Source of the DNA: Sneathiella sedimenti
GTDB taxonomy: Bacteria > Pseudomonadota > Alphaproteobacteria > Sneathiellales > Sneathiellaceae
Length of the DNA stretch: 64,000 bases
NCBI RefSeq assembly: GCF_017313765.1
Contig: NZ_JAFLNC010000004.1
Coordinates: 1 to 64,000, forward strand
Direction of reading: 5' to 3'
Shown in pieces: positions 1-64,000 of this stretch (its first letter is position 1; the number at the start of each line of letters is the position of its first letter). The translations under genes and the position numbers were made by a program. A model generated the notes under the pieces. It ran no database searches, was not told the origin of the DNA, and saw only the letters and a list, made by a program, of their open reading frames with translations.

Positions 1-1
1 C

Positions 2-679
2 GGTGGTTCAGCGCTTGCGGCGCTTGAAGGCCGGGACGACGAGATTGGCAAGGAAGCGATCCTGAAGCTGATGGCGGCGGTTGACGAATACATCCCGCAG
101 CCGGAGCGTCAGATTGACAAGCCGTTCCTGATGCCGATTGAGGACGTGTTCTCGATTTCGGGTCGTGGTACGGTTGTGACCGGACGTGTTGAAAGCGGCA
201 TTGTGAAGGTTGGTGAGGAAATCGAGATTGTCGGCATTCGCCCGACGACGAAGACGACCTGCACGGGCGTTGAGATGTTCCGCAAGCTGCTTGACCAGGG
301 TCAGGCTGGCGACAACGTGGGTGTCCTGCTGCGTGGTACGAAGCGTGAAGATGTTGAGCGCGGCCAGGTTCTGGCGCATCCGGGCTCGATCACGCCGCAT
401 ACGAAGTTCAAGGCTGAGGCCTACATCCTGACGAAGGAAGAGGGCGGTCGTCATACACCGTTCTTCACGAACTATCGTCCGCAGTTCTATTTCCGGACGA
501 CGGACGTGACGGGTGTTGTGTCGCTTCCTGAAGGCACGGAAATGGTGATGCCGGGTGATAACGTGACGATGGATGTCGAGTTGATCGCACCGATCGCCAT
601 GGATGAAGGCCTGCGCTTCGCAATTCGCGAAGGTGGCCGTACCGTCGGCGCCGGCGTCGTCGCATCCGTAACCGAATAA
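2..679 (+). CDS. tuf: Elongation factor Tu, C-terminal part (cut by window start)
   Basis: EF-Tu carries aminoacyl-tRNA to the ribosome as a GTP complex. The reading frame is open from base 2, and the 225 visible residues are the end of the G domain plus the two beta-barrel domains. Recognisable stretches are [19 protein letters not shown] at the start of domain 2 and [20 protein letters not shown] in domain 3. The family is about 396 residues, so roughly the first 170, with the GTP-binding motifs, lie outside the window. The first in-frame ATG at 71 is internal and is not the gene start. The gene is followed by a UUCG-loop hairpin and then rpsJ, the usual alphaproteobacterial order. Confidence 0.97.
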
Positions 680-688
680 ATTAATTCT

Positions 689-720
689 GGCAGCCCTTCG
701 GGGCTGCCTTGTTTCTCTTC
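689..720 (+). terminator. UUCG-loop hairpin between tuf and rpsJ
   Basis: An 8-bp perfect stem (GGCAGCCC / GGGCTGCC) closes a TTCG tetraloop at 689-708. It is followed by an interrupted T-rich stretch (TTGTTTCTCTTC). It looks like an intrinsic terminator or mRNA-stabilising hairpin for tuf. Only about 28 bases separate it from the rpsJ start, so some read-through is probably required. Confidence 0.7.
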
Positions 721-736
721 TGGAGTGACCAGAGTA

Positions 737-1051
737 ATGGAAAACCAAAATATCCGCATCCGCCTGAAAGCGTATGATCATCGTGTTCTTGATGCTTCAA
801 CAGGTGAAATTGTAAATACGGCCAAGCGCACTGGTGCTCAGGTTCGTGGACCTATTCCGCTGCCGACGCATATTGACAAATATACGGTCCTGCGCGGCCC
901 GCATATTGACAAGAAGTCGCGGGAGCAGTTCGAAATCCGGACCCACAAGCGGCTTCTGGACATCGTTGAGCCGACGCCACAGACGGTGGACGCTCTCATG
1001 AAACTGGACCTCGCAGCTGGTGTCGATGTGTCCATCAAGTTATTGGGGTGA
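737..1051 (+). CDS. rpsJ: 30S ribosomal protein S10
   Basis: S10 is a 30S head protein and, in other bacteria, the NusE antitermination factor. The 104-residue product starting [19 protein letters not shown] matches the family length. An in-frame GTG at 725 would add four residues, but ATG 737 gives the standard N terminus and has GGAG at 722-725 as ribosome-binding site. It is the first gene of the S10 operon and ends 5 bases before rplC. Confidence 0.97.
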
Positions 1052-1056
1052 TCGAA

Positions 1057-1821
1057 ATGCGTAGTGGATTGATCGCAAAAAAACTGGGGATGACCCGGGT
1101 GTTCGCGGAAGATGGTACCCATATTCCGGTAACCGTTCTCGCCGTTGACAACTGTCAGGTTGTTGCTCACCGGACAACTGAAACGCATGGTTATAACGCG
1201 ATGCAGCTCGGTGTTGGCAAGGCGAAGGTCAAAAACGTCAACAAGGCGTTGCGCGGCCATTTTGCCAAAGCCGAAGTTGAGCCGAAAATGAAACTGGCTG
1301 AATTTCGTGTCGGTGACGACGGATTTGTCGATGTCGGTGCAGAATTGACGGCAGATCACTTCGTGTCCGACCAGTTTGTCGATGTTGTCGGCACCAGTAT
1401 CGGTAAAGGTTTTGCCGGTGCGATGAAGCGGCATAACTTTGGTGGTATGCGGGCGTCTCATGGTGTGTCTGTTTCGCATCGTGCACATGGTTCAACTGGC
1501 CAGTGTCAGGATCCGGGCAAAGTCTTCAAAGGAAAGAAGATGGCCGGTCACATGGGTGCAGCACGGGTAACGACGCAGAATTTGAAAGTGGTCTCTACAG
1601 ATAAGGATCGCGGCCTGGTTCTCCTGAAAGGAGCCGTTCCTGGTTCCAAGGGATCCTGGGTTTATATTGCCGACGCAGTGAAAAAGCCGCGTCATGGCGA
1701 TGCTCCCTATCCGGCCGCATTCGTAGCTAAAGGCGGAGCGTCGGAGTCGGTTGAAGAAACCGCCCCGGCAGATACACCTGTCGAAGAAACCTCCGCTGCC
1801 GATACGGCAACGGAAGAGTAA
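1057..1821 (+). CDS. rplC: 50S ribosomal protein L3
   Basis: L3 is an early assembly protein of the 50S subunit that reaches toward the peptidyl-transferase centre. ATG 1057 gives the canonical [16 protein letters not shown] start; the in-frame GTG at 1048 lies in the ribosome-binding region (GGGGTG) and was rejected. The protein is 254 residues. Its last 29 residues (226-254) form an acidic, Ala/Thr/Glu-rich tail beyond the conserved fold. It belongs to the S10 operon, between rpsJ and rplD. Confidence 0.96.
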
Positions 1822-1833
1822 AGGACGGCTGAG

Positions 1834-2454
1834 ATGAAGGTAAATGTAATTAACCTCGAGAATAAAAAAGCCGGCGATATTGAGCTGGCGGAAGAGGTCT
1901 TTGGCTTGGCTCCGCGTGCCGATCTGCTGCAGCGCATGGTGCGCTACCAGTTGGCAGGTCGTCGGGCTGGCACCCACAAGATCAAGGGTGTCGCGGAAGT
2001 TTCCGGTACCGGTCAGAAGCCGTTCAAGCAAAAAGGCACGGGTCGTGCCCGTCAGGGTCAGAAACGTGCTCCGCATCAGCGCGGCGGTGGTGTGGCCCAT
2101 GGGCCGGTTGTTCGCAGTCACGCGCATGACCTGCCGAAGAAGGTTCGCAAGCTTGCGCTTAAAACAGCGCTTTCCACAAAGCACGCTGAAGGCAAGCTGA
2201 TCATTGTGGATGAGCTGAAAGCCAAGGACATCAAGACCAAAGAAATGGCCGGAAAGTTCAAGGCGCTCGGTTGGGATTCGACCCTGATCGTAGATGGTTC
2301 GGAAATGGAAAAGAATTTTGCGCTTTCCACCCGCAACCTGCCAAGAGTGGACTTGCTGACGTCAAACGGCGCCAATGTCTATGACATTCTTCGCCGCGAC
2401 ACACTCGTGCTGACGAAAAGCGCAGTAGAAAGCCTGGAGGCTCGACTGAAATGA
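1834..2454 (+). CDS. rplD: 50S ribosomal protein L4
   Basis: L4 lines the polypeptide exit tunnel through an extended loop. The 206-residue protein has the conserved basic loop with KGTGRARQG and GGGVAHGP around residues 65-90. In gammaproteobacteria L4 represses its own operon through the S10 leader; no such leader is visible here, since rpsJ follows tuf closely. The stop overlaps the rplW start (ATGA, 2451-2454), suggesting translational coupling. Confidence 0.97.
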
Positions 2455-2744
2455 ACCAGGAAAATCTATACGACATCCTGCTGGGCCCGGTTGTGACTGA
2501 GAAGTCGACGATGGGATCAGAGTTTAATCAGGTGACATTCCGTGTCGCACTGGATGCGACGAAACCTCAGATCAAGCAAGCAGTTGAAAAACTGTTTGAT
2601 GTCAAGGTCACGAACGTAAACACCAACCGCGTCAAAGGTAAGGTTAAGCGTTTCCGGGGCCATGTTGGCAAACGGTCTGATTACAAGAAGGCAGTGGTGA
2701 CCCTTGCCGAGGGTCAGGCCATCGATGTGACGGCGGGGATTTAA
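2451..2744 (+). CDS. rplW: 50S ribosomal protein L23
   Basis: L23 sits at the exit of the peptide tunnel, where signal recognition particle and trigger factor dock. The 97-residue product has the usual N-terminal GPVVTEKST motif and the [12 protein letters not shown] stretch of the extended loop. It overlaps rplD by four bases and is followed three bases later by rplB. Confidence 0.97.
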
Positions 2745-2747
2745 ACT

Positions 2748-3584
2748 ATGGCGTTGAAGAATTATAAACCGACTACTCCTGCGCAGCGTGGATTGATCCT
2801 TGTTGATCGGTCTGACCTGCATAAGGGAAAGCCGGTCAAGACCCTGACAGAAGGGTTGTCTGGAAAAGGCGGTCGCAATAATTATGGGCGGATCACGGCA
2901 CGTCGTCGTGGTGGCGGGCACAAGCGGACCTACCGTATCGTAGACTTCAAGCGGAACAAGTTTGACGTCCCGGCAACGGTGGAACGGCTTGAGTATGACC
3001 CGAACCGGTCTGCCTTTATCGCATTGATCCGTTATGAAGATGGCGAGCAAGCCTACATCCTTGCGCCGCAGCGGATCTCCGCCGGTGATAAGGTGATTTC
3101 AGGCAAGAATGTCGATATCAAGCCGGGCAACGCGATGCCCATGAAGAACATGCCGGTCGGTACCATCATCCATAACGTGGAGATGAAGCCGGGCAAGGGT
3201 GGCCAGATGGCACGTGCCGCAGGTACCTATGTTCAGCTGATCGGCAAGGATGCAGGTTATGCCCAGCTTCGCCTGGCGTCTGGTGAACAGCGGATTGTCC
3301 CCGGCGAATGCATGGCAACGGTCGGTGCGGTATCCAACCCGGATCAGAAGAACATCAAATTGGCGAAGGCGGGACGGTCCCGTTGGCTCGGCAAGCGTCC
3401 GTCGGTTCGCGGCGTCGCGATGAACCCGGTGGATCATCCACATGGTGGTGGTGAAGGCCGGACTTCCGGTGGTCGCCATCCGGTATCTCCTTGGGGTGTA
3501 CCGACAAAGGGTAAACGGACTCGTTCAAACAAGTCCACGGATAAAATGATTATGCGGCGCCGTCCGCTCAAGCGGAAGAAGTAG
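2748..3584 (+). CDS. rplB: 50S ribosomal protein L2
   Basis: L2 supports association of the subunits and the peptidyl-transferase centre. The 278-residue length is typical. The N terminus [15 protein letters not shown] is standard, and the C-terminal loop [11 protein letters not shown], around residues 224-234, holds the conserved histidine region near the active centre. The C terminus is very basic. Confidence 0.98.
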
Positions 3585-3593
3585 GAGCGCAAC

Positions 3594-3872
3594 ATGGCAC
3601 GTTCTGTATGGAAAGGTCCTTTTGTCGACGGCTATCTGCTGAAGAAAGCGGAAGCTGCGCGCGAGGGCGGCAGAAAACAAGTAATCAAGACCTGGTCTCG
3701 CCGGTCAACCATTCTCCCGCAGTTTGTGGGGCTAACCTTTGGCGTATACAACGGCCAGAAGTTTGTTCCGGTGTTGGTGGATGAGGACATGGTGGGTCAC
3801 AAGTTTGGGGAATTCTCTCCCTCACGGACATATTACGGCCACGCGGCTGATAAAAAGGCTCGGAGAAACTAA
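3594..3872 (+). CDS. rpsS: 30S ribosomal protein S19
   Basis: S19 is a 30S head protein that contacts the A-site finger. The 92-residue product begins [18 protein letters not shown] and contains the family signature region [20 protein letters not shown] near the C terminus. AGGAGCGC upstream serves as ribosome-binding site. Confidence 0.97.
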
Positions 3873-3874
3873 TC

Positions 3875-4255
3875 ATGGGTAAACCCTCACTCAAGCGGCA
3901 ACTAAAAGACACGGAAGCGCGCGCCGTTGGCAATCGCATTCGTGTGAGCCCGCAGAAAATGAACCTGGTAGCCGGCCTCATTCGTGGCAAGTCCGCGGAA
4001 GCGGCACTGACCGAACTCAGCTTCTCCAAGCGGGGAATTGCACCGGAAGTTCGGAAAGTGTTGCAGTCCGCAATTGCTAATGCGGAAAACAACCATCAGC
4101 TGGACGTAGATCAGCTCTATGTCTCCGAAGCCTATGTCAGCAAGTCCCTGGTGATGAAGCGCATGCGGCCACGGGGGCGGGGGCGTTCCAGCCCGATCCT
4201 GAAACCTTTCAGCAATATCACGATTATTGTTCGTGAGCGCGAGGAGCAAGAGTAA
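3875..4255 (+). CDS. rplV: 50S ribosomal protein L22
   Basis: L22 lines the exit tunnel with a long beta hairpin. The protein is 126 residues, and the C-terminal hairpin [18 protein letters not shown] is clearly recognisable. Its stop codon shares one base (4255) with the rpsC start codon. Confidence 0.97.
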
Positions 4256-4965
4256 TGGGTCAAAAAGTAAATCCAATTGGCCTTCGGGTCGGCATTAACC
4301 GGACTTGGGATTCGCGTTGGTACGCCAAAGATGATTACGCCAAGCTGTTGCATGAAGATGTCCGCATCCGCGAATATCTTGAAAAACAGCTGGAGCAGGC
4401 GGGCATCAGCAAGATCGTGATTGAGCGTCCGGCCAAGAAGGCCCGGATCACCATTCATTCCGCGCGTCCCGGCGTTATCATTGGTAAGAAGGGTGCAGAC
4501 ATTGAAAAGCTGCGGTCTGCGATTGCCAAGATGACAAACTCCGAAGTGCATTTGAATATCGTCGAAGTCCGCAAGCCGGAAATCGATGCGAAGCTTGTCG
4601 CCGAGAATATCGGTCAGCAGCTGGCACGCCGTGTCTCTTATCGTCGGGCAATGAAGCGGGCTGTTCAGTCGGCGTTGCGTCTCGGTGCGGAAGGTATCCG
4701 GATCAACTGTGCCGGCCGGCTGGGCGGTGCAGAAATTGCCCGGACAGAATGGTATCGTGAAGGTCGGGTGCCGCTGCATACGCTTCGCGCGAACATTGAC
4801 TATGGAACCGCATCGTCTTTGACCACTTATGGGATCATCGGGATCAAGGTCTGGATCTATAAAGGCGAGATTCTTGAGCACGATCCAATGGCTCAGGACA
4901 AACTTGCAGAAAAACAACAGGCTGGTGGCCGCCCTGCGGGTCGTCCCGGCGCCCGTCGGAATTAA
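4255..4965 (+). CDS. rpsC: 30S ribosomal protein S3
   Basis: S3 lies at the mRNA entry channel and takes part in helicase activity. The 236-residue protein has a KH domain with the RNA-binding loop [15 protein letters not shown] near residues 79-93 and the S3 C-terminal domain ([19 protein letters not shown]). The last 20 or so residues are a Gly/Ala/Pro/Arg tail. It overlaps rplV by one base. Confidence 0.97.
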
Positions 4966-4981
4966 GTAAAGGGGTGATGTC

Positions 4982-5401
4982 ATGCTTCAACCGAAGCGCA
5001 CAAAATTTCGTAAAGCGCATAAAGGGCGCTTGAAGGGAGTCGCAACTTCAGGTACAACGCTGAACTTCGGCGCCTATGGCCTGAAAGCTGTTGAGCCCGG
5101 ACGTATTACCGCACGGCAAATCGAGGCGACTCGACGTGCAGTAACACGCCATATCAAACGTGCTGGACGTGTCTGGATTCGTATATTCCCGGATGTGCCT
5201 GTATCCAAAAAACCAACCGAAGTTCGGATGGGTAAGGGTAAGGGCTCACCGGAATATTGGATGGTTCGTGTTCAGCCTGGAAAAATTATGTTCGAACTTG
5301 ACGGTGTCCCGCTCGAAATCGCTCGTGAAGCGTTCGAGAGGGGCTCGGCGAAATTGCCGATTAAAACCCGTTTCGTGACCCGCATAGGTGAAGGAAATTG
5401 A
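4982..5401 (+). CDS. rplP: 50S ribosomal protein L16
   Basis: L16 organises the A-site tRNA region of the 50S subunit. The 139-residue product starts [16 protein letters not shown] and has the conserved [13 protein letters not shown] segment (around residues 80-92). AGGGGTGATGTC precedes the start. Its stop overlaps the ribosome-binding region of rpmC. Confidence 0.97.
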
Positions 5402-5403
5402 CC

Positions 5404-5595
5404 ATGAAAGCACAGGATTTACTGGGCAAAACGGCTGATGAACTAAAGGCGGAACTGCTTCAACTGAAAAAGGAGCAGTTTAATTTGCGCTTTCAGAAAG
5501 CCAGTGGCCAATTGGAGAATACGGCGCGCCAACGCCAGGTGCGGCGGGATATCGCCCGCATTAAAACGGTGATGTCAGCTAGCGCTGCGTCTTAG
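5404..5595 (+). CDS. rpmC: 50S ribosomal protein L29
   Basis: L29 is a small alpha-helical protein near the tunnel exit, next to L23. I place the start at ATG 5404 ([18 protein letters not shown]), giving 63 residues, with AAGGAAATTGACC upstream. A TTG at 5398 is in frame but would sit in the rplP stop. The motif [20 protein letters not shown] is typical. Confidence 0.95.
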
Positions 5596-5606
5596 GAGAG
5601 AAAACG

Positions 5607-5831
5607 ATGCCAAAGCGTATCCTGCAAGGAACAGTTGTCAGCGACAAGAATAACCAGACTGTCGTTGTCAAAGTCGAGCGTCAAGTGATGCATCGGCTAT
5701 ATAAGAAATACATAGGCCAGTCGAAAAAGTACCACGCCCATGACGAGAAGAATCAGTTCAAGGTAGGCGATACAGTCCGTATTCAGGAATGTGCGCCCTA
5801 TTCGAAACTGAAGCGTTGGGAAGTTCTTTAA
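5607..5831 (+). CDS. rpsQ: 30S ribosomal protein S17
   Basis: S17 is a primary 16S rRNA-binding protein of the OB-fold class. It has 74 residues and starts [34 protein letters not shown] is the ribosome-binding region. The stop codon lies inside a perfect palindrome at 5828-5842, and the following 47-base gap before rplN is one of the larger ones in the cluster. Confidence 0.97.
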
Positions 5832-5878
5832 GCGTCGCTTAAGTAAACAGTGTTGATACCAAACGAAGGTAAACGACT

Positions 5879-6247
5879 ATGATTCAAATGCAAACCAACC
5901 TGGAGGTCGCCGATAATTCCGGTGCAAGGCAGGTGCAGTGCATTAAAGTTTTGGGTGGTTCAAAACGGAAAACCGCTTCCATCGGAGACGTGATTGTTGT
6001 CTCCGTGAAAGAAGCGATTCCGCGCGGCCGCGTCAAAAAAGGTGACGTTCAGAGAGCTGTCATCGTGCGCACAAAGAAAGAAATTCGCCGCGCTGACGGA
6101 TCGGCAATTCGCTTCGATTCCAACGCCGCTGTCTTGATTAACAAGCAGGGCGAGCCCGTCGGGACCCGTATTTTCGGCCCGGTGACACGTGAACTCAGAA
6201 GCAAGAATTACATGAAAATTATCTCTCTTGCGCCGGAGGTTCTCTAA
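5879..6247 (+). CDS. rplN: 50S ribosomal protein L14
   Basis: L14 forms part of an intersubunit bridge. The 122-residue length and N terminus [20 protein letters not shown] are exactly those of the family. GAAGG precedes the start. The last base of its stop is the first base of the rplX start codon. Confidence 0.98.
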
Positions 6248-6570
6248 TGGCTGAAAAATTCGCAGTGAAAAAGGGCGACAAGGTTGTTGTCCTCACGGGC
6301 AAGGATAAGGGCCGTACTGGTGAGGTTCTGAGCGTTCTTCGCAAGGACCGTCGTGTGCTTGTTTCCGGCATCAACATGGTGAAACGCCATACGAAACCGA
6401 GCCAGGCAGACCAGGGTGGCATCGTCGAGAAAGAAGCGACGATCCATATCTCCAATATTGCCCTGCAGGATCCGAAAGACGGCAAGGCAACCCGTGTTGG
6501 CTACAAAAATCTTGATGACGGCCGGAAAGTTCGCTTCGCCAAGCGCTCCGGCGAAGTCATTGATATATAG
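6247..6570 (+). CDS. rplX: 50S ribosomal protein L24
   Basis: L24 is an assembly initiator of the 50S subunit. The 107-residue protein opens with a KOW motif ([20 protein letters not shown], about residues 7-26). It overlaps rplN by one base. Confidence 0.97.
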
Positions 6571-6581
6571 AGGGCAGTTCG

Positions 6582-7130
6582 ATGACGACGCCAAGACTTA
6601 AGAAATTTTACAATGAAGAGCTGCGTAAGCAGCTCCAGGAAAAATTCGCCTACGCCAACGAGATGCAGATTCCAAAACTGGAAAAGATTGTCATCAATGT
6701 TGGGTGCGGGGAAGCGGTTGCCGATTCGAAGAAAATCAAATCGGTAGAGAGTGAACTGGCTAAGATCTCCGGTCAGAAGCCAGTTGTCACGACCGCCAAG
6801 AAATCCGTCGCGACCTTCAAATTGCGTGAAGGAATGCCGATCGGAGCGAAGGTGACGCTGCGCAAGAACCAGATGTATGAGTTTCTTGACCGGCTAATCA
6901 ATATCGCGCTCCCGCGTGTTCGGGATTTCCGCGGTGTTTCTGAAAAGAGTTTTGACGGCCGGGGCAACTATGCCATGGGCCTGAAGGAACAAATGGTCTT
7001 CCCGGAAATCCATTACGATGATGTTGTGGATGTACGGGGAATGGATATCGTAATCTGTACGACAGCCAAAACCGACGCAGAAGCGCGTGAGCTTCTGAGT
7101 GGTTTCAGCATGCCGTTCAAGATTAATTGA
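6582..7130 (+). CDS. rplE: 50S ribosomal protein L5
   Basis: L5 binds 5S rRNA and contacts the P-site tRNA. The product is 182 residues. Conserved parts are [16 protein letters not shown] near residue 28, [15 protein letters not shown] around residue 80 and the C-terminal [15 protein letters not shown]. It lies between rplX and rpsN in spc-operon order. Confidence 0.97.
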
Positions 7131-7148
7131 TCCAAGGAGTTAATTGAA

Positions 7149-7454
7149 ATGGCTAAGAAAAGTGCTGTCGAGAGAGACCTGAAGCGCCGCCGTTTGGTCG
7201 AGAAATACGAAGCCAAGCGTGCAGAGCTGAAGTCGATCAGCAAGAACGAGGAATTGCCGCAGGAAGAACGTTTCGCTGCGCGGCTTAAGCTGGCGGAACT
7301 ACCGCGGAATTCTTCCAAGACCCGTGTCCGCAATCGTTGTGAACTGACAGGTCGTCCGCGCGGTGTATACCGTAAACTGAAACTTTCCCGTATTGGCCTG
7401 CGCGACATGGCGTCCAATGGTCAAATTCCGGGCATGGTTAAATCGAGCTGGTAG
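7149..7454 (+). CDS. rpsN: 30S ribosomal protein S14
   Basis: S14 is a 30S head protein. At 101 residues this is the long, zinc-independent form: the C-terminal part [19 protein letters not shown] has only one cysteine where zinc-type S14 has two CxxC pairs. The sequence AAGGAGTTAATTGAA is a strong ribosome-binding site. Confidence 0.97.
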
Positions 7455-7466
7455 GGAGATACAGAA

Positions 7467-7865
7467 ATGTCATTAAGTGATCCCCTCGGCGATATGCTGA
7501 CCCGTATCCGTAATGGTCAGCGGGCCATGAAAAGCTCCATCAAGAGCCCGTCGTCTAAATTGCGGCTGAGTGTGCTGGAAGCGCTGAAGCGTGAAGGTTA
7601 CATTCGCGGCTATGAAGTGGCAGAGCCGGAAAAAGGCAAGCCGGAAGTTACCATTGAACTGAAATATTATCAGGGCAAGGGCGTGATCGAGCATGTCAGC
7701 CGGGTGTCGAAGCCTGGTCGTCGGGTTTATACCGGCGTGAAGGACCTGCCGACCATCCGTAACGGACTGGGTGTAGCCATTCTTTCCACCCCTAGCGGTG
7801 TTTTGTCAGACAATGAGGCACGTGATGCCCATGTCGGTGGCGAAGTACTGTGTAAGTTGTATTAG
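7467..7865 (+). CDS. rpsH: 30S ribosomal protein S8
   Basis: S8 binds the central domain of 16S rRNA and in enteric bacteria represses the spc operon. The protein is 132 residues and starts [20 protein letters not shown]; the C-terminal [19 protein letters not shown] is the family signature. It ends 8 bases before rplF. Confidence 0.97.
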
Positions 7866-7873
7866 GAGGTATC

Positions 7874-8407
7874 ATGTCTCGAATTGGAAAACATCCGGTG
7901 ACGATTCCTTCTGGTGTGGATGTCCAGCTCTCCGGTAGTGATGTAACAGTCAAAGGCAGCAAGGGCGTGATGAGCATGACCTTTGTTGATGAAGTTGTTG
8001 TCAGCCGTGAAGATGACAAGATCTGGGTCAAGCCGCGCACAGACAATATCCGTGGCCGTCAGATGTGGGGACTGCAGCGGACGTTGCTGAACAACCTGGT
8101 AGAAGGTGTCTCTAATGGGTTCACCAAAACGCTGGAAGTTGTTGGCGTTGGTTACCGTGCCGCGGTACAGGGCAAGACATTGAAGCTGAACCTCGGTTTC
8201 AGCCATGATGTCGATTTCCCGATCCCGGACGGAATTGAGATCAAATGTCCACAGCCGACGACGATTGAGATTTCGGGCGCCGACAAGCAGCGGGTTGGCC
8301 AGGTAGCGGCCGTTATCCGTTCTTACCGGAAGCCAGAGCCCTACAAGGGCAAGGGTGTCAAATATGCGGACGAATATATCTTCCGCAAAGAAGGCAAGAA
8401 GAAGTAG
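7874..8407 (+). CDS. rplF: 50S ribosomal protein L6
   Basis: L6 sits near the factor-binding site of the 50S subunit. The 177-residue length is standard. It contains the two repeated L6 domains and the C-terminal signature [30 protein letters not shown] precedes ATG 7874. Confidence 0.98.
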
Positions 8408-8416
8408 GAACCGACC

Positions 8417-8779
8417 ATGGCAAACTCAAAAGAATTGTTCGACCGCCGTCGGCGGAGAAATCGGACCCAGCTTCGCAAGGTGTCTTCAGGCCGTCCGCGG
8501 CTGTCAGTGCACCGTACGCTACAGCAGATTTATGTTCAGGTTATTGACGATGCTGCAGGCAAGACTCTCGCGTCTGCCTCCAGCCTCGAAAAGGACCTGC
8601 GCAACACGCTGAAAAGCGGCGGTAACAAGGAAGCCGCTGCCGCTATCGGCAAGTTGATTGCCGAGCGGGCCATCAAGGCTGGCGTCAAGGAAGTCGCGTT
8701 CGATCGCGGCGGTTACAAATATCATGGCCGGGTCAAAGCCCTTGCCGATGCTGCCCGTGAGGGCGGCTTGTCCTTCTAG
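8417..8779 (+). CDS. rplR: 50S ribosomal protein L18
   Basis: L18 binds 5S rRNA together with L5 and L25. The 120-residue protein has a basic N terminus ([14 protein letters not shown]) and the conserved [21 protein letters not shown]-terminal segment. Confidence 0.97.
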
Positions 8780-8790
8780 GGGAATTGACG

Positions 8791-9342
8791 ATGTTGAGAC
8801 CTGATCAAAACGAAAAAGGCGATTCAGAATTCGTCGATAAGCTGGTTTACATTAACCGTGTGGCCAAGGTTGTAAAAGGTGGCCGTCGGTTCGGCTTTGC
8901 CGCACTGGTTGTCGCCGGTGACCAGAAGGGCCGCGTTGGCTACGGTCACGGTAAGGCCCGTGAAGTACCGGAAGCCATTCGCAAGGCGACTGAAGCCGCG
9001 AAACGCAACATGGTGCGGGTGCCGCTCCGTGAAGGCCGGACGCTGCATCATGACGTACAGGGACGCTTCGGTGCGGGCCGTGTGGTTCTTCGTTCAGCAC
9101 CTGCTGGTACCGGTATTATCGCCGGTGGTCCGATGCGTGCCGTTTTCGAGACCCTGGGCGTGCAGGATGTGGTGACGAAGTCCATCGGGACATCCAACCC
9201 TTACAACATGGTCAAGGCGACGTTCGAAGCTCTGAAAGCGATGAACTCCCCTAGAATGATTGCGGCGAAACGCGGCAAGAAGGTCTCCGAGGTAGTGGGT
9301 CGCCGTGGCGCCGATGCAGGAAAGGAAAAGGTCGATGGCTAA
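8791..9342 (+). CDS. rpsE: 30S ribosomal protein S5
   Basis: S5 contributes to decoding accuracy and the mRNA entry helicase. I choose ATG 8791 ([19 protein letters not shown]), 183 residues, with AGGGGAATTGACG upstream; a TTG at 8785 is in frame but is unlikely to be used. The double-stranded RNA-binding-like domain ([18 protein letters not shown]) and the glycine-rich RAGTG-type C-terminal half are present. The 3' end overlaps rpmD by 8 bases. Confidence 0.96.
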
Positions 9343-9523
9343 ATCAACGATCAAAGTCACCCAGACGGGTAGCCCGATCGGCCGCCCGAAAAACCAGCGG
9401 GCGACGTTGGTTGGATTGGGTCTGAATAAAATGCACCGCACGGTAGAGGTAGAAGACACCGACGCCGTGCGCGGTATGATCCGCAAGGTGAATCACCTGG
9501 TACAGGTTGACGAGTCCAAATAG
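9335..9523 (+). CDS. rpmD: 50S ribosomal protein L30
   Basis: L30 is a small 50S protein. ATG 9335 gives 62 residues starting [20 protein letters not shown], the standard N terminus. The longer in-frame start at 9305 would run deep into rpsE and was rejected. AGGAAAAGG upstream acts as ribosome-binding site. The start lies inside the end of rpsE, suggesting coupled translation. Confidence 0.95.
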
Positions 9524-9556
9524 GACCCGAACCGGTCTGATTAAGGAATATTGAAC

Positions 9557-10036
9557 ATGCGTTTAAATCAACTAGCCGACAACGAAGGCAGCACCAAGAA
9601 TCGGATGCGCGTCGGTCGGGGTATCGGTTCCGGCAAGGGCAAAACTTCCGGATCCGGCCAGAAGGGTCAGAAATCACGTTCCGGCGTTGCCATCAAGGGA
9701 TTTGAAGGCGGCCAGATGTCGATCTACCGCCGGCTGCCGAAACGCGGCTTTAAAAATATCTTCAGCAAGAACTTTGCTGTCGCTAACATCGGTCGGGTAC
9801 AGACGGCAATTGACGCCGGCAAGCTGGACCCGAAACAGACGATTACGGCAGAGCTGCTGCAGCAGGCCGGTGTTGTCGGAAAAATCGGTGATGGCGTTCG
9901 TCTCCTTGCAAAGGGTGAATTGAAGGCCAAAGTTAACTTCGAGGTTGCTGGTGCGTCGAAATCCGCACTTGAAGCAGTCGAGAAGGCCGGCGGCAAAGTC
10001 ACTCTTCTGGCGGCAAAAGCGGCAACAAGCGAGTAA
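9557..10036 (+). CDS. rplO: 50S ribosomal protein L15
   Basis: L15 is a late assembly protein of the 50S subunit. The start is set at ATG 9557 ([20 protein letters not shown]), 159 residues, with AAGGAATATTGAAC upstream. The glycine-rich basic N-terminal half ([19 protein letters not shown]) is diagnostic. It precedes secY as in other spc operons. Confidence 0.97.
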
Positions 10037-10084
10037 ATACATCGGCGGGGCGGTTTGAAGCCGTACCTTCGGGAGAATTTTTAA

Positions 10085-11431
10085 ATGGCGTCAGCAGCAG
10101 AGCAAATGGCTTCCACCATGAGTTTCGGTGCCTTTTCCAAGGCAACGGAACTCAAGAAGCGTTTATGGTTCACGCTCTTTGCCCTGATCGTTTACCGGAT
10201 CGGGACCTATATTCCAATTCCCGGTGTCGATCCGACGATCCTGGCTGACGTCTTTGCGCAGAATTCCGGGGGCATCCTCGGAATGTTTGACGTTTTTGCG
10301 GGCGGTGCCCTCGGCCGCATGACGATTTTTGCGCTTAACATCATGCCCTATATCTCGGCGTCGATTATCATGCAGCTGATGACGTCGATTTCGCCGCAGA
10401 TGGCCCAACTTAAGAAAGAGGGCGAGGCCGGACGCAAGAAGATCAATCAGTATACGCGCTATGGCACGGTTTTGCTGGCGGCATTGCAGGGTTACGGTAT
10501 TGCCGCAGGTATTGAAGGGCTGACATTGTCCAACGGACAGTCGGCTGTTATCGATCCGGGCATGCATTTCCGTATGATCACGGTGGTAACGCTTGTTTCC
10601 GGTACCGTTTTCCTGATGTGGCTGGGTGAGCAGATAACGGCGCGCGGCGTCGGTAATGGTATCTCGCTGATTATTTTTGCCGGAATTGTTGCGGAATTGC
10701 CAAGTGCGCTTGTCGGGACATTGGAACTCGGCCGGACTGGTGCGTTGTCAACTTTTGTTATTTTGCTGCTCCTGGTTATGGCGGTTGCGGTCATCGCGTT
10801 CATCGTCTTTATGGAGCGGGCGCAGCGGCGGATCCTGATTCAGTACCCAAAGCGTCAGCGCGGCAACAAGACCTATGGTGGCCAGAATTCGCATTTGCCG
10901 CTCAAACTGAACACGGCGGGCGTTATTCCTCCGATTTTCGCCTCCTCGCTGTTGCTGATGCCGACGACGGTCGCAAGCTTTAGCGCCGGTTCCGGTCCGG
11001 ATTGGCTGAACAGCCTGACAGCGATGCTGGGTCATGGGCAGCCGATCTATCTGATGCTATACATCGCGGGGATCGTGTTCTTCTGCTTTTTCTATACGGC
11101 AGTCGTATTCAATCCTGATGATACGGCGGATAACCTGAAGAAGCATGGCGGCTTCGTGCCGGGTATTCGTCCCGGAAAACGGACGTCGGAATATCTAGAT
11201 TACGTACTGACGAGATTGACGGTAGTCGGCGCAGCATATCTTTCTCTGGTTTGTATCCTGCCGGAAATTCTCGTCTCTCAATGGGCCGTTCCTTTTTACT
11301 TCGGCGGAACTTCCCTCTTGATCGTGGTGTCTGTCACCATGGATACGGTGGCGCAGATTCAAAGCCATCTTGTCGCCCATCAGTATGAAGGGCTGATCAA
11401 AAAGTCAAAGCTCGGGGGACGGCGTAAATGA
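10085..11431 (+). CDS. secY: Sec translocon channel subunit SecY
   Basis: SecY forms the protein-conducting channel of the inner membrane with SecE and SecG. The 448-residue protein has ten predicted membrane segments. The first (about residues 26-46) is followed by the plug region and [20 protein letters not shown], a SecY signature. The cytosolic loop [13 protein letters not shown] and the C-terminal loop with [13 protein letters not shown] are the ribosome/SecA contact loops. The start has GGGAGAATTTTTAA upstream. It overlaps adk by ATGA (11428-11431). Confidence 0.98.
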
Positions 11432-12078
11432 TTTTGATTCTTTTGGGGCCACCAGGTGCCGGGAAAGGAACCCAGGCACAGCGGTTGCAGGACAAGCATG
11501 GCTTGGTGCAGCTCTCAACGGGGGATATGTTGCGGGCGGCTGTTGCTGCGGGAACGGAAGTCGGTAAAAAGGCCAAGGCTGTGATGGAGCGGGGCGAGCT
11601 TGTGTCCGACGACATCATGACGGGAATCATTTCAGATCGACTGGATCAGCCGGATTGCAAGAACGGCGTGATTCTGGACGGTTTTCCGCGGACTGAAGCG
11701 CAAGCCGAAGCACTGGATAGGATGCTGGCTGAAAAAGGCCTCAAGCTGAATGCCGTTATTGAGATGAAAACCGACGACGACATTCTGGTCGAACGGATCA
11801 CGGGTCGCTATACTTGCGCGAACTGTGGCGCCGGATACCATGATATATTCCTGAAACCGAAGGTCGAGGGAGTTTGCGATAAATGCGGTGGCACCGAGTT
11901 TACCCGCCGCAGCGACGATAATGCCGAGACGGTAAAGTCTCGGCTCACAGCCTATCATGAGCAGACGGCTCCCTTGCTCCCGTATTACCGGGGCAAAGGT
12001 ATCCTGAAGCAGGTCGATGGCATGGCTGGTATTGATGAAGTGACAGCAGAAATAGAAGCGGCCCTGCCGACAATCTAA
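11428..12078 (+). CDS. adk: Adenylate kinase with a four-cysteine LID
   Basis: Adenylate kinase converts ATP + AMP to two ADP in the cytoplasm. The 216-residue long-form protein has the P-loop GPPGAGKGT at residues 7-15 and DGFPRT at about 84-89. The LID domain carries C130, C133, C150 and C153 in two CxxC pairs, the arrangement that binds a structural metal ion, usually zinc, in many Gram-positive and some alphaproteobacterial enzymes. It is translationally coupled to secY by a four-base overlap. A promoter-containing gap follows before rpsM. Confidence 0.97.
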
Positions 12079-12082
12079 ACTG

Positions 12083-12110
12083 TTGACTAGGTAACACAAA
12101 ATTATATAAT
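12083..12110 (+). promoter_or_regulatory. Sigma-70-type promoter of the rpsM-rpsK-rpoA-rplQ group
   Basis: TTGACT (12083-12088) and TATAAT (12105-12110) are separated by 16 bases. This is the best housekeeping promoter match seen in the window. It lies just after adk, 73 bases before the rpsM start, and would allow the alpha operon to be transcribed independently of the spc operon. Confidence 0.75.
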
Positions 12111-12141
12111 CGCGCGCTTCTCAGGAGGCGCTTGAGATAAC

Positions 12142-12162
12142 CGGGTCAGGACGACCCGTTTT
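12142..12162 (+). promoter_or_regulatory. Terminator-like leader hairpin before rpsM
   Basis: The 6-bp GC-rich stem CGGGTC (12142-12147) / GACCCG (12153-12158), with a 5-base loop, is followed by TTTT (12159-12162). It lies between the promoter at 12083-12110 and the rpsM ribosome-binding site. It could be a weak terminator or attenuator in the leader RNA, or the end of transcripts arriving from adk. A second, weaker hairpin can form just upstream (about 12114-12132). Confidence 0.5.
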
Positions 12163-12182
12163 GGTGATGAGGAGAGACTAGC

Positions 12183-12551
12183 GTGGCTCGTATTGCTGGT
12201 GTAAATATTCCGACGAATAAGCGGGTATTGATTGCACTGACCTATATTCATGGAATTGGCCCTGCAAAGGCTAAAGAAATCTGCACGACCGTCGGACTGG
12301 CGCCGGAAGTGCGTGTGAACGCGCTCAGCGACGCTGAAGTTGTGAAGATTCGCGAGACCATTGACAACGACCATATCGTTGAAGGTGATCTGCGCCGTCA
12401 AACCTCAATGAATATTAAGCGTCTGATGGATCTTGGTTGTTACCGTGGCCTGCGCCATCGTCGTGGCCTGCCGGTCCGTGGTCAGCGTACCCATACCAAC
12501 GCCCGCACCCGTAAAGGTCCGGCCAAAGCTATCGCTGGAAAGAAGAAGTAA
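12183..12551 (+). CDS. rpsM: 30S ribosomal protein S13
   Basis: S13 is a 30S head protein contacting the P-site tRNA and the 50S subunit. It uses a GTG start ([20 protein letters not shown]) with GAGGAGAGACTAGC upstream. The 122-residue product has the helix-two-turn-helix segment [14 protein letters not shown] and the basic C terminus [17 protein letters not shown]. It is the first gene of the alpha operon. Confidence 0.97.
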
Positions 12552-12552
12552 C

Positions 12553-12942
12553 ATGGCACGTGAGAAGACACGCGTTAAACGCCGCGAACGTAAAAACATT
12601 ATTTCAGGTGTCGCACATGTAAGCGCCTCCTTCAATAATACGAAGATCATGATCACAGACGCCCAGGGCAACGCCATCGCCTGGTCATCGGCGGGATCAC
12701 AGGGCTTTAAAGGGTCACGTAAATCGACTCCGTTTGCCGCACAGATTGCTGCGGAAGACGCGGGTAAAAAGGCCATGGATCATGGTATGAAAACCCTTGA
12801 AGTAGAAGTCAAGGGTCCTGGTTCCGGGCGCGAATCGGCGTTGCGGGCATTACAGTCAGTGGGCTTCAATATCACGTCAATCCGTGATGTGTCTCCCATT
12901 CCGCACAATGGATGCCGTCCGCCAAAACGCCGCCGCGTTTAA
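12553..12942 (+). CDS. rpsK: 30S ribosomal protein S11
   Basis: S11 lies on the 30S platform near the E site. ATG 12553, directly after the rpsM stop, gives [19 protein letters not shown] and 129 residues. A longer frame open from 12433 overlaps rpsM and was rejected. The C-terminal [18 protein letters not shown] is the family signature. Confidence 0.97.
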
Positions 12943-12999
12943 CGGATTAATGCATATCGATACGGGCCTAGTGCCTGTATTGCTATTTGTCTAGATGTC

Positions 13000-13020
13000 G
13001 CAGGTCCAAGGTGGGCCTGC
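13000..13020 (+). promoter_or_regulatory. Hairpin just upstream of rpoA
   Basis: The 8-bp stem GCAGGTCC / GGGCCTGC (one G-T pair) closes a 5-base loop in the 98-base gap between rpsK and rpoA. It ends 8 bases before the GAGG ribosome-binding site (13029-13032). A second weaker stem can form at 12962-12978. A role in mRNA processing or in tuning rpoA translation is possible; there is no T run. Confidence 0.4.
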
Positions 13021-13040
13021 AAAACTATGAGGTCAATACC

Positions 13041-14054
13041 GTGATTCAGCAAAACTGGAAAGATCTGATCCAGGCGAACCTCTCCGTAGAGCCGGGTGAG
13101 CAGAGCGATCGGGAAGCCACGATTATTGCGGAACCTTTGGAAAGAGGGTTTGGTTTGACATTGGGCAACGCGCTTCGTCGCGTTTTGCTGTCGAGCCTTC
13201 AGGGCGCCGCCATCACGTCCATTCAAATCGATAATGTTTTGCATGAATTTTCCTCGATCGCCGGTGTGCGCGAGGATGTGACGGATATCGTTCTGAACCT
13301 GAAAACACTGGCCATCCGGGCGCATTCCGATGGCCCGAAGCGCATGGTGCTGAAAGCTTCAGGTCCGTGCGAAGTAACAGCTGGCATGATCGAAACCGGC
13401 CCGGATATCGAGATTATGGATCCGGACCTGGTTCTCATGACCCTGGATGACGGTGCCTCCATCTCTATGGAGATGAATGTCGACACCGGCAAGGGCTATG
13501 TACCGGGCGTCAATAATCATCCGGAAGATGCGCCGATCGGGTTGATCCCGATGGACAGCCTCTATAGCCCGGTTCGCAAGGTTAGCTACAAGGTCGAAGC
13601 GGCCCGCGAAGGGCAGGTTCTTGACTATGATAAGCTGACGTTGAAGGTGGAAACCAACGGCACAGTATCTCCCGAAGACGCGGTGGCATTTGCTGCGCGT
13701 ATTCTGCAGGAGCAGTTCCAGCTCTTCGTGAACTTCGATGAGCCGGAAGAAGTTGTCGTCAAGGAAGAAAGCCAGGAACCTGAATTCAACAGGAACCTGC
13801 TTCGCAAGGTCGATGAACTTGAACTTTCCGTTCGGTCGGCGAACTGCCTGAAGAACGACAACATCGTCTATATCGGTGATCTCATCCAGAAGACCGAAGC
13901 GGAAATGCTGCGGACCCCGAACTTCGGCCGCAAGAGCTTGAACGAGATCAAGGAAGTTCTGGCACAGATGGGCCTCCATCTCGGCATGGAAGTGCCGAAC
14001 TGGCCGCCGGAAAATATTGAAGACATGGCCAAACGGCTGGAAGAACCTTTTTAG
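13041..14054 (+). CDS. rpoA: RNA polymerase alpha subunit
   Basis: The alpha subunit nucleates RNA polymerase assembly and contacts upstream promoter DNA and activators. I place the start at GTG 13041 ([19 protein letters not shown]), 337 residues, as expected for the family; an upstream ATG in frame at 12987 would add 18 atypical residues. The N-terminal assembly domain has [20 protein letters not shown]. The C-terminal DNA-binding domain has [20 protein letters not shown] and [12 protein letters not shown]. Confidence 0.96.
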
Positions 14055-14084
14055 AACAGCAACACTCGCTGTGGAGTAAGAAAA

Positions 14085-14519
14085 ATGCGGCATCGTAAAT
14101 CCGGGCGTAAGCTCAACAGATCATCTGCTCATCGTAAGGCGATGTTTGCCAATATGGCAGCATCCCTGATCAAGCATGAGCAAATCCAGACGACACTGCC
14201 TAAGGCGAAGGAACTGCGTCCTATCGTCGAAAAGCTGATTACGCTTGGCAAGCGCGGCGGTCTTCATGCACGTCGGCAAGCTTTGGCTGAGCTGCATGAG
14301 AAATCGGCAGTCGACAAGCTCTTCTCTACGCTGAGTGAGCGGTATGCGGAACGCAACGGCGGATATACCCGTGTCCTGAAGGCGGGTTTCCGTACAGGCG
14401 ACGCGGCCCCGATGGGCGTTATCGAGCTGGTTGAACGGGACGTGGATGCCAAGGGACAGGATTCCGGTCCAGACCAGAACGCAGATATGGACGAATTAGA
14501 AGCGGAAGCCGTTGCGTAA
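14085..14519 (+). CDS. rplQ: 50S ribosomal protein L17
   Basis: L17 lies near the tunnel exit. The 144-residue protein starts [20 protein letters not shown], the standard N terminus. After the conserved 120-residue fold it has an acidic tail of about 20 residues ending in DELEAEAVA. It is the last gene of the ribosomal superoperon. Confidence 0.97.
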
Positions 14520-14540
14520 GACGGCTCCACTATAGAATTG

Positions 14541-14572
14541 AAAAAGGCAGTCCCCGGGGCTGCCTTTTTTTT
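14541..14572 (+). terminator. Intrinsic terminator after rplQ
   Basis: The stem GGCAGTCC / GGGCTGCC (one G-T pair, 14546-14564) is preceded by AAAAA and followed by eight T residues. This is a textbook rho-independent terminator closing the ribosomal cluster. Confidence 0.9.
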
Positions 14573-14673
14573 CGGCTAGGTGCCCGGCAGGCTGACAACG
14601 GCTTGAAAAACACGCTAGTATGGGCATCTATACAGAGACATAGCGTACATCACTAGAATCCGGTTTTACACGA

Positions 14674-16089
14674 ATGAACAGATATTTCCGGCAACTGACA
14701 TCCGGTATTTTCCTGGCCGTCTTGGTTGCAGCAGGCGCTCCCGCCCAGGCTGAGGATGTGGTCCCCCAGAACCAGGCGCAAATCATGCTCTCCTTCGCCC
14801 CGCTGGTTAAGAAGGCTGTGCCTGCGGTTGTCAATATATTCACCAAGACCCGCGTGACCCAGAGCCGGCCCAGCCTGTTTGATGACCCATTCTTTAAGCG
14901 CTTCTTTGGTCATAATTTCGGGCCACAGCGTCAGCGGCAACATATCCAGAATTCACTGGGTTCAGGGGTGCTGGTGGACGGCGAGGGTGTCATCGTTACC
15001 AATTATCATGTTGTCAACGGGGCCGATGAGATTACGGTGGCGCTTTCCGACCGCCGTGAGTTTGATGCGCGCGTGATTATTTCGGATGAACGGACCGACC
15101 TAGCGGTCCTGAAAATAGATGTGGAGGGGGAACGGCTCCCGTTTCTGGAGTTTGCTGATTCCGATACCCTTGAAATCGGTGATCTTGTTATCGCCATTGG
15201 CAACCCGTTCGGGGTTGGACAGACAGTGACCAGCGGTATCATCTCCGCTCTTGATCGAAGTGCGGGCGTCGCCAATGATATCCAGTCCTTTATCCAGACG
15301 GATGCCGCGATTAACCCGGGAAATTCCGGCGGCGCACTCCTGACAATGGAAGGAAAGATTGCCGGCATAAATTCGGCGATTTTCAGCAAAAGTGGCGGCT
15401 CCCTCGGTATTGGGTTTGCCATTCCCGCCAATCTGGTGAAAGCCGTGCTCACGAATGGCCTTGCAACAGGTAAGGTCGTGCGCCCCTGGCTTGGTGCAAG
15501 CGGGCAAGAAATCACGAGTGATGTCGCCGATGGCCTCGGCCTTGAAAAGCCGGGCGGCGTCCTGGTCAATCGCATCCATCCAAACAGTGCGGCTTATCAG
15601 GCCGGCCTGCGTGTCGGTGACGTAATTATCTCGATTGATGATAAAGAGGTTTTGAACCCGGAAACATTGCTCTTTCGGGTAGCCGCCAGTCCTCTCGGCA
15701 AGACGGCACGTCTTGGGGTCTATCGGGACGGGACACGGACAACAATTGAGATGGAACTGCAGCCGGCGCCCGAAATTCCGGCACGAGCCATAGAGACATT
15801 GACCGGACGCCACCCCCTGTCAGGATCAGTGGTCGGCAACCTGTCGCCGGCTTACGCACTTGAACTGGGGCTTGCCGCTTTCTCGGAAGGGGTTGTTGTC
15901 GCCGGTACAATTAAGGGGAGCGTTGCCGAAAGGTATGGTCTGCGACCAAGAGATATTCTGGTCCGGGTCAACGGCGAAAAAATCACGAATATCGAACAGG
16001 CGAAAAAAGTCCTTGAGGCGGCACAGGGAAGCTGGCAAATCGCTATCCGGAGGAACGGCCGGACATTGTCTTTCAAGGTTAGTTTATGA
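14674..16089 (+). CDS. Deg/HtrA-family periplasmic serine protease
   Basis: Deg proteases degrade misfolded envelope proteins. The 471-residue protein has an N-terminal signal peptide (hydrophobic residues about 10-25, likely cleavage after AQA) and a trypsin-like domain with the triad H112 (TNYHVVNG), D142 (ERTDLAVLKID) and S218 (INPGNSGGAL). Two PDZ domains follow (about 270-360 and 375-468). The layout matches DegP/DegQ/MucD; which of these it is cannot be told by eye. Its stop overlaps the rarA start (ATGA). Confidence 0.93.
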   Translation: MNRYFRQLTSGIFLAVLVAAGAPAQAEDVVPQNQAQIMLSFAPLVKKAVPAVVNIFTKTRVTQSRPSLFDDPFFKRFFGHNFGPQRQRQHIQNSLGSGVLVDGEGVIVTNYHVVNGADEITVALSDRREFDARVIISDERTDLAVLKIDVEGERLPFLEFADSDTLEIGDLVIAIGNPFGVGQTVTSGIISALDRSAGVANDIQSFIQTDAAINPGNSGGALLTMEGKIAGINSAIFSKSGGSLGIGFAIPANLVKAVLTNGLATGKVVRPWLGASGQEITSDVADGLGLEKPGGVLVNRIHPNSAAYQAGLRVGDVIISIDDKEVLNPETLLFRVAASPLGKTARLGVYRDGTRTTIEMELQPAPEIPARAIETLTGRHPLSGSVVGNLSPAYALELGLAAFSEGVVVAGTIKGSVAERYGLRPRDILVRVNGEKITNIEQAKKVLEAAQGSWQIAIRRNGRTLSFKVSL

Positions 16090-17402
16090 CCAGCCTGTTC
16101 GATACGGGCCTGCCGGAGGCAAGTCCCGACAGGCCGCTCGCAGATCGTCTGCGCCCGTCACGTCTTGATGAAGTCGTTGGCCAGGATCATCTGCTGAAAA
16201 AGGATGCGCCCCTAAAACGTATGCTCGATGGGGGTTGGCTCGCGTCGATTATCTTCTGGGGACCGCCGGGGTCGGGCAAGACGACCATCGCGAGACTTCT
16301 TGCGAAAGAAGTGAATATGCATTTTGAGCAGATTTCCGCCGTCTTTTCTGGTGTGGCAGATCTGCGAAAAGCCTTTGACGCCGCGAAAATGCGCCGGCAG
16401 GACGGCAAGAGGACCCTTCTGTTCGTCGACGAGATCCATCGCTTCAATCGTTCGCAGCAGGATGGTTTCCTGCCCTTTGTCGAGGATGGCACGATCACCT
16501 TGATCGGGGCAACGACCGAGAATCCCTCGTTTGAACTGAACGGCGCCTTGCTCTCGCGCTGTCAGGTCCTGGTCCTCAATCGCCATGATGAGGCGTCCCT
16601 TCGCGTCCTGATGGACCGGGCTGAGGAATTAGAGGAACGGCCAGTCCCTCTCGATGACGCGGCGAAGACGGCGTTGGTACAGCTTGCTGACGGGGATGGC
16701 CGCTTTTTCCTGAATATGGTCGAGGCTGTTTTCCATTCCGGTGAGGAAATGCTTGATCCAGACGCGTTATCGCAGGTGATCTCAAAACGTGCGCCCGCCT
16801 ATGACAAGGACCGTGACGGTCATTATAACCTGATCAGCGCGCTGCATAAGTCGCTGCGTGGTTCGGACGTGGATGCGGCGCTGTACTGGTTCTCGCGCAT
16901 GATGGATGGCGGGGAGGATCCGTTCTATATTGCGCGTCGGCTTGTCCGTTTTGCGGTCGAGGATATCGGCATGGCGGACCCGAATGCGCTGGTGCAGGCC
17001 AATGCCGCAAAGGAGGCGTATCAGTTTCTTGGCTCCCCGGAAGGGGATCTCGCCATTGCACAATCGGTTATCTATCTCGCCACCGCGCCGAAATCGAACG
17101 CTGCCTATCGTGCCTTTAAGCAGTCAAAGCAGGCGGCGCGCAAGCATGGCTCCCACATGCCGCCCAAGCATATCCTGAACGCGCCGACGGGCATGATGAA
17201 GGATATGGGCTATGGCAAGGATTACGCCTATGATCATGACGCGGAAGACGGATTTTCGGGCCAGAGTTATTTTCCCGATGAAATGAAGCGCGAGCAGTAT
17301 TATTCTCCGGTTGAGCGCGGGTTTGAGCGCGATATAAAGAAGCGCCTTGAATATTGGGCGCGGCTGAGGGCGGAGAGACGGGGCGGAAAGACGGACAAAT
17401 GA
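16086..17402 (+). CDS. rarA: Replication-associated recombination protein A (MgsA/RarA)
   Basis: RarA is an AAA+ ATPase that acts at stalled replication forks. In the 438-residue protein the Walker A motif GPPGSGKT lies at residues 59-66 and Walker B LLFVDEIH at 111-118. The sensor-1 region is LIGATTENPSF, and the C-terminal tetramerisation/MgsA part contains KSLRGSDVDAALYWFSRM. It overlaps the upstream protease gene and the downstream crcB by four bases each, so the three are probably co-translated. Confidence 0.95.
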   Translation: MTSLFDTGLPEASPDRPLADRLRPSRLDEVVGQDHLLKKDAPLKRMLDGGWLASIIFWGPPGSGKTTIARLLAKEVNMHFEQISAVFSGVADLRKAFDAAKMRRQDGKRTLLFVDEIHRFNRSQQDGFLPFVEDGTITLIGATTENPSFELNGALLSRCQVLVLNRHDEASLRVLMDRAEELEERPVPLDDAAKTALVQLADGDGRFFLNMVEAVFHSGEEMLDPDALSQVISKRAPAYDKDRDGHYNLISALHKSLRGSDVDAALYWFSRMMDGGEDPFYIARRLVRFAVEDIGMADPNALVQANAAKEAYQFLGSPEGDLAIAQSVIYLATAPKSNAAYRAFKQSKQAARKHGSHMPPKHILNAPTGMMKDMGYGKDYAYDHDAEDGFSGQSYFPDEMKREQYYSPVERGFERDIKKRLEYWARLRAERRGGKTDK

Positions 17403-17776
17403 ATATGTTTCTATCAGTAGCGATTGGCGGTGCGCTTGGCGCCTGCGCGCGGTATGGCGTGGCTCAGGTGATGCTGCGTCAGCTGGGGCCGGGCTACCCT
17501 TACGGAACCTTGTTCGTCAATATTGTCGGTTCCTTCCTGATTGGGGTATTGATCGAGGTCATCGCACTGCGCTGGTCGCCCTCGCCGGAGCTTCGGGTCT
17601 TCCTGGTAACTGGGTTTCTGGGCGGCTTTACAACTTTTTCTGCTTTCTCCCTGGATGTCGCCTTGATGGTGCAAAAGGGAGAGACATTGTCAGCGGCGAG
17701 TTATGTCCTGATGTCCGTCCTGCTTTCGGTCGCGGGGCTTTTCGCAGGTCTGCATTTAATAAAGGCGGTATTGTAA
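17399..17776 (+). CDS. crcB: Fluoride channel CrcB/Fluc
   Basis: CrcB dimers export fluoride ions across the inner membrane. ATG 17399 (overlapping the rarA stop) gives 125 residues with four membrane helices. Conserved motifs are GGALGACARYG near the N terminus, GTLFVNIVGSFLIG around residue 40 and GFLGGFTTFSAFSLD around residue 75, which holds the phenylalanine-box and sodium-site region. No fluoride riboswitch was seen upstream, as the gene sits inside an operon. Its stop shares one base with the next start. Confidence 0.95.
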   Translation: MNMFLSVAIGGALGACARYGVAQVMLRQLGPGYPYGTLFVNIVGSFLIGVLIEVIALRWSPSPELRVFLVTGFLGGFTTFSAFSLDVALMVQKGETLSAASYVLMSVLLSVAGLFAGLHLIKAVL

Positions 17777-18774
17777 TGAGTCGGGTACAGCATCTGATTG
17801 TCACTGAGGATGAAGCGGACCAGCGGCTTGATCGCTGGTTCAAGGCGCATTTTCCGGGCCTTACCCATGGGCAGCTGGAAAAGCATCTCAGAAAAGGCGA
17901 TATCCGCGTCGACAAGAAACGATCCAAGGCAAATGACCGCCTGGAGGCTGGACAGACCGTAAGGGTGCCTCCATTGCCGGATGATATCTACAAGCCGGTG
18001 CAGGCAGGGGGTGCCCGCCCGCCGGAGTCCGAGAAACTCTCGGATCGGGATGTGGCGGACATTCGGCAAATGATCCTGCATATGGACGACTCGGTGATTG
18101 TACTGAACAAGCCGGCGGGTCTGCCGGTTCAGGGCGGCAGTGGCCAGAAGCGGCATATTGATGGCCTGCTGGAGGGGCTGCGGTTCGATTATCCGGAAAA
18201 GCCACGCCTCGTGCATCGACTGGACAAAGATACGTCCGGTGTACTCGTGCTCGGTCGGACGCGTCAGGCGGCGAAGCATCTGGCAGAAGCGTTCAAGCGC
18301 CGGACAACGCGGAAGATATACTGGGCCTTGCTTGCCGGAGTGCCAAAGCCACGCGAAGGGACGATCAGTTACAATCTGGCCAAGATCGTCACGTCGAACG
18401 GCGAAAAGGTAGTTGTCGATCGGGAAGGGCAGAAGGCGATTACCGATTACTCCGTTGTTGAACTGGCGGCACAGAAGGCAGCTTGGGTCACGTTCAAACC
18501 ACTTACCGGGAGGACGCATCAACTTCGTGTTCATGCCGTGGCGCTTGGCACACCGATCGTCGGGGATGGCAAATATGGCGGCCCGGAGGCTTTTCTCGAC
18601 GGGATCGTCAGCAAGAAAATGCATCTGCATGCGCGGGAGATTACCATATCCCATCCCGATGGCGATGACCTGACGGTCAGTGCACCGTTGGATCGACATA
18701 TGGCTGAGAGCTGGAAACTTTTCGGATTTCACGAAAATGACTATGAAGATCCGTTTCTGGATATGGGCCTGTAG
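17776..18774 (+). CDS. rluC: RluC/RluD-type 23S rRNA pseudouridine synthase
   Basis: The RluA family isomerises specific uridines in rRNA. The 332-residue protein has an N-terminal S4 RNA-binding domain (about residues 17-65) followed by the catalytic domain with LVHRLDKDTSGVLVLGRT, in which D150 is the catalytic aspartate. The downstream LTGRTHQLRVHAVALG motif binds the target. The crcB-rluC order is common in alphaproteobacteria, which is why RluC is preferred over RluD; the exact target is an inference. Confidence 0.88.
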   Translation: MSRVQHLIVTEDEADQRLDRWFKAHFPGLTHGQLEKHLRKGDIRVDKKRSKANDRLEAGQTVRVPPLPDDIYKPVQAGGARPPESEKLSDRDVADIRQMILHMDDSVIVLNKPAGLPVQGGSGQKRHIDGLLEGLRFDYPEKPRLVHRLDKDTSGVLVLGRTRQAAKHLAEAFKRRTTRKIYWALLAGVPKPREGTISYNLAKIVTSNGEKVVVDREGQKAITDYSVVELAAQKAAWVTFKPLTGRTHQLRVHAVALGTPIVGDGKYGGPEAFLDGIVSKKMHLHAREITISHPDGDDLTVSAPLDRHMAESWKLFGFHENDYEDPFLDMGL

Positions 18775-18805
18775 GGCCACGGGTGGGATATTTCCCGCTT
18801 TTGGC

Positions 18806-18833
18806 TTGACTAATGACTTTGAATCGCTAGATT
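18806..18833 (+). promoter_or_regulatory. Promoter of the leuA leader transcript
   Basis: TTGACT (18806-18811) and TAGATT (18828-18833) are 16 bases apart. The expected transcription start, about 7 bases after the -10 box, falls at or next to the ATG of the leader peptide at 18841, so the leader mRNA may have almost no 5' untranslated region. Confidence 0.6.
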
Positions 18834-18840
18834 TTCACGC

Positions 18841-18894
18841 ATGACAATTTCGAACCGACTATTGAGCCTACGACTTATTGGCCCGGCACTCTGA
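18841..18894 (+). CDS. leuL: Leu-rich leader peptide upstream of leuA (attenuator)
   Basis: A 17-codon open frame (M-T-I-S-N-R-L-L-S-L-R-L-I-G-P-A-L, stop) has five leucine codons (CTA, TTG, CTA, CTT, CTC) and two isoleucine codons. None of the Leu codons is CTG, the common one here. It sits directly after a good promoter and 321 bases before the leuA start. A strong hairpin overlaps its end (18882-18907). This is the architecture of ribosome-mediated attenuation, in which slow decoding of Leu codons changes leader folding. It is too short for automatic gene calling. The role is inferred; the frame and codons are seen directly. Confidence 0.7.
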   Translation: MTISNRLLSLRLIGPAL

Positions 18895-18907
18895 ACTTGG
18901 TGCCGGG
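18882..18907 (+). promoter_or_regulatory. leuA leader hairpin 1 (pause/anti-antiterminator candidate)
   Basis: A perfect 8-bp stem, CCCGGCAC (18882-18889) / GTGCCGGG (18900-18907), encloses the leader-peptide stop codon. A ribosome stalled at the Leu codons or at the stop would prevent it from forming. Confidence 0.55.
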
Positions 18908-19050
18908 GCGAAAGCTGTCCTATTCTCAAATTTGTCGGGTAAACGAATGTATGCAACGAAGACCTCCGGGTCGCCCATCTCTGAAAATTTAAACGGTTTA
19001 CGGCAGGAAGAGTATCTTGGCTCCTCCGGGGGGCTCTCTCGACTTCCTTG

Positions 19051-19084
19051 CGGTCGTACGGGTAGGCGCGGCACCCGGCGACCG
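19051..19084 (+). promoter_or_regulatory. leuA leader hairpin 2
   Basis: A two-part stem, CGGTCG (19051-19056) / CGACCG (19079-19084) and CGGGT / ACCCG inside it, has a 9-base loop. It lies 77 bases before the leuA start. It is the most stable-looking structure in the distal leader but lacks a following T run, so it may be a terminator helper, a rho-related element or a structural element rather than a classic intrinsic terminator. An imperfect hairpin precedes it at about 19006-19047. Confidence 0.45.
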
Positions 19085-19161
19085 TATGCAGGCTGCATTA
19101 AACCGACTATAAAATGAAATTGAGGCGCCCAGCGTCCAAAGCGATACAAGAGGAATTCAAC

Positions 19162-20835
19162 ATGACTTTCACACCCGGCGAAAAATACAAGCCCTTCGCG
19201 CCGATTGATTTACCGGACCGACAATGGCCGACAAAGGTCATCGAAAAAGCACCGATCTGGTGCAGCGTGGATTTGCGGGATGGGAACCAGGCCCTGATCG
19301 AGCCAATGGGGCATGAGCGCAAGCTCCGCATGTTCCGCCATCTGGTCGAGCTCGGTTTCAAGGAGATCGAGGTTGGTTTCCCGTCGGCTTCGCAGACGGA
19401 CTTTGATTTTGTCCGCTTCCTGATCGAGGAAGGCGAGATTCCGGATGACGTAAAAATCCAGGTCCTGACCCAAGCGCGCGAAGAGCTGATCCGTCGTACC
19501 TTTGAGAGCATCAAAGGGGCGAAACAGGCCATCGTCCATCTGTATAACTCGACCTCCACCCTTCAGCGCCGGGTGGTGTTCGATCTCGATAAGGTCGGGA
19601 TCAAGCAGATCGCGATTGAAGGCGCGAAGCTGGTCCGGCAACTTGCCGATGAAATGCCGGAAACGCATATCCAGATGGAATATTCGCCGGAAAGCTTTAC
19701 CCAGACGGAACTCGATTATGCCTGCGAGGTATGTGCGGCGGTAATGAAGATCTGGAAGCCGACGGTCGACAACAAGATCATCATCAACCTGCCGGCGACG
19801 GTTGAGGTTGCCAGCGCTAATATATATGCAGACCAGATCGAATGGATGCACCGTAACCTGCCGGACCGGGACAAGGTACTCCTGAGTCTGCATCCCCATA
19901 ACGACCGTGGTACGGGCGTTGCGGCCGCGGAATTCGGTATCATGGCCGGTGCGGATCGGGTGGAAGGCACCTTATTTGGTAATGGCGAGCGGACAGGCAA
20001 TGTCGATGTGGTCAATATTGCCATGAATATGTACACCCAAGGCGTCGATCCGAAGCTGGACTTTAGCGACATCAACGAGGTTGTCCGGACGGTTGAATAT
20101 TGTAACCAGCTGCCGGTGCATCCGCGGCATCCTTATGGCGGAGATCTTGTCTTCACGGCTTTCTCCGGATCGCATCAGGACGCGATTAAGAAGGGGTTCG
20201 GCGCGATGAAGAAATCCAATGATCCGCTCTGGGCAATTCCCTATCTGCCGATTGATCCGGCGGACCTCGGCCGGAACTATGATGCGGTAATCCGGGTCAA
20301 CAGCCAGTCGGGCAAGGGCGGTGTCGCCTACCTGCTGGAAGAGGACTATGGCATAGAGCTTCCGCGGCTTTTGCAGGTTGAATTCAGCAAGGTTGTGCAG
20401 GGCGTGACCGATGCGACGGGCAAGGAACTCTCCTCGGCGACAATCTACGAGATCTTCGAGAATGAATATCTCAACGCCAAGGGGGATATCGAGTTTATCG
20501 ATCATCATACAACGGTGGACACCCACGCCTCCGAGCGGCGCAAACTGGTCGCGACGATCCGCGAAAAGGGTAAGGAACGCACAGTCGAAGGTATTGGGAC
20601 AGGGCCGATAGACGCCTATATGTCGGCGCTCAAGCAGGCCTATGGTTTTGATCTCAAGGTCAATGACTACCGGGAACATACAACCGGCTTCGGCTCTGAT
20701 GCCGTGGCGGTCGCCTATGTTGAAATGCGCGATGATAACGGTGAGCCGATCTTCGGCGTTGGCCGACATGCAAATATCGTAACGGCCTCACTCAAGGCGA
20801 TTACAAGCGCGGTCAACCGTTCCAAAAACCAATAG
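19162..20835 (+). CDS. leuA: 2-isopropylmalate synthase
   Basis: LeuA condenses acetyl-CoA with 2-ketoisovalerate, the committed step of leucine synthesis. I place the start at ATG 19162 ([20 protein letters not shown]) behind AGAGGAATTCAAC; an in-frame ATG at 19114 lies in the leader. The 557-residue protein is of the long LeuA type, with the HMGL-like TIM barrel ([15 protein letters not shown] around residue 37, [16 protein letters not shown] around 247) and a C-terminal regulatory domain where leucine would bind. It has its own promoter, leader and terminator. The other leu genes are not in the window. Confidence 0.95.
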
Positions 20836-20843
20836 AGCAATTG

Positions 20844-20875
20844 GGGCCGGTGATTCTTCATCGGCCCGTTTTGTC
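20844..20875 (+). terminator. Intrinsic terminator after leuA
   Basis: A 10-bp stem, GGGCCGGTGA / TCATCGGCCC with one G-T pair, closes a TTCT loop (20844-20867) and is followed by GTTTTGT. It separates leuA from the HAD gene, which starts 16 bases further on. Confidence 0.8.
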
Positions 20876-20890
20876 AAGCAGCAGGTATAA

Positions 20891-21571
20891 ATGACGAATT
20901 CGACTCCTGATATCCTGGTAGTCTTCGATTGCGATGGCACGCTGGTGGATAGTGCACATAATGTCATTGCCTGCATGCGAACAGCATTTGAAGAAACCGG
21001 GCTGCCCGTGCCGACGGACCTGGACATCCGCCGGTCCATCGGTCTAAATCCTGACGTCGCGGTGCGCCATCTTGCGCGTGAGCCACTGAGCGATTCACAT
21101 CTGGAGCAGATTGTCACTGGTTATAAAACGGCGTTTTTTCATCGCCGGCTTCGCGTAGATCATCACGAGCCTCTGTTCGAGGGCGTGCGGGAGATTCTGG
21201 AGAATCTTGCAAGCCGGAAAATCGCCATGGCGGTGGCTACGGGAAAATCCATGCGGGGCGTGAACGCCGTGATCACGCAACATGGCCTTGACGGGTATTT
21301 CGGCTCCCTGCAGACCCCGGATCACAACCCCGGGAAACCACATCCCCAGATGCTTGAAAAGGCGATGGCGGTAGCCTGTACGAAGCCGGAGCAGACTTAT
21401 ATGATCGGCGATACCAGTTTCGATATGATGCTTGCGAAAAATGCCGGCTGCCGGGGCGTTGGTGTGACCTGGGGCTATCATGATGAGGCGGAACTGCTGG
21501 AGAGCGGGGCGGAGACTCTTATCAATCGTTTCGAGGAACTGCTGGAAATCATTGAGACGCACCGGGAGTAG
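20891..21571 (+). CDS. HAD-family phosphatase, phosphoglycolate-phosphatase-like
   Basis: The 226-residue protein is a haloacid-dehalogenase-superfamily hydrolase with motif I FDCDGTLVDS (nucleophile D13, acid D15), motif II VATGKSMRG near residue 116, motif III lysine in DHNPGKPHPQM and motif IV MIGDTSFDMMLAKNAG. A cap domain lies between motifs I and II, as in phosphoglycolate phosphatase (Gph). The substrate cannot be told from sequence. It sits between rluC/leuA and atp12, an order common in alphaproteobacteria except for leuA. Confidence 0.88.
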   Translation: MTNSTPDILVVFDCDGTLVDSAHNVIACMRTAFEETGLPVPTDLDIRRSIGLNPDVAVRHLAREPLSDSHLEQIVTGYKTAFFHRRLRVDHHEPLFEGVREILENLASRKIAMAVATGKSMRGVNAVITQHGLDGYFGSLQTPDHNPGKPHPQMLEKAMAVACTKPEQTYMIGDTSFDMMLAKNAGCRGVGVTWGYHDEAELLESGAETLINRFEELLEIIETHRE

Positions 21572-21592
21572 TTCAAAAATTCAAGTCTGAAC

Positions 21593-21620
21593 TTGCTTTT
21601 TCTCGCGTAATCTCTATAAA
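21593..21620 (+). promoter_or_regulatory. Putative promoter upstream of atp12-pccB-pccA
   Basis: TTGCTT (21593-21598) and TATAAA (21615-21620) are 16 bases apart in the 89-base gap between the HAD gene and atp12. The match is moderate. Confidence 0.45.
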
Positions 21621-21660
21621 CCAAACGACTGTTAGGTTGAGGGCGCGAATACGGGTAGGG

Positions 21661-22362
21661 ATGAAACGCTTTTACAAAAAAGTGACGGCAGAAGAAGAGG
21701 GCGGAGCTTACTCCGTTCTGCTTGATGGGCGGGTGATCAAGACACCGGCGAAGGCGCATTTGCGCTTGCCAACCCATGCCCTTGCAGAAGCCATCGCTGA
21801 AGAGTGGGACGCGCAGGAAACAGAAATCCGTCCCTCGAAAATGCCCTTGATGCAAGCTGCCGCAACGGCCATAGACCGGGTTACACCGCAGCGGGATAAA
21901 GTTGTTGACGAAATCTCGAACTTTGGCGAAACGGATCTGGTCTGCTACCGGGCAACCTATCCAACGAGTCTGGTTGCGAAGCAGTCAGCGGCCTGGGATC
22001 CGATGCTGAGCTGGATCGAGGCACGGCATCAGGTGACCTTGAAGGTCTGCCAGGGCGTGATGCATATTCCACAGCCACCTGAAGCACTTGAGAAAATGCG
22101 ATCGGTGGTCGCAGCGCAAAATGACATGACGCTTGCGCCCCTTCACAATATTACCTCATTATGTGGGTCTCTGGTGATCGCGCTGGCGGCACTGGATGGC
22201 CATATTACCGCAGAGAAAGCCTTCGAGATCAGTGAACTTGACGAAACCCACGTCATGGAGTTCTGGGGGGCGGATGCGGAAGCTGTTAACCGACGAAATA
22301 AAAACAAGGAAAGCCTGGCGGCAAGCGTGCGCTTTCTAAAATTAAGCGGCATTATTACCTGA
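21661..22362 (+). CDS. ATP12-type F1-ATPase assembly chaperone
   Basis: ATP12 proteins bind the F1 alpha subunit during assembly; they occur in mitochondria and alphaproteobacteria. I choose ATG 21661 (MKRFYKKVTAEEEGGAYSVL), 233 residues; a TTG at 21637 would add eight residues. Conserved parts are LDGRVIKTPAKAHLRLPT, AIAEEWDAQETEIRPSKMPL and SNFGETDLVCYRA. The ATP synthase genes are not in the window. It is followed closely by pccB, probably in one transcript. Confidence 0.92.
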   Translation: MKRFYKKVTAEEEGGAYSVLLDGRVIKTPAKAHLRLPTHALAEAIAEEWDAQETEIRPSKMPLMQAAATAIDRVTPQRDKVVDEISNFGETDLVCYRATYPTSLVAKQSAAWDPMLSWIEARHQVTLKVCQGVMHIPQPPEALEKMRSVVAAQNDMTLAPLHNITSLCGSLVIALAALDGHITAEKAFEISELDETHVMEFWGADAEAVNRRNKNKESLAASVRFLKLSGIIT

Positions 22363-22371
22363 GGAGGGGAC

Positions 22372-23904
22372 ATGCAGGATATCATTCAGCAGCTTGAAGA
22401 AAAGCGGGCAAAGGCGCGGCTTGGCGGTGGTCAGAAGCGGATCGACTCGCAACATAGCAAGGGAAAACTTACCGCGCGCGAACGGATCAGCCTGCTCCTT
22501 GACGAAGGTTCCTTCGAAGAATGGGATATGTTCGTCGAGCATCGCTGCGTCGATTTCGGCATGCAGGAAGAAACGGTCATTGGTGATGGCGTCATCACCG
22601 GACACGGCACGATCAACGGCAAGCTGGTGTTTGTTTTCAGTCAGGACTTCACGGTTTTTGGAGGTTCCCTCTCCGAATATCATGCCAAGAAAATCTGCAA
22701 GATCATGGACAAGGCTGTTCAGGTTGGCGCACCGGTCATTGGCCTGAATGATTCCGGCGGGGCCCGTATTCAGGAAGGAATCGATAGCCTTGCAGGGTAT
22801 GCCGAAGTGTTCCAGCGCAATGTGATGGCGTCCGGCGTCGTCCCGCAAATCTCGGTCATCATGGGCCCCTGCGCAGGCGGTGCGGTGTATTCCCCGGCGA
22901 TGACAGACTTCATCTTCATGGTGCGCGACAGTTCCTACATGTTCGTGACAGGCCCGGATGTGGTGAAGACGGTGACCAACGAGACCGTGACGGCGGAAGA
23001 ACTCGGCGGCGCAAGCACACATACCAGCAAGTCTTCCGTTGCGGATAACGCCTATGATAACGACATGGAAGTGCTGACGGAAGTCCGCCGTCTTGTCGAC
23101 TTCCTTCCTTCCAGCAATCTTGAATCCTCGCCCGTTCGTGAGACCTTTGACAATCCGAACCGCAAGGAAGAATCGCTCAATACGCTGGTCCCGGCCAACC
23201 CCAACAAGCCCTATGATATGATGGAGCTGGTGGAAAAGCTGGTCGATGAGGGAGACTTCTTCGAAATCCAACCGAACTTCGCGAAGAACATCATCACCGG
23301 TTTTGGCCGGATGGAGGGGCAGACCGTCGGTATCGTTGCCAACCAGCCGATGGTTCTGGCCGGATGTCTGGATATCGACAGTTCCAAGAAGGCGGCGCGC
23401 TTCGTCCGCTTCTGCGACTGCTTCAATATCCCGATCGTGACGCTTGTCGACGTTCCCGGCTTCCTGCCCGGCACGTCGCAGGAATATGGCGGTATTATCA
23501 AGCATGGCGCGAAGCTGCTCTATGCCTATGCCGAGGCAACGGTGCCGAAAGTCACCGTCATTACCCGCAAAGCCTATGGCGGGGCGTATGACGTGATGGC
23601 GTCCAAACACTTACGCGGGGATGTCAATTACGCGTGGCCATCCGCGGAAATCGCGGTGATGGGCTCCAAGGGGGCTGTTGAGATTATTTTCCGTTCCGAA
23701 ATTGGCGATGAGGAGAAAATCCAAAAACGTACCGATGAATATCAGGCACGTTTCGCCAACCCGTTCGTCGCTGGCCATCGCGGCTTTATCGATGACGTGA
23801 TCATGCCGAACAACACCCGGCACCGGATCACCACATCGCTCCGCATGCTGAAAAACAAACAACTGGAAAATCCGTGGAAAAAACACGGCAATATTCCGCT
23901 ATAG
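22372..23904 (+). CDS. pccB: Propionyl-CoA carboxylase beta chain (carboxyltransferase)
   Basis: PccB transfers the carboxyl group from biotin to propionyl-CoA, giving methylmalonyl-CoA. The 510-residue length and N terminus with [20 protein letters not shown] fit PccB. Oxyanion-hole glycines appear in [11 protein letters not shown] and [12 protein letters not shown] in the first half, and in [14 protein letters not shown] and [11 protein letters not shown] in the second. GAGGAGGGGAC is a strong ribosome-binding site. It pairs with pccA 24 bases downstream. Methylmalonyl-CoA epimerase and mutase are not in the window. Confidence 0.95.
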
Positions 23905-23928
23905 GGTCGAAGGTAGAGGGAAAGAAAA

Positions 23929-25896
23929 ATGTTTAAAAAGATCCTGATAGCCAACCGTGGCGAAATCGCCTGTCGTGTTATCCGCTCCGCCCGTGCCATG
24001 GGCATCAAGACCGTTGCTGTCTATTCCGATGCGGATGACGGCGCTGTACATATGAAGATGGCGGATGAAGCCGTTCACATTGGACCGGCGGCGGCGTCCG
24101 AGAGTTATCTCGTCATCGAGAAAATCATCAAAGCCAGCAAGGAAACCGGCGCAGAGGCCGTGCATCCGGGTTACGGTTTTCTGTCCGAAAACCAGGCGTT
24201 TGCCGATGCGCTGGATGCGGCGGGAATTGCGTTTATCGGTCCGGGCAAAAAAGCGATCGCCTCCATGGGCGACAAGATCGCCTCTAAAAAGCTCGCGCTG
24301 GAGGCTGGTGTCAATACTGTTCCGGGTCATATGGACCTGATCGAGGATGCGGAGCACGCCGTCAAGATTTCCAAGGAAATCGGCTACCCCGTCATGATCA
24401 AGGCCTCCGCTGGCGGAGGCGGGAAGGGCATGCGCATCGCGCATAATGACGCGGAGGCGCGCGAAGGCTTCCAGTCGGCCAAGAATGAAGCAATCAGTAG
24501 CTTCGGTGATGACCGGATTTTCATCGAGAAGTTCGTTGTCGACCCGCGCCATATCGAAATTCAGGTGCTGGCCGACAAGCATGGCAATTACCTCTATCTG
24601 GGGGAGCGCGAGTGTTCCGTCCAGCGGCGCCACCAGAAAGTAATTGAGGAGGCGCCAAGCCCCTTCGTTGATGAGAAGCTCCGTAAAGCGATGGGCGAAC
24701 AGGCTGTCGCGCTGGCCAAGGTAGTGGATTATCACTCCGCCGGCACGGTCGAGTTCATTGTTGGCAGTGACAAGAGCTTCTATTTCCTTGAAATGAATAC
24801 CCGTCTGCAGGTGGAGCATCCGGTGACGGAGCTGATCACCGGAATCGACCTTGTCGAGCAGATGATCCGCGTTGCCTATGGCGAGAAGCTTACCCTGACA
24901 CAGAAAGACATCAAGCTTACTGGCTGGGCGCTGGAAAGCCGACTCTATGCCGAGGACCCTTACCGGGGCTTCCTGCCGTCTATCGGTCGCCTGAGCCGCT
25001 ACAAGGTGCCGAAAGGGGACAACGTCCGGGTCGATACCGGGGTCACGGAAGGCTCCGAAATTACCATGTTCTACGACCCGATGATTGCCAAGCTTGTTAC
25101 CTACGGCAAGGATCGTGATGAGGCGATTGAGGAGATGGGCCGCGCACTCGATGCCTATGAGGTGAGCGGTATTGCCCACAACATCAACTTCCTGAATGCG
25201 GTTTGCAACCATCCACGCTTCAAGGCGGGCAACCTTACCACCGGTTTTATTGCCGAGGAATATCCGGAAGGTTTCCATGGTGCGCCGCTCAGTGAGGAAA
25301 CCTACGAGAAACTGGTCGCTGTTGCCGCCCTTGTTCATCTGCGGTCCGTCAGCCGGTCGCTGAAAGATGTGGTGGCGAAGACTGCCGAAAAGTGGGTCGT
25401 CAGCGAAGGTAAGGAAAAATCGGTCGAGATTTCCGTCGAGGATGCAAAAGGCGGCATTGATGTCCAGATCGGTGATCGCGTGATCGCCGTGCGGTCCAAA
25501 TGGGAGCCGGGTAAACGCCGGATCAAGGCCAAGGTAAATGGCGTCAAGATGATTGCTCAGTTGCAGTTATTCCGGGGTGCCGTCCGTCTCACCCATGGCG
25601 GTGCGGAAGTTAATCTTGCGGTGCGGACACCGAATGCGGCAGCGCTCGCAGAGATTATGCCGATCAAGGTTGCGGCGGATATGTCGAAATTCCTTCTTTG
25701 TCCGATGCCGGGCATGGTCGTCTCTGTCAATGTCAGTGAAGGCGATGAAGTGAAGGCCGGTCAGGCGCTGGCTGTGGTTGAGGCCATGAAAATGGAGAAT
25801 ATCCTTCGGGCTGAGCAGGACGGTGTCGTTTCCGCCGTGAAGGCGGGTGCCGGTGACATTCTGGCCGTGGATGACGTTATCCTGGAATTCGAGTAA
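23929..25896 (+). CDS. pccA: Propionyl-CoA carboxylase alpha chain (biotin carboxylase + carrier)
   Basis: PccA carboxylates its own biotin using ATP and bicarbonate. The 655-residue protein has the biotin-carboxylase domain (ILIANRGEIACRVIRSAR at the start, the ATP-grasp glycine loop ASAGGGGKGMRIA near 160 and EMNTRLQVEHPVTE near 288). A linker/BT domain follows, then a C-terminal carrier domain with biotinyl lysine K621 in EAMKMEN. The gene's last 20 bases overlap the end of the convergent cyclase gene. Confidence 0.96.
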   Translation: MFKKILIANRGEIACRVIRSARAMGIKTVAVYSDADDGAVHMKMADEAVHIGPAAASESYLVIEKIIKASKETGAEAVHPGYGFLSENQAFADALDAAGIAFIGPGKKAIASMGDKIASKKLALEAGVNTVPGHMDLIEDAEHAVKISKEIGYPVMIKASAGGGGKGMRIAHNDAEAREGFQSAKNEAISSFGDDRIFIEKFVVDPRHIEIQVLADKHGNYLYLGERECSVQRRHQKVIEEAPSPFVDEKLRKAMGEQAVALAKVVDYHSAGTVEFIVGSDKSFYFLEMNTRLQVEHPVTELITGIDLVEQMIRVAYGEKLTLTQKDIKLTGWALESRLYAEDPYRGFLPSIGRLSRYKVPKGDNVRVDTGVTEGSEITMFYDPMIAKLVTYGKDRDEAIEEMGRALDAYEVSGIAHNINFLNAVCNHPRFKAGNLTTGFIAEEYPEGFHGAPLSEETYEKLVAVAALVHLRSVSRSLKDVVAKTAEKWVVSEGKEKSVEISVEDAKGGIDVQIGDRVIAVRSKWEPGKRRIKAKVNGVKMIAQLQLFRGAVRLTHGGAEVNLAVRTPNAAALAEIMPIKVAADMSKFLLCPMPGMVVSVNVSEGDEVKAGQALAVVEAMKMENILRAEQDGVVSAVKAGAGDILAVDDVILEFE

Positions 25897-26677
25897 CCGG
25901 AATTGAACGGACCTGTAGCGGGTCCTTCTTTCCTTTTACCGTTAAGGTGAAAGGTTTGACGTCTGGATATTGGTCGGCGACTGCAGAAAATGCCCGTTCG
26001 CCGACAAATATCTGGCCCGGCCCCGCGAACGCCTGAATGCGCGCCGCGGTATTTACTGGATCCCCAAGGGCAGTGAAATCGAGAATTTCCTCGCCGCCGA
26101 CATTTCCGACGAAAGCGATGCCTGAATCGATCCCGATCCCGACGGGGAGCGAAGGCTCCCTTGATCCGTCATAGCCGAGTTTTTGAAGGAGCTCCTGAGC
26201 CGCTTCTATCGCGGCACTCTTGAAATTGGGGCCAGTAAAACCGGGAATGAAAAAGGCCATCACCTCGTCGCCAATGAGCTTGTCGACTGTTGCATCATAA
26301 CTTATCAGGATTTCGGTAGCAGTATTGTAGAACTGGTTGAGGGCATCGGCAAACTTCTCCGGGCCCAGCCGTTCTGCAAGTTCCGTTGATCCCCGGACGT
26401 CGGCAAACAGGATCGCCGTCTCGACTTCTGCGCCGCCTTTCGGCATTTTCTCACAGCAAAGCGCGCACATGCGGGGGTTTTTCTTCGACGGCCTGAAGCC
26501 AATGGCACGGCAGATATGTCCGCCAAAACCGCCAAATGGATTGTTGCAGGCCTTGCAACGGGGTGGTCCGGGTAGCAGGCGCATCAGCTTGCGCCAGTAT
26601 TTTTTCCCAAGATGCCCCTCAGACAGCGTCTTCTGCCATTTTTCCCTGTTGATGTCTGTTTGCGAATGAGTTGCCAT
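25877..26677 (-). CDS. Class III adenylate/guanylate cyclase with N-terminal cysteine cluster
   Basis: ATG at 26677 (MATHSQTDINREKW) gives 266 residues. Residues 85-260 form a class III nucleotide cyclase domain with metal aspartates D93 (ILFADVRGSTE) and D137 (DKLIGDEVMAFF) and the transition-state region ALGDPVNTAARI, so it looks catalytically competent. The N-terminal 80 residues have C41, C44, C56, C71, C74 and C75, a possible metal or Fe-S/redox site. No membrane segment was seen. Adenine versus guanine specificity was not resolved. It is convergent with and overlaps pccA. Confidence 0.85.
   Translation of the reverse strand: MATHSQTDINREKWQKTLSEGHLGKKYWRKLMRLLPGPPRCKACNNPFGGFGGHICRAIGFRPSKKNPRMCALCCEKMPKGGAEVETAILFADVRGSTELAERLGPEKFADALNQFYNTATEILISYDATVDKLIGDEVMAFFIPGFTGPNFKSAAIEAAQELLQKLGYDGSREPSLPVGIGIDSGIAFVGNVGGEEILDFTALGDPVNTAARIQAFAGPGQIFVGERAFSAVADQYPDVKPFTLTVKGKKDPLQVRSIPVTRIPG
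25909..25935 (+). terminator. Possible terminator of pccA inside the cyclase coding region
   Basis: The GGACC / GGTCC stem (25909-25913 and 25921-25925), followed by TTCTTTCCTTTT, lies 13 bases after the pccA stop. It therefore sits within the 3' coding part of the opposite cyclase gene. The stem is short, so the call is tentative. Confidence 0.45.
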
Positions 26678-26759
26678 GCAAGGCCTTTCAAGAGCAACTC
26701 TATATATCATTAAAATCTAATGTTGTCACGCTGCCTTGGGTGACGGAAGGTTCTTGATG

Positions 26760-27416
26760 TCAGGAAACCACGGACCCAAGGTCGCCATTTTTCAGGAATA
26801 CGCGCTTGAAGGCGGCCTTTAGTTCCATATCAAATTCAGACATGCTCACCGGGATGCCGAGGTTGACGAGGGACGTCACCCCATGTTCGGCAATCCCGCA
26901 GGGGACTATCCCGTCATAATGGCTGAGGTCGGGGTCAACATTGATCGAGATGCCGTGAAAACTCACCCAGCGGCGCACCCGGACCCCGATGGCGGCGATC
27001 TTGTCATCGCGAAAACCCCGGTCAACCCAGACGCCGACCCGCTCGCAGCGCTTTTCGCCCTTGATCTGATACTGTGCCAGCACGTCGATCACCCAGTCTT
27101 CGAGGTCCTGCACATAGGCACGGATATCCGCATTGCGTTTCTTGAGGTCCAGCATCACATAGGCGATACGCTGTCCGGGGCCATGATAGGTATATTGTCC
27201 GCCACGGCCGGCCTTATGAACCGGGAATCGGTCCGGATCCCTGAGATCGGCAATGTCTGCGCTGGTGCCTGCCGTATAAAGCGGGGGATGTTCCAGCAGC
27301 CAGACAAGCTCCCGGGCGGTGCCGTCCCGAATGGCGGCGACCCGCGCTTCCATGGTGGCGAGTGCCTCCTCATAGGGGATCGGGTCGTCCGAAATTTTCC
27401 ATTCGATTTCCTGCAT
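26760..27416 (-). CDS. lipB: Octanoyl-[ACP]:protein N-octanoyltransferase LipB
   Basis: LipB moves octanoyl groups from acyl carrier protein to lipoyl domains. The 218-residue product has the signature [16 protein letters not shown] (residues 71-86) and the catalytic pair K139 ([10 protein letters not shown]) and C173 (GIVPCGI). The length is normal. It is divergent from the FliN-like gene and in the same direction as the cyclase, 82 bases upstream of it. Confidence 0.95.
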
Positions 27417-27537
27417 GCACGCTATATAGCAGTTTCCGGAGAAACAGCAATATTTGCGCGTTCCCGTGTGATGTTAATACCCTGTTAACCCTGATGGATG
27501 ATAATGGCGTTACTTTGGAATGCGGGAAAGTATGGCC

Positions 27538-27792
27538 ATGAACGAGGAAGACAAGGCGATTGAAGGCGTGGATGTGGAAATCTCGGTAGTCCTGGGAAAA
27601 GCCATCATGCCAATTCATCAACTCCTGAAAATGGGGCGCGGCGCGGTTATCGAACTCGATGCCAATGCGGATGACGACGCAGTCGTTCTCGCCAACGACA
27701 AACCTATCGCCTATGGCGGCATTATAATTGTCGATGATAATATCGGTATTTCGATCACCGACAGCGTCAAGAAAAATCTTCCGGAATTTTAA
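27538..27792 (+). CDS. Stand-alone FliN/SpoA-domain flagellar-motor-switch-like protein
   Basis: FliN forms the lower ring of the flagellar C-ring; the same SpoA fold occurs in type III secretion sorting platforms. This protein (84 residues from ATG 27538) is essentially one SpoA domain: DVEISVVLGKAIMPIHQLLK, then GAVIELD and GGIIIVDDNIGISITD. In-frame ATGs at 27520 and 27532 are possible, but GGGAAAG at 27524-27530 is best placed for 27538. No other flagellar gene lies in the window. It could be a real FliN encoded apart from the flagellar cluster. Confidence 0.82.
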   Translation: MNEEDKAIEGVDVEISVVLGKAIMPIHQLLKMGRGAVIELDANADDDAVVLANDKPIAYGGIIIVDDNIGISITDSVKKNLPEF

Positions 27793-27858
27793 TTCACCGA
27801 ATTTTCAATTCAGTTGTTGCGTAGGGGGCAAACATTTGTTATTTCCCTGCTCCATTGT

Positions 27859-27945
27859 GCGGTCGTGGCGGAATTGGTAGACGCGCAGCGTTGAGGTCGC
27901 TGTCCGGTAACACGGGTGGAAGTTCGAGTCTTCTCGACCGCACCA
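27859..27945 (+). tRNA. tRNA-Leu (anticodon GAG)
   Basis: An 87-nucleotide cloverleaf with encoded CCA. The acceptor stem is GCGGTCG / CGACCGC, with discriminator A at 27942 and CCA at 27943-27945. The anticodon stem is CAGCG / CGCTG around loop TTGAGGT, with anticodon GAG at 27893-27895. The long variable arm (CCGG...CGGG) and T loop TTCGAGT are typical of a class II leucine tRNA reading CUC and CUU. Confidence 0.96.
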
Positions 27946-27950
27946 CTTAT

Positions 27951-27982
27951 CTCATGCCCAGATATGGGCTGAGAAAGTTTTC
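27951..27982 (+). terminator. Hairpin after tRNA-Leu
   Basis: CTCA-T-GCCCA / TGGGC-T-GAG with a GATA loop (27952-27973) is followed by AAAGTTTT. It is probably the tRNA terminator. The T-T mismatch and short T run make it moderate. Confidence 0.5.
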
Positions 27983-28146
27983 CACAACATTTTCATGAAA
28001 CTTTCCCCAACTACGCTATGATAGCGTGGTATAGGGATGTTCGCGTATTTCCTTAAAATATTGATGCCGATAAATAATTTTTGGTGGCGTCGTATTTTGT
28101 CATCGGGTAAACGCAGGCATCGATTTATTCGGGAGAGTTTGAAAGT

Positions 28147-30474
28147 ATGGCGAAGGATATTTCTGAGAAGGCAATGGACTACCACCGGTTGCCGAGACCG
28201 GGAAAATTGACAGTTACGCCGACAAAGCCGATGGATACCCAGACTGATCTTGCGCTGGCCTATTCACCGGGTGTCGCGCATCCTTGCCTTGCTATCGCCA
28301 ATGACCCCGTCCAGGCAGCCGAATTGACCGCCCGAGGAAATCTTGTCGGCGTCGTCACCAACGGCACGGCCGTACTCGGCCTCGGGGCAATCGGTCCGCT
28401 GGCCTCCAAGCCGGTGATGGAGGGAAAGGCGGTCCTGTTCAAGAAATTCGCCGGAATCGATGTATTCGATATCGAGCTCGCCGAGACAGATCCTGAAAAG
28501 CTCGTTGATATAATCTCGGCCATGGAGCCGACCTTCGGCGGCATTAATCTTGAAGATATCAAAGCGCCGGAATGCTTCGTGGTGGAAAAGCTCTGTCGGG
28601 AACGGATGAATATTCCGGTCTTCCATGACGACCAGCATGGCACGGCAATTTGCGTGGCGGCGGCGGTCTATAACGCGCTTCGCATAGTCGAGAAGAATAT
28701 CACCGAGGTCAAGCTGACGGCCTGCGGGGCCGGGGCGGCGGCGCTTGCCTGTCTTAACCTGCTGGTCAGCCTCGGCATGCCGCGGGAGAATATAACGGTC
28801 TGCGATATCCATGGCGTTGTCTATGAAGGACGGACGGTCGAGATGGATCCGTATAAATCCGTCTTTGCGGTGGATACGAACAAACGCACACTTGCCGACG
28901 CCATGCAGGGAGCGGATATTTTCCTCGGCTGTTCCGGTCCCGGCGCGCTGAAGCCGGAAATGGTGGCGACCATGGCGGACAAGCCGATTATTCTGGCGCT
29001 GGCCAACCCGACACCAGAAATCCTGCCGGAGGATGCCAAGGCCGTGCGCCCAGACGCCATTATCGCGACGGGCCGGTCTGACTATCCGAACCAGGTGAAC
29101 AATGTCCTGTGCTTCCCCTATCTCTTCCGAGGTGCCCTTGATGTCGGCGCGACGGAAATCAATGAGGAAATGAAGATCGCGGCGGTAAAAGCCATTGCCG
29201 ATCTTGCCATGGCGGAACAGTCGGATATCGTTTCCAAGGCGTATGGGGCGACACAGGCGAGTTTCGGTCCTGACTACCTGATCCCGACGCCCTTCGATCC
29301 GCGGCTGTACCTGGAAGTTTCCTTCGCCGTTGCCAAGGCGGCGATGGATAGTGGCGTGGCCACCCGGCCCATAGAAGACCTTGAGAAATATCACCAGAGC
29401 CTGTCGCATTTCGTCTATCGCACGGGCTTTGTCATGAAGCCGCTGTTCGACCGGGCGCGTCAGGAAATGATGCGTATTGCCTATGCCGAAGGGGAGGAAG
29501 AGCGCGTCCTGCAGGCGGTACAGACGGTTGTCGATGAAGGGCTGGCGTCGCCGATCCTCATCGGACGGAACAAGGTCATCGAATACCGGATCGAGAAGCT
29601 TGGCCTCCGCATCAAGCCCGGCGTTGATTTCGAGATTGTCGATCCTGAGAATGATCCGCGGTACCGGGAGTACTGGCAGGCCTATCACAAACTGAGGGAG
29701 CGGTTTGGCGTGGATGTGGAGACGGCAAAGGCTCGCATACGTACCAACACAACGATCATCGGCGCGATGATGGTTCATCTGGGTCATGCGGATGGCATGA
29801 TCTGCGGTACCTACGGCAAGTATGATCAGCATTACCGGCGTGTGTCCGATATTATCCCGTTCCGTGAAGGGGTTCGGGATGCCTCGGCCCTTCATTTGCT
29901 GATCATGCCTGACAGGACCCTGTTCTTTACCGATACCCAGATCAGTCACGAGCATACGGCGGAGGAACTGGCGGAACTGACAATTCTCTCGGCGGACGAG
30001 GTTCGACGCTTCGGGATTGAACCCAAGGCAGCCCTGTTGTCCTATTCCAATTTCGGATCGACGGATATGCCTTCTGCCCGGCGTGCACGTAAGGCCCTCG
30101 CGATGATCGAGAAACTGGCTCCGGAGTTGGAGGTTGAAGGGGAGATGAAGGCCGACTCAGCCCTGATCCCGGCGATCCGCGAGACGATATTTCCCAATTC
30201 CCGGCTACAGGGAGCGGCCAATCTCCTGGTCATGCCCAATCTGGATGCGGCGAATATCAGCTATAATATTGCGAAGAGCATCGGGCACGGGATTGCTGTC
30301 GGCCCGATCCTGATCGGTATGTCTAAATCTGTTCATGTGACGGCGGCCTCCATCACCGTGCGCGGACTCGTCAATATGACGGCTATCGCTGCCGTCGATG
30401 CACAGGATCACAAGGCTGGAAAAATGATGCCGGGACCGGTCGCGAGAAGAGAGCGTCTTATAGATGAAGGTTGA
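28147..30474 (+). CDS. maeB: NADP-dependent malic enzyme with phosphotransacetylase-like domain
   Basis: Converts malate to pyruvate and CO2 with NADP, supplying NADPH and pyruvate during growth on C4 acids or acetyl-CoA. The 775-residue hybrid has an N-terminal malic enzyme part (about 1-430; [15 protein letters not shown] and [20 protein letters not shown]) and a C-terminal part resembling phosphate acetyltransferase (about 440-760), which in this family is regulatory and acetyl-CoA responsive rather than catalytic. It overlaps mgtE by ATGA. Two dyads lie upstream. Confidence 0.95.
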
Positions 30475-31874
30475 ATATGACCGATGCGCAGGACAACAGG
30501 GATGAGGCTGTCGAAGACGAGAACCTTGCGCGTTCATATGGCCTGAATGATGAAATTGTTCAGGAAATACAGGGCGCGATAGAGCGCGAAGACACCGCCT
30601 TTATTCACGACACGCTGCAGGATTGGCATTCTGCGGATGTGGCGGACCTGATCGAGCAGCTCAAGCCGAAGCTGCGTCTGCCGTTCTTGCAAATCATGGA
30701 AGGTCGTGTTGATCCGGATGTCTATTCCGATCTCGACGAAAATGTGCGTGAGCATCTGGTTGATGAAATGGAGCCGGCGGAAATCGCCGCCTTCCTGAAT
30801 GAACTGGAACTCGACGACGCTGTTGACGTTCTGGAAAGCTTTCAGGAGGAAGAGCAGCGAGAGGTCCTGAACGAGATCCCCGTCGAGGAACGCGTTGTGT
30901 TGCAGGAAGGCCTGTCCTATGGGGAGGATAGTGCCGGCCGCCTGATGCAGCGTAACCTGATTGCGGTGCCGGAATACTGGAACATCGGCCAAACAATCGA
31001 CTATATGCGCGATACGGACGATCTGCCGGAGGAATTCTACGAAATCTTCGTCGTGGATCCGCGTCATCACCCCATCGGAACGATTTCGCTGAACCGGGCC
31101 ATGCGCAGCAAGCGCACTGTGCAGGTGCGCGACATCATGGATACGGAACAGAAACTGATTCCGGTCGATATGGACCAGGAAGAAGTCGCGTATCTGTTCC
31201 AGCAATACCGTCTTGCCTCCGCCGCGGTCGTCAATGAGGATGGCGCCTTGATCGGTGTGATCACCGTTGACGATATCGTCGACGTTATCAGCGAGGAGGC
31301 GGAGGAGGATATCCTGCGTCTCGGTGGTGTGTCCGAGGATGACCTGTTCGGCAGCGTCATGACGACAACGCGGGCCCGTTTTCTCTGGCTTTTTGTCAAT
31401 TTACTGACGGCGATTGCGGCGTCCATCGCGATCGGCCTCTTTGATGCAACGATGGAAGCGATTATTGCCCTCGCGGTTTTGATGCCGATTGTCGCCAGCA
31501 TGGGGGGCAATGCAGGGACCCAGACCCTGACAGTTGCGGTGCGTGCAATCGCAACCAAGGAACTCACGGCGGCCAACATGCTCCGAATCCTGAGTAAGGA
31601 AACCATGGTAGCCTTTCTAAATGGCAGTATTTTCGCTGTCCTGGTTGGTTTCACGGCCTGGTTCTGGTTTTCCAGCCTGCAAATCGGTTTGATTATTGCC
31701 CTGGCAATGGTCGTGAATATTATTGTGGCGGCGGTCGCGGGCATGATCGTGCCGGTGACCCTGGATCGGATGAAGATCGATCCCGCCATCGCGTCCAGCG
31801 TGTTTGTCACCACAGTGACCGATATTGTCGGCTTCGTCGCATTTCTCGGGTTGGCAACCGTTGTCCTGCTCTAG
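30471..31874 (+). CDS. mgtE: Magnesium transporter MgtE
   Basis: MgtE is a magnesium-gated magnesium channel of the inner membrane. The 467-residue protein has an N-terminal helical domain (about 30-140), two CBS domains (about 150-275; EFYEIFVVDPRHHPIGTIS and AAVVNEDGALIGVITVDDI) and five C-terminal membrane helices. MPIVASMGGNAGTQTLTV forms part of the pore. It shares four bases with maeB, so the two are probably cotranscribed, and ends 6 bases before the convergent LysR gene. Confidence 0.95.
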   Translation: MNMTDAQDNRDEAVEDENLARSYGLNDEIVQEIQGAIEREDTAFIHDTLQDWHSADVADLIEQLKPKLRLPFLQIMEGRVDPDVYSDLDENVREHLVDEMEPAEIAAFLNELELDDAVDVLESFQEEEQREVLNEIPVEERVVLQEGLSYGEDSAGRLMQRNLIAVPEYWNIGQTIDYMRDTDDLPEEFYEIFVVDPRHHPIGTISLNRAMRSKRTVQVRDIMDTEQKLIPVDMDQEEVAYLFQQYRLASAAVVNEDGALIGVITVDDIVDVISEEAEEDILRLGGVSEDDLFGSVMTTTRARFLWLFVNLLTAIAASIAIGLFDATMEAIIALAVLMPIVASMGGNAGTQTLTVAVRAIATKELTAANMLRILSKETMVAFLNGSIFAVLVGFTAWFWFSSLQIGLIIALAMVVNIIVAAVAGMIVPVTLDRMKIDPAIASSVFVTTVTDIVGFVAFLGLATVVLL

Positions 31875-31880
31875 GAGCGG

Positions 31881-32780
31881 CTAACGGGCCCAGTCGAGGT
31901 TTTTCGCCGCGGATTTATCCGGATGCCAGTCGTGACTGGTCGCGAACATATGGAACGAGTGGATAAGATCCTTCTCGCTTTCCCGAAGCCAGATCAGGCC
32001 AATCACGCGATCGATATTAATCCCTTCCACCGGTACCAACGTGACGCCCGGTCCCGTCAGGATATCGGGCATCATACACAGGCCGAGACCCGCGCCGACA
32101 TAGGCAAGGGCCTTCTCGTCCTGATCTGTCCTGAAGACGATATGCGGATTGACCCCGGCGCTGGAGAAGGATCGCGTCACCTCTGTTTCCCCTTCACAAT
32201 GGGACCGATGCAGGAAATCAAGCCCATCCAGCTCTTTCAACGGTATTGCGTTGCGGTTCGCAAAGGAATGGGAGGACGGAACGGCGAGCATATATTTCCA
32301 GGTATAAAGGCGCGTAAACTGCGTGTTGCTGATATCTTCCGGCGGAAGGGAGATCGCGAGATCAATCCGACCTTCATCGAGCCAGCGTTGCAGCTGCGCC
32401 GGTGTGCCGTCCTTGATGGATATCTGGATATCGGGATGCGCCTTGCCAAAATCATTCAGCAAGGCGGCGATCCGGCTCGAGGGCGCGCTACGCAATAGTC
32501 CCAACTGTAATCGCTGAACCGGATTTTTCCGCGTGATATCTGTCTTTGCCGCGTTACATTCATAAATGATGGTGCGGGCATGGGGAAGGAAGCGGCGACC
32601 GGCCTCCGTCAGGGATATTTTCCGTGCGTCGCGGTTAAAAAGGGGCGCGCCAAGTTCCGTCTCCAGCTTTTTGATGCCAGTTGATAATGTCGGCTGGCTT
32701 ACAAAGGCTCGCTCGGCCGCGCGGGAGAAGTTGCTGGTTTCAACGACGGCAAGGAAATAACGAAGCTGATAGATATCCAT
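31881..32780 (-). CDS. LysR-family transcriptional regulator
   Basis: The 299-residue protein has an N-terminal winged helix-turn-helix (MDIYQLRYFLAVVETSNFSR, then FVSQPTLSTGIKKLE, residues 1-60) and a C-terminal periplasmic-binding-like effector domain. It is divergent from isovaleryl-CoA dehydrogenase with a 250-base gap, and a perfect palindrome abuts its start codon. LysR regulators usually control the divergent operon and themselves, so control of the leucine/isovalerate island is a fair inference. The inducer is unknown. Confidence 0.9.
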   Translation of the reverse strand: MDIYQLRYFLAVVETSNFSRAAERAFVSQPTLSTGIKKLETELGAPLFNRDARKISLTEAGRRFLPHARTIIYECNAAKTDITRKNPVQRLQLGLLRSAPSSRIAALLNDFGKAHPDIQISIKDGTPAQLQRWLDEGRIDLAISLPPEDISNTQFTRLYTWKYMLAVPSSHSFANRNAIPLKELDGLDFLHRSHCEGETEVTRSFSSAGVNPHIVFRTDQDEKALAYVGAGLGLCMMPDILTGPGVTLVPVEGINIDRVIGLIWLRESEKDLIHSFHMFATSHDWHPDKSAAKNLDWAR

Positions 32781-32781
32781 G

Positions 32782-32798
32782 TATTGATGATATCAATA
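32782..32798. promoter_or_regulatory. LysR-type operator palindrome
   Basis: TATTGAT-GAT-ATCAATA is a perfect 7-bp inverted repeat with a 3-base centre, containing the T-N11-A core typical of LysR-binding sites. It starts 2 bases from the LysR start codon, the position of an autoregulatory site, and 233 bases from the ivd start. The rest of the gap to 33030 has no clear consensus promoter. Confidence 0.6.
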
Positions 32799-33030
32799 AC
32801 TATGATCGAAAGAAATGATTTTATCTATGAAAGGTAGGTGACTATACTCCCAAGGGTAAAAGATGCTGCTTGCGGGTTAGTCGATTTGCAGCAAAACTAT
32901 GCAGGTAAATATACAAATACCGGGGCTAACCGGAGTGGGTGACAAATCGCTTATCAATAAATCCAGCTAGGGGGGTGCGTTAGGTCAGGAACGCGCAAAA
33001 ACCACCTCTATTGCAAAAAGGAAACAGTAA

Positions 33031-34203
33031 ATGTCAGCAATTCATTTTCCGGGTCTCAATTTTGGTCTTGGTGAGACAGCCGACATGATCCGGGATACGG
33101 TTTCGGGATTTGCGAACGAAGAACTCGCCCCGAGAGCAGCGGAAATCGACGCCACGAACGAGTTCCCCATGGATATGTGGCGGAAAATGGGAGATCTTGG
33201 CCTGCTCGGGATCACCGTGGACGAAGCCTATGGTGGCGCGGGTCTTGGCTATCTGGAACATTGCGTTGCTGTCGAGGAAATCAGTCGGGCGTCGGCGTCT
33301 GTAGGGCTTTCCTATGGGGCGCATTCAAATCTGTGTGTAAATCAGATATCCCGCAACGGAACCGAGGCCCAGAAAACCAAATATCTGCCCAAGCTGATCA
33401 GCGGGGAACATGTCGGCGCACTGGCAATGAGTGAACCGGGCGCGGGCTCTGATGTTGTCTCCATGCGGCTCAGGGCGGAGAAGAAAGGCGATCGCTACGT
33501 CCTCAATGGCAATAAATTCTGGATTACAAACGGCCCCGATGCGGATGTTCTGGTGGTTTATGCGAAAACAGTGCCCGATGGCGGCCCGCGCGGCATTACC
33601 GCCTTCATCATTGAAAAGGATTTCCCCGGGTTCTCTACCGCGCAGAAGCTGGACAAGCTTGGCATGCGCGGTTCGAACACCTGCGAGCTTGTGTTCGAGG
33701 ACTGTGAAGTGCCGGAAGAGAATATTCTCGGCACCCTTAATGAAGGTGTACGCGTCCTTATGAGCGGCCTCGATTACGAGCGCGTTGTCCTGTCCGCCGG
33801 CCCTCTCGGTATCATGCAGGCCTGCATGGATGCGGTGATACCCTATATTCATGACCGTGAACAGTTCGGCCAGCCCATCGGGACGTTCCAGCTTATGCAG
33901 GGCAAGGTCGCGGATATGTACTCAACCATGAACGCCTGCAAGGCATATGTCTATGCGGTGGCAAAGGCCTGCGATCGCGGGGAGACGACGCGAAAGGACG
34001 CGGCGGGAGTTATCCTTTACGCGGCGGAAAAGGCCACCTGGATGGCGCTGGAGGCGATCCAGGCGCTGGGTGGTAATGGCTATATTAATGACTATCCGAC
34101 CGGGCGGCTCTTGCGCGATGCTAAGCTCTATGAAATCGGGGCAGGCACAAGCGAGGTCCGGCGGATGTTGATCGGGCGCGAACTGTTTAATGAAACGGCT
34201 TAA
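33031..34203 (+). CDS. ivd: Isovaleryl-CoA dehydrogenase
   Basis: Oxidises isovaleryl-CoA to 3-methylcrotonyl-CoA in leucine breakdown, passing electrons to ETF. The 390-residue flavoprotein has the acyl-CoA dehydrogenase signatures [12 protein letters not shown] and [12 protein letters not shown]. The catalytic base is expected at E250 in [10 protein letters not shown]. The position used in other acyl-CoA dehydrogenases reads YEIGAGTSE rather than YEGTSE. This shifted glutamate is the hallmark of isovaleryl-CoA dehydrogenase. AAAGGAAACAGTAA precedes the start. Confidence 0.94.
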
Positions 34204-34245
34204 TGTCAGGAAAGAAATTCCTCGACTAATAACAAGGAGAATAAA

Positions 34246-35433
34246 ATGAGTGAAGATCCAATTGTCATCGTTGGTATGGCGCGGACGCCAATGGGTGGTT
34301 TTCAGGGCGACCTTGCGGACGTCAAAGCGCCGGAACTCGGTGCAACGGCGATCAAGGCGGCGATGGATCGCGCAGGCGTCACCGGAACGGATATCGATGA
34401 AGTGATCATGGGCTGTGTGCTCCCGGCCGGCCTCGGCCAGGCACCAGCACGACAAGCATCCTTTGGGGCCGGTATTCCTGATAGCGTGGGCTGCACCACC
34501 GTGAACAAGATGTGCGGTTCCGGAATGCGCGCCGCAATGTATGCGTTCGACGCCATCAAGGCCGACAGCAACAATATCGTGGTCGCTGGTGGATTCGAGA
34601 GCATGACGAACGCCCCCTATATCCTGCCGAAAATGCGGACCGGCCTCCGGCTTGGTCATGGCGATGTGAAAGACCATATGTTCCTGGACGGTTTGGAAGA
34701 CGCTTATGAGGAAGGTCGCCTGATGGGTAGCTTTGCTGAGGAAACGGCAGGCCTTTACCAGTTCACGCGGGAAGCGCAGGACTCCTATGCGATTGAATCG
34801 CTGCGGCGGGCGAAGCAGGCGACGGAAGACGGGACTTTTGCGGCGGAAATTACGCCGGTGACCGTCAAGACCCGCAAGGGCGACGTGACAATCGACAAGG
34901 ATGAACAGCCACTTAAAGGCAACCCGGAGAAAATTCCGTCCCTGAAGCCTGCCTTTGCGAAGGACGGGACAGTCACGGCGGCGAACAGCTCCTCCATTTC
35001 CGACGGCGGCGCGGCGCTGGTTCTGATGAAGGAAAGCGAGGCAAAGCGGCGTGGCCTGAAGCCCATCGCCAAGTTCCTGGCCCACTCCACCCACGCTCGC
35101 AAGCCGTCCGAATTCACCATGGCGCCGATTGATGCGATTCAGAAAGTGATGGACAAGGTGGGCTGGACAAAAGACGACGTTGACCTGTTCGAGATCAACG
35201 AGGCCTTTGCTGTCGTAACCATGGCGGCGATGAATGACCTTGGACTGGATCATGAAAAGGTCAATGTGCATGGCGGCGCTTGCGCGCTTGGCCATCCGGT
35301 TGGCGCGTCCGGTGCGCGGATTGTTGTTACGCTTCTCTCTGCCCTGCAGAAATACGGCAAGACACGCGGTGTCGCCTCCCTCTGCATTGGCGGCGGTGAA
35401 GCGACAGCAATGGCGCTGGAACTCGTCAACTAA
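34246..35433 (+). CDS. Acetyl-CoA C-acetyltransferase (thiolase)
   Basis: A 395-residue thiolase with active-site C90 (NKMCGSGMRA), H350 (ALGHPVGASG) and C380 (SLCIGGGEA). In this island it could split acetoacetyl-CoA to two acetyl-CoA after leucine breakdown; it could also supply polyhydroxybutyrate synthesis. No acetoacetate-activating enzyme (CoA-transferase or acetoacetyl-CoA synthetase) is visible nearby. AAGGAGAATAAA is a strong ribosome-binding site. Confidence 0.92.
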   Translation: MSEDPIVIVGMARTPMGGFQGDLADVKAPELGATAIKAAMDRAGVTGTDIDEVIMGCVLPAGLGQAPARQASFGAGIPDSVGCTTVNKMCGSGMRAAMYAFDAIKADSNNIVVAGGFESMTNAPYILPKMRTGLRLGHGDVKDHMFLDGLEDAYEEGRLMGSFAEETAGLYQFTREAQDSYAIESLRRAKQATEDGTFAAEITPVTVKTRKGDVTIDKDEQPLKGNPEKIPSLKPAFAKDGTVTAANSSSISDGGAALVLMKESEAKRRGLKPIAKFLAHSTHARKPSEFTMAPIDAIQKVMDKVGWTKDDVDLFEINEAFAVVTMAAMNDLGLDHEKVNVHGGACALGHPVGASGARIVVTLLSALQKYGKTRGVASLCIGGGEATAMALELVN

Positions 35434-35465
35434 GCGCGGAAGAAACGGAAAAGGGAGGGAACCGG

Positions 35466-36602
35466 ATGATTTTGACCGAAGAGCAGACCATGATCCGTGA
35501 CATGGCGCGCGACTTTGCGCAAAATCGTCTGGCCCCTCATTCCGCCAAGTGGGAAGAAGACGGTGCCATCCCGCGGGACGTCCTGAGCGAGATGGGGGCG
35601 CTCGGCCTGATGGGCATGACGGTTCCGGATAGTTACGGTGGGGCCGAAGCGGATTATGTTTCCTATGCCCTTGCTCTGATGGAAATTGCGGGCGGGGACG
35701 GCGCTGTCTCCACGGTGATGAGTGTCAATAACTCCCCATGCTGTGCCGCCCTCCTGAAAGAAGGAACTGAGGCGCAAAAGCAGACCTTTCTTACGCCACT
35801 TGCCAAAGGGAAGGAGATCGGCGCTTTCTGCCTGACCGAACCGCAGGCGGGTTCGGATGCCTCCGCGCTCAAGACCCGGGCGCGAAAAGAAGGGGATCAT
35901 TATGTCCTGAACGGAACCAAGCAATTCATTACCTCCGGCCGGATTGGCGGTATTGCACTGGTTTTCGCTGTGACAGATCCGGACGCCGGAAAGCGGGGGA
36001 TCAGCTGTTTTATCGTTCCGACAATCAGTGAAGGGTATCGCGTTGTCTCGGTTGAGAAGAAGCTGGGTCAGAAAGCTTCTGATACCTGCCAGATCGCCTT
36101 TGATGACGTGCATATCCCGGCGGCGAACATGTTGGGGCCGGAAGGAGCGGGCTATCGCATTGCCCTTGCCAATCTCGAGACAGGCCGTATCGGAATTGCC
36201 GCGCAGAGCGTCGGCATGGCGGGTGCGGCGCTGGCCCATGCGCTGGCCTATGCAAAAGAGCGGAAGGCCTTTGAGAAAACAATCATTGAACATCAGGCGG
36301 TCGGCTTCCGCCTTGCGGATATGGCGACCAAGCTGGAGGTCGCGCGGCAGATGGTGCTGCATGCGGCCAGCCTGAAAGACGCGGGGCACCCCTGCCTGAC
36401 GGAGGCCAGCATGGCGAAGCTCTTTGCGTCTGAAATGGCGGAGGAGGTTTGTTCCGGTGCGATCCAGACCCTTGGCGGAAACGGCTATATTGCCGACTAC
36501 CCGGTCGAGAAGATCTATCGCGATGTTCGGGTCTGCCAGATTTATGAGGGCACATCGGATATCCAGAAGCTGGTGATTGCACGCAATCTGGCGGCAGGGT
36601 AA
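35466..36602 (+). CDS. Acyl-CoA dehydrogenase (short/branched-chain type)
   Basis: The 378-residue protein has FCLTEPQAGSDASALKT, TLGGNGYIADYPVEKIYRD and the usual catalytic glutamate at E361 in IYEGTSDIQK, so unlike the ivd product it is of the standard butyryl/2-methylacyl-CoA dehydrogenase type. Its place in the island suggests a related acyl-CoA from branched-chain amino acids or short fatty acids; the substrate is not established. The gap to the thiolase is 32 bases. Confidence 0.9.
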   Translation: MILTEEQTMIRDMARDFAQNRLAPHSAKWEEDGAIPRDVLSEMGALGLMGMTVPDSYGGAEADYVSYALALMEIAGGDGAVSTVMSVNNSPCCAALLKEGTEAQKQTFLTPLAKGKEIGAFCLTEPQAGSDASALKTRARKEGDHYVLNGTKQFITSGRIGGIALVFAVTDPDAGKRGISCFIVPTISEGYRVVSVEKKLGQKASDTCQIAFDDVHIPAANMLGPEGAGYRIALANLETGRIGIAAQSVGMAGAALAHALAYAKERKAFEKTIIEHQAVGFRLADMATKLEVARQMVLHAASLKDAGHPCLTEASMAKLFASEMAEEVCSGAIQTLGGNGYIADYPVEKIYRDVRVCQIYEGTSDIQKLVIARNLAAG

Positions 36603-36614
36603 TGGGCTGAAATC

Positions 36615-37220
36615 ATGTCAAAAACGATAGATTTTTATTTTGATTTTTCTTCTCCCTATGCCTATCTCGGCAGTCGCCTGATTGAGGCTGTTGCCGCAAG
36701 GCATGACCGGGAGGTTGTCTGGCATCCCTTCATGCTCGGCGTGGCCATGCAGGGTGAGAAAACCTTTCCATTGACGCAATATCCGTTGAAAGGGGACTAT
36801 TCGCGCATGGATTTTGAACGGACCGCCCGTTATCACAAGATCCCTTTTGTCATGCCGGCGGACTTCCCAAAACTGACCCTTGGGGCTTCCCGCGGGTTTC
36901 TCTGGATTGCCCGGCATGATCCGGCACAGGCCATCGCCTTTGCAAAGAAGGTTTTCGCCGCCTATTTCGTCTCAGGCAAGGATATTTCCGATATCGAGAT
37001 CGTTGCCGAAATTGCAGAGGAAACCGGCGTTGATCGCGCCGCCTTCTCAGCGGCAATTCAGGATCCTGAAATCAAGGCGGCCTTCAAGGCCTCGGTTGAG
37101 GATACCGTTTTCAACAGGAAGGTTTTCGGCGCGCCATTCTTTATCGTCGAAGGAGAAAGATTCTGGGGCGCCGACCGTGTCGGTCAGCTTGATGAATGGC
37201 TGACGAGAGGGGGCTGGTAG
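36615..37220 (+). CDS. 2-hydroxychromene-2-carboxylate isomerase-like (DsbA/GST-kappa family)
   Basis: The 201-residue thioredoxin-fold protein starts with IDFYFDFSSPYAYLGS; the serine pair at residues 12-13 occupies the place of the active serine in HCCA isomerases and kappa-class glutathione transferases. The C-terminal FGAPFFIVEGERFWGADRV is also typical. HCCA isomerase acts in naphthalene breakdown, but no such pathway is present, so a glutathione-dependent or CoA-related role in this island is more likely. It is co-directional, 12 bases after the dehydrogenase. Confidence 0.82.
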   Translation: MSKTIDFYFDFSSPYAYLGSRLIEAVAARHDREVVWHPFMLGVAMQGEKTFPLTQYPLKGDYSRMDFERTARYHKIPFVMPADFPKLTLGASRGFLWIARHDPAQAIAFAKKVFAAYFVSGKDISDIEIVAEIAEETGVDRAAFSAAIQDPEIKAAFKASVEDTVFNRKVFGAPFFIVEGERFWGADRVGQLDEWLTRGGW

Positions 37221-37288
37221 TGGTTTTGCGGGCGCGGAAATATCGGCTGTCCGGCCCCGCAACCGCGGAGCCGGGATATGGGAATAAC

Positions 37289-38071
37289 CTAGAAGAGGAA
37301 ATAGCCGCCGTCGATCAGCATGGTATCACCCGTGTGATAGGCGCTGGCGTCCGACATCAGGTAAACGGCCATGCCGCCGAAATCCGCAGGCTGGCCCCAG
37401 CGGCGGGCGGGAATGCGCGGCTTCACCGCATCGGAGAATTTCTGCCAGGCGATCGCATTTTCCGTCATTGCGGTTTCGATCCAGCCGGGCAGGATCGCGT
37501 TGGCGGTAATGCCTTTGCCGGCGAATTCCACGGCCAGCGCACGGATCATGGAAATCACGCCGCCCTTGGTTGCGGCATAATGCTCGTTCCTCGCGGCACC
37601 GGAAATGGCGGCGAGACTGGCCGTCCCGACAAGACGTCCACCCGGATCCCCGTTCTCGGCGCGCTCCACCATATGTTTAGTAGCGGCCTGGAAGGTATAA
37701 AAGACACCATCCAGATTGATGTCGAGGATGCGGTGCCATTCCTTGTCGTCAATTTCAAGGAAGGATTTTTTGCCCGAGCTTACGCCCGCATTCGCGAAGC
37801 AGCCGTCAACACGACCAAACTGCGAGAGCGTCTCGGCAAAGCAGTCCTTGACTTCCTTTTCATCGGCGACATTGCAGATGAGGGAGGAAACGCGCGTGCC
37901 ATGAGCTTTCAACTGCTCAACGGCAGCAGCGTTTTTGGTTTCGTTCGTCCCCCAGATGCAGACGTCGCCTCCCGCCTGTGCAATGGCGTCCGCCATGCCA
38001 AGGCCAATACCGCCGTTTCCGCCTGTGATAAGGGCGACCTTACCGGTCAGATCAAATGCATTATAGGCCAT
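37289..38071 (-). CDS. Short-chain dehydrogenase/reductase
   Basis: The 260-residue SDR has the cofactor motif TGGNGGIG (residues 16-23), ANAG (93-96) and the active site S152, Y165 and K169 (YAATK). It resembles 3-oxoacyl-ACP reductase/gluconate-dehydrogenase-type SDRs. It is encoded against the direction of the island, between the HCCA-isomerase-like gene and mccB, and shares a 104-base divergent gap with mccB. The substrate is unknown. Confidence 0.88.
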   Translation of the reverse strand: MAYNAFDLTGKVALITGGNGGIGLGMADAIAQAGGDVCIWGTNETKNAAAVEQLKAHGTRVSSLICNVADEKEVKDCFAETLSQFGRVDGCFANAGVSSGKKSFLEIDDKEWHRILDINLDGVFYTFQAATKHMVERAENGDPGGRLVGTASLAAISGAARNEHYAATKGGVISMIRALAVEFAGKGITANAILPGWIETAMTENAIAWQKFSDAVKPRIPARRWGQPADFGGMAVYLMSDASAYHTGDTMLIDGGYFLF

Positions 38072-38175
38072 TCATGGCTCCTTTATTGTTTCTTGCGTAG
38101 AGGCAAATCCGTAACACAAAGGGCGACATTCGCCAAGCAATCGATTTTCGCGTGCTGAAAGGGAATATGAGATAG

Positions 38176-39783
38176 ATGACTGTATTAAAAAGCAGCCTTA
38201 ACACCCGGAGCGATGATTTCAAGGCTAACGCAGCGCATTTGGCCAACCTCGTCGAGGACCTGAAGGAAAAGGTGGCGATCATCAAGCAGGGCGGTGGGGA
38301 GCGGGCGCGTGAAAAGCATCTTTCCCGCGGCAAGCTTCTGCCGCGCGAGAGGGTTCGCAAGCTCCTTGATCCCGGATCGCCCTTTCTGGAATTCAGCCAG
38401 ATGGCCGCCTGGGACATGTATGGCGGGGATATTCATTCTGCCGGCATCATCACCGGCATCGGCCGGGTGGAAGGACGTGAATGCGTCATCATCTGCAACG
38501 ATGCGACGGTGAAGGGCGGCACATATTATCCACTGACCGTGAAGAAGCACCTCCGGGCGCAGGAAGTGGCGCTGGAAAATCGGCTCCCCTGCATTTACCT
38601 TGTGGATTCCGGCGGGGCGAACCTTCCCAACCAGCAGGATGTATTCCCCGATCGCGACCATTTTGGACGGAGCTTCTATAATCAGGCGAACATGTCCGCC
38701 CTCGGCATCCCGCAAATTGCGGTGGTCATGGGCTCCTGCACCGCCGGCGGTGCCTATGTCCCGGCGATGTGCGACGAAAGCATTATCGTGCGCAATCAGG
38801 GCACGATCTTTCTCGCCGGTCCGCCACTGGTGAAGGCAGCAACCGGTGAAGTGGTCTCGGCTGAGGATCTTGGCGGGGCAGAGGTTCACTCCCGCACATC
38901 CGGTGTGACAGACCATATGGCGGAGAACGATCTACACGCCCTGCAGATTGCACGGAGCTGTGTCGCCAACTTCAACAAGCCAAAGCCAATGCAGCTTGAG
39001 GTGAGGAAGCCCAGGCCACCGCTTTATGACCCGAAGGAGATTTACGGCCTGATCCCGAAGGACATGCGCACGCCCTTTGATGTGCGGGAGATTATCGCCC
39101 GCGTTGTAGACGGCTCTGAGTTCGACGAATTCAAGAAAAACTACGGCACGACGCTTGTCACCGGCTTTGCCCATATTCACGGCTATCCCGTCGGTATTCT
39201 TGCTAATAACGGCATTCTTTTCTCGGAATCTTCCGTGAAGGGGGCGCATTTCATTGAACTCTGCTGCCAGCGGAATATCCCGCTTGTATTTCTGCAGAAT
39301 ATCACCGGCTTCATGGTTGGCCAGAAATACGAGGCAGGCGGCATCGCGAAAGACGGCGCCAAGCTGGTAACGGCTGTGGCGACCGCCAAGGTGCCGAAAT
39401 TCACGATGATTTTCGGGGGCTCTTTCGGGGCGGGGAACTATGGCATGGGTGGTCGCGCCTACAGCCCGCGGCTCCTCTGGATGTGGCCGAACGCGCGCAT
39501 CTCCGTGATGGGCGGGCCGCAGGCCGCCGCCGTTCTTGCAACAGTCAAGCGGGATGGAATGGAGGCGCGCGGCGAAAGCTGGAGTGCCGAGGAGGAAGCC
39601 GCCTTCAAGGCGCCGATCGAGGCGCAATATGAAGAGGAAGGCCATCCTTATTTCGCCAGCGCCCGCGTTTGGGATGATGGTATTATCGACCCGGCGGAAA
39701 GCCGGATGGTATTGGGGCTCGGTATTTCTGCCGCCCTCAACGCGCCCATTGAGCCGACGAAGTTCGGCCTGTTCAGAATGTAG
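38176..39783 (+). CDS. mccB: 3-Methylcrotonyl-CoA carboxylase beta chain
   Basis: Transfers carboxyl from biotin to 3-methylcrotonyl-CoA, giving 3-methylglutaconyl-CoA. The 535-residue length and motifs ([67 protein letters not shown]) separate it from the 510-residue PccB. It heads a run mccB, hydratase, mccA, hmgL in one direction. Confidence 0.95.
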
Positions 39784-39792
39784 GAGACTTTT

Positions 39793-40587
39793 ATGAGTGA
39801 AGAATCAGCGGTATTGCACTTTTCCACCGATGGAATCGCGACCATCACCCTTAACCGGCCGGAGGTGCATAACGCTTTCGATGAGGAGCTGATCGAGCGC
39901 CTGGGGGACATGTTTCTCGATGTCGGCCATCAGGAAGGGGTGCGGGCAGTTGTTGTTGCCGCGGCCGGCAAGAGCTATTGCGCGGGCGCGGATCTTAACT
40001 GGATGAAACGGGCGGCCCATTTCACCGATGAGGATAACCGCGAGGACAGTATTGCTCTCGGGAGAATGCTGAAAAATCTTCATGCCATCCCGAAGCCAAC
40101 CATCGCGCTGGTCCAGGGGGCGGCCTATGGCGGCGGACTCGGTCTTGTCGCTGCCTGTGATATTGCCATCGGTGTGAAAGCGGCAAAGTTCTGCCTGTCC
40201 GAGGTGAAGCTCGGGATTCTGCCGTCCGTGATCTCGCCCTATGTGGTGGAGGCAATTGGCATTCGCGCCTGTCGCCGTTACTTCCTGACGGCGGAAGTTT
40301 TTGATGCGGCAGAAGCCCATCGTCTGGGCTTGCTGCATGAGGTGGTTGAGGATGTGCATCATCTCGCGGAAGCGCGGGATAACCTGTTGGAACAGATCAT
40401 GAAGAATGCCCCGGGCGCCATGGCGGAATCAAAAGACCTGATCTATGCGGTCGCGAACCGTCCCATCGACCAGGATATGATTGAGGACACGGCGGAACGC
40501 ATTGCCACCCGCCGGGCGACAGAGGAAGGGAAGGAAGGTGTGGAGGCCTTCCTTGAGAAGCGCAAACCCAACTGGCATATAATTTAA
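39793..40587 (+). CDS. Enoyl-CoA hydratase, probably methylglutaconyl-CoA hydratase
   Basis: The 264-residue crotonase-fold protein has the oxyanion-hole segments GKSYCAGADLNWMKR and GAAYGGGLGLVAACD and the LSEVKLGILPSVISPYVV region. Lying between the two methylcrotonyl-CoA carboxylase genes, it most likely hydrates 3-methylglutaconyl-CoA to HMG-CoA (LiuC role). That assignment rests on context; the fold is certain. GGAGACTTTT precedes the start. Confidence 0.9.
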   Translation: MSEESAVLHFSTDGIATITLNRPEVHNAFDEELIERLGDMFLDVGHQEGVRAVVVAAAGKSYCAGADLNWMKRAAHFTDEDNREDSIALGRMLKNLHAIPKPTIALVQGAAYGGGLGLVAACDIAIGVKAAKFCLSEVKLGILPSVISPYVVEAIGIRACRRYFLTAEVFDAAEAHRLGLLHEVVEDVHHLAEARDNLLEQIMKNAPGAMAESKDLIYAVANRPIDQDMIEDTAERIATRRATEEGKEGVEAFLEKRKPNWHII

Positions 40588-40609
40588 CCTATGATTGGAC
40601 TTATAACCG

Positions 40610-42631
40610 GTGTTTAAAAAAATACTCATTGCAAATCGCGGGGAGATCGCGTGCCGGGTCATGGCCACAGCGGCGAAGCTCGGCATCCGGACGGTAGCCG
40701 TCTATTCCGAGGCGGACGCCAATGCCCGCCATGTCGAGATGGCGGATGAAGCCGTCCTGATTGGTCCGGCGGAAGTCTCGGCGAGTTACCTGAAGGGCGA
40801 TACTCTGCTTGAGGTCGCGCGCAATACCGGGGCGGAGGCAATCCATCCCGGTTATGGCTTCCTGTCCGAGAACGCGGGATTTGCGGAGAAATGTGCAGAC
40901 GCCGGTATTGTCTTTATTGGGCCGCCTGCCGATGCAATCCGTGCCATGGGCCTGAAGGATGCCGCGAAGGCCCTGATGGTCAAGGCCGGGGTGCCGGTCG
41001 TGCCCGGCTACCATGGAGAAGGCCAGGATCCCGATATGCTCGCGGCGGAGGCTGAAAAGATCGGATATCCGGTGTTGATCAAGGCGGTCGCGGGCGGCGG
41101 CGGCAAGGGCATGCGGAGCGTGAGTTCACCAAAGGAATTTCCGGCGGCGCTTGCCTCCGCCCAGCGGGAGGGGCAGTCGGCCTTTGGGGATAGTCGCGTT
41201 CTGATCGAGAAATTTCTGACCAAGCCACGCCATATCGAAATTCAGGTGTTTGCCGATTCCCATGGCAATGCGGTGCATCTGTTCGAGCGCGATTGCTCCC
41301 TGCAACGGCGGCATCAGAAGGTGATCGAGGAAGCACCGGCGCCGGATATGCCTGAGGCAATGCGAGAGGCCATGGGGGCCGCAGCCGTCGCAGCGGCCAA
41401 AGCGATTGGGTATGTTGGGGCAGGCACCATTGAATTTATCGCCGATGTTTCCGAGGGATTGAAGGAGGACGCCTTCTACTTCATGGAGATGAATACCCGC
41501 CTTCAGGTGGAGCATCCGGTTACCGAAATGATCACCGGGCAGGATTTGGTGGAATGGCAGTTGAAGGTTGCTGCGGGGGGTGAACTCCCTTGTGCGCAGG
41601 AAGACCTCTCCATCTCCGGCCATGCGTTTGAGGTGCGGCTCTATGCCGAAGATCCGGCCAATGACTTTCTGCCTGCGACGGGGCAGTTGCTCCGCCTGAA
41701 GCCACCACGGGAGAGGGACGGCGTGCGCATTGATACCGGTGTGCGGGAAGGGGACACGGTGACGCCGTTCTATGACCCGATGATCGCAAAGCTGATTGTC
41801 TGGGATAAAACCCGCGATATGGCGCTTCAGAAGCTGAGTGCCGCGCTTGATGAGTATCAGGTGGCTGGCGTTGCAACGAACCTCGCCTTCCTTGGAAATA
41901 TTGCCGCCCATCCGGCCTTCGCGGCGAAGGATCTTGATACTGGATTTATCGACCGTTTCAAGACGGATCTGGTGCCGGAGCCGCTTACCCCGACGGATAA
42001 AGATATGGCGATTGCCGTGGCGCATCTTCTGCTGGAGCGCGAGAAAGCCCACAAGGCAACGCGGTCCGCAACAAACGATCCGTATTCACCGTGGGATGAT
42101 CTCACCGCATGGCGGCCCAATGATACCGGCCATGATGATTTCAAGTTCGAGATTAACGGGATGGAAGTGACCGCTCATATTGTTTATGAGAATGGCGGCT
42201 ACCTGATCGACCTGCCGACGGGCGTGCTCCCCGTGCAGGTGGAGCGCACAGCGGATGGGGGTATTCTCGCGGATATCGCCGGACACAAGCTGTCGGCCGC
42301 CGCGGTTACCCAGGGCGACAAGATTATCGTCATGACGACAGGTCGGCAGGTCGAGCTGACGCAGATCACCAATGATTTCGATGATGCTGACAGTGACTCG
42401 GGGGCCGGTGCCATTACCGCGCCGATGCCCGGAAAGCTGATACAGATATTTATCGATTCTGGTGCGACCGTTGCCAAGGGGGATCCGCTGGTGGTTCTGG
42501 AGGCCATGAAAATGGAGCATACATTGACGGCCCCCCGAGATGGCACAATTGAAGACATCTTTTTCGAGGTTGGGGACCAGGTGGATGAGGGTACAGTGCT
42601 TGTCCGCTTCGAAAGTGAGGAAACATCATGA
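40610..42631 (+). CDS. mccA: 3-Methylcrotonyl-CoA carboxylase alpha chain (biotin-containing)
   Basis: The ATP-dependent biotin carboxylase plus carrier subunit. The 673-residue product starts at GTG 40610 (MFKKILIANRGEIACRVM) with a poor ribosome-binding site. The ATP-grasp loop VAGGGGKGMRSVS lies near residue 160 and MEMNTRLQVEHPVTEM near 290. Biotinyl lysine K634 is in EAMKMEH. Specificity for methylcrotonyl-CoA is taken from the mccB partner. It overlaps hmgL by ATGA. Confidence 0.94.
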   Translation: MFKKILIANRGEIACRVMATAAKLGIRTVAVYSEADANARHVEMADEAVLIGPAEVSASYLKGDTLLEVARNTGAEAIHPGYGFLSENAGFAEKCADAGIVFIGPPADAIRAMGLKDAAKALMVKAGVPVVPGYHGEGQDPDMLAAEAEKIGYPVLIKAVAGGGGKGMRSVSSPKEFPAALASAQREGQSAFGDSRVLIEKFLTKPRHIEIQVFADSHGNAVHLFERDCSLQRRHQKVIEEAPAPDMPEAMREAMGAAAVAAAKAIGYVGAGTIEFIADVSEGLKEDAFYFMEMNTRLQVEHPVTEMITGQDLVEWQLKVAAGGELPCAQEDLSISGHAFEVRLYAEDPANDFLPATGQLLRLKPPRERDGVRIDTGVREGDTVTPFYDPMIAKLIVWDKTRDMALQKLSAALDEYQVAGVATNLAFLGNIAAHPAFAAKDLDTGFIDRFKTDLVPEPLTPTDKDMAIAVAHLLLEREKAHKATRSATNDPYSPWDDLTAWRPNDTGHDDFKFEINGMEVTAHIVYENGGYLIDLPTGVLPVQVERTADGGILADIAGHKLSAAAVTQGDKIIVMTTGRQVELTQITNDFDDADSDSGAGAITAPMPGKLIQIFIDSGATVAKGDPLVVLEAMKMEHTLTAPRDGTIEDIFFEVGDQVDEGTVLVRFESEETS

Positions 42632-43533
42632 CACTTCCCTCCAAGGTGCGTATTTTTGAAGTCGGTGCGCGGGATGGCCTGCAGAATGAAAAGCAGATGG
42701 TGCCAGCTGATATCAAGGTCGAGCTGATCGAACGCCTGGTCGATGCGGGTGTTGCCGCCGTTGAGACCGGCAGTTTCGTCTCCCCGAAATGGGTGCCGCA
42801 GATGGCTGATACCGCCGATGTGATGGCGAAGCTCTCGCGCCGGGAAGGCGTTACCTATGCCGTGCTGACCCCGAATATGAAGGGATATGAAGGCGCGATC
42901 GCCTCCAAGGCGGACGAGATCGAGATTTTCAGCGCCGCTGCCGAAATGTTCAATCAGCGCAATATCAACTGTTCCATCGCCGAGAGCCTGGAACGATTTG
43001 CGCCGGTGACGGAAGCGGCAAAAGCTGCGGGCATTCCCTATCGGGCCAGTGTGTCCTGCGCGCTTGGCAGCCCGTTTGAGGAAGAGGTGACGCCTGAAGC
43101 CGTCGCTGATGTGGCAAAGAAACTCTATGATATGGGGTCTTATGAAGTTTCCATCGCGGATACAATCGGCGTGGGGACACCCCTTCGGACAAAAAAGGTG
43201 ATCGAGGCCGTTGCCAAGGTTATGCCGCTCGAGGCAATCGGGGTGCATTTTCATGATACCTATGGTCAGGCGCTGGCGAACTATCTTGCGGCACTGGAAA
43301 TGGGCATCTCGAAACTTGATAGCTCCGTCGCCGGTCTTGGTGGATGCCCTTACGCACCGGGCGCGACCGGCAATGTTGCGACGGAGGATGTCGTCTATAT
43401 GCTTGATGGAATGGGGATCGACAGCGGGATCGATCTTAAAAAACTGGTCAAGACAGCCTGGTTTATTTCTGACTATCTAGGTCGTTCGCCGGTCTCCAGC
43501 GTTGCAAGGGCCCTTAAGAGCAAAATCGACTAA
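42628..43533 (+). CDS. mvaB: Hydroxymethylglutaryl-CoA lyase
   Basis: Splits HMG-CoA into acetoacetate and acetyl-CoA, the end of leucine breakdown. The 301-residue TIM-barrel protein has FEVGARDGLQNE (residues 10-21), VHFHDTYGQALAN with metal-binding histidines, and the signature SVAGLGGCPYAPGATGNVA with catalytic C240. It overlaps the mccA stop by four bases. Confidence 0.95.
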   Translation: MTLPSKVRIFEVGARDGLQNEKQMVPADIKVELIERLVDAGVAAVETGSFVSPKWVPQMADTADVMAKLSRREGVTYAVLTPNMKGYEGAIASKADEIEIFSAAAEMFNQRNINCSIAESLERFAPVTEAAKAAGIPYRASVSCALGSPFEEEVTPEAVADVAKKLYDMGSYEVSIADTIGVGTPLRTKKVIEAVAKVMPLEAIGVHFHDTYGQALANYLAALEMGISKLDSSVAGLGGCPYAPGATGNVATEDVVYMLDGMGIDSGIDLKKLVKTAWFISDYLGRSPVSSVARALKSKID

Positions 43534-43580
43534 ACGTTGATTTCTGGACAAGCGGGGCCCTTTCGGGGTATCTATTAGCC

Positions 43581-44015
43581 ATGGCAGTACATCTTCTAAT
43601 CGTTAGCGTCGGCAATACGTCGGTCGATCAACTTCGCGCGAATCAGTCTCGACGGCTGATTGCAGGGCCTTTGTGCCATGTCACCAAGCAGCGTCCAACC
43701 CGTGAAGCGGAGCTGCTTGACGGCGGTTCTGTCTATTGGATTATCAAGGGCCATATCGCCGCCCGTCAGAAGGTCGTGGAGCTTGAACGGCTGTTCGATA
43801 CCGAAGGCGAGAAATGCGGCCTGATCCTTGATTCAGAATTGATCGAGACGGAACTGTTTTCGCGCAATCCGCATCAGGGCTGGCGCTATCTGGAAGCAGA
43901 GGATGCACCGCGTGACCTGCGCGACCTCGTGGAGGAAAGCGAAGCTGACGACGACAGCGAAGGTGAGCTGTCCGAGGAAATGGCCGCCGAATTACGCTCT
44001 CTTGGGCTACTCTGA
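43581..44015 (+). CDS. DUF1489 family protein
   Basis: A 144-residue protein of the alphaproteobacterial DUF1489 family. It shows the conserved AELLDGGSVYWIIKGHIAAR near residue 43 and the QGWRYLEAEDAPRDL block near residue 98, followed by an acidic tail (EESEADDDSEGELSEE). The function is unknown. No signal peptide or membrane segment was seen. Its last 9 bases overlap the end of the convergent molybdopterin enzyme gene. Confidence 0.85.
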   Translation: MAVHLLIVSVGNTSVDQLRANQSRRLIAGPLCHVTKQRPTREAELLDGGSVYWIIKGHIAARQKVVELERLFDTEGEKCGLILDSELIETELFSRNPHQGWRYLEAEDAPRDLRDLVEESEADDDSEGELSEEMAAELRSLGLL

Positions 44016-46088
44016 CGGCGCAGATTCCGGCCTGATCCATACGGCCGTATCATGAAAGACTGCCCCGCCGTTTGGTTTGGCGGCCTCGGCGCTGATCAGG
44101 ATGTTGATCCCGACTTTCTCGATGAAATGCTTGCCGGGCCAGACGCCTTCTGAAATTACCGTTCCGGGCTGAACCCCGTCAAATATTTCAACATGAATGA
44201 GCAGGGAGCCCTGCCTGTTGCCCAACCGGACAATGGCGCCGTCCTCGGTGCCGAGGCGAGCTGCGTCACTGCCATGTATCTTAACGGTCGGCCGTTTCTC
44301 CTTTTTCAGGGACGTCGGCGTTGCGGTGAAGGAGGAATTGAGAAAATTTCGCGCCGGTGCCGTCACCATACGAAACGGATGTTCCGCATCCGTCTGGTCG
44401 ATAACCTCCCAATGGTCGGGCAGGGACGGCATGCCGTCAAAATTTGGTCCCATGCGAGACCAGTCCGGTGTGAAGTGGAATTTCTTGTCCGCGTGCCCAA
44501 AGCCATTGAGATAATGCGCTTCCTCATAGGGAATCTGGCAGTCATGCCATTTACTCGCGGTGAGGCTCGCGGCGTCCGGCCAACCCGATATTTTCAAGGT
44601 GTCGTCGATTATCTCCATTTCCGTCATCTCGAAACCGCGATGGTTTGCGCCCAGCCGCTTTGCAAGGCCGCAGATAACCTCATGGTTTGATCGGCACTCC
44701 CCGAGTGGCTCGATAATCTTCCCGCCCATCATGATGTGATTCTGTCCGCCGCCCTGATAAAAATCGTCATGCTCGACGAAGGTCGTGGCAGGCAACAGGA
44801 TATCCGCCATTTTGGCCGTTTCCGTCATGAACTGTTCATGCACACAGACGAAAAGATCGTCACGCGCGAAGCCGGCATGAACTTTCGTGAGATCCGGGGC
44901 AACATCCATGGGGTTCATATTCTGGATAAACAGGCCCGTGATGGGGGGACCGTCACCGAGATCTCGCTTATCGCCTGTCAGGACCGGGCCGATACGGGAC
45001 ATATCAAGCACGCGGATATTCGGGTCCACCGCATCCAGCCCTTCAATCAGGGTTTTGTTCCAGTGGTAGATAGCACCGTTATTATGAAATGCTCCGCCGC
45101 CCTCATGCTGCCAGGCGCCAGTTACTGCGGCAAGGCAACTTGCGGCATGCATATTGACGGAGCCATTCCGACTGCGGGAAAAGCCATAGCCGAGCCGGAG
45201 GAAGGATTTCTTCGTTTGGCCATAAAGCCGGGCAAATTCATATATTTCCTCTACCGACAAGCCCGTTATGTCGGCGGCCCATTCCGGTGTCCGGGTTTTA
45301 AGATGCTCTTCCAGCTCTGCAGCACCCTTGGTGTATTTTGCTATATAGGCACGATCCGCCATATTCTCCGCAAAGAGGATATGCATCACTGCGCATGCAA
45401 GCGCGCCGTCCGTGCCGGGCCTGACGCATAGGTGCATATCCGCGGCAATGGCGGTGGCATTGCGATAGGGATCGATGACGACAATCTTTGCGCCTCTCTC
45501 TTTGCGGGCGCGGGTCGCATGGGTCATGACGTTGATCTGGGTGTGAACAGCGTTGGTGCCCCATATGACCACGAGATCGGATTTCGCCATTTCCCGCGGG
45601 TCGGTCCCGTGCAGCGAACCGGTGCCGACATTCCAGCCAGTCCAGGCCAGCGTTGTGCAGATAGTGGAGTGCTGCCGTGAGTATTTCTTGACATGGCGCA
45701 GCCGGTTGATCCCGTCCCGCTGTACCAGGCCCATGGTTCCCGCATAGTAATAGGGCCAGATGGTTTCGCTGCCATATTCGGCTTCGCGCTTGAGAAAGGC
45801 CTCCGCCACTTCGTCGAGGGCGTCGTCCCAGCTGATCCGTTGCCACTCGCCGCTGCCTTTTTCGCCGACGCGACGCATCGGGTGCATCAGGCGATCCGGA
45901 TGATGTGTCCGTTCCGTATATCGGGCGACCTTCGCGCAGATGACGCCCGCCGTATAGCTGTTATCCGCAGCGCCGCGCACCCGGCCGATCTGTTGTGGCC
46001 CCAGCCGCTCAATCTCCAGCGCGCATGTGGACGGGCAATCATGCGGACAGGCGGAGGGGAGAATTTCAGACTGAGTGGAACTTGTCAT
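44007..46088 (-). CDS. Molybdopterin-dependent oxidoreductase (DMSO-reductase superfamily)
   Basis: I place the start at ATG 46088 (MTSSTQSEILPSACPHDC); the longer frame open to 46325 runs through the intergenic region. The 693-residue protein has an N-terminal 4Fe-4S motif (C14, C18, C22, C51), molybdopterin domains with VVIWGTNAVHTQINVM and ERGAKIVVIDPYRN, and a C-terminal molydopterin-dinucleotide-binding domain (about 575-690). No Tat signal was seen, so it is probably cytoplasmic. No partner subunit or cofactor gene lies alongside. The substrate is unknown. Confidence 0.88.
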   Translation of the reverse strand: MTSSTQSEILPSACPHDCPSTCALEIERLGPQQIGRVRGAADNSYTAGVICAKVARYTERTHHPDRLMHPMRRVGEKGSGEWQRISWDDALDEVAEAFLKREAEYGSETIWPYYYAGTMGLVQRDGINRLRHVKKYSRQHSTICTTLAWTGWNVGTGSLHGTDPREMAKSDLVVIWGTNAVHTQINVMTHATRARKERGAKIVVIDPYRNATAIAADMHLCVRPGTDGALACAVMHILFAENMADRAYIAKYTKGAAELEEHLKTRTPEWAADITGLSVEEIYEFARLYGQTKKSFLRLGYGFSRSRNGSVNMHAASCLAAVTGAWQHEGGGAFHNNGAIYHWNKTLIEGLDAVDPNIRVLDMSRIGPVLTGDKRDLGDGPPITGLFIQNMNPMDVAPDLTKVHAGFARDDLFVCVHEQFMTETAKMADILLPATTFVEHDDFYQGGGQNHIMMGGKIIEPLGECRSNHEVICGLAKRLGANHRGFEMTEMEIIDDTLKISGWPDAASLTASKWHDCQIPYEEAHYLNGFGHADKKFHFTPDWSRMGPNFDGMPSLPDHWEVIDQTDAEHPFRMVTAPARNFLNSSFTATPTSLKKEKRPTVKIHGSDAARLGTEDGAIVRLGNRQGSLLIHVEIFDGVQPGTVISEGVWPGKHFIEKVGINILISAEAAKPNGGAVFHDTAVWIRPESAPSE

Positions 46089-46284
46089 AGCGGGATATTT
46101 TTCTTTTCTTGCTGCTTTCGCTGCAGGTTTCTGTAATTGATGATTAACTGGTAGATTAGTGAGATATTGAATACGCCGCAATCCATGACATTGGAAAATA
46201 GTCGATTTTTGGTGAATAGGCTGGAATTGACGGGGCGGGCAAGATATATCGGGGCGTGAGCTAACCCGGTGAAAGCTAAGTAAT

Positions 46285-47022
46285 TTGAAGGTAGTTAAGA
46301 AAATACTGAAAGGCGACGGTGCCAAGGCTGTGATCAGTCTGCTGGCGGCAGGCTATATCTGGCTTGTCTACCGCACAAGTCGCTGGCAGGTGATCAATGG
46401 GGAAGCCCCTCATTCCCTGATGACCGAGGGGAAGCCCTTTATCCTTGCTTTCTGGCATGGCCGCCTGCTGATGATGCCGATTTCCGTGCAGCGCAAGACA
46501 CCGGTTCACGTCATGATTTCCCATCATGGCGACGGCGAGATCATTGCCCGGACGATCAAGCATTGGGGGCAGGAGAGTATCCGGGGATCTGCGACCAAAG
46601 GCGCGGCGGCCGCGATCAAGCAGATGCTGAAGGTCCTGAAGAAGGGTGAAGTCGCCGTTATCACGCCGGACGGTCCGCGCGGGCCCAGAATGCGCGCGCA
46701 AGAAGGAGTGGTGCGCCTGGCGGCCATGTCCGGCCTGCCCGTCTATCCGGTCAGCTTTTCTACGACACGAGGAAAAGTTCTCGGCAGTTGGGATCGTTTT
46801 TTCCTGGCCGCGCCGTTCAGCCGGGGGGTTGTTATCTGGGGCGACGGGATCGAGGTTCCAAAGCGCGATGAAGACGGCGCCTTTCAGCAGGCACGCGATG
46901 CGATCGAGAACAGCCTCAATGACATTACCCATGCTGCGGACACGGCCTGTGGACGCGAAACAGTTGTACCGGAGCCGCGCGATAAACCGGTCAAGCCGCA
47001 CAAAAAGGTGGCGGAACTCTGA
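46285..47022 (+). CDS. DUF374 lysophospholipid acyltransferase family protein
   Basis: The 245-residue protein starts at TTG 46285 (GGTGAAAG upstream). It has an N-terminal hydrophobic stretch and the acyltransferase-like segments PFILAFWHGRLLMMP (H58), GSATKGAAAAIKQML and VITPDGPRGPR, typical of DUF374. Being first in an overlapping run with waaA, lpxK and an lpxL-type gene, it probably acts in lipid A or outer-membrane lipid acylation. This is an inference from context. Confidence 0.87.
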   Translation: MKVVKKILKGDGAKAVISLLAAGYIWLVYRTSRWQVINGEAPHSLMTEGKPFILAFWHGRLLMMPISVQRKTPVHVMISHHGDGEIIARTIKHWGQESIRGSATKGAAAAIKQMLKVLKKGEVAVITPDGPRGPRMRAQEGVVRLAAMSGLPVYPVSFSTTRGKVLGSWDRFFLAAPFSRGVVIWGDGIEVPKRDEDGAFQQARDAIENSLNDITHAADTACGRETVVPEPRDKPVKPHKKVAEL

Positions 47023-48293
47023 TGCAGATGGCTCTTTACAACGGCCTCCTGTGGATTGGTGCGCCGGTCCTGCGACGGCATATGAAAAAGCGCCTCGAGT
47101 CGGGCAAGGAAGACCCGGACCGGTTTCAGGAGCGTCTCGGCACTGCGTCTCTTCCACGACCGGAAGGAGAGCTGATCTGGATCCATGCGGCCTCCGTCGG
47201 GGAATCGATTTCTGCATTGCCGTTGATCGAGGGGCTCCTTAAATCAGCAGGTGACCGGAAAGTCCTGGTTACCACCGGCACGCGCACGTCAGCGGAAATC
47301 ATGGCCTCCCGATTGCCGGACCGCACCCTTCATCAGTATGTCCCGATTGACATGAAACGCGCGGTGCGTTGCTTCCTCGATCACTGGCGACCGGACCTGG
47401 CGATCTGGATAGAATCGGAAATCTGGCCCAACCTGATTGTGGAAAGTGCCGAGCGCGGTATTCCAATGATGATGGCGAACGCCCGGATTACAGAGAAATC
47501 CTTTCAGATTTGGCAGAAATCGCTTGGCTTTTCCCGAAAGCTCCTCCGGAATTTTCACTTTTGTTCCGCGCAATCGGAAGACTCTGCCGCGCGATTGCGG
47601 GAACTCGGGGCGCATTCTGTGGAATGTTTTGGTAATCTCAAATTTGCGGCGGAACCGCTGCCCGTTGATCCGGTGGCGCTCGCAACACTGACCAAGGAGA
47701 TTGCGGGACGGCCCCTCTGGCTTGCGGCCAGTACCCACCGCGGAGAGGACGAGTTCGTTCTCGCAGCGCATGGACGTTTGCGACAGAAATATCCCGATCT
47801 TCTGACAATTATTGTTCCCCGACATCCCGAACGCGGTGGGGAGGTGGCAGCCCTTGCGGCGGATCTAGGGATAAACGCGGCGCAACGGTCCAGAGCGGGG
47901 GAGATAGAGACGGGAACGGGCGTATATGTCGCCGACACCATTGGGGAACTCGGCCTTTTTTACCGGTTAGCAAAGATCGTTTTTATTGGCGGGTCGCTGG
48001 TGCCGACGGGCGGGCAAAACCCGTTGGAGGCCGCGCGCCTGGACTGCGCCCTGCTGCATGGTCCCCATATGGACAATTTTGCCGATGTGATGCAGAGCTT
48101 CGATGAACATGCGGCGAGTGTGAAAGTGACCGATGAAGAGACGCTGGCGGTTGCAGTCGCAGGCTATATGGATGATCCGGCAACGCGGGACGAGATGGCC
48201 GAGCGCGCGTCCAGGGTTGTCGCAGGTGGCGAGGTGACTCTTCAAAAAACACTCGAACAGGTGGAAGCGCTATTGTCGGGAGGGGCGCGATGA
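47022..48293 (+). CDS. waaA: 3-Deoxy-D-manno-octulosonic acid (Kdo) transferase
   Basis: WaaA (KdtA) attaches Kdo to the lipid A precursor at the inner membrane. The 423-residue GT-B protein has the motif IHAASVGESIS, in which E61 is the expected catalytic base, and the C-terminal donor-binding segments VFIGGSLVPTGGQNPLEAA and GPHMDNFADV. The N terminus has a short hydrophobic anchor. The start shares one base with the upstream stop and the end overlaps lpxK (ATGA). Confidence 0.95.
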   Translation: MQMALYNGLLWIGAPVLRRHMKKRLESGKEDPDRFQERLGTASLPRPEGELIWIHAASVGESISALPLIEGLLKSAGDRKVLVTTGTRTSAEIMASRLPDRTLHQYVPIDMKRAVRCFLDHWRPDLAIWIESEIWPNLIVESAERGIPMMMANARITEKSFQIWQKSLGFSRKLLRNFHFCSAQSEDSAARLRELGAHSVECFGNLKFAAEPLPVDPVALATLTKEIAGRPLWLAASTHRGEDEFVLAAHGRLRQKYPDLLTIIVPRHPERGGEVAALAADLGINAAQRSRAGEIETGTGVYVADTIGELGLFYRLAKIVFIGGSLVPTGGQNPLEAARLDCALLHGPHMDNFADVMQSFDEHAASVKVTDEETLAVAVAGYMDDPATRDEMAERASRVVAGGEVTLQKTLEQVEALLSGGAR

Positions 48294-49273
48294 AGACGCC
48301 ACAGTTCTGGCAGCGCGACAGTAACAGCTTCCTTCCTCTTCTGTTGACGCCGGCCGCCTGCCTTTACGGAGGGATCAGCCGCTTTCACCGTTCCCTGCAA
48401 AAAGGGGAGCGGGTGTCCGTACCGGTCATCTGCATCGGCAATGTTGTGGCGGGCGGTGCGGGCAAGACCCCGGTCGCGGTTGCCGTCGCCCGGCTATTTC
48501 TCAGTGTCGGGAAAAAGCCGCATTTTCTGTCGCGGGGGTATGGGGGTACGCTTGCGGGCCCTACGCGCGTTGTCCTTGATGTCCATACATTTCGGGAGGT
48601 CGGGGATGAACCGCTCATTCTCGCCGAGACCGCACCAACCTGGATCGCTCGGGACCGGGCTGCCGGTGCGCGTGCCGCGGAAGAAGCCGGGGCAGATGTG
48701 ATCATCATGGATGACGGATTCCAGAACCCGTCGCTGGTAAAGGATCTTTCCCTGCTTGTGCTCGACGCTGACTATGGTGTGGGTAACGGGCGCCTGATTC
48801 CGGCAGGCCCGCTTCGGGAACCGCTCGCTGCGGGGCTCAGTCGGAGCGAGGCGGTTATTCTTGTTGGCCGCAACAATGATCAAAATATATTAAACCAATT
48901 AAATACATTTAAACCGGTTTATAATTCTTATTTGGTCCCGCGACCTTCTGCGGAGGCCCTCAGCGGTGAGAGAGTGGTGGCATTCGCTGGAATCGGCCGC
49001 CCGGAGAAATTTTTCAACAGTCTTCGAGAGGCTGGTTGTGACTTGATAGATCACTTTAGCTATGCCGACCACCATGTTTATAAAAAAGAAGAAATTATGA
49101 CTATGGTTGAGAGCGCTGCGACGCAGAATGCTGCCCTTGTCACTACCCGGAAGGACTTTGTCCGGCTCCCGGCGGAGGCGAGAATGATGGTCACCGTATT
49201 TGATGTAGATATGGCGTTCGAGACGCCGGAGGCGTTGAAATCCCTCCTTCTTTCTGTCCTGAAAGAGGGGTAA
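48290..49273 (+). CDS. lpxK: Tetraacyldisaccharide 4'-kinase
   Basis: LpxK phosphorylates the 4' position of the lipid A disaccharide. The 327-residue protein has a P-loop near residues 54-61 (AGGAGKTP) after an N-terminal membrane-associated helix, followed by FLSRGYGG and IIMDDGFQNPSL. Codons 196-218 or so (48876-48943) are unusually AT-rich compared with the rest. It overlaps waaA and is followed three bases later by the acyltransferase. Confidence 0.95.
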   Translation: MKTPQFWQRDSNSFLPLLLTPAACLYGGISRFHRSLQKGERVSVPVICIGNVVAGGAGKTPVAVAVARLFLSVGKKPHFLSRGYGGTLAGPTRVVLDVHTFREVGDEPLILAETAPTWIARDRAAGARAAEEAGADVIIMDDGFQNPSLVKDLSLLVLDADYGVGNGRLIPAGPLREPLAAGLSRSEAVILVGRNNDQNILNQLNTFKPVYNSYLVPRPSAEALSGERVVAFAGIGRPEKFFNSLREAGCDLIDHFSYADHHVYKKEEIMTMVESAATQNAALVTTRKDFVRLPAEARMMVTVFDVDMAFETPEALKSLLLSVLKEG

Positions 49274-49276
49274 TGC

Positions 49277-50146
49277 ATGAAAAAAGTATCACTAAAATAC
49301 CGACTGGAATGGATCGCAGTCAGGATCGTGATGGCGATTTTCCGCCTGCTGGGCCGGAAAAATGCCGCGAGTTTTGGAGGCTGGCTCGCCCGCAAGATTG
49401 GTCCCCGTTTGGGCGTTCATCGTGTTGCACGGGAGAATATGACCACCGCGTTGCCACATCTCACCGGGCGGGAGGTTGAGGAGAATCTCATGCGAATGTG
49501 GGAAAACCTTGGCCGCAATGTCGGGGAGATACCGTTTAACCGCGACATCCTGAGTGATACGGAATCTGTCGAAATCGTCGGAGAGGAATATCTCGATGCC
49601 TATTTGGACAGTGGCAAGTCGGCCTTCTTCGTTACCGCGCATTATGGGCCATGGGAACTGGTGGCGCTGGTCGGGCGGCGTTTGGGCGCGCGGGCGACCG
49701 GAATTTACCGGGCGGCCAATAATCCGTTGGTCGAGGATTTCTTTCAGGAAATGCGGGCCGATCCCAATTACAGCTTTGTTCCGAAAGGGAATGAAGGCGC
49801 ACGGACCATTCTCAAGGCGGCGCGAAATGGCGGGGCGATCGTTCTGTTGAATGACCAGAAGCTGAATAACGGCCTTGCTGTCCCTTTTTTCGGACGGGAT
49901 GCCATGACCGCACCGGCAGTGGCGGAGATTTCCTACAAGATGGATGTCCCGATTTATCCGATGCGGGCTGAACGTCTGGAGGGTGGCCGTCGCCGCTTTA
50001 CCATATATCCCGCGCTCGACGTTCCCAAGACCGGCGACAAGGCGACGGATGTATATGCGCTGCTAAAGGCGATCAACGAAACCTATGAGCTCTGGATAAC
50101 CGAGCGGCCGGACCACTGGTTCTGGGTCCATAACCGCTGGTCCTGA
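49277..50146 (+). CDS. Lipid A biosynthesis lauroyl/myristoyl acyltransferase (LpxL/HtrB type)
   Basis: Adds secondary acyl chains to Kdo-lipid A. The 289-residue protein has an N-terminal membrane anchor and the HX4E motif AHYGPWE, with H122 and E127 as the catalytic pair. ATGIYRAANNPLVEDFF and the C-terminal ERPDHWFWVHNRW are also characteristic of the LpxL/LpxM family. It is the last gene of the lipid A run. Which acyl chain it uses is not known. Confidence 0.93.
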   Translation: MKKVSLKYRLEWIAVRIVMAIFRLLGRKNAASFGGWLARKIGPRLGVHRVARENMTTALPHLTGREVEENLMRMWENLGRNVGEIPFNRDILSDTESVEIVGEEYLDAYLDSGKSAFFVTAHYGPWELVALVGRRLGARATGIYRAANNPLVEDFFQEMRADPNYSFVPKGNEGARTILKAARNGGAIVLLNDQKLNNGLAVPFFGRDAMTAPAVAEISYKMDVPIYPMRAERLEGGRRRFTIYPALDVPKTGDKATDVYALLKAINETYELWITERPDHWFWVHNRWS

Positions 50147-50158
50147 CGTATCACTGCC

Positions 50159-51226
50159 CTAACTGGCGAGGGCGAGGCGCGCCTTTTCATTCCGGACATT
50201 TTCGAGACGCTCAAGCGCAATCTTGTCGGCGATCTCGGCGGTTGTGACATTCTCCCGCTTCGCCCGCTCGAAGATGCTGAGACAGGTGTCATGAATGCCC
50301 GCCACCTGCTGCATGGCTTTGTCGCGCTTAAAATTCGGTCCTTCATGGCTGATGATGATGATCCCGCCAGCGTTGATTGCGTAATCCGGGGCATAGAGGA
50401 TGCCTTTTTCCATCAGCATCTTCGCATGGCGATCCTCGGCCAGCTGGTTATTGGCAGACCCGGCGACAACACGAACCTTTAGTCTGGCAATGGAGTCATC
50501 ATTAAGGATGGCGCCAAGCGCGCAAGGCGCAAAAACATCGGCGTCCTGGTCGTAGATTGCCTCGATGCCAACTGCTGTGGCGCCCAAATTCCTGACGGCT
50601 TTATCCACCGCGGCTTCATGGGGGTCCGCGACGATCAATTCCGCCCCGGCATCTTTCAGGAGCTCGCAAAGACCATAGCCGACGTTGCCAAGGCCCTGCA
50701 CAGCAACCTTCACACCGGTAAGGTTGGTCTTATTCAGTTCAAACTGGACCGCCGCGCGCAGGCCGTGAAAGACGCCCCAGGCGGTCGCGGGGGATGGATC
50801 GCCGCTATTACCTTCGCTGATCCCGGCGATATGGCGAGTAGACCGGCGGGCAATTTCCAGATCCGGTACCGTCGTACCGACGTCTTCCGCCGCAATATAG
50901 GTGCCGCCTAATTGATCGACAGCCCGGCCGAACGCCTCAAAAAGTTCTGGCGTCTTGTCGGTGCGTGCGTTGCCGATAATAACCGACTTGCCGCCACCGA
51001 GATTTACCCCAGCGAGAGAGGACTTGTAGGTCATTCCGCGGGAAAGCCGCAGCACATCGGCAATGGCCTCTTCCTCATTCTGGTAATCCCACATGCGCGT
51101 GCCGCCGAGGGCCGGGCCGAGAGTCGTGTCATGAACGGCGATAATTGCCTTCAGGCCGGATTTTTCATCATGGAAAAACAATATGTCTTCGTGGTTGTCG
51201 AACTCTTTCGCAGAAAATACTGTCAT
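50159..51226 (-). CDS. Leucine dehydrogenase (Leu/Val/Phe dehydrogenase family)
   Basis: NAD-dependent oxidative deamination of leucine to 2-ketoisocaproate. ATG 51226 (MTVFSAKEFDNHEDIL), behind TTGGGGTGCGAC on the minus strand, gives 355 residues. The catalytic lysines are K68 (MTYKSSLAG) and K80 (LGGGKSVI), and the Rossmann motif GLGNVG lies at 178-183. The family also includes valine and phenylalanine dehydrogenases, so the substrate is probable rather than proven; the nearby leucine pathway supports it. It is convergent with the acyltransferase gene, 12 bases apart. Confidence 0.88.
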   Translation of the reverse strand: MTVFSAKEFDNHEDILFFHDEKSGLKAIIAVHDTTLGPALGGTRMWDYQNEEEAIADVLRLSRGMTYKSSLAGVNLGGGKSVIIGNARTDKTPELFEAFGRAVDQLGGTYIAAEDVGTTVPDLEIARRSTRHIAGISEGNSGDPSPATAWGVFHGLRAAVQFELNKTNLTGVKVAVQGLGNVGYGLCELLKDAGAELIVADPHEAAVDKAVRNLGATAVGIEAIYDQDADVFAPCALGAILNDDSIARLKVRVVAGSANNQLAEDRHAKMLMEKGILYAPDYAINAGGIIIISHEGPNFKRDKAMQQVAGIHDTCLSIFERAKRENVTTAEIADKIALERLENVRNEKARLALAS

Positions 51227-51448
51227 GTCGCACCCCAAAAAAATATGTAACGAATATAATGTCTTGACCTTGATATTTTCCTAATATTGGCTGAAATCAA
51301 TTCAAATTTTATCGATTTTCAAACTTCGCAGCATACTTTCGCCAAAATATGCAAAGGATTTGCAAAGTTTCTGCCGGGTGTGACGAAAAGAAATAAAAAT
51401 CTGCCTCGAAAATCCGGGATTGGTGGGATTGAGGTTAATTTTTGCGAT

Positions 51449-52558
51449 TCATAAGCGATCCGTTTGGGAAAGAACATCCTTAACGGCGTCACCAATTCTC
51501 AGGCTGGACGTCAGTCCCGGGCTCTCCATTCCGAACAGATTGACCAGGCCCGGAACGTCATGGTCCGGCTCCCCGGAGAGCACGAAATCGGCTGCTGCGC
51601 CATCGGGGGTCTGGACCTTTGGGCGGATACCGGAATAGGCCGGGATCAGGCTGTCGTCGGGAAGGGCCGGGAAATATCGACGAATTGCCTTGTAGAAATC
51701 ACGACAGCGGGTGGGGTCAACTTCATAGTCGATTTGGTCCACCCATTCCTGATCGGGGCCGAACCGGATCTGCCCGGCAAGATCGATGGTCACATGAATA
51801 CCAAGGCTTGCCGTATTCGGTACCGGATAGATCAGCCGGGAAAATGGGGACCGGGCGGTCATGGTGAAATAGCTGCCCTTGGTGAGATAGCGTGTCGGGA
51901 TATGCGCTGATGCAAGGTCGGCAATTCGTTCCGCGACGCCTTGCGCGGAAAGCCCGGCCGAATTGATCAGGTTCCGGCATTGCACTGTCGTCCCGCCGGC
52001 GGTGACGGCAAACCCTTCCGCTGTTCTTTCGGCTTTATCAAATGCGGTGTTATAGGCAATCGCCCCGCCATTGTCCTCAATTTCTCCGATATAGGCGAGC
52101 ATGAGCTGATGACTGTCGATAATCCCGGTGGAGGGTGAGAGGAGCGCCGCCGTGCAGTTGAGCGATGGCTCCATCTTCAAGGCCGCATCGCGCGCTAGAT
52201 ACTGGATGTCGTCAACGCCATTGGCGGCCGCCTTCGCCGCGAGGGAATCGAGCGTTTCCAGCTCCGCTTCCGAGGTCGCGACGATCAGCTTGCCGCATCG
52301 CCTGTGGGGAATATGACGGGTGGCGCAATAGTCATAGAGCTGATGCTTTCCCTCAACACAATATCGCGCTTTCAGGCTGTCTTTAGGATAGTAGATACCC
52401 GCGTGGATAACCTCGCTGTTGCGCGATGACGTTTCCTCCCCGAAATGCGCTGATCGTTCCAAAACAAGCACGTCACGGCCGGCAACCGCAAGGGTCCGGG
52501 CGATGGCGAGGCCGATAACGCCGGCGCCAACAACGATATTTTCAACATCCAAAGACAT
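51449..52558 (-). CDS. FAD-dependent oxidoreductase, L-2-hydroxyglutarate oxidase-like
   Basis: ATG 52558 (MSLDVENIVVGAGVIG) gives 369 residues. The protein is of the DAO/GlpD flavoprotein superfamily, with the dinucleotide motif VVGAGVIGLAIARTLA at the N terminus, ERSAHFGEETSSRNSEVIH and GIHVTIDLAGQIRFGPD. This resembles L-2-hydroxyglutarate dehydrogenase/oxidase (LhgO/L2HGDH), but the exact substrate is not settled. A 222-base AT-rich gap separates it from the leucine dehydrogenase start. It is divergent from the DUF3179 gene. Confidence 0.85.
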   Translation of the reverse strand: MSLDVENIVVGAGVIGLAIARTLAVAGRDVLVLERSAHFGEETSSRNSEVIHAGIYYPKDSLKARYCVEGKHQLYDYCATRHIPHRRCGKLIVATSEAELETLDSLAAKAAANGVDDIQYLARDAALKMEPSLNCTAALLSPSTGIIDSHQLMLAYIGEIEDNGGAIAYNTAFDKAERTAEGFAVTAGGTTVQCRNLINSAGLSAQGVAERIADLASAHIPTRYLTKGSYFTMTARSPFSRLIYPVPNTASLGIHVTIDLAGQIRFGPDQEWVDQIDYEVDPTRCRDFYKAIRRYFPALPDDSLIPAYSGIRPKVQTPDGAAADFVLSGEPDHDVPGLVNLFGMESPGLTSSLRIGDAVKDVLSQTDRL

Positions 52559-52634
52559 AGCCGTCCCTAACACTTTTTTATTTCATTCACAAAGGGTTGA
52601 TTTTACCTGCGCGCGGAAGCGTTTACGATAAGGT

Positions 52635-53633
52635 ATGAGACAAATTTTCGCCATCGTCTTTCTTGCCATGTTCGGACCGTTTCTCGGTGCCTTGCCGGCG
52701 AACGCCAATCCGGAATTATGGGCGAAGTACTGGCCACGGACGGATTTTTCCCGAAGCGAAGTGCCCTTTGATGAAATCCTGAATGGCGGTGTCCCGAAAG
52801 ACGGCATCCCGTCCATTGATAACCCGAGGTTCATTCCGGTCGCCGAGGCCGATCATCTCAAGGCGACGGAGCCCGTAATCGGTGTTGTCGTGAATGGCGA
52901 GGCGAAGGCCTATCCCCTGCAGGTCCTGATCTGGCATGAAATTGTGAATGACGAGATCGGCGGTGTGCCTGTTGCCGTGACTTTCTGTCCGCTCTGTAAT
53001 GCCTCCTTGGTGTTTGATCGGCGGATCAACCACCCGGAGAAGGGGGAAATAGAGCTCGAGTTCGGGACGACCGGCAAGCTCCGACATTCCGACCTGATCA
53101 TGTATGACCGACAGACGGAAAGCTGGTGGCAGCAATTTGTCGGTCGGGCGATCATCGGAGAGTTGCTTGGAGCTGAGCTGGACATGCTCCCTGTGAGAAT
53201 CGAATCCTTCGCCAAATTCAAGGAACGCCTGCCAAGCGGCCTGGTTCTTGTCCCGACCGAGGAAAATTTTCGCCGCTACGGGATGAATCCTTACCAACAG
53301 TATGACAGTGCCTGGCAACCTTTCCTGTATAACGGGGACCTGCCGGATGTTGTCCCGCCGCTTTCCCGGGTTGTTGTGGCGGAGGGGCGTGCTTGGGCGC
53401 TGGATTTTCTACGTGAGAAAAAGCGCATCGAGACGCCTGACGGCCTCATTCTGGAGTGGGAGAAAGGGCAGAATTCTGCGCTTGATGCCGCGATAATCGG
53501 GGAGGGTGTCGATATCGGCAACGTAACCGTGCGCCGCCGGGCAGGGACAGGATATGAAGATATCCTCTACACGGTCGATTTCGCCTTCGCCCATCATGCT
53601 TTTCATCCTGACCAGCCGATCATCTTCGAGTGA
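52635..53633 (+). CDS. Exported DUF3179 domain protein
   Basis: A 332-residue protein with an N-terminal signal peptide (hydrophobic residues 3-20, likely cleavage after ANA at about 24). The DUF3179 core contains AYPLQVLIWHEIVNDEIGG and TFCPLCNASLVFDR; the histidine (H101) and the C118-x2-C121 pair are suggestive of metal binding. The function is unknown. It is probably periplasmic. Confidence 0.85.
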   Translation: MRQIFAIVFLAMFGPFLGALPANANPELWAKYWPRTDFSRSEVPFDEILNGGVPKDGIPSIDNPRFIPVAEADHLKATEPVIGVVVNGEAKAYPLQVLIWHEIVNDEIGGVPVAVTFCPLCNASLVFDRRINHPEKGEIELEFGTTGKLRHSDLIMYDRQTESWWQQFVGRAIIGELLGAELDMLPVRIESFAKFKERLPSGLVLVPTEENFRRYGMNPYQQYDSAWQPFLYNGDLPDVVPPLSRVVVAEGRAWALDFLREKKRIETPDGLILEWEKGQNSALDAAIIGEGVDIGNVTVRRRAGTGYEDILYTVDFAFAHHAFHPDQPIIFE

Positions 53634-53783
53634 GGAAGATTTCCGCGATCCGTCAACTTTTTGTAAATGCGATCCAGATATGGTGCTTGTCTTGTATCGG
53701 TGGCTGGTTTACTAAATTACCGCATCATATCAGATCATGGATGCCAGTTGGCGGCGGTGAGAATTGCTGGGGGCGAATAGAAC

Positions 53784-54665
53784 GTGTCAAACGTGACAGT
53801 GACTTTGGACGACTCAAATCCTGAAAAAGAAGAACAGCCTACCCGCGCGCATATTATTGTGGTGGGAAATGCCAAGGGCGGGTCGGGTAAATCCACAACC
53901 GCCATGCATATCATCATTTCGTTGCTGACGATGGGTTTCAAGGTGGGGGCCATCGATCTGGACGGGAAACAGAAAACCCTCGGTCGATATATCGAGAATC
54001 GCCAGAACTTTATCTCGAAGAAGAATATCAAGCTGCCGATGCCATCCCTCAAGGTGATTGAGCCAAGCCCCAAAAAGAATATGGACGAGGCGCAATCGGA
54101 TGAGCGGGCAAGGTTTGTCGCGGCGCTTCAGGAACTGGTTTATGAGAATAACTTTGTCGTCGTCGATTGTCCCGGCGCTGACAGCTTCATTTCCAAGCTC
54201 GGGCATTCTTTTGCCGATACCCTGCTGACACCGATGAACGACAGTTTTATCGATCTTGATTTGCTGGCGACGGTAAACGGGACCAGCCTGGAGGTCGAAA
54301 AGCCGAGCTGGTATAGTGAAATGGTCTGGGAGCAGCGGAAGAGACGGGCGCTGATCGATAATCACAAGATTGACTGGGTGGTCATGCGCAACCGGCTTTC
54401 CCATACCGATGCCCATAACAAGCGGCATATCGAGAAAATTCTGAAAAAGCTGTCGTCACGCATTTCCTTTCGCGCGGCCCCGGGGTTCGGCGAGCGCGTT
54501 GTGTTTCGGGAGCTGTTCCTGAAGGGCCTGACGATGCTCGATTTGAACAAGAAAGGTATTGGCGTTAAAATGTCTATGAGCCATGTTGCCGCGCGTCATG
54601 AATTGCGCCACCTGATCAAGTCACTGAACTTGCCTGGCCTTGACGACAAAGTGGAAAAGCTCTGA
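53784..54665 (+). CDS. mipZ: Division-site positioning ATPase MipZ
   Basis: MipZ forms polar gradients with ParB and inhibits FtsZ, setting the division site in many alphaproteobacteria. The 293-residue ParA-family protein has a deviant Walker A, KGGSGKST, at residues 31-38 (VVGNAKGGSGKST). Other recognisable parts are AIDLDGKQKTLGRYIENR and VVDCPGADS. It uses a GTG start at 53784 behind GGGGGCGAATAGAAC. It is followed 28 bases later by an ArsR gene; the functional link between them is unclear. Confidence 0.92.
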   Translation: MSNVTVTLDDSNPEKEEQPTRAHIIVVGNAKGGSGKSTTAMHIIISLLTMGFKVGAIDLDGKQKTLGRYIENRQNFISKKNIKLPMPSLKVIEPSPKKNMDEAQSDERARFVAALQELVYENNFVVVDCPGADSFISKLGHSFADTLLTPMNDSFIDLDLLATVNGTSLEVEKPSWYSEMVWEQRKRRALIDNHKIDWVVMRNRLSHTDAHNKRHIEKILKKLSSRISFRAAPGFGERVVFRELFLKGLTMLDLNKKGIGVKMSMSHVAARHELRHLIKSLNLPGLDDKVEKL

Positions 54666-54693
54666 CAACGATCCGCTAAGAAAGAGACCTGAA

Positions 54694-55020
54694 ATGATGG
54701 AGACCGAAGAGGCCGCGGTTGCGCTCGCGAAGCTTGGTCATCCTGTCCGGCTTAGGATAATTCAGTATCTTGTGCAGGCAGGAGAGGCGGGGCTGTCTGT
54801 GGGTGAAATTCAGGTGCTTCTGGATATTCCCGCATCCACGCTGTCGCATCACATTTCCCATCTGGTTAGCGGCGGTCTGATCCGACAGGAGCGGGAAAGC
54901 CGCACCCTGCGCTGTTTCGTCAATTACAAGAAGGTGGAAGGGCTCGTCGAGCTTTTGACCGATAAATGCTGCATGGGCGTCGAGCTGCCTGCGACAGCTT
55001 CGGCCGACGAAGAACGTTGA
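54694..55020 (+). CDS. ArsR/SmtB-family transcriptional repressor
   Basis: A 108-residue winged-helix protein. I choose ATG 54694 (MMETEEAAVALAKLGHPVRL), with AAGAAAGAGA upstream; the frame is open back to 54640 inside mipZ. The recognition helix region is IPASTLSHHISHLVSGGLI (45-63). C92-C93 (TDKCCMG), with C74 earlier, may form the thiol inducer site. It is followed by an ArsP-type permease with paired inverted repeats, so it most likely represses that gene and responds to a thiophilic metal(loid). Confidence 0.9.
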   Translation: MMETEEAAVALAKLGHPVRLRIIQYLVQAGEAGLSVGEIQVLLDIPASTLSHHISHLVSGGLIRQERESRTLRCFVNYKKVEGLVELLTDKCCMGVELPATASADEER

Positions 55021-55035
55021 CCTGACCCAGAATTT

Positions 55036-55062
55036 TATAATTCGACAATTATCGAAATTATA
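55036..55062. promoter_or_regulatory. ArsR-type operator, site 1
   Basis: An imperfect inverted repeat, TATAATTCGA...TCGAAATTATA (half-site ATAATTCGA), lies directly after the arsR stop and upstream of the probable permease promoter (TTGCAA at 55065 is a possible -35). Confidence 0.55.
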
Positions 55063-55097
55063 ACTTGCAATCCATCAAGGCGGATGTTACCTATCAG

Positions 55098-55121
55098 ATA
55101 ATTCGATAAATCTGGAATTAT
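55098..55121. promoter_or_regulatory. ArsR-type operator, site 2
   Basis: ATAATTC (55098-55104) and GAATTAT (55115-55121) form a perfect 7-bp inverted repeat with a 10-base spacer, sharing the ATAATTCGA half-site with site 1 some 62 bases upstream. It ends at the permease translation start. Confidence 0.6.
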
Positions 55122-55125
55122 GGAT

Positions 55126-56178
55126 ATGTCAATAAACGAAGCCTTACAGAGCCTCTCCCACAACAGATCCCGTTTATGGGCCCTGTTGAGTGATCGCGTC
55201 GTACTTGCGTCGCTTGCGATCGTCTTGCTGTTGGCAATTATCGATCCGAAAAACCTCCCTGTCAGCCTTGCCTTTTTAGGGGACGCGGTGATTGGAATGG
55301 CACCTTTCTTCGCCATTGCCATCGGTCTTGCGGCCTATTTTTCGGCAACTGGTGCGGACAACCTGATTGCGCGGGCCTTCGCCGGCTCGCCGACGACGGC
55401 GATTGTCGCGGCGTCGATGGTGGGGGCATTGTCTCCCTTCTGTTCCTGCGGGGTTATCCCGTTGGTTGCCTCTCTCCTGGCCGCCGGGGTCCCGCTCGCG
55501 CCAGTGATGGCCTTCTGGATTGCCTCCCCGATCATGGATCCGGAAATATTCGTCTTAACCTCCGTCGGGATCGGCTTTGGCTTTGCGGTCGGCAAAACCG
55601 CGATCGCCGTCGCGCTCGGCCTGTTTGCCGGGTTCGCGGTGTATCTGTTGCAGCAGCGCGGGTGGGTAGTTAATCCCTTAAAAGGGGAACTATCGGGTTG
55701 CCGAAAGAAGATTTCGCTCTCCGGCCCGGTCGATGTTAAGTGGAAATTCTGGCAGGAGTCGGATCGCAGGCGTCAGTTTGCGACCGCCGCAACCTCCAAT
55801 GGCTGGCTGATCGGACGCTGGCTGATCCTTGCCTTCCTGATTGAGAGCCTGATGGTGACTTACATCCCTACGAGCTTTATCGAGTCCGTTGTTGGCCAGG
55901 ACAACATCTTCTCCATTCCGCTTGCCGTGCTGATTGGAATTCCGAGTTATCTGAATGGTTATGCCGCTATCCCGCTGGTCAGTGGACTAATTGACCTTGG
56001 AATGTCGCAAGGGGCCGCGATGGCCTTCATGACCGCAGGCGCCGTTTCCTCGATCCCGGCGGCAATCGCGGTCTTTGGTCTCGTCAAGAAGCCGGTATTT
56101 GCGCTGTATCTTTTCCTTGGTGTATCGGGATCGGTTGTGACCGGTATTGGCTGGCAGTTTTTGAGTGAATCTTTCTAG
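55126..56178 (+). CDS. ArsP/COG0701-type permease
   Basis: A 350-residue membrane protein with eight or so predicted helices. The signature SPFCSCGVIPL holds C106 and C108 in a membrane helix, the thiol pair that ArsP uses to move trivalent organoarsenicals. PSYLNGYAAIPLVSGLI is the second half-motif. A central soluble loop spans about 180-220. GGA at 55114-55116 favours ATG 55126; ATG 55120 is also possible. Control by the ArsR gene upstream is likely. The substrate could be an organoarsenical or another soft metal(loid). Confidence 0.85.
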   Translation: MSINEALQSLSHNRSRLWALLSDRVVLASLAIVLLLAIIDPKNLPVSLAFLGDAVIGMAPFFAIAIGLAAYFSATGADNLIARAFAGSPTTAIVAASMVGALSPFCSCGVIPLVASLLAAGVPLAPVMAFWIASPIMDPEIFVLTSVGIGFGFAVGKTAIAVALGLFAGFAVYLLQQRGWVVNPLKGELSGCRKKISLSGPVDVKWKFWQESDRRRQFATAATSNGWLIGRWLILAFLIESLMVTYIPTSFIESVVGQDNIFSIPLAVLIGIPSYLNGYAAIPLVSGLIDLGMSQGAAMAFMTAGAVSSIPAAIAVFGLVKKPVFALYLFLGVSGSVVTGIGWQFLSESF

Positions 56179-56264
56179 CGATTCACGCAACACTTTCGGC
56201 TCAATCGGACAGAAACCGCATCTTCGATATTCTTTTTATTAGAAAAATATAAAATAAAACAAGG

Positions 56265-56288
56265 GTCGGTCCTTTTATTAGGGCCGAC
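56265..56288. repeat. Inverted repeat in the gap after the permease
   Basis: The 8-bp stem GTCGGTCC / GGGCCGAC (one G-T pair) surrounds TTTTATTA. There is no T run after it on the plus strand. It lies between the AT-rich tract 56230-56260 and the small exported protein, so it is either the permease 3' end structure or part of the next gene's leader. Confidence 0.4.
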
Positions 56289-56395
56289 TAATCGAAAATT
56301 AACCTTTCCCCGATACGCTTTTCATCATGGCGACAAGTTTCCTTATTATCCCGCAGGGACGATACAGGGACAATCTCGCAGAAAAGGAGGAGCGT

Positions 56396-56764
56396 ATGTT
56401 AAGCTTTATTAACCATACCAGGCATTTTGTCATTCGTTATGCCGGCATGCGCTCTGTCATTTCTTTTGGACTTGCAGTGCTCTTTTCCGCAGCCACGTTG
56501 GTTTCATTCCAAGTGACAGACGCAACAGCCCAGAATGTATGCTTTGAGCGAACGGCACTACTAAAGCATTTGAACGGCAAATTTGAAGAGGCGCCGGTTG
56601 CAGCGGGTCTTGCTGCGAATGGGAGCGTGCTTGAAGTCTTTTCAAGCCCGGATGGCGTAACCTGGACAATTGTTCTGACCCAGCCAAATGGCGCAACCTG
56701 TGTGATGGCGTCTGGTGAATCCTGGGTTGGCGTGAAAAAACCCAAGAAAGGCAAAGTCAGTTAG
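56396..56764 (+). CDS. Small exported protein of unknown function
   Basis: ATG 56396, behind AAAAGGAGGAGCGT, gives 122 residues. A hydrophobic segment at about 20-37, followed by ATAQ (43-46), looks like a signal peptide with cleavage after ATA. The mature part of about 76 residues has two cysteines (C49, C102) that could form a disulfide, a compact beta-rich pattern (SVLEVFSSPDGVTWTIVLTQ) and a lysine-rich C terminus (KKPKKGK). I do not recognise a named family. An intrinsic terminator follows. Confidence 0.75.
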   Translation: MLSFINHTRHFVIRYAGMRSVISFGLAVLFSAATLVSFQVTDATAQNVCFERTALLKHLNGKFEEAPVAAGLAANGSVLEVFSSPDGVTWTIVLTQPNGATCVMASGESWVGVKKPKKGKVS

Positions 56765-56830
56765 CCGCATATACATGCTTTAGATAAGCGCGTTGCGTCA
56801 GGTAAGGCTTTGTGATGTATATGGTTGAGA

Positions 56831-56865
56831 AGAGCCGGGTCGGATGATCCGGCTCTTTTTCGTTT
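56831..56865 (+). terminator. Intrinsic terminator after the small exported protein
   Basis: A perfect 8-bp stem, AGAGCCGG (56831-56838) / CCGGCTCT (56849-56856), is followed by TTTTTCGTTT. Confidence 0.85.
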
Positions 56866-56949
56866 ATAAATGGGGGCTGTACAGTTTTTGAAAATCTGCG
56901 TAGCTTGCGTCCGGGGCTCTCTCTCCATCAAATAAAAAAAGGAAGAAAA

Positions 56950-57333
56950 ATGATCGGTTATATCACCCTGGGAACGAACAACCTTGAAAAGGCAACGGAA
57001 TTCTATGAAGCCCTGCTCAGCGAAATCGGGGCGAAACGTGTTGTCAACGAAGACCATTTGAAAATGTGGAGTGTTGCGCGCGGTCAGCCGATGCTGGGCG
57101 TCATTAAACCTCATAACGGGGAAGCGGCTACTTTTGGCAATGGCACGATGCCCGCGCTGCTGGTTGATAGCACTGAAACAGTTTCAAAAATGCACGCCAA
57201 AGCGATTGAGCTTGGTGGAACAAACGAAGGTGCGCCGGGCCCACGTGGCGGCGGCCAGCTCTTTTTCGGGTATTTCCGGGATCCTGAAGGACACAAGATC
57301 GCTTTCTATGCGCCGAACAAGGCAAAAGACTGA
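56950..57333 (+). CDS. VOC (glyoxalase/bleomycin-resistance) family protein
   Basis: ATG 56950 (MIGYITLGTNNLEKATEFYE), behind AAAGGAAGAAAA, gives 127 residues. The two beta-alpha-beta-beta-beta modules of the vicinal-oxygen-chelate fold are recognisable (YITLGTNNLEKATEFYEALL and GYFRDPEGHKIAFYAP). Members include glyoxalases, dioxygenases and resistance proteins; the function is not assignable. It is convergent with pmm, 3 bases apart. Confidence 0.85.
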   Translation: MIGYITLGTNNLEKATEFYEALLSEIGAKRVVNEDHLKMWSVARGQPMLGVIKPHNGEAATFGNGTMPALLVDSTETVSKMHAKAIELGGTNEGAPGPRGGGQLFFGYFRDPEGHKIAFYAPNKAKD

Positions 57334-57336
57334 CGC

Positions 57337-58716
57337 CTAAAAAGTCGGGGCCTCGACATTCGCATTGAGGAGCGCTTGCTGAAGCTGGGATTTTAGGCGG
57401 GTCAGGCCCGCCTCATCCTTGGCTTCGCAGCGCGCGACCAGAACCGCCTGGGTATTGGATGCGCGCAATAGCCACCAGCCATCCTCGGTATTTACCCGTA
57501 CCCCATCAATATCGGCGTAATCCGCACCGGCTGCCGCAAGGGCGTCCTGAATGCGGGTAACGGCGTCAAACTTCTCTTCATCGGGACAGGGAAAACGTAG
57601 CTCCGGCGTGTTGATCATTTCCGGCAGTTCATCGCGCATCTGGTCAAGGGATGATTCGCTTGCCCCGACAATATTAAGAAGGCGGAGCGCGACATAAGGC
57701 GCATCATCATAGCCGTAATAGTGGTCATTATAGAAGATGTGGCCGCTCATCTCGCCGGCAAGGGGAGCGTTGACTTCCTGCATTTTCGACTTGATCAGCG
57801 AATGACCGGTCCGCCACATGATCGGCTCTCCGCCGAGATCGCGCACCGCATCAAAGAGGATCTGGCTTGCCTTGACATCGGCGATAATCGGGGCGCCGGG
57901 GCTGTTTGCCAGAATCTCGCGCGAGAGAATAGCCAGAAGTTGATCTCCCCAGAGAATACGGCCCTGGCCGTCGACGACGCCGATCCGGTCACCATCGCCA
58001 TCAAAGGCGATCCCGAGATCCGCGTTCACACCTTTTACGGTACGGATTAGGTCTTCCAGGTTTTTCGCGACCGTCGGGTCGGGATGGTGGTTCGGGAAAC
58101 TGCCATCAATTTCATCAAAGAGAAGCAAATGAGTGCCGGGAAGCTTGGCGACTATCCTGCGGAGGGCTTCCCCCGTGACGCCGTTGCCGCAATCCCAGAC
58201 CACACTCAGATTACGCCCAGGGACGAAATCCTGGAGGAGGCGGGCGACATAGTCTTCCATGATGGGATGATCGATAACGCGTCCCGTGCCTGTTTCAAAC
58301 GGGCCGGTAGCGCTCAAGCGCCCGAGTTCCTGGATTTGCGCCCCGAAAAAGGATTTGCTGTCCAGCATCATCTTGAAGCCATTATGGCTTGGCGGATTGT
58401 GCGATCCGGTGATCATGATACCGCCGCCGGCCTTCAGCGCATAGGTGGCGTAGTAAAGCATCGGGGTCGGGCCCATGCCGATATCGAAGACGTCAATGCC
58501 TGTCGACGTCAGGCCCTTTATCAGGGCGGCTTTCAGTTTCGGTGATGTTGTGCGCCCGTCATAACCGACAGCGACGTTCTGGAAACCACCCTGTTTCAAT
58601 AGCGTCCCGAAAGAACGGCCAATGGCTTCGGCGTCCGCCTCGAACAAGGTTTCATCAATGATCCCCCGAATATCATATTCACGCAAGATGGTCGGGTTAA
58701 ACTCATGCTTCGTCAT
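57337..58716 (-). CDS. Phosphomannomutase/phosphoglucomutase
   Basis: Interconverts hexose 1- and 6-phosphates for sugar nucleotide synthesis. The 459-residue protein has the phosphoserine loop ITGSHNPPSHNGFKM (S105), the metal loop AFDGDGDRIGV and the phosphate-binding C-terminal loop RASNTQAVLVARCEA. The layout matches AlgC/ManB. It is the last gene of galU-ugd-pmm, 34 bases after ugd. Confidence 0.94.
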   Translation of the reverse strand: MTKHEFNPTILREYDIRGIIDETLFEADAEAIGRSFGTLLKQGGFQNVAVGYDGRTTSPKLKAALIKGLTSTGIDVFDIGMGPTPMLYYATYALKAGGGIMITGSHNPPSHNGFKMMLDSKSFFGAQIQELGRLSATGPFETGTGRVIDHPIMEDYVARLLQDFVPGRNLSVVWDCGNGVTGEALRRIVAKLPGTHLLLFDEIDGSFPNHHPDPTVAKNLEDLIRTVKGVNADLGIAFDGDGDRIGVVDGQGRILWGDQLLAILSREILANSPGAPIIADVKASQILFDAVRDLGGEPIMWRTGHSLIKSKMQEVNAPLAGEMSGHIFYNDHYYGYDDAPYVALRLLNIVGASESSLDQMRDELPEMINTPELRFPCPDEEKFDAVTRIQDALAAAGADYADIDGVRVNTEDGWWLLRASNTQAVLVARCEAKDEAGLTRLKSQLQQALLNANVEAPTF

Positions 58717-58750
58717 TTGTCGATGCTTTCCAGAATATCAATTTCCTCAA

Positions 58751-60058
58751 CTAATTAGGGCGTCCAATACTCCGATAGGTAAACCCTTTTAGAGCCATAT
58801 CACGAGGATCATAAATATTCCGTAAATCCACCATAACCGGTGTTTTCATCATGGACTTGACCCGTGCAAGATCCAACGCCCGGAATTCATTCCATTCCGT
58901 AATAATGACAAGGGCGTTGGCTCCTTCAAGAGTTGCGTAGGAACTTTTGCAAAAATCGATATTCTCCAGCAGTTTGCGCGCCTCCTCCATGCCTTCCGGG
59001 TCATAGGCGCGGATGCTTGCGCCCGCCGCGACCAGGGCGGGAAGGATATCAAGGCTCGGGCTTTCGCGCATATCGTCGGTGTCTGGCTTGAAGGTGAGGC
59101 CGAGCACGGCAATCTGCTTGCCCGACACAGAACCGCCGCAGGCATCAATGACCCGTGCCGCCATGTCCATTTTGCGTTTCTCATTAATACTGATCACGGT
59201 GTCGACAATTCGAAGCGGCGCACCTTCTTCGACAGAGGTCTGGTAAAGTGCGCGCGTGTCCTTGGGAAAACAGGAGCCGCCGAAGCCGGGACCCGGATGC
59301 AGGAATTTTGCGCCAATCCGCCGGTCAAGGCCGATCCCGCGGGCGACGTCATGAACATCCGCACCGACTTTCTCGCACAGGTCCGCCATTTCATTGATAA
59401 AGGTAATCTTGGTCGCGAGGAAGGCGTTGCCAGCATATTTCGTCAGTTCGGAGCTTTCCAGGCTGGTGAAAACGAGCGGCGTCTGGAAGAGCGAGAGGGG
59501 CCGGTAAATCGCTGACATGACCTCTTGCGCTCGCTTTTCCAAGGTGCCGACAATCACCCGATCGGGCCGCATGAAGTCCTCGATTGCGGCACCTTCGCGC
59601 AGAAATTCCGGGTTGGAGACAACATCGAAATCCGCATTGGGGTTGGTCTCGCGCAGGATGCGCTCTACCTCGCGCCCCGTTCCAACGGGCACCGTTGATT
59701 TTGTCACGACCACCGTATAGCCGGTGAGGGCGGACGCTATCTCTTTCGTGGCGGCATAGACATAGGTCAGGTCGGCCTGGCCATCTCCGCGTCGGCTTGG
59801 GGTGCCGACGGCAATAAAGACGGCGTCCGCGCCGGCAACCGCGCTTTGCAGGTCGGTTCCGAATTTGAGATAGCCCGAGCGAGCGTTTTTCTCGATCATC
59901 GCCTGAAGACCAGGTTCAAAAATCGGAATATCGCCCGCGTTGAGTTTGTCTATCTTTTCCGCATCCGTATCGATGCAAATCACGTCATGACCGAATTCCG
60001 AAAAGCAGGTACCCGAAACCAGCCCGACATAGCCAGTCCCAATTACAGCGATATGCAT
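58751..60058 (-). CDS. ugd: UDP-glucose 6-dehydrogenase
   Basis: Oxidises UDP-glucose to UDP-glucuronate with two NAD. The 435-residue protein has the Rossmann motif VIGTGYVGLVSG (residues 5-16) and catalytic cysteine C263 in GFGGSCFPKDT. The C-terminal UDP-binding domain contains GLTFKPDTDDMRESPS. It lies between galU, which makes its substrate, and pmm. Confidence 0.96.
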   Translation of the reverse strand: MHIAVIGTGYVGLVSGTCFSEFGHDVICIDTDAEKIDKLNAGDIPIFEPGLQAMIEKNARSGYLKFGTDLQSAVAGADAVFIAVGTPSRRGDGQADLTYVYAATKEIASALTGYTVVVTKSTVPVGTGREVERILRETNPNADFDVVSNPEFLREGAAIEDFMRPDRVIVGTLEKRAQEVMSAIYRPLSLFQTPLVFTSLESSELTKYAGNAFLATKITFINEMADLCEKVGADVHDVARGIGLDRRIGAKFLHPGPGFGGSCFPKDTRALYQTSVEEGAPLRIVDTVISINEKRKMDMAARVIDACGGSVSGKQIAVLGLTFKPDTDDMRESPSLDILPALVAAGASIRAYDPEGMEEARKLLENIDFCKSSYATLEGANALVIITEWNEFRALDLARVKSMMKTPVMVDLRNIYDPRDMALKGFTYRSIGRPN

Positions 60059-60097
60059 CGCAAAATCTCCGTTTCGTTAGTCGTGAGATATATTGTA

Positions 60098-60979
60098 TTA
60101 CAGTTTATCGGCTATTTTTTTGACAATGTTCGTTACGTCGGCCTTCATGTCTTCGCGATTGAGGGCAAAGGCAATATTCGCTTCAAGAAATCCAATTTTA
60201 TCGCCGCAGTCATACCGCGTCCCTTCAAATTTCATGCCGTTAAAAGGCGCCCTGCCGAGCATGGCGGACAGGGCATCCGTCAGCTGGATCTCATTCCCGG
60301 CGCCGCGCGCCTGATTTTCCAGAAGACTGAAGATATTGGGCTCCAGGATATAGCGTCCGATGACTGCGAGATTGGACGGGGCGTTGGCTGGGCTCGGCTT
60401 TTCCACCAGGCTCTTGATCTCGATGAGGTTCTCGTGTTCCTTGCCGGGACCCAAGATACCGTAACGTGAGGTATGTTCGTTTGGTACTTCCATCACCGCC
60501 AGCATATTGCCGCCGCCAACCTTTTCCCGCGCCGCCGTCATCTGGGCGAGGCAGGGCGTGTCTGCGAGGATCAGGTCATCGGCGAGTATAACGGCGAAGG
60601 GTTCATCTCCAACGAGCCGTTTCGCGCACCACACCGCATGGCCGAGACCGAGCGGTTCCTGCTGCCGGATATAGGCGATGGAGCCGGCCTTCGGCACACT
60701 GTTCTGTATCTCTTTCAGGACATCATTTTTTTGCCGTTCGATCAGCACGCTTTCAAGTTCGTAGGATCGATCGAAATGATCCTCAATGATGGTCTTGCCG
60801 CGCCCGGTGACAAATATAAACTCTTCAATACCGGCGTCGCGCGCTTCTTCCACGGCATACTGGATAAGCGGCTTGTCAACGACGGGAAGCATCTCCTTCG
60901 GCATGGCCTTCGTTGCGGGGAGAAATCTTGTTCCGAGTCCCCCGACAGGGAACACGGCCTTACGGACTTTTTTGGGCAT
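60098..60979 (-). CDS. galU: UTP-glucose-1-phosphate uridylyltransferase
   Basis: Makes UDP-glucose from UTP and glucose 1-phosphate. The 293-residue protein has FPVGGLGTRFLPATKAMPKE (residues 10-29, nucleotide-binding loop) and LPVVDKPLIQYAVEEA. VKSLVEKPSPANAPSN and the glucose-binding DCGDKIGFLEAN follow. It is the first gene of the minus-strand operon galU-ugd-pmm, which feeds exopolysaccharide or lipopolysaccharide sugars. Confidence 0.96.
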   Translation of the reverse strand: MPKKVRKAVFPVGGLGTRFLPATKAMPKEMLPVVDKPLIQYAVEEARDAGIEEFIFVTGRGKTIIEDHFDRSYELESVLIERQKNDVLKEIQNSVPKAGSIAYIRQQEPLGLGHAVWCAKRLVGDEPFAVILADDLILADTPCLAQMTAAREKVGGGNMLAVMEVPNEHTSRYGILGPGKEHENLIEIKSLVEKPSPANAPSNLAVIGRYILEPNIFSLLENQARGAGNEIQLTDALSAMLGRAPFNGMKFEGTRYDCGDKIGFLEANIAFALNREDMKADVTNIVKKIADKL

Positions 60980-61010
60980 ACTGATCTGACCTGCTGAATA
61001 AACTTTAAAA

Positions 61011-61040
61011 TTTATGACATCTCGGCTGCCGCTAACGCAA
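61011..61040 (-). promoter_or_regulatory. Putative promoter of galU-ugd-pmm
   Basis: Read on the minus strand, TTGCGT (61040-61035) and CATAAA (61016-61011) are 18 bases apart, ending 31 bases before the galU start. The match is moderate. Confidence 0.35.
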
Positions 61041-61050
61041 CCCCTGATTT

Positions 61051-61752
61051 TCAGCTTTTTAGCAGTACGTCCTTTGCCTCATTGAGTTTGGCGGCCATAT
61101 AGTCGGAGCCATTATGGTCAGGATGAAACTTTTTCATCAGTCGGCGGTGGGCGGCCTTGATCTCCGAAACCGTAGCATCGCTGCCGAGTTCGAGGATTTC
61201 AAACGCCTCCTGGCGGGTCATCGGCCCGCTGCTGCTCGACGCGCGGGTACGTTCTTCCTTTGACTGGCTGTCACCGGCCTCTGTCGTAAAATCTTCATCA
61301 AAATTTCGCGCTATATAGCTTTCCAGAATGGCCATGGTCTGCTCGTCCGCCGCGCATTCCTGTTGAAAGTCACCCAACTCGGCGCGGGAGAGGGAAGAAA
61401 GTTGGCGCCCTTCGAAGCGCCCCCGCAATATTGTCGCATCCATCTCGCCGGTGTCGTGGTTGAGAGATGCCTGCAGCCAGTCCGTCTCGACATCCGATTT
61501 TTGCCCGGTGGAGGGACGGCGGGAACTGAATAACGGCTTGTTGCGGAGAAAAAAGAGTGCGGCGACAACCAGCGGCGGGGCATAGGCGAAGCGACCGGTG
61601 AGAATGAAAAAGCCGGCCAGCAAAGAGCAAATGATCACGGCGGAAATGCGCAATGCCTTGATAAGTTTTTTAGGGTCCGCCGTTGCAATGGCCTGGCTAC
61701 CGACCATCAGGGCCAGCAAGAGCGATACGCCAATGATAAAATAGGCCAGCAT
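61051..61752 (-). CDS. Membrane-anchored J-domain protein
   Basis: The 233-residue protein has two or three N-terminal hydrophobic segments (about 1-20, 35-52 and 55-70), a linker (about 75-170) and a C-terminal J domain (about 172-233) with the HPD motif in KKFHPDHNGSDY, needed to stimulate Hsp70 ATPase. This N-terminal anchor with C-terminal J domain resembles TIM14/DjlA-type helpers rather than full DnaJ. The gene starts three bases after the end of the VWA gene, so the two are almost certainly cotranscribed. Confidence 0.87.
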   Translation of the reverse strand: MLAYFIIGVSLLLALMVGSQAIATADPKKLIKALRISAVIICSLLAGFFILTGRFAYAPPLVVAALFFLRNKPLFSSRRPSTGQKSDVETDWLQASLNHDTGEMDATILRGRFEGRQLSSLSRAELGDFQQECAADEQTMAILESYIARNFDEDFTTEAGDSQSKEERTRASSSSGPMTRQEAFEILELGSDATVSEIKAAHRRLMKKFHPDHNGSDYMAAKLNEAKDVLLKS

Positions 61753-61755
61753 GGT

Positions 61756-62463
61756 CTATTTGATCTGTTTGAGGAGCAATTGTGCCTCGCCGCCGGATTT
61801 CTTGCTGAGGTCACTGAGTGCCTTGCGGCCCCCGGCGGCATAAGCCGCGACGGCCCGGAGCAGGTTGCGCAATGTCGCCGCGCTGGCGCTGTCGAAGCGG
61901 CAATAGGCCCCGCCGGAGATCCGTGCCATCTGGCGGAAGCAATTCTCCGCGATGGCGTCAAATCCTTCCTGAAACAGGAAAATGGGAACCTTCAGCATTC
62001 CGAGCTGCCCGGCGAGGTGACAGAGCTGGTCCGCGTCCTCCTCCATGCAGTCGCCGACATAGACGAGGGCGTTGACCCGCTCTTTTTTTGTCTGTCGCAG
62101 AGCATGTTTCAGGACCTTCTCGATCTGTGTATGGCCACCCAGGCAAAACACACGTGACATCGGGCGGATCAGTGCCTGACTGTCGGTCGTCCATTTGGTG
62201 GCCTTGAATTCCCCAAACCCCCGGAAAAAAGCAACCTGTAGCTCGAGCCCGCCCATCGATGCGGCCTCTTCGAACATTTCATGCTGGAGATGTGATGCCC
62301 TGTCCCAGGTCGGCTGGCGGCTCGCGGTGGCATCTATCGAGAATATTAATCGTCCATTCTTGCCATTAGACGCCCGCACCGGGGTGGCGGCAACCTTTTT
62401 CAAAAACTCGGCAACGTCATCCTTGCCGGTTTTTTCATCTGATTTTTCGATATTTTTGGCCAA
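61756..62463 (-). CDS. VWA-domain protein
   Basis: The 235-residue cytoplasmic-looking protein has a von Willebrand factor A-type fold with the metal-ion site motif DxTxS (D44, T46, S48 in FSIDATASRQ). NALVYVGDCMEEDADQL supplies the distal acidic site. No signal peptide or membrane segment was seen. It is encoded directly upstream of a membrane J-domain protein. The function is unknown; a metal-dependent protein-protein interaction role is likely from the fold. Confidence 0.82.
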   Translation of the reverse strand: MAKNIEKSDEKTGKDDVAEFLKKVAATPVRASNGKNGRLIFSIDATASRQPTWDRASHLQHEMFEEAASMGGLELQVAFFRGFGEFKATKWTTDSQALIRPMSRVFCLGGHTQIEKVLKHALRQTKKERVNALVYVGDCMEEDADQLCHLAGQLGMLKVPIFLFQEGFDAIAENCFRQMARISGGAYCRFDSASAATLRNLLRAVAAYAAGGRKALSDLSKKSGGEAQLLLKQIK

Positions 62464-62603
62464 TCCGCGTCTTTCCCCATTTGACGTTCCTTACACTCTA
62501 GATAGGTGGTTTTTCGGAAAAATTCAATTCATGGTCAAATAGACTTGCTCTTATGTCTGGGCCCGGCCAAAAATGGAAAAAAGAATGAAAGGAAATATTG
62601 CCG

Positions 62604-63875
62604 ATGAAAACTGATCCTTTCTGGTGGGAGTCCGCGAAGCCAGAACCCACGGATATGGCCCTGCCGGAGAGTGTCAGCGATGTGCTGATTATCGGTGGTG
62701 GCTATACAGGTCTGTCGGCGGCTCTGACCCTTACTAAGAGGGGGCAGACAGTCACTGTGCTCGATGCGGAAATGCCGGGTTATGGTGCCAGCGGACGCAA
62801 TGGCGGCATGATCGGCAATCTCCTGAAGCCCGGGCTTTCCGGACTGATCGAAGCTTACGGCGTGGAACGAGGCTGCGCGATCTATAAAGAGGCGCTGGCA
62901 TCGGTTAAGTTTATTGCCGCGCGGATCGAGGAGGAGGGAATCGACTGTGATCTCGCGTTGAATGGCCGTTTTTATCCCGCGGTTCTGGAAAAGCATTACC
63001 GCGCCATGAGCGATGATTTCGCGGTACGGCAGAAGTATCTCGATATTCCCGAAGAGATGGTCGGCCCAGAAGACTATGCAGAGGATGTCGACAGCCCCGG
63101 TTACAAGGGTGGCCTCCGCCAGCACCATACAGGCGGGCTGCATCCGGCAAAATATGTGAAGGGCCTGACGCAGGCTGCTCTGCGCTCCGGCGCCCGGATA
63201 ATCGCGCCGCTGCGGGCGGAGGGAATTATCAAGAGGCCGACAGGTTTCGCCGTTCAGACGGCTCGCGGGGATCTGAACGCCCGGGCGCTGCTGATCGCTA
63301 CCAACGGCTACGGCGGCGGCCTCTATCCGTTCTTGCAAAAGCGTATCTTTCCTGTCGGGAGCACCATGATCGCGACAGAGGAGTTGTCCGAAAACCTGGT
63401 CGCCAGCCTGTTTCCGACAAAACGGATGATTACAGATACGCGCAAGATGCTCAGCTACTACCGTCCCTCACCGGATGGACGCAGGGTGCTGCTCGGCGCC
63501 CGCCCGTCCATCTTTCCCGCCACGCCGGAGGTTCAGGCGCGCTCCCTCAAGAAGACGCTGGATTCGATTTTCCCTGCCCTTCGACAGGCGGCGGTCAGCC
63601 ATGTCTGGACGGGCAATGTCGCCTATAATTTTGCCGCCATGCCCACGATAGGAGAGCATGAAGGGGTGTACTATGCCATGGGCTATTGCGGTTCCGGCGT
63701 CGCGATCTCCGGCTATTTCGGGCATAAGGCGGCACTCAAGATTCTTGGTGACCCGGAGGGGGAAACGGCCTTTGACGGCTTGCCACTAGAGGATCGTTTC
63801 TACTATAACGGCAGGCCCTGGTTCCTGCCGGTCGCCATGATGGGCTACCGCATTCGCGATTATTTTGGTTTCTGA
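62604..63875 (+). CDS. FAD-dependent oxidoreductase, gamma-glutamylputrescine-oxidase-like
   Basis: ATG 62604 (MKTDPFWWESAKPEPTD) gives 423 residues; a TTG two codons upstream is also in frame. The FAD motif IIGGGYTGLSAALTL lies at residues 29-43 and GYGASGRNGGMIGN follows near 55. The C-terminal GYCGSGVAISGYFGH is typical of PuuB/OrdL-type amine oxidases of the DAO superfamily. No other putrescine genes are present, so the substrate is uncertain. The stop shares one base with the next start. Confidence 0.86.
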   Translation: MKTDPFWWESAKPEPTDMALPESVSDVLIIGGGYTGLSAALTLTKRGQTVTVLDAEMPGYGASGRNGGMIGNLLKPGLSGLIEAYGVERGCAIYKEALASVKFIAARIEEEGIDCDLALNGRFYPAVLEKHYRAMSDDFAVRQKYLDIPEEMVGPEDYAEDVDSPGYKGGLRQHHTGGLHPAKYVKGLTQAALRSGARIIAPLRAEGIIKRPTGFAVQTARGDLNARALLIATNGYGGGLYPFLQKRIFPVGSTMIATEELSENLVASLFPTKRMITDTRKMLSYYRPSPDGRRVLLGARPSIFPATPEVQARSLKKTLDSIFPALRQAAVSHVWTGNVAYNFAAMPTIGEHEGVYYAMGYCGSGVAISGYFGHKAALKILGDPEGETAFDGLPLEDRFYYNGRPWFLPVAMMGYRIRDYFGF

Positions 63876-64000
63876 TGACAGCCTCTGCATTTTTCTCGTT
63901 ACCGAGCCATCGCGAGACATGGCGTCTGGCCTGGCCGATTATTATTTCCAACTCCTCCGTGCCGCTTCTTGGTGCGGTGGATACGGCGGTTGTCGGCCAT
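63875..64000 (+). CDS. MATE efflux family protein (start only; cut by window end)
   Basis: ATG 63875 (TGATG junction with the oxidoreductase) opens a frame that is still open at the window end. The 42 visible residues, including ETWRLAWPIIISNSSVPLLG and AVDTAVVGH, match the first membrane helix and conserved segment of the DinF-like branch of MATE exporters. The assignment rests on this short N terminus only. Confidence 0.75.
   Translation, partial: MTASAFFSLPSHRETWRLAWPIIISNSSVPLLGAVDTAVVGH

Follow-up and report, generated by a model that had tools for sequence, protein, structure and literature searches.

Among the regulatory leaders described so far, the nearest known system to the one presented here is, on the available part of its description, the LEU element of the Actinobacteria (Seliverstov et al. 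2005, PMC1262725), in which a Leu-codon frame and a pseudoknot lie upstream of leuA, without an obvious terminator. The leuA leader of Sneathiella sedimenti shares this position, a Leu-codon leader frame, a pseudoknot, and the lack of an obvious terminator. The same part of the 2005 paper, in which the mechanism was left unsolved, describes a base stem formed by pairing of the run of Leu codons with the leuA Shine-Dalgarno (SD) box; the RNAalifold consensus of 22 sequences contains no such helix here. The present leader also differs in having two leader frames (the first apparently leaderless) and a CGACTTA repeat, and in belonging to a different phylum.

Two alphaproteobacterial systems are also instructive. 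The trpL attenuator of Sinorhizobium meliloti is leaderless and terminates transcription between trpL and trpE; like the first frame here it encodes an alphaproteobacterial leader peptide with its ATG at the (here predicted) RNA 5' end, but it uses Trp codons and a single leader frame and, in the portions of the two papers at hand, has no CGACTTA (PMC7298713, PMC10117765). The ilv leader of Caulobacter crescentus, a bacterium with many leaderless mRNAs, is likewise an alphaproteobacterial leader frame for branched-chain amino acids, and the accessible text gives it a rho-independent terminator (PMC4117421). Intrinsic terminators, in contrast, are not enriched among the leaders studied here. 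The attenuator of the enteric leu operon, leuL, consists of a single SD-led frame, a Leu peptide with rare CTA codons, and a U-run terminator; to our knowledge it has no pseudoknot. The leader described here resembles leuL in its Leu leader peptide with rare CTA codons, and differs in its second frame, its pseudoknot, and its lack of a U-run terminator.

Our literature search found no description of this leader, although the 2004 survey of proteobacterial attenuators (Vitreschak et al.) may predict part of it; for some leuA genes of the Alphaproteobacteria, a leader with one frame may have been predicted in print before. A survey of alphaproteobacterial motifs (PMC1273637) names an ilvB leader peptide and, in its available portion, not leuA; nor is leuA mentioned in a terminator survey (PMC2965389) or in a paper on reinitiation (PMC4833913). 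If our reading is true, leucine control across a whole class has gone largely unannotated, and it combines serial tandem leader peptides with attenuation that needs no intrinsic terminator. The leader also suggests a parallel to the actinobacterial LEU element.

The window, that is, the whole 64,000-nt stretch of DNA that was analysed, contains a single leuA leader of 321 nt, the length given in a first-pass annotation of the same DNA, and the leader occurs only once in the genome. We consider it likely that this is a two-module, leucine-responsive, ribosome-sensing leader that controls leuA. The leader is conserved, its frames are kept open, its helices covary, and its repeat is found class-wide; that ribosomes stall in it, and that stalling raises leuA expression, is what we infer from these features. 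The first-pass annotation had proposed leucine attenuation through one leader peptide, and comparison supports its account of the first frame as a Leu-rich peptide with leaderless geometry; it had missed the second frame (ORF2), the near-invariant block within it, the pseudoknot, the occurrence of CGACTT in both frames, and the spread of CGACTTA through the class. Neither the leader nor the ORF2 peptide is matched by any model of Rfam, Pfam, or NCBIfam. For comparison we used the 22 of 24 same-genus genomes that contain the region (G008 and G010, from which it is absent, were dropped), as well as the regions upstream of leuA at 87 loci in 49 families beyond the genus; L191 is missing its upstream end. 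It is important to remember that the genus counts are not independent because the species are related. The features are collected in Table 1.

Table 1. Features of the leuA leader and the gene downstream, in window positions; counts refer to the genus sequences, and "cells" to the cells of the genus alignment.
Feature	Position	Strand	Remarks
Promoter TTGACT, 16-nt spacer, TAGATT	18806-18833	+	TTGACTA 34 or 35 nt (first T) before ORF1 ATG in 22/22
ORF1, putative leaderless Leu-rich leader peptide MTISNRLLSLRLIGPAL then stop, 17 codons	18841-18894	+	Conserved in 22/22
First CGACTTA, codons CGA CTT of ORF1	18871-18877	+	In-frame CGACTT in 21/22 ORF1s; class-wide motif
Hairpin P1, 8 bp, CCCGGCAC (18882-18889) with GTGCCGGG (18900-18907), ORF1 stop TGA in loop	18882-18907	+	94.3% of cells paired, mostly invariant
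GTCCT 3' of P1; GTC able to pair with GAC 18872-18874 in ORF1	18917-18921	+	21/22; 98.5% of cells paired
GTCGGG, the SD-like purines ahead of ORF2; 3' side of stem A, partner CCGAC (18855-18859)	18934-18939	+	
ORF2, second leader frame, 56 aa here	18947-19117	+	Open in 22/22
Hairpin P2, GACC/GGTC	18961-18972	+	96.6% of cells paired; two-sided changes AU to GC
Hairpin P3, GGAAGA/TCCTCC	19006-19027	+	89.4% of cells paired; two-sided changes at three pairs
Near-invariant block CGGGGGGCTCTCTCGACTT; ORF2 codons ...CTC TCT CGA CTT	19027-19045	+	GGGNGGCTCTCTCGACTT in 22/22; CGGG too in 21
Hairpin P4, CGGTCG/CGACCG	19051-19084	+	91.9% of cells paired; two-sided changes at three pairs
Pseudoknot, loop strand GCGGC (19068-19072) with GCTGC (19092-19096)	19068-19096	+	92.7% of cells paired
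Hairpin P5, 5' of leuA ribosome-binding site	19124-19136	+	Consensus fold; hairpin kept, sequence not
leuA SD, GAGGA	19150-19154	+	SD-like 4-mer before leuA in 22/22
leuA, 2-isopropylmalate synthase, 557 aa	19162-20835	+	NF002991 and TIGR00970 above cut-off; HMGL-like, IPMS_D2, LeuA_dimer

In the first module, the promoter-like sequence lies where the first-pass annotation had placed it; the pattern is weak by itself, with one match against a shuffle mean of 0.6. The ATG of ORF1 follows the -10 hexamer at about 8 nt throughout the 22 genus sequences, and an SD-like 4-mer precedes ORF1 in none of them, as against all 22 for leuA. This promoter geometry and the missing SD fit the earlier proposal of a leaderless peptide, with the ATG at the likely first base of the mRNA. 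ORF1 contains the five Leu codons previously listed for it (CTA, TTG, CTA, CTT, and CTC) together with two Ile codons, and when leaders were shuffled, no more than 3 of the 226 short ORFs that arose had as high a Leu fraction. Two of the checks set beforehand, on the start position and on conservation of the Leu codons in relatives, could be made in part, and both held: the promoter-to-ATG distance is fixed, every genus sequence has 4-6 Leu codons in ORF1, the final sense codon is Leu in 21 of 22, and CTA supplies 45 of the 114 Leu codons, compared with 41 of 1537 (2.7%) in 51 long ORFs of the window. Pairwise differences by codon position (115/99/215 in 11 sequences and 218/162/300 in 10, the one 60-nt ORF1 being omitted) favour position 3, which fits a translated peptide. 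The ORF1 of L015 carries CGACTA in place of CGACTT.

The second module is built around ORF2; for its start we used, in each species, the most distant ATG in frame over a span of 125 nt. So defined, the start lies 49-54 nt 3' of the ORF1 stop in the 22 sequences, and a purine SD-like 3-mer is found 5' of the ATG in all of them, versus 6 of 22 for ORF1. Over the ORF2 stretch there are no stops in the ORF2 frame compared with 31 and 42 in the other two (22 sequences), and the distance from the ATG to the CTC of CTCTCTCGACTT is 87, 96, 99, or 102 nt, every value being divisible by 3; shuffling leaves a frame open in an average of 27% of cases per sequence, and the open-frame counts are not independent since the species are related. 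Substitutions are flat with respect to codon position (413/401/419 pairwise differences in 11 sequences, the 11 of differing length being omitted), so that the frame is kept and the peptide hardly at all. The exception is the block GGGNGGCTCTCTCGACTT, which is constant in 22 of 22 even at synonymous sites, and a search of 289 class genomes gave no exact match to the near-invariant block beyond the genus. CGACTT is present in both frames: CGA-CTT of ORF1 sits 5 nt 5' of P1, and CTC TCT CGA CTT of ORF2 sits 4-5 nt 5' of P4. A Leu codon pair placed 4-5 nt before a hairpin, often with a stop in its loop, and this twice in succession, would suit a device for telling a stalled ribosome from a finished one.

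Both hairpins reported in the first-pass annotation, P1 over the ORF1 stop and P4 farther downstream, are found at the positions it gave. P1 is nearly invariant and because of this is neither proved nor disproved by covariation. The evidence for a conserved fold comes from P2, P3, P4, and the pseudoknot, which together are paired in 92.2% of cells and show 25 two-sided changes against 9.1 in shuffles (0/500), with far lower values for slid controls. Stem A, in which codons 6-7 of ORF1 pair with the SD region of ORF2, is paired in 85.3% of cells, with 7 two-sided cells versus 2.4 shuffled. Three further candidates showed no covariation in the genus alignment: the GTC/GAC pairing between the sequence 3' of P1 and ORF1 (no two-sided changes), the helix P0 joining the ORF2 SD to the near-invariant block (zero two-sided changes), and the T hairpin within the block, which is fully paired. 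The alternative fold suggested earlier, GTAAAC (18939-18944) with GTTTAC (18996-19001), was rejected; both strings exist, but inspection of the alignment by eye shows that the pair is lost in genus relatives (e.g., L004 and L007).

All five pseudoknot pairs can form in 19 of the 22 genus sequences, the others being L016, L020, and L155. A simpler pseudoknot search evaluated by species permutation gave 1/200 for 15 Rhizobiales, 26/200 for 44 class leaders, and 107/200 for the genus, and support for the pseudoknot is therefore limited to the genus alignment and the Rhizobiales. A stop codon lies within the loop of the second hairpin in 14 of 22 genus and 30 of 44 class leaders; the ORF2 stop falls outside the P4 loop in the window species and seven others of the genus.

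Many alphaproteobacterial relatives share the leuA leader design, as judged from their sequences. CGACTTA occurs 82 times in the 87 class leaders, compared with 2.14 times in shuffles (maximum 7) and once on the reverse strand. Of these leaders, 55 carry one copy or more, 26 carry two or more, and 32 carry none; by family, the motif is present in 31 of 49, and in duplicate in 18. Of the 82 occurrences, 78 are read as CGA CTT by an open frame beginning with ATG, the other frames accounting for 4 and 3. The copies are 129-214 nt apart (median 162.5) in two-copy class leaders and 167-183 nt apart in the genus. TTGAC lies 34-40 nt 5' of an in-frame ATG for 35 of 37 first-copy ORFs versus at most 6 of 41 second-copy ORFs, some of the second-copy frames belonging to single-frame leaders. 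This count is a cleaner test than our best-pick promoter table (65/87), which is biased by its own selection. When the motif followed by a CCCGGC hairpin was searched genome-wide, 11 of 289 class genomes matched, 9 of them at leuA. Searched against other families, covariance model R1 matched weakly, with a top score of 26 bits, and some of its matches are probably due to chance. A genome-wide search for the leaderless pattern matched 80 of 289 genomes, and many also matched a reversed-pattern control; it was not used as evidence. Several of the 32 leaders without CGACTTA keep Leu-rich leaderless frames encoding peptides of the MTIIDRPNALLRLASPAL type, followed by a stop. Examples without the motif are L193, L194, L231, L232, and L236, where such frames (LLGLLLGA or ALLRLLGPTS, then stop) have TTGAC 35-36 nt upstream.

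The Rhizobiales form a distinct case. CGACTTA is absent from their 21 named leuA loci, and in each of the 21 leaders a frame closes with a peptide end resembling LLLLGLIRGCRVR or LTLGLSGDRRAR, then a stop. The loop search used 15 of these loci (six did not fit the pattern), and in all 15 the frame is followed by a hairpin whose loop contains the stop. Pairing is possible between a GAGGAGC in this hairpin and a GCUCCUC farther downstream; in L073 and L100 an A-U pair replaces G-C. A pair count on all 21 leaders gave 2 two-sided cells versus 0.6 (37/500), a weak result, partly because MAFFT split one pair. We read the Rhizobiales leaders as candidates for the second module alone, complete with its pseudoknot. 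The strand GCUCCUC (in L052, L063, L072, and 18 others) resembles an anti-SD sequence and could, for that reason, act on the leuA ribosome-binding site.

We regard the leader as authentic and its input as ordinary; what is unusual is that it is doubled, putatively leaderless, and terminator-less, with a codon pair kept base-exact over many families. The input is probably leucine shortage, sensed by way of stalled ribosomes. Judging from the promoter geometry, transcription would start with the A of 18841 or a base adjoining it, and a 70S ribosome could begin ORF1 at once. It would meet rare Leu codons (CTA) and the CGA-CTT pair and then P1 with the stop in its loop; the SD-like sequence of ORF2 may pair back onto ORF1 as stem A. 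In ORF2 the layout is repeated, with CTC TCT CGA CTT followed by P4 and its pseudoknot. When leucyl-tRNA is scarce, ribosomes would wait at the Leu codons and so cover P1 or P4 on its 5' arm; with ample leucyl-tRNA, they would reach the stop and depart, and the hairpins could form. Stalling should, on this reasoning, lead to higher leuA expression.

How this would be passed on to leuA is a matter on which we lean only weakly. Our tentative preference is for Rho-dependent termination in the stretch between ORF2 and leuA when ORF2 is unoccupied. The excess of C over G that Rho would lead one to expect is present in 20 and 24 of the 26 class leaders with two copies and in 1 and 5 of the 22 genus leaders; composition favours Rho in the high-GC relatives, not in the genus. 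Control of translation or of mRNA stability is a somewhat less probable output, and the remainder falls to something else. Folding with a masked ribosome gave no clear switch, the mean accessibility of the ORF2 SD being 0.31 free and 0.37 stalled, and that of the leuA SD 0.47 and 0.42. We also rejected the idea that a sequence complementary to CGACTTA competes for it from the stretch that separates the copies: in 52 leaders p averaged 0.52, with 8 of them at p <= 0.05, and such a complement exists in single species (L029, L203, and L219) but not generally. A more specific proposal, which we hold to be speculative and rather doubtful, is that CGACUU(A) is a dedicated arrest signal, in which CGA in the P site and CUU in the A site make the ribosome hypersensitive to charged tRNA-Leu(GAG), the two serial copies, one leaderless and one SD-led, acting as a double checkpoint through the pseudoknot rather than a terminator. 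Stalling at the codon pair is directly testable, given that it is base-exact over many families.

Other explanations must be weighed against ribosome sensing without an intrinsic terminator. A hairpin overlapping the stop of a Leu leader peptide is what classical attenuation would provide, and P1 or P4 might terminate without a good U-run; in a few class members (e.g., L026, L226, and L236) such a hairpin is indeed followed by U-rich sequence. However, the earlier remark that the leader lacks a T-run terminator is borne out: it contains no U-run terminator, 44 terminator-like sites were counted in 109 leaders versus 47.6 in shuffles, and the 22 genus leaders have a single, weak site. Moreover, P1 would be opened by a stalled ribosome, the wrong sense for a terminator, and we consider a missed terminator quite unlikely.

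The frames could instead be secondary to an RNA structure to which a protein or ligand binds, the proposal made for the actinobacterial LEU element. Codon reading alone would hardly need GGGNGGCTCTCTCGACTT to be constant at synonymous sites, and the pseudoknot, the junction helices, and a CGACTTA that is base-exact in 31 of 49 families all suit a binding site. A pure binding site needs no frame, though, and here ORF2 stays open with only threefold length changes, substitutions in ORF1 are enriched at codon position 3, and 78 of 82 class motifs lie in a translated frame; binding as the main role is unlikely. The extreme conservation of the block might also be expected if the leader mainly yielded a small RNA or peptide acting in trans, with control of leuA in cis being minor, and leaderless attenuator RNAs with trans roles (rnTrpL/peTrpL) are known from the available part of PMC7298713. 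The ORF2 peptide is mostly unconstrained and 9 of 11 genome-wide module matches are at leuA, which makes this very unlikely.

Some minor observations should be recorded. Among the 58 other (non-Rhizobiales) named loci, CGACTTA occurs in three (L034, L088, and L105); in L034, a SAR86 cluster MAG on a contig labelled gammaproteobacterial, CGACTTACTTACCCGG lies 129 nt 5' of a leuA-like gene. In family f30, three loci (L320, L321, and L322, from G053, G183, and G353) have hairpins of the CCCGGCC type and a leaderless frame that contains CGACTTAC before a protein of ~95 aa, and in the first two there is a near-repeat of the motif as CGAGTTAC. The small protein gave an ACT_4 match below the curated cut-off in one of two tested, and this family may have co-opted the leader module to serve a different gene. 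As for the decoding tRNAs, the genome has one tRNA-Leu(GAG) gene for CTT/CTC, one TAG gene for CTA, and one tRNA-Arg(ACG) gene for CGA, the last codon being read only by this I34-type tRNA. The sole tRNA-Leu(GAG) gene, which the first-pass annotation had noticed in the window, lies at 27859-27945, ~8.7 kb from leuA.
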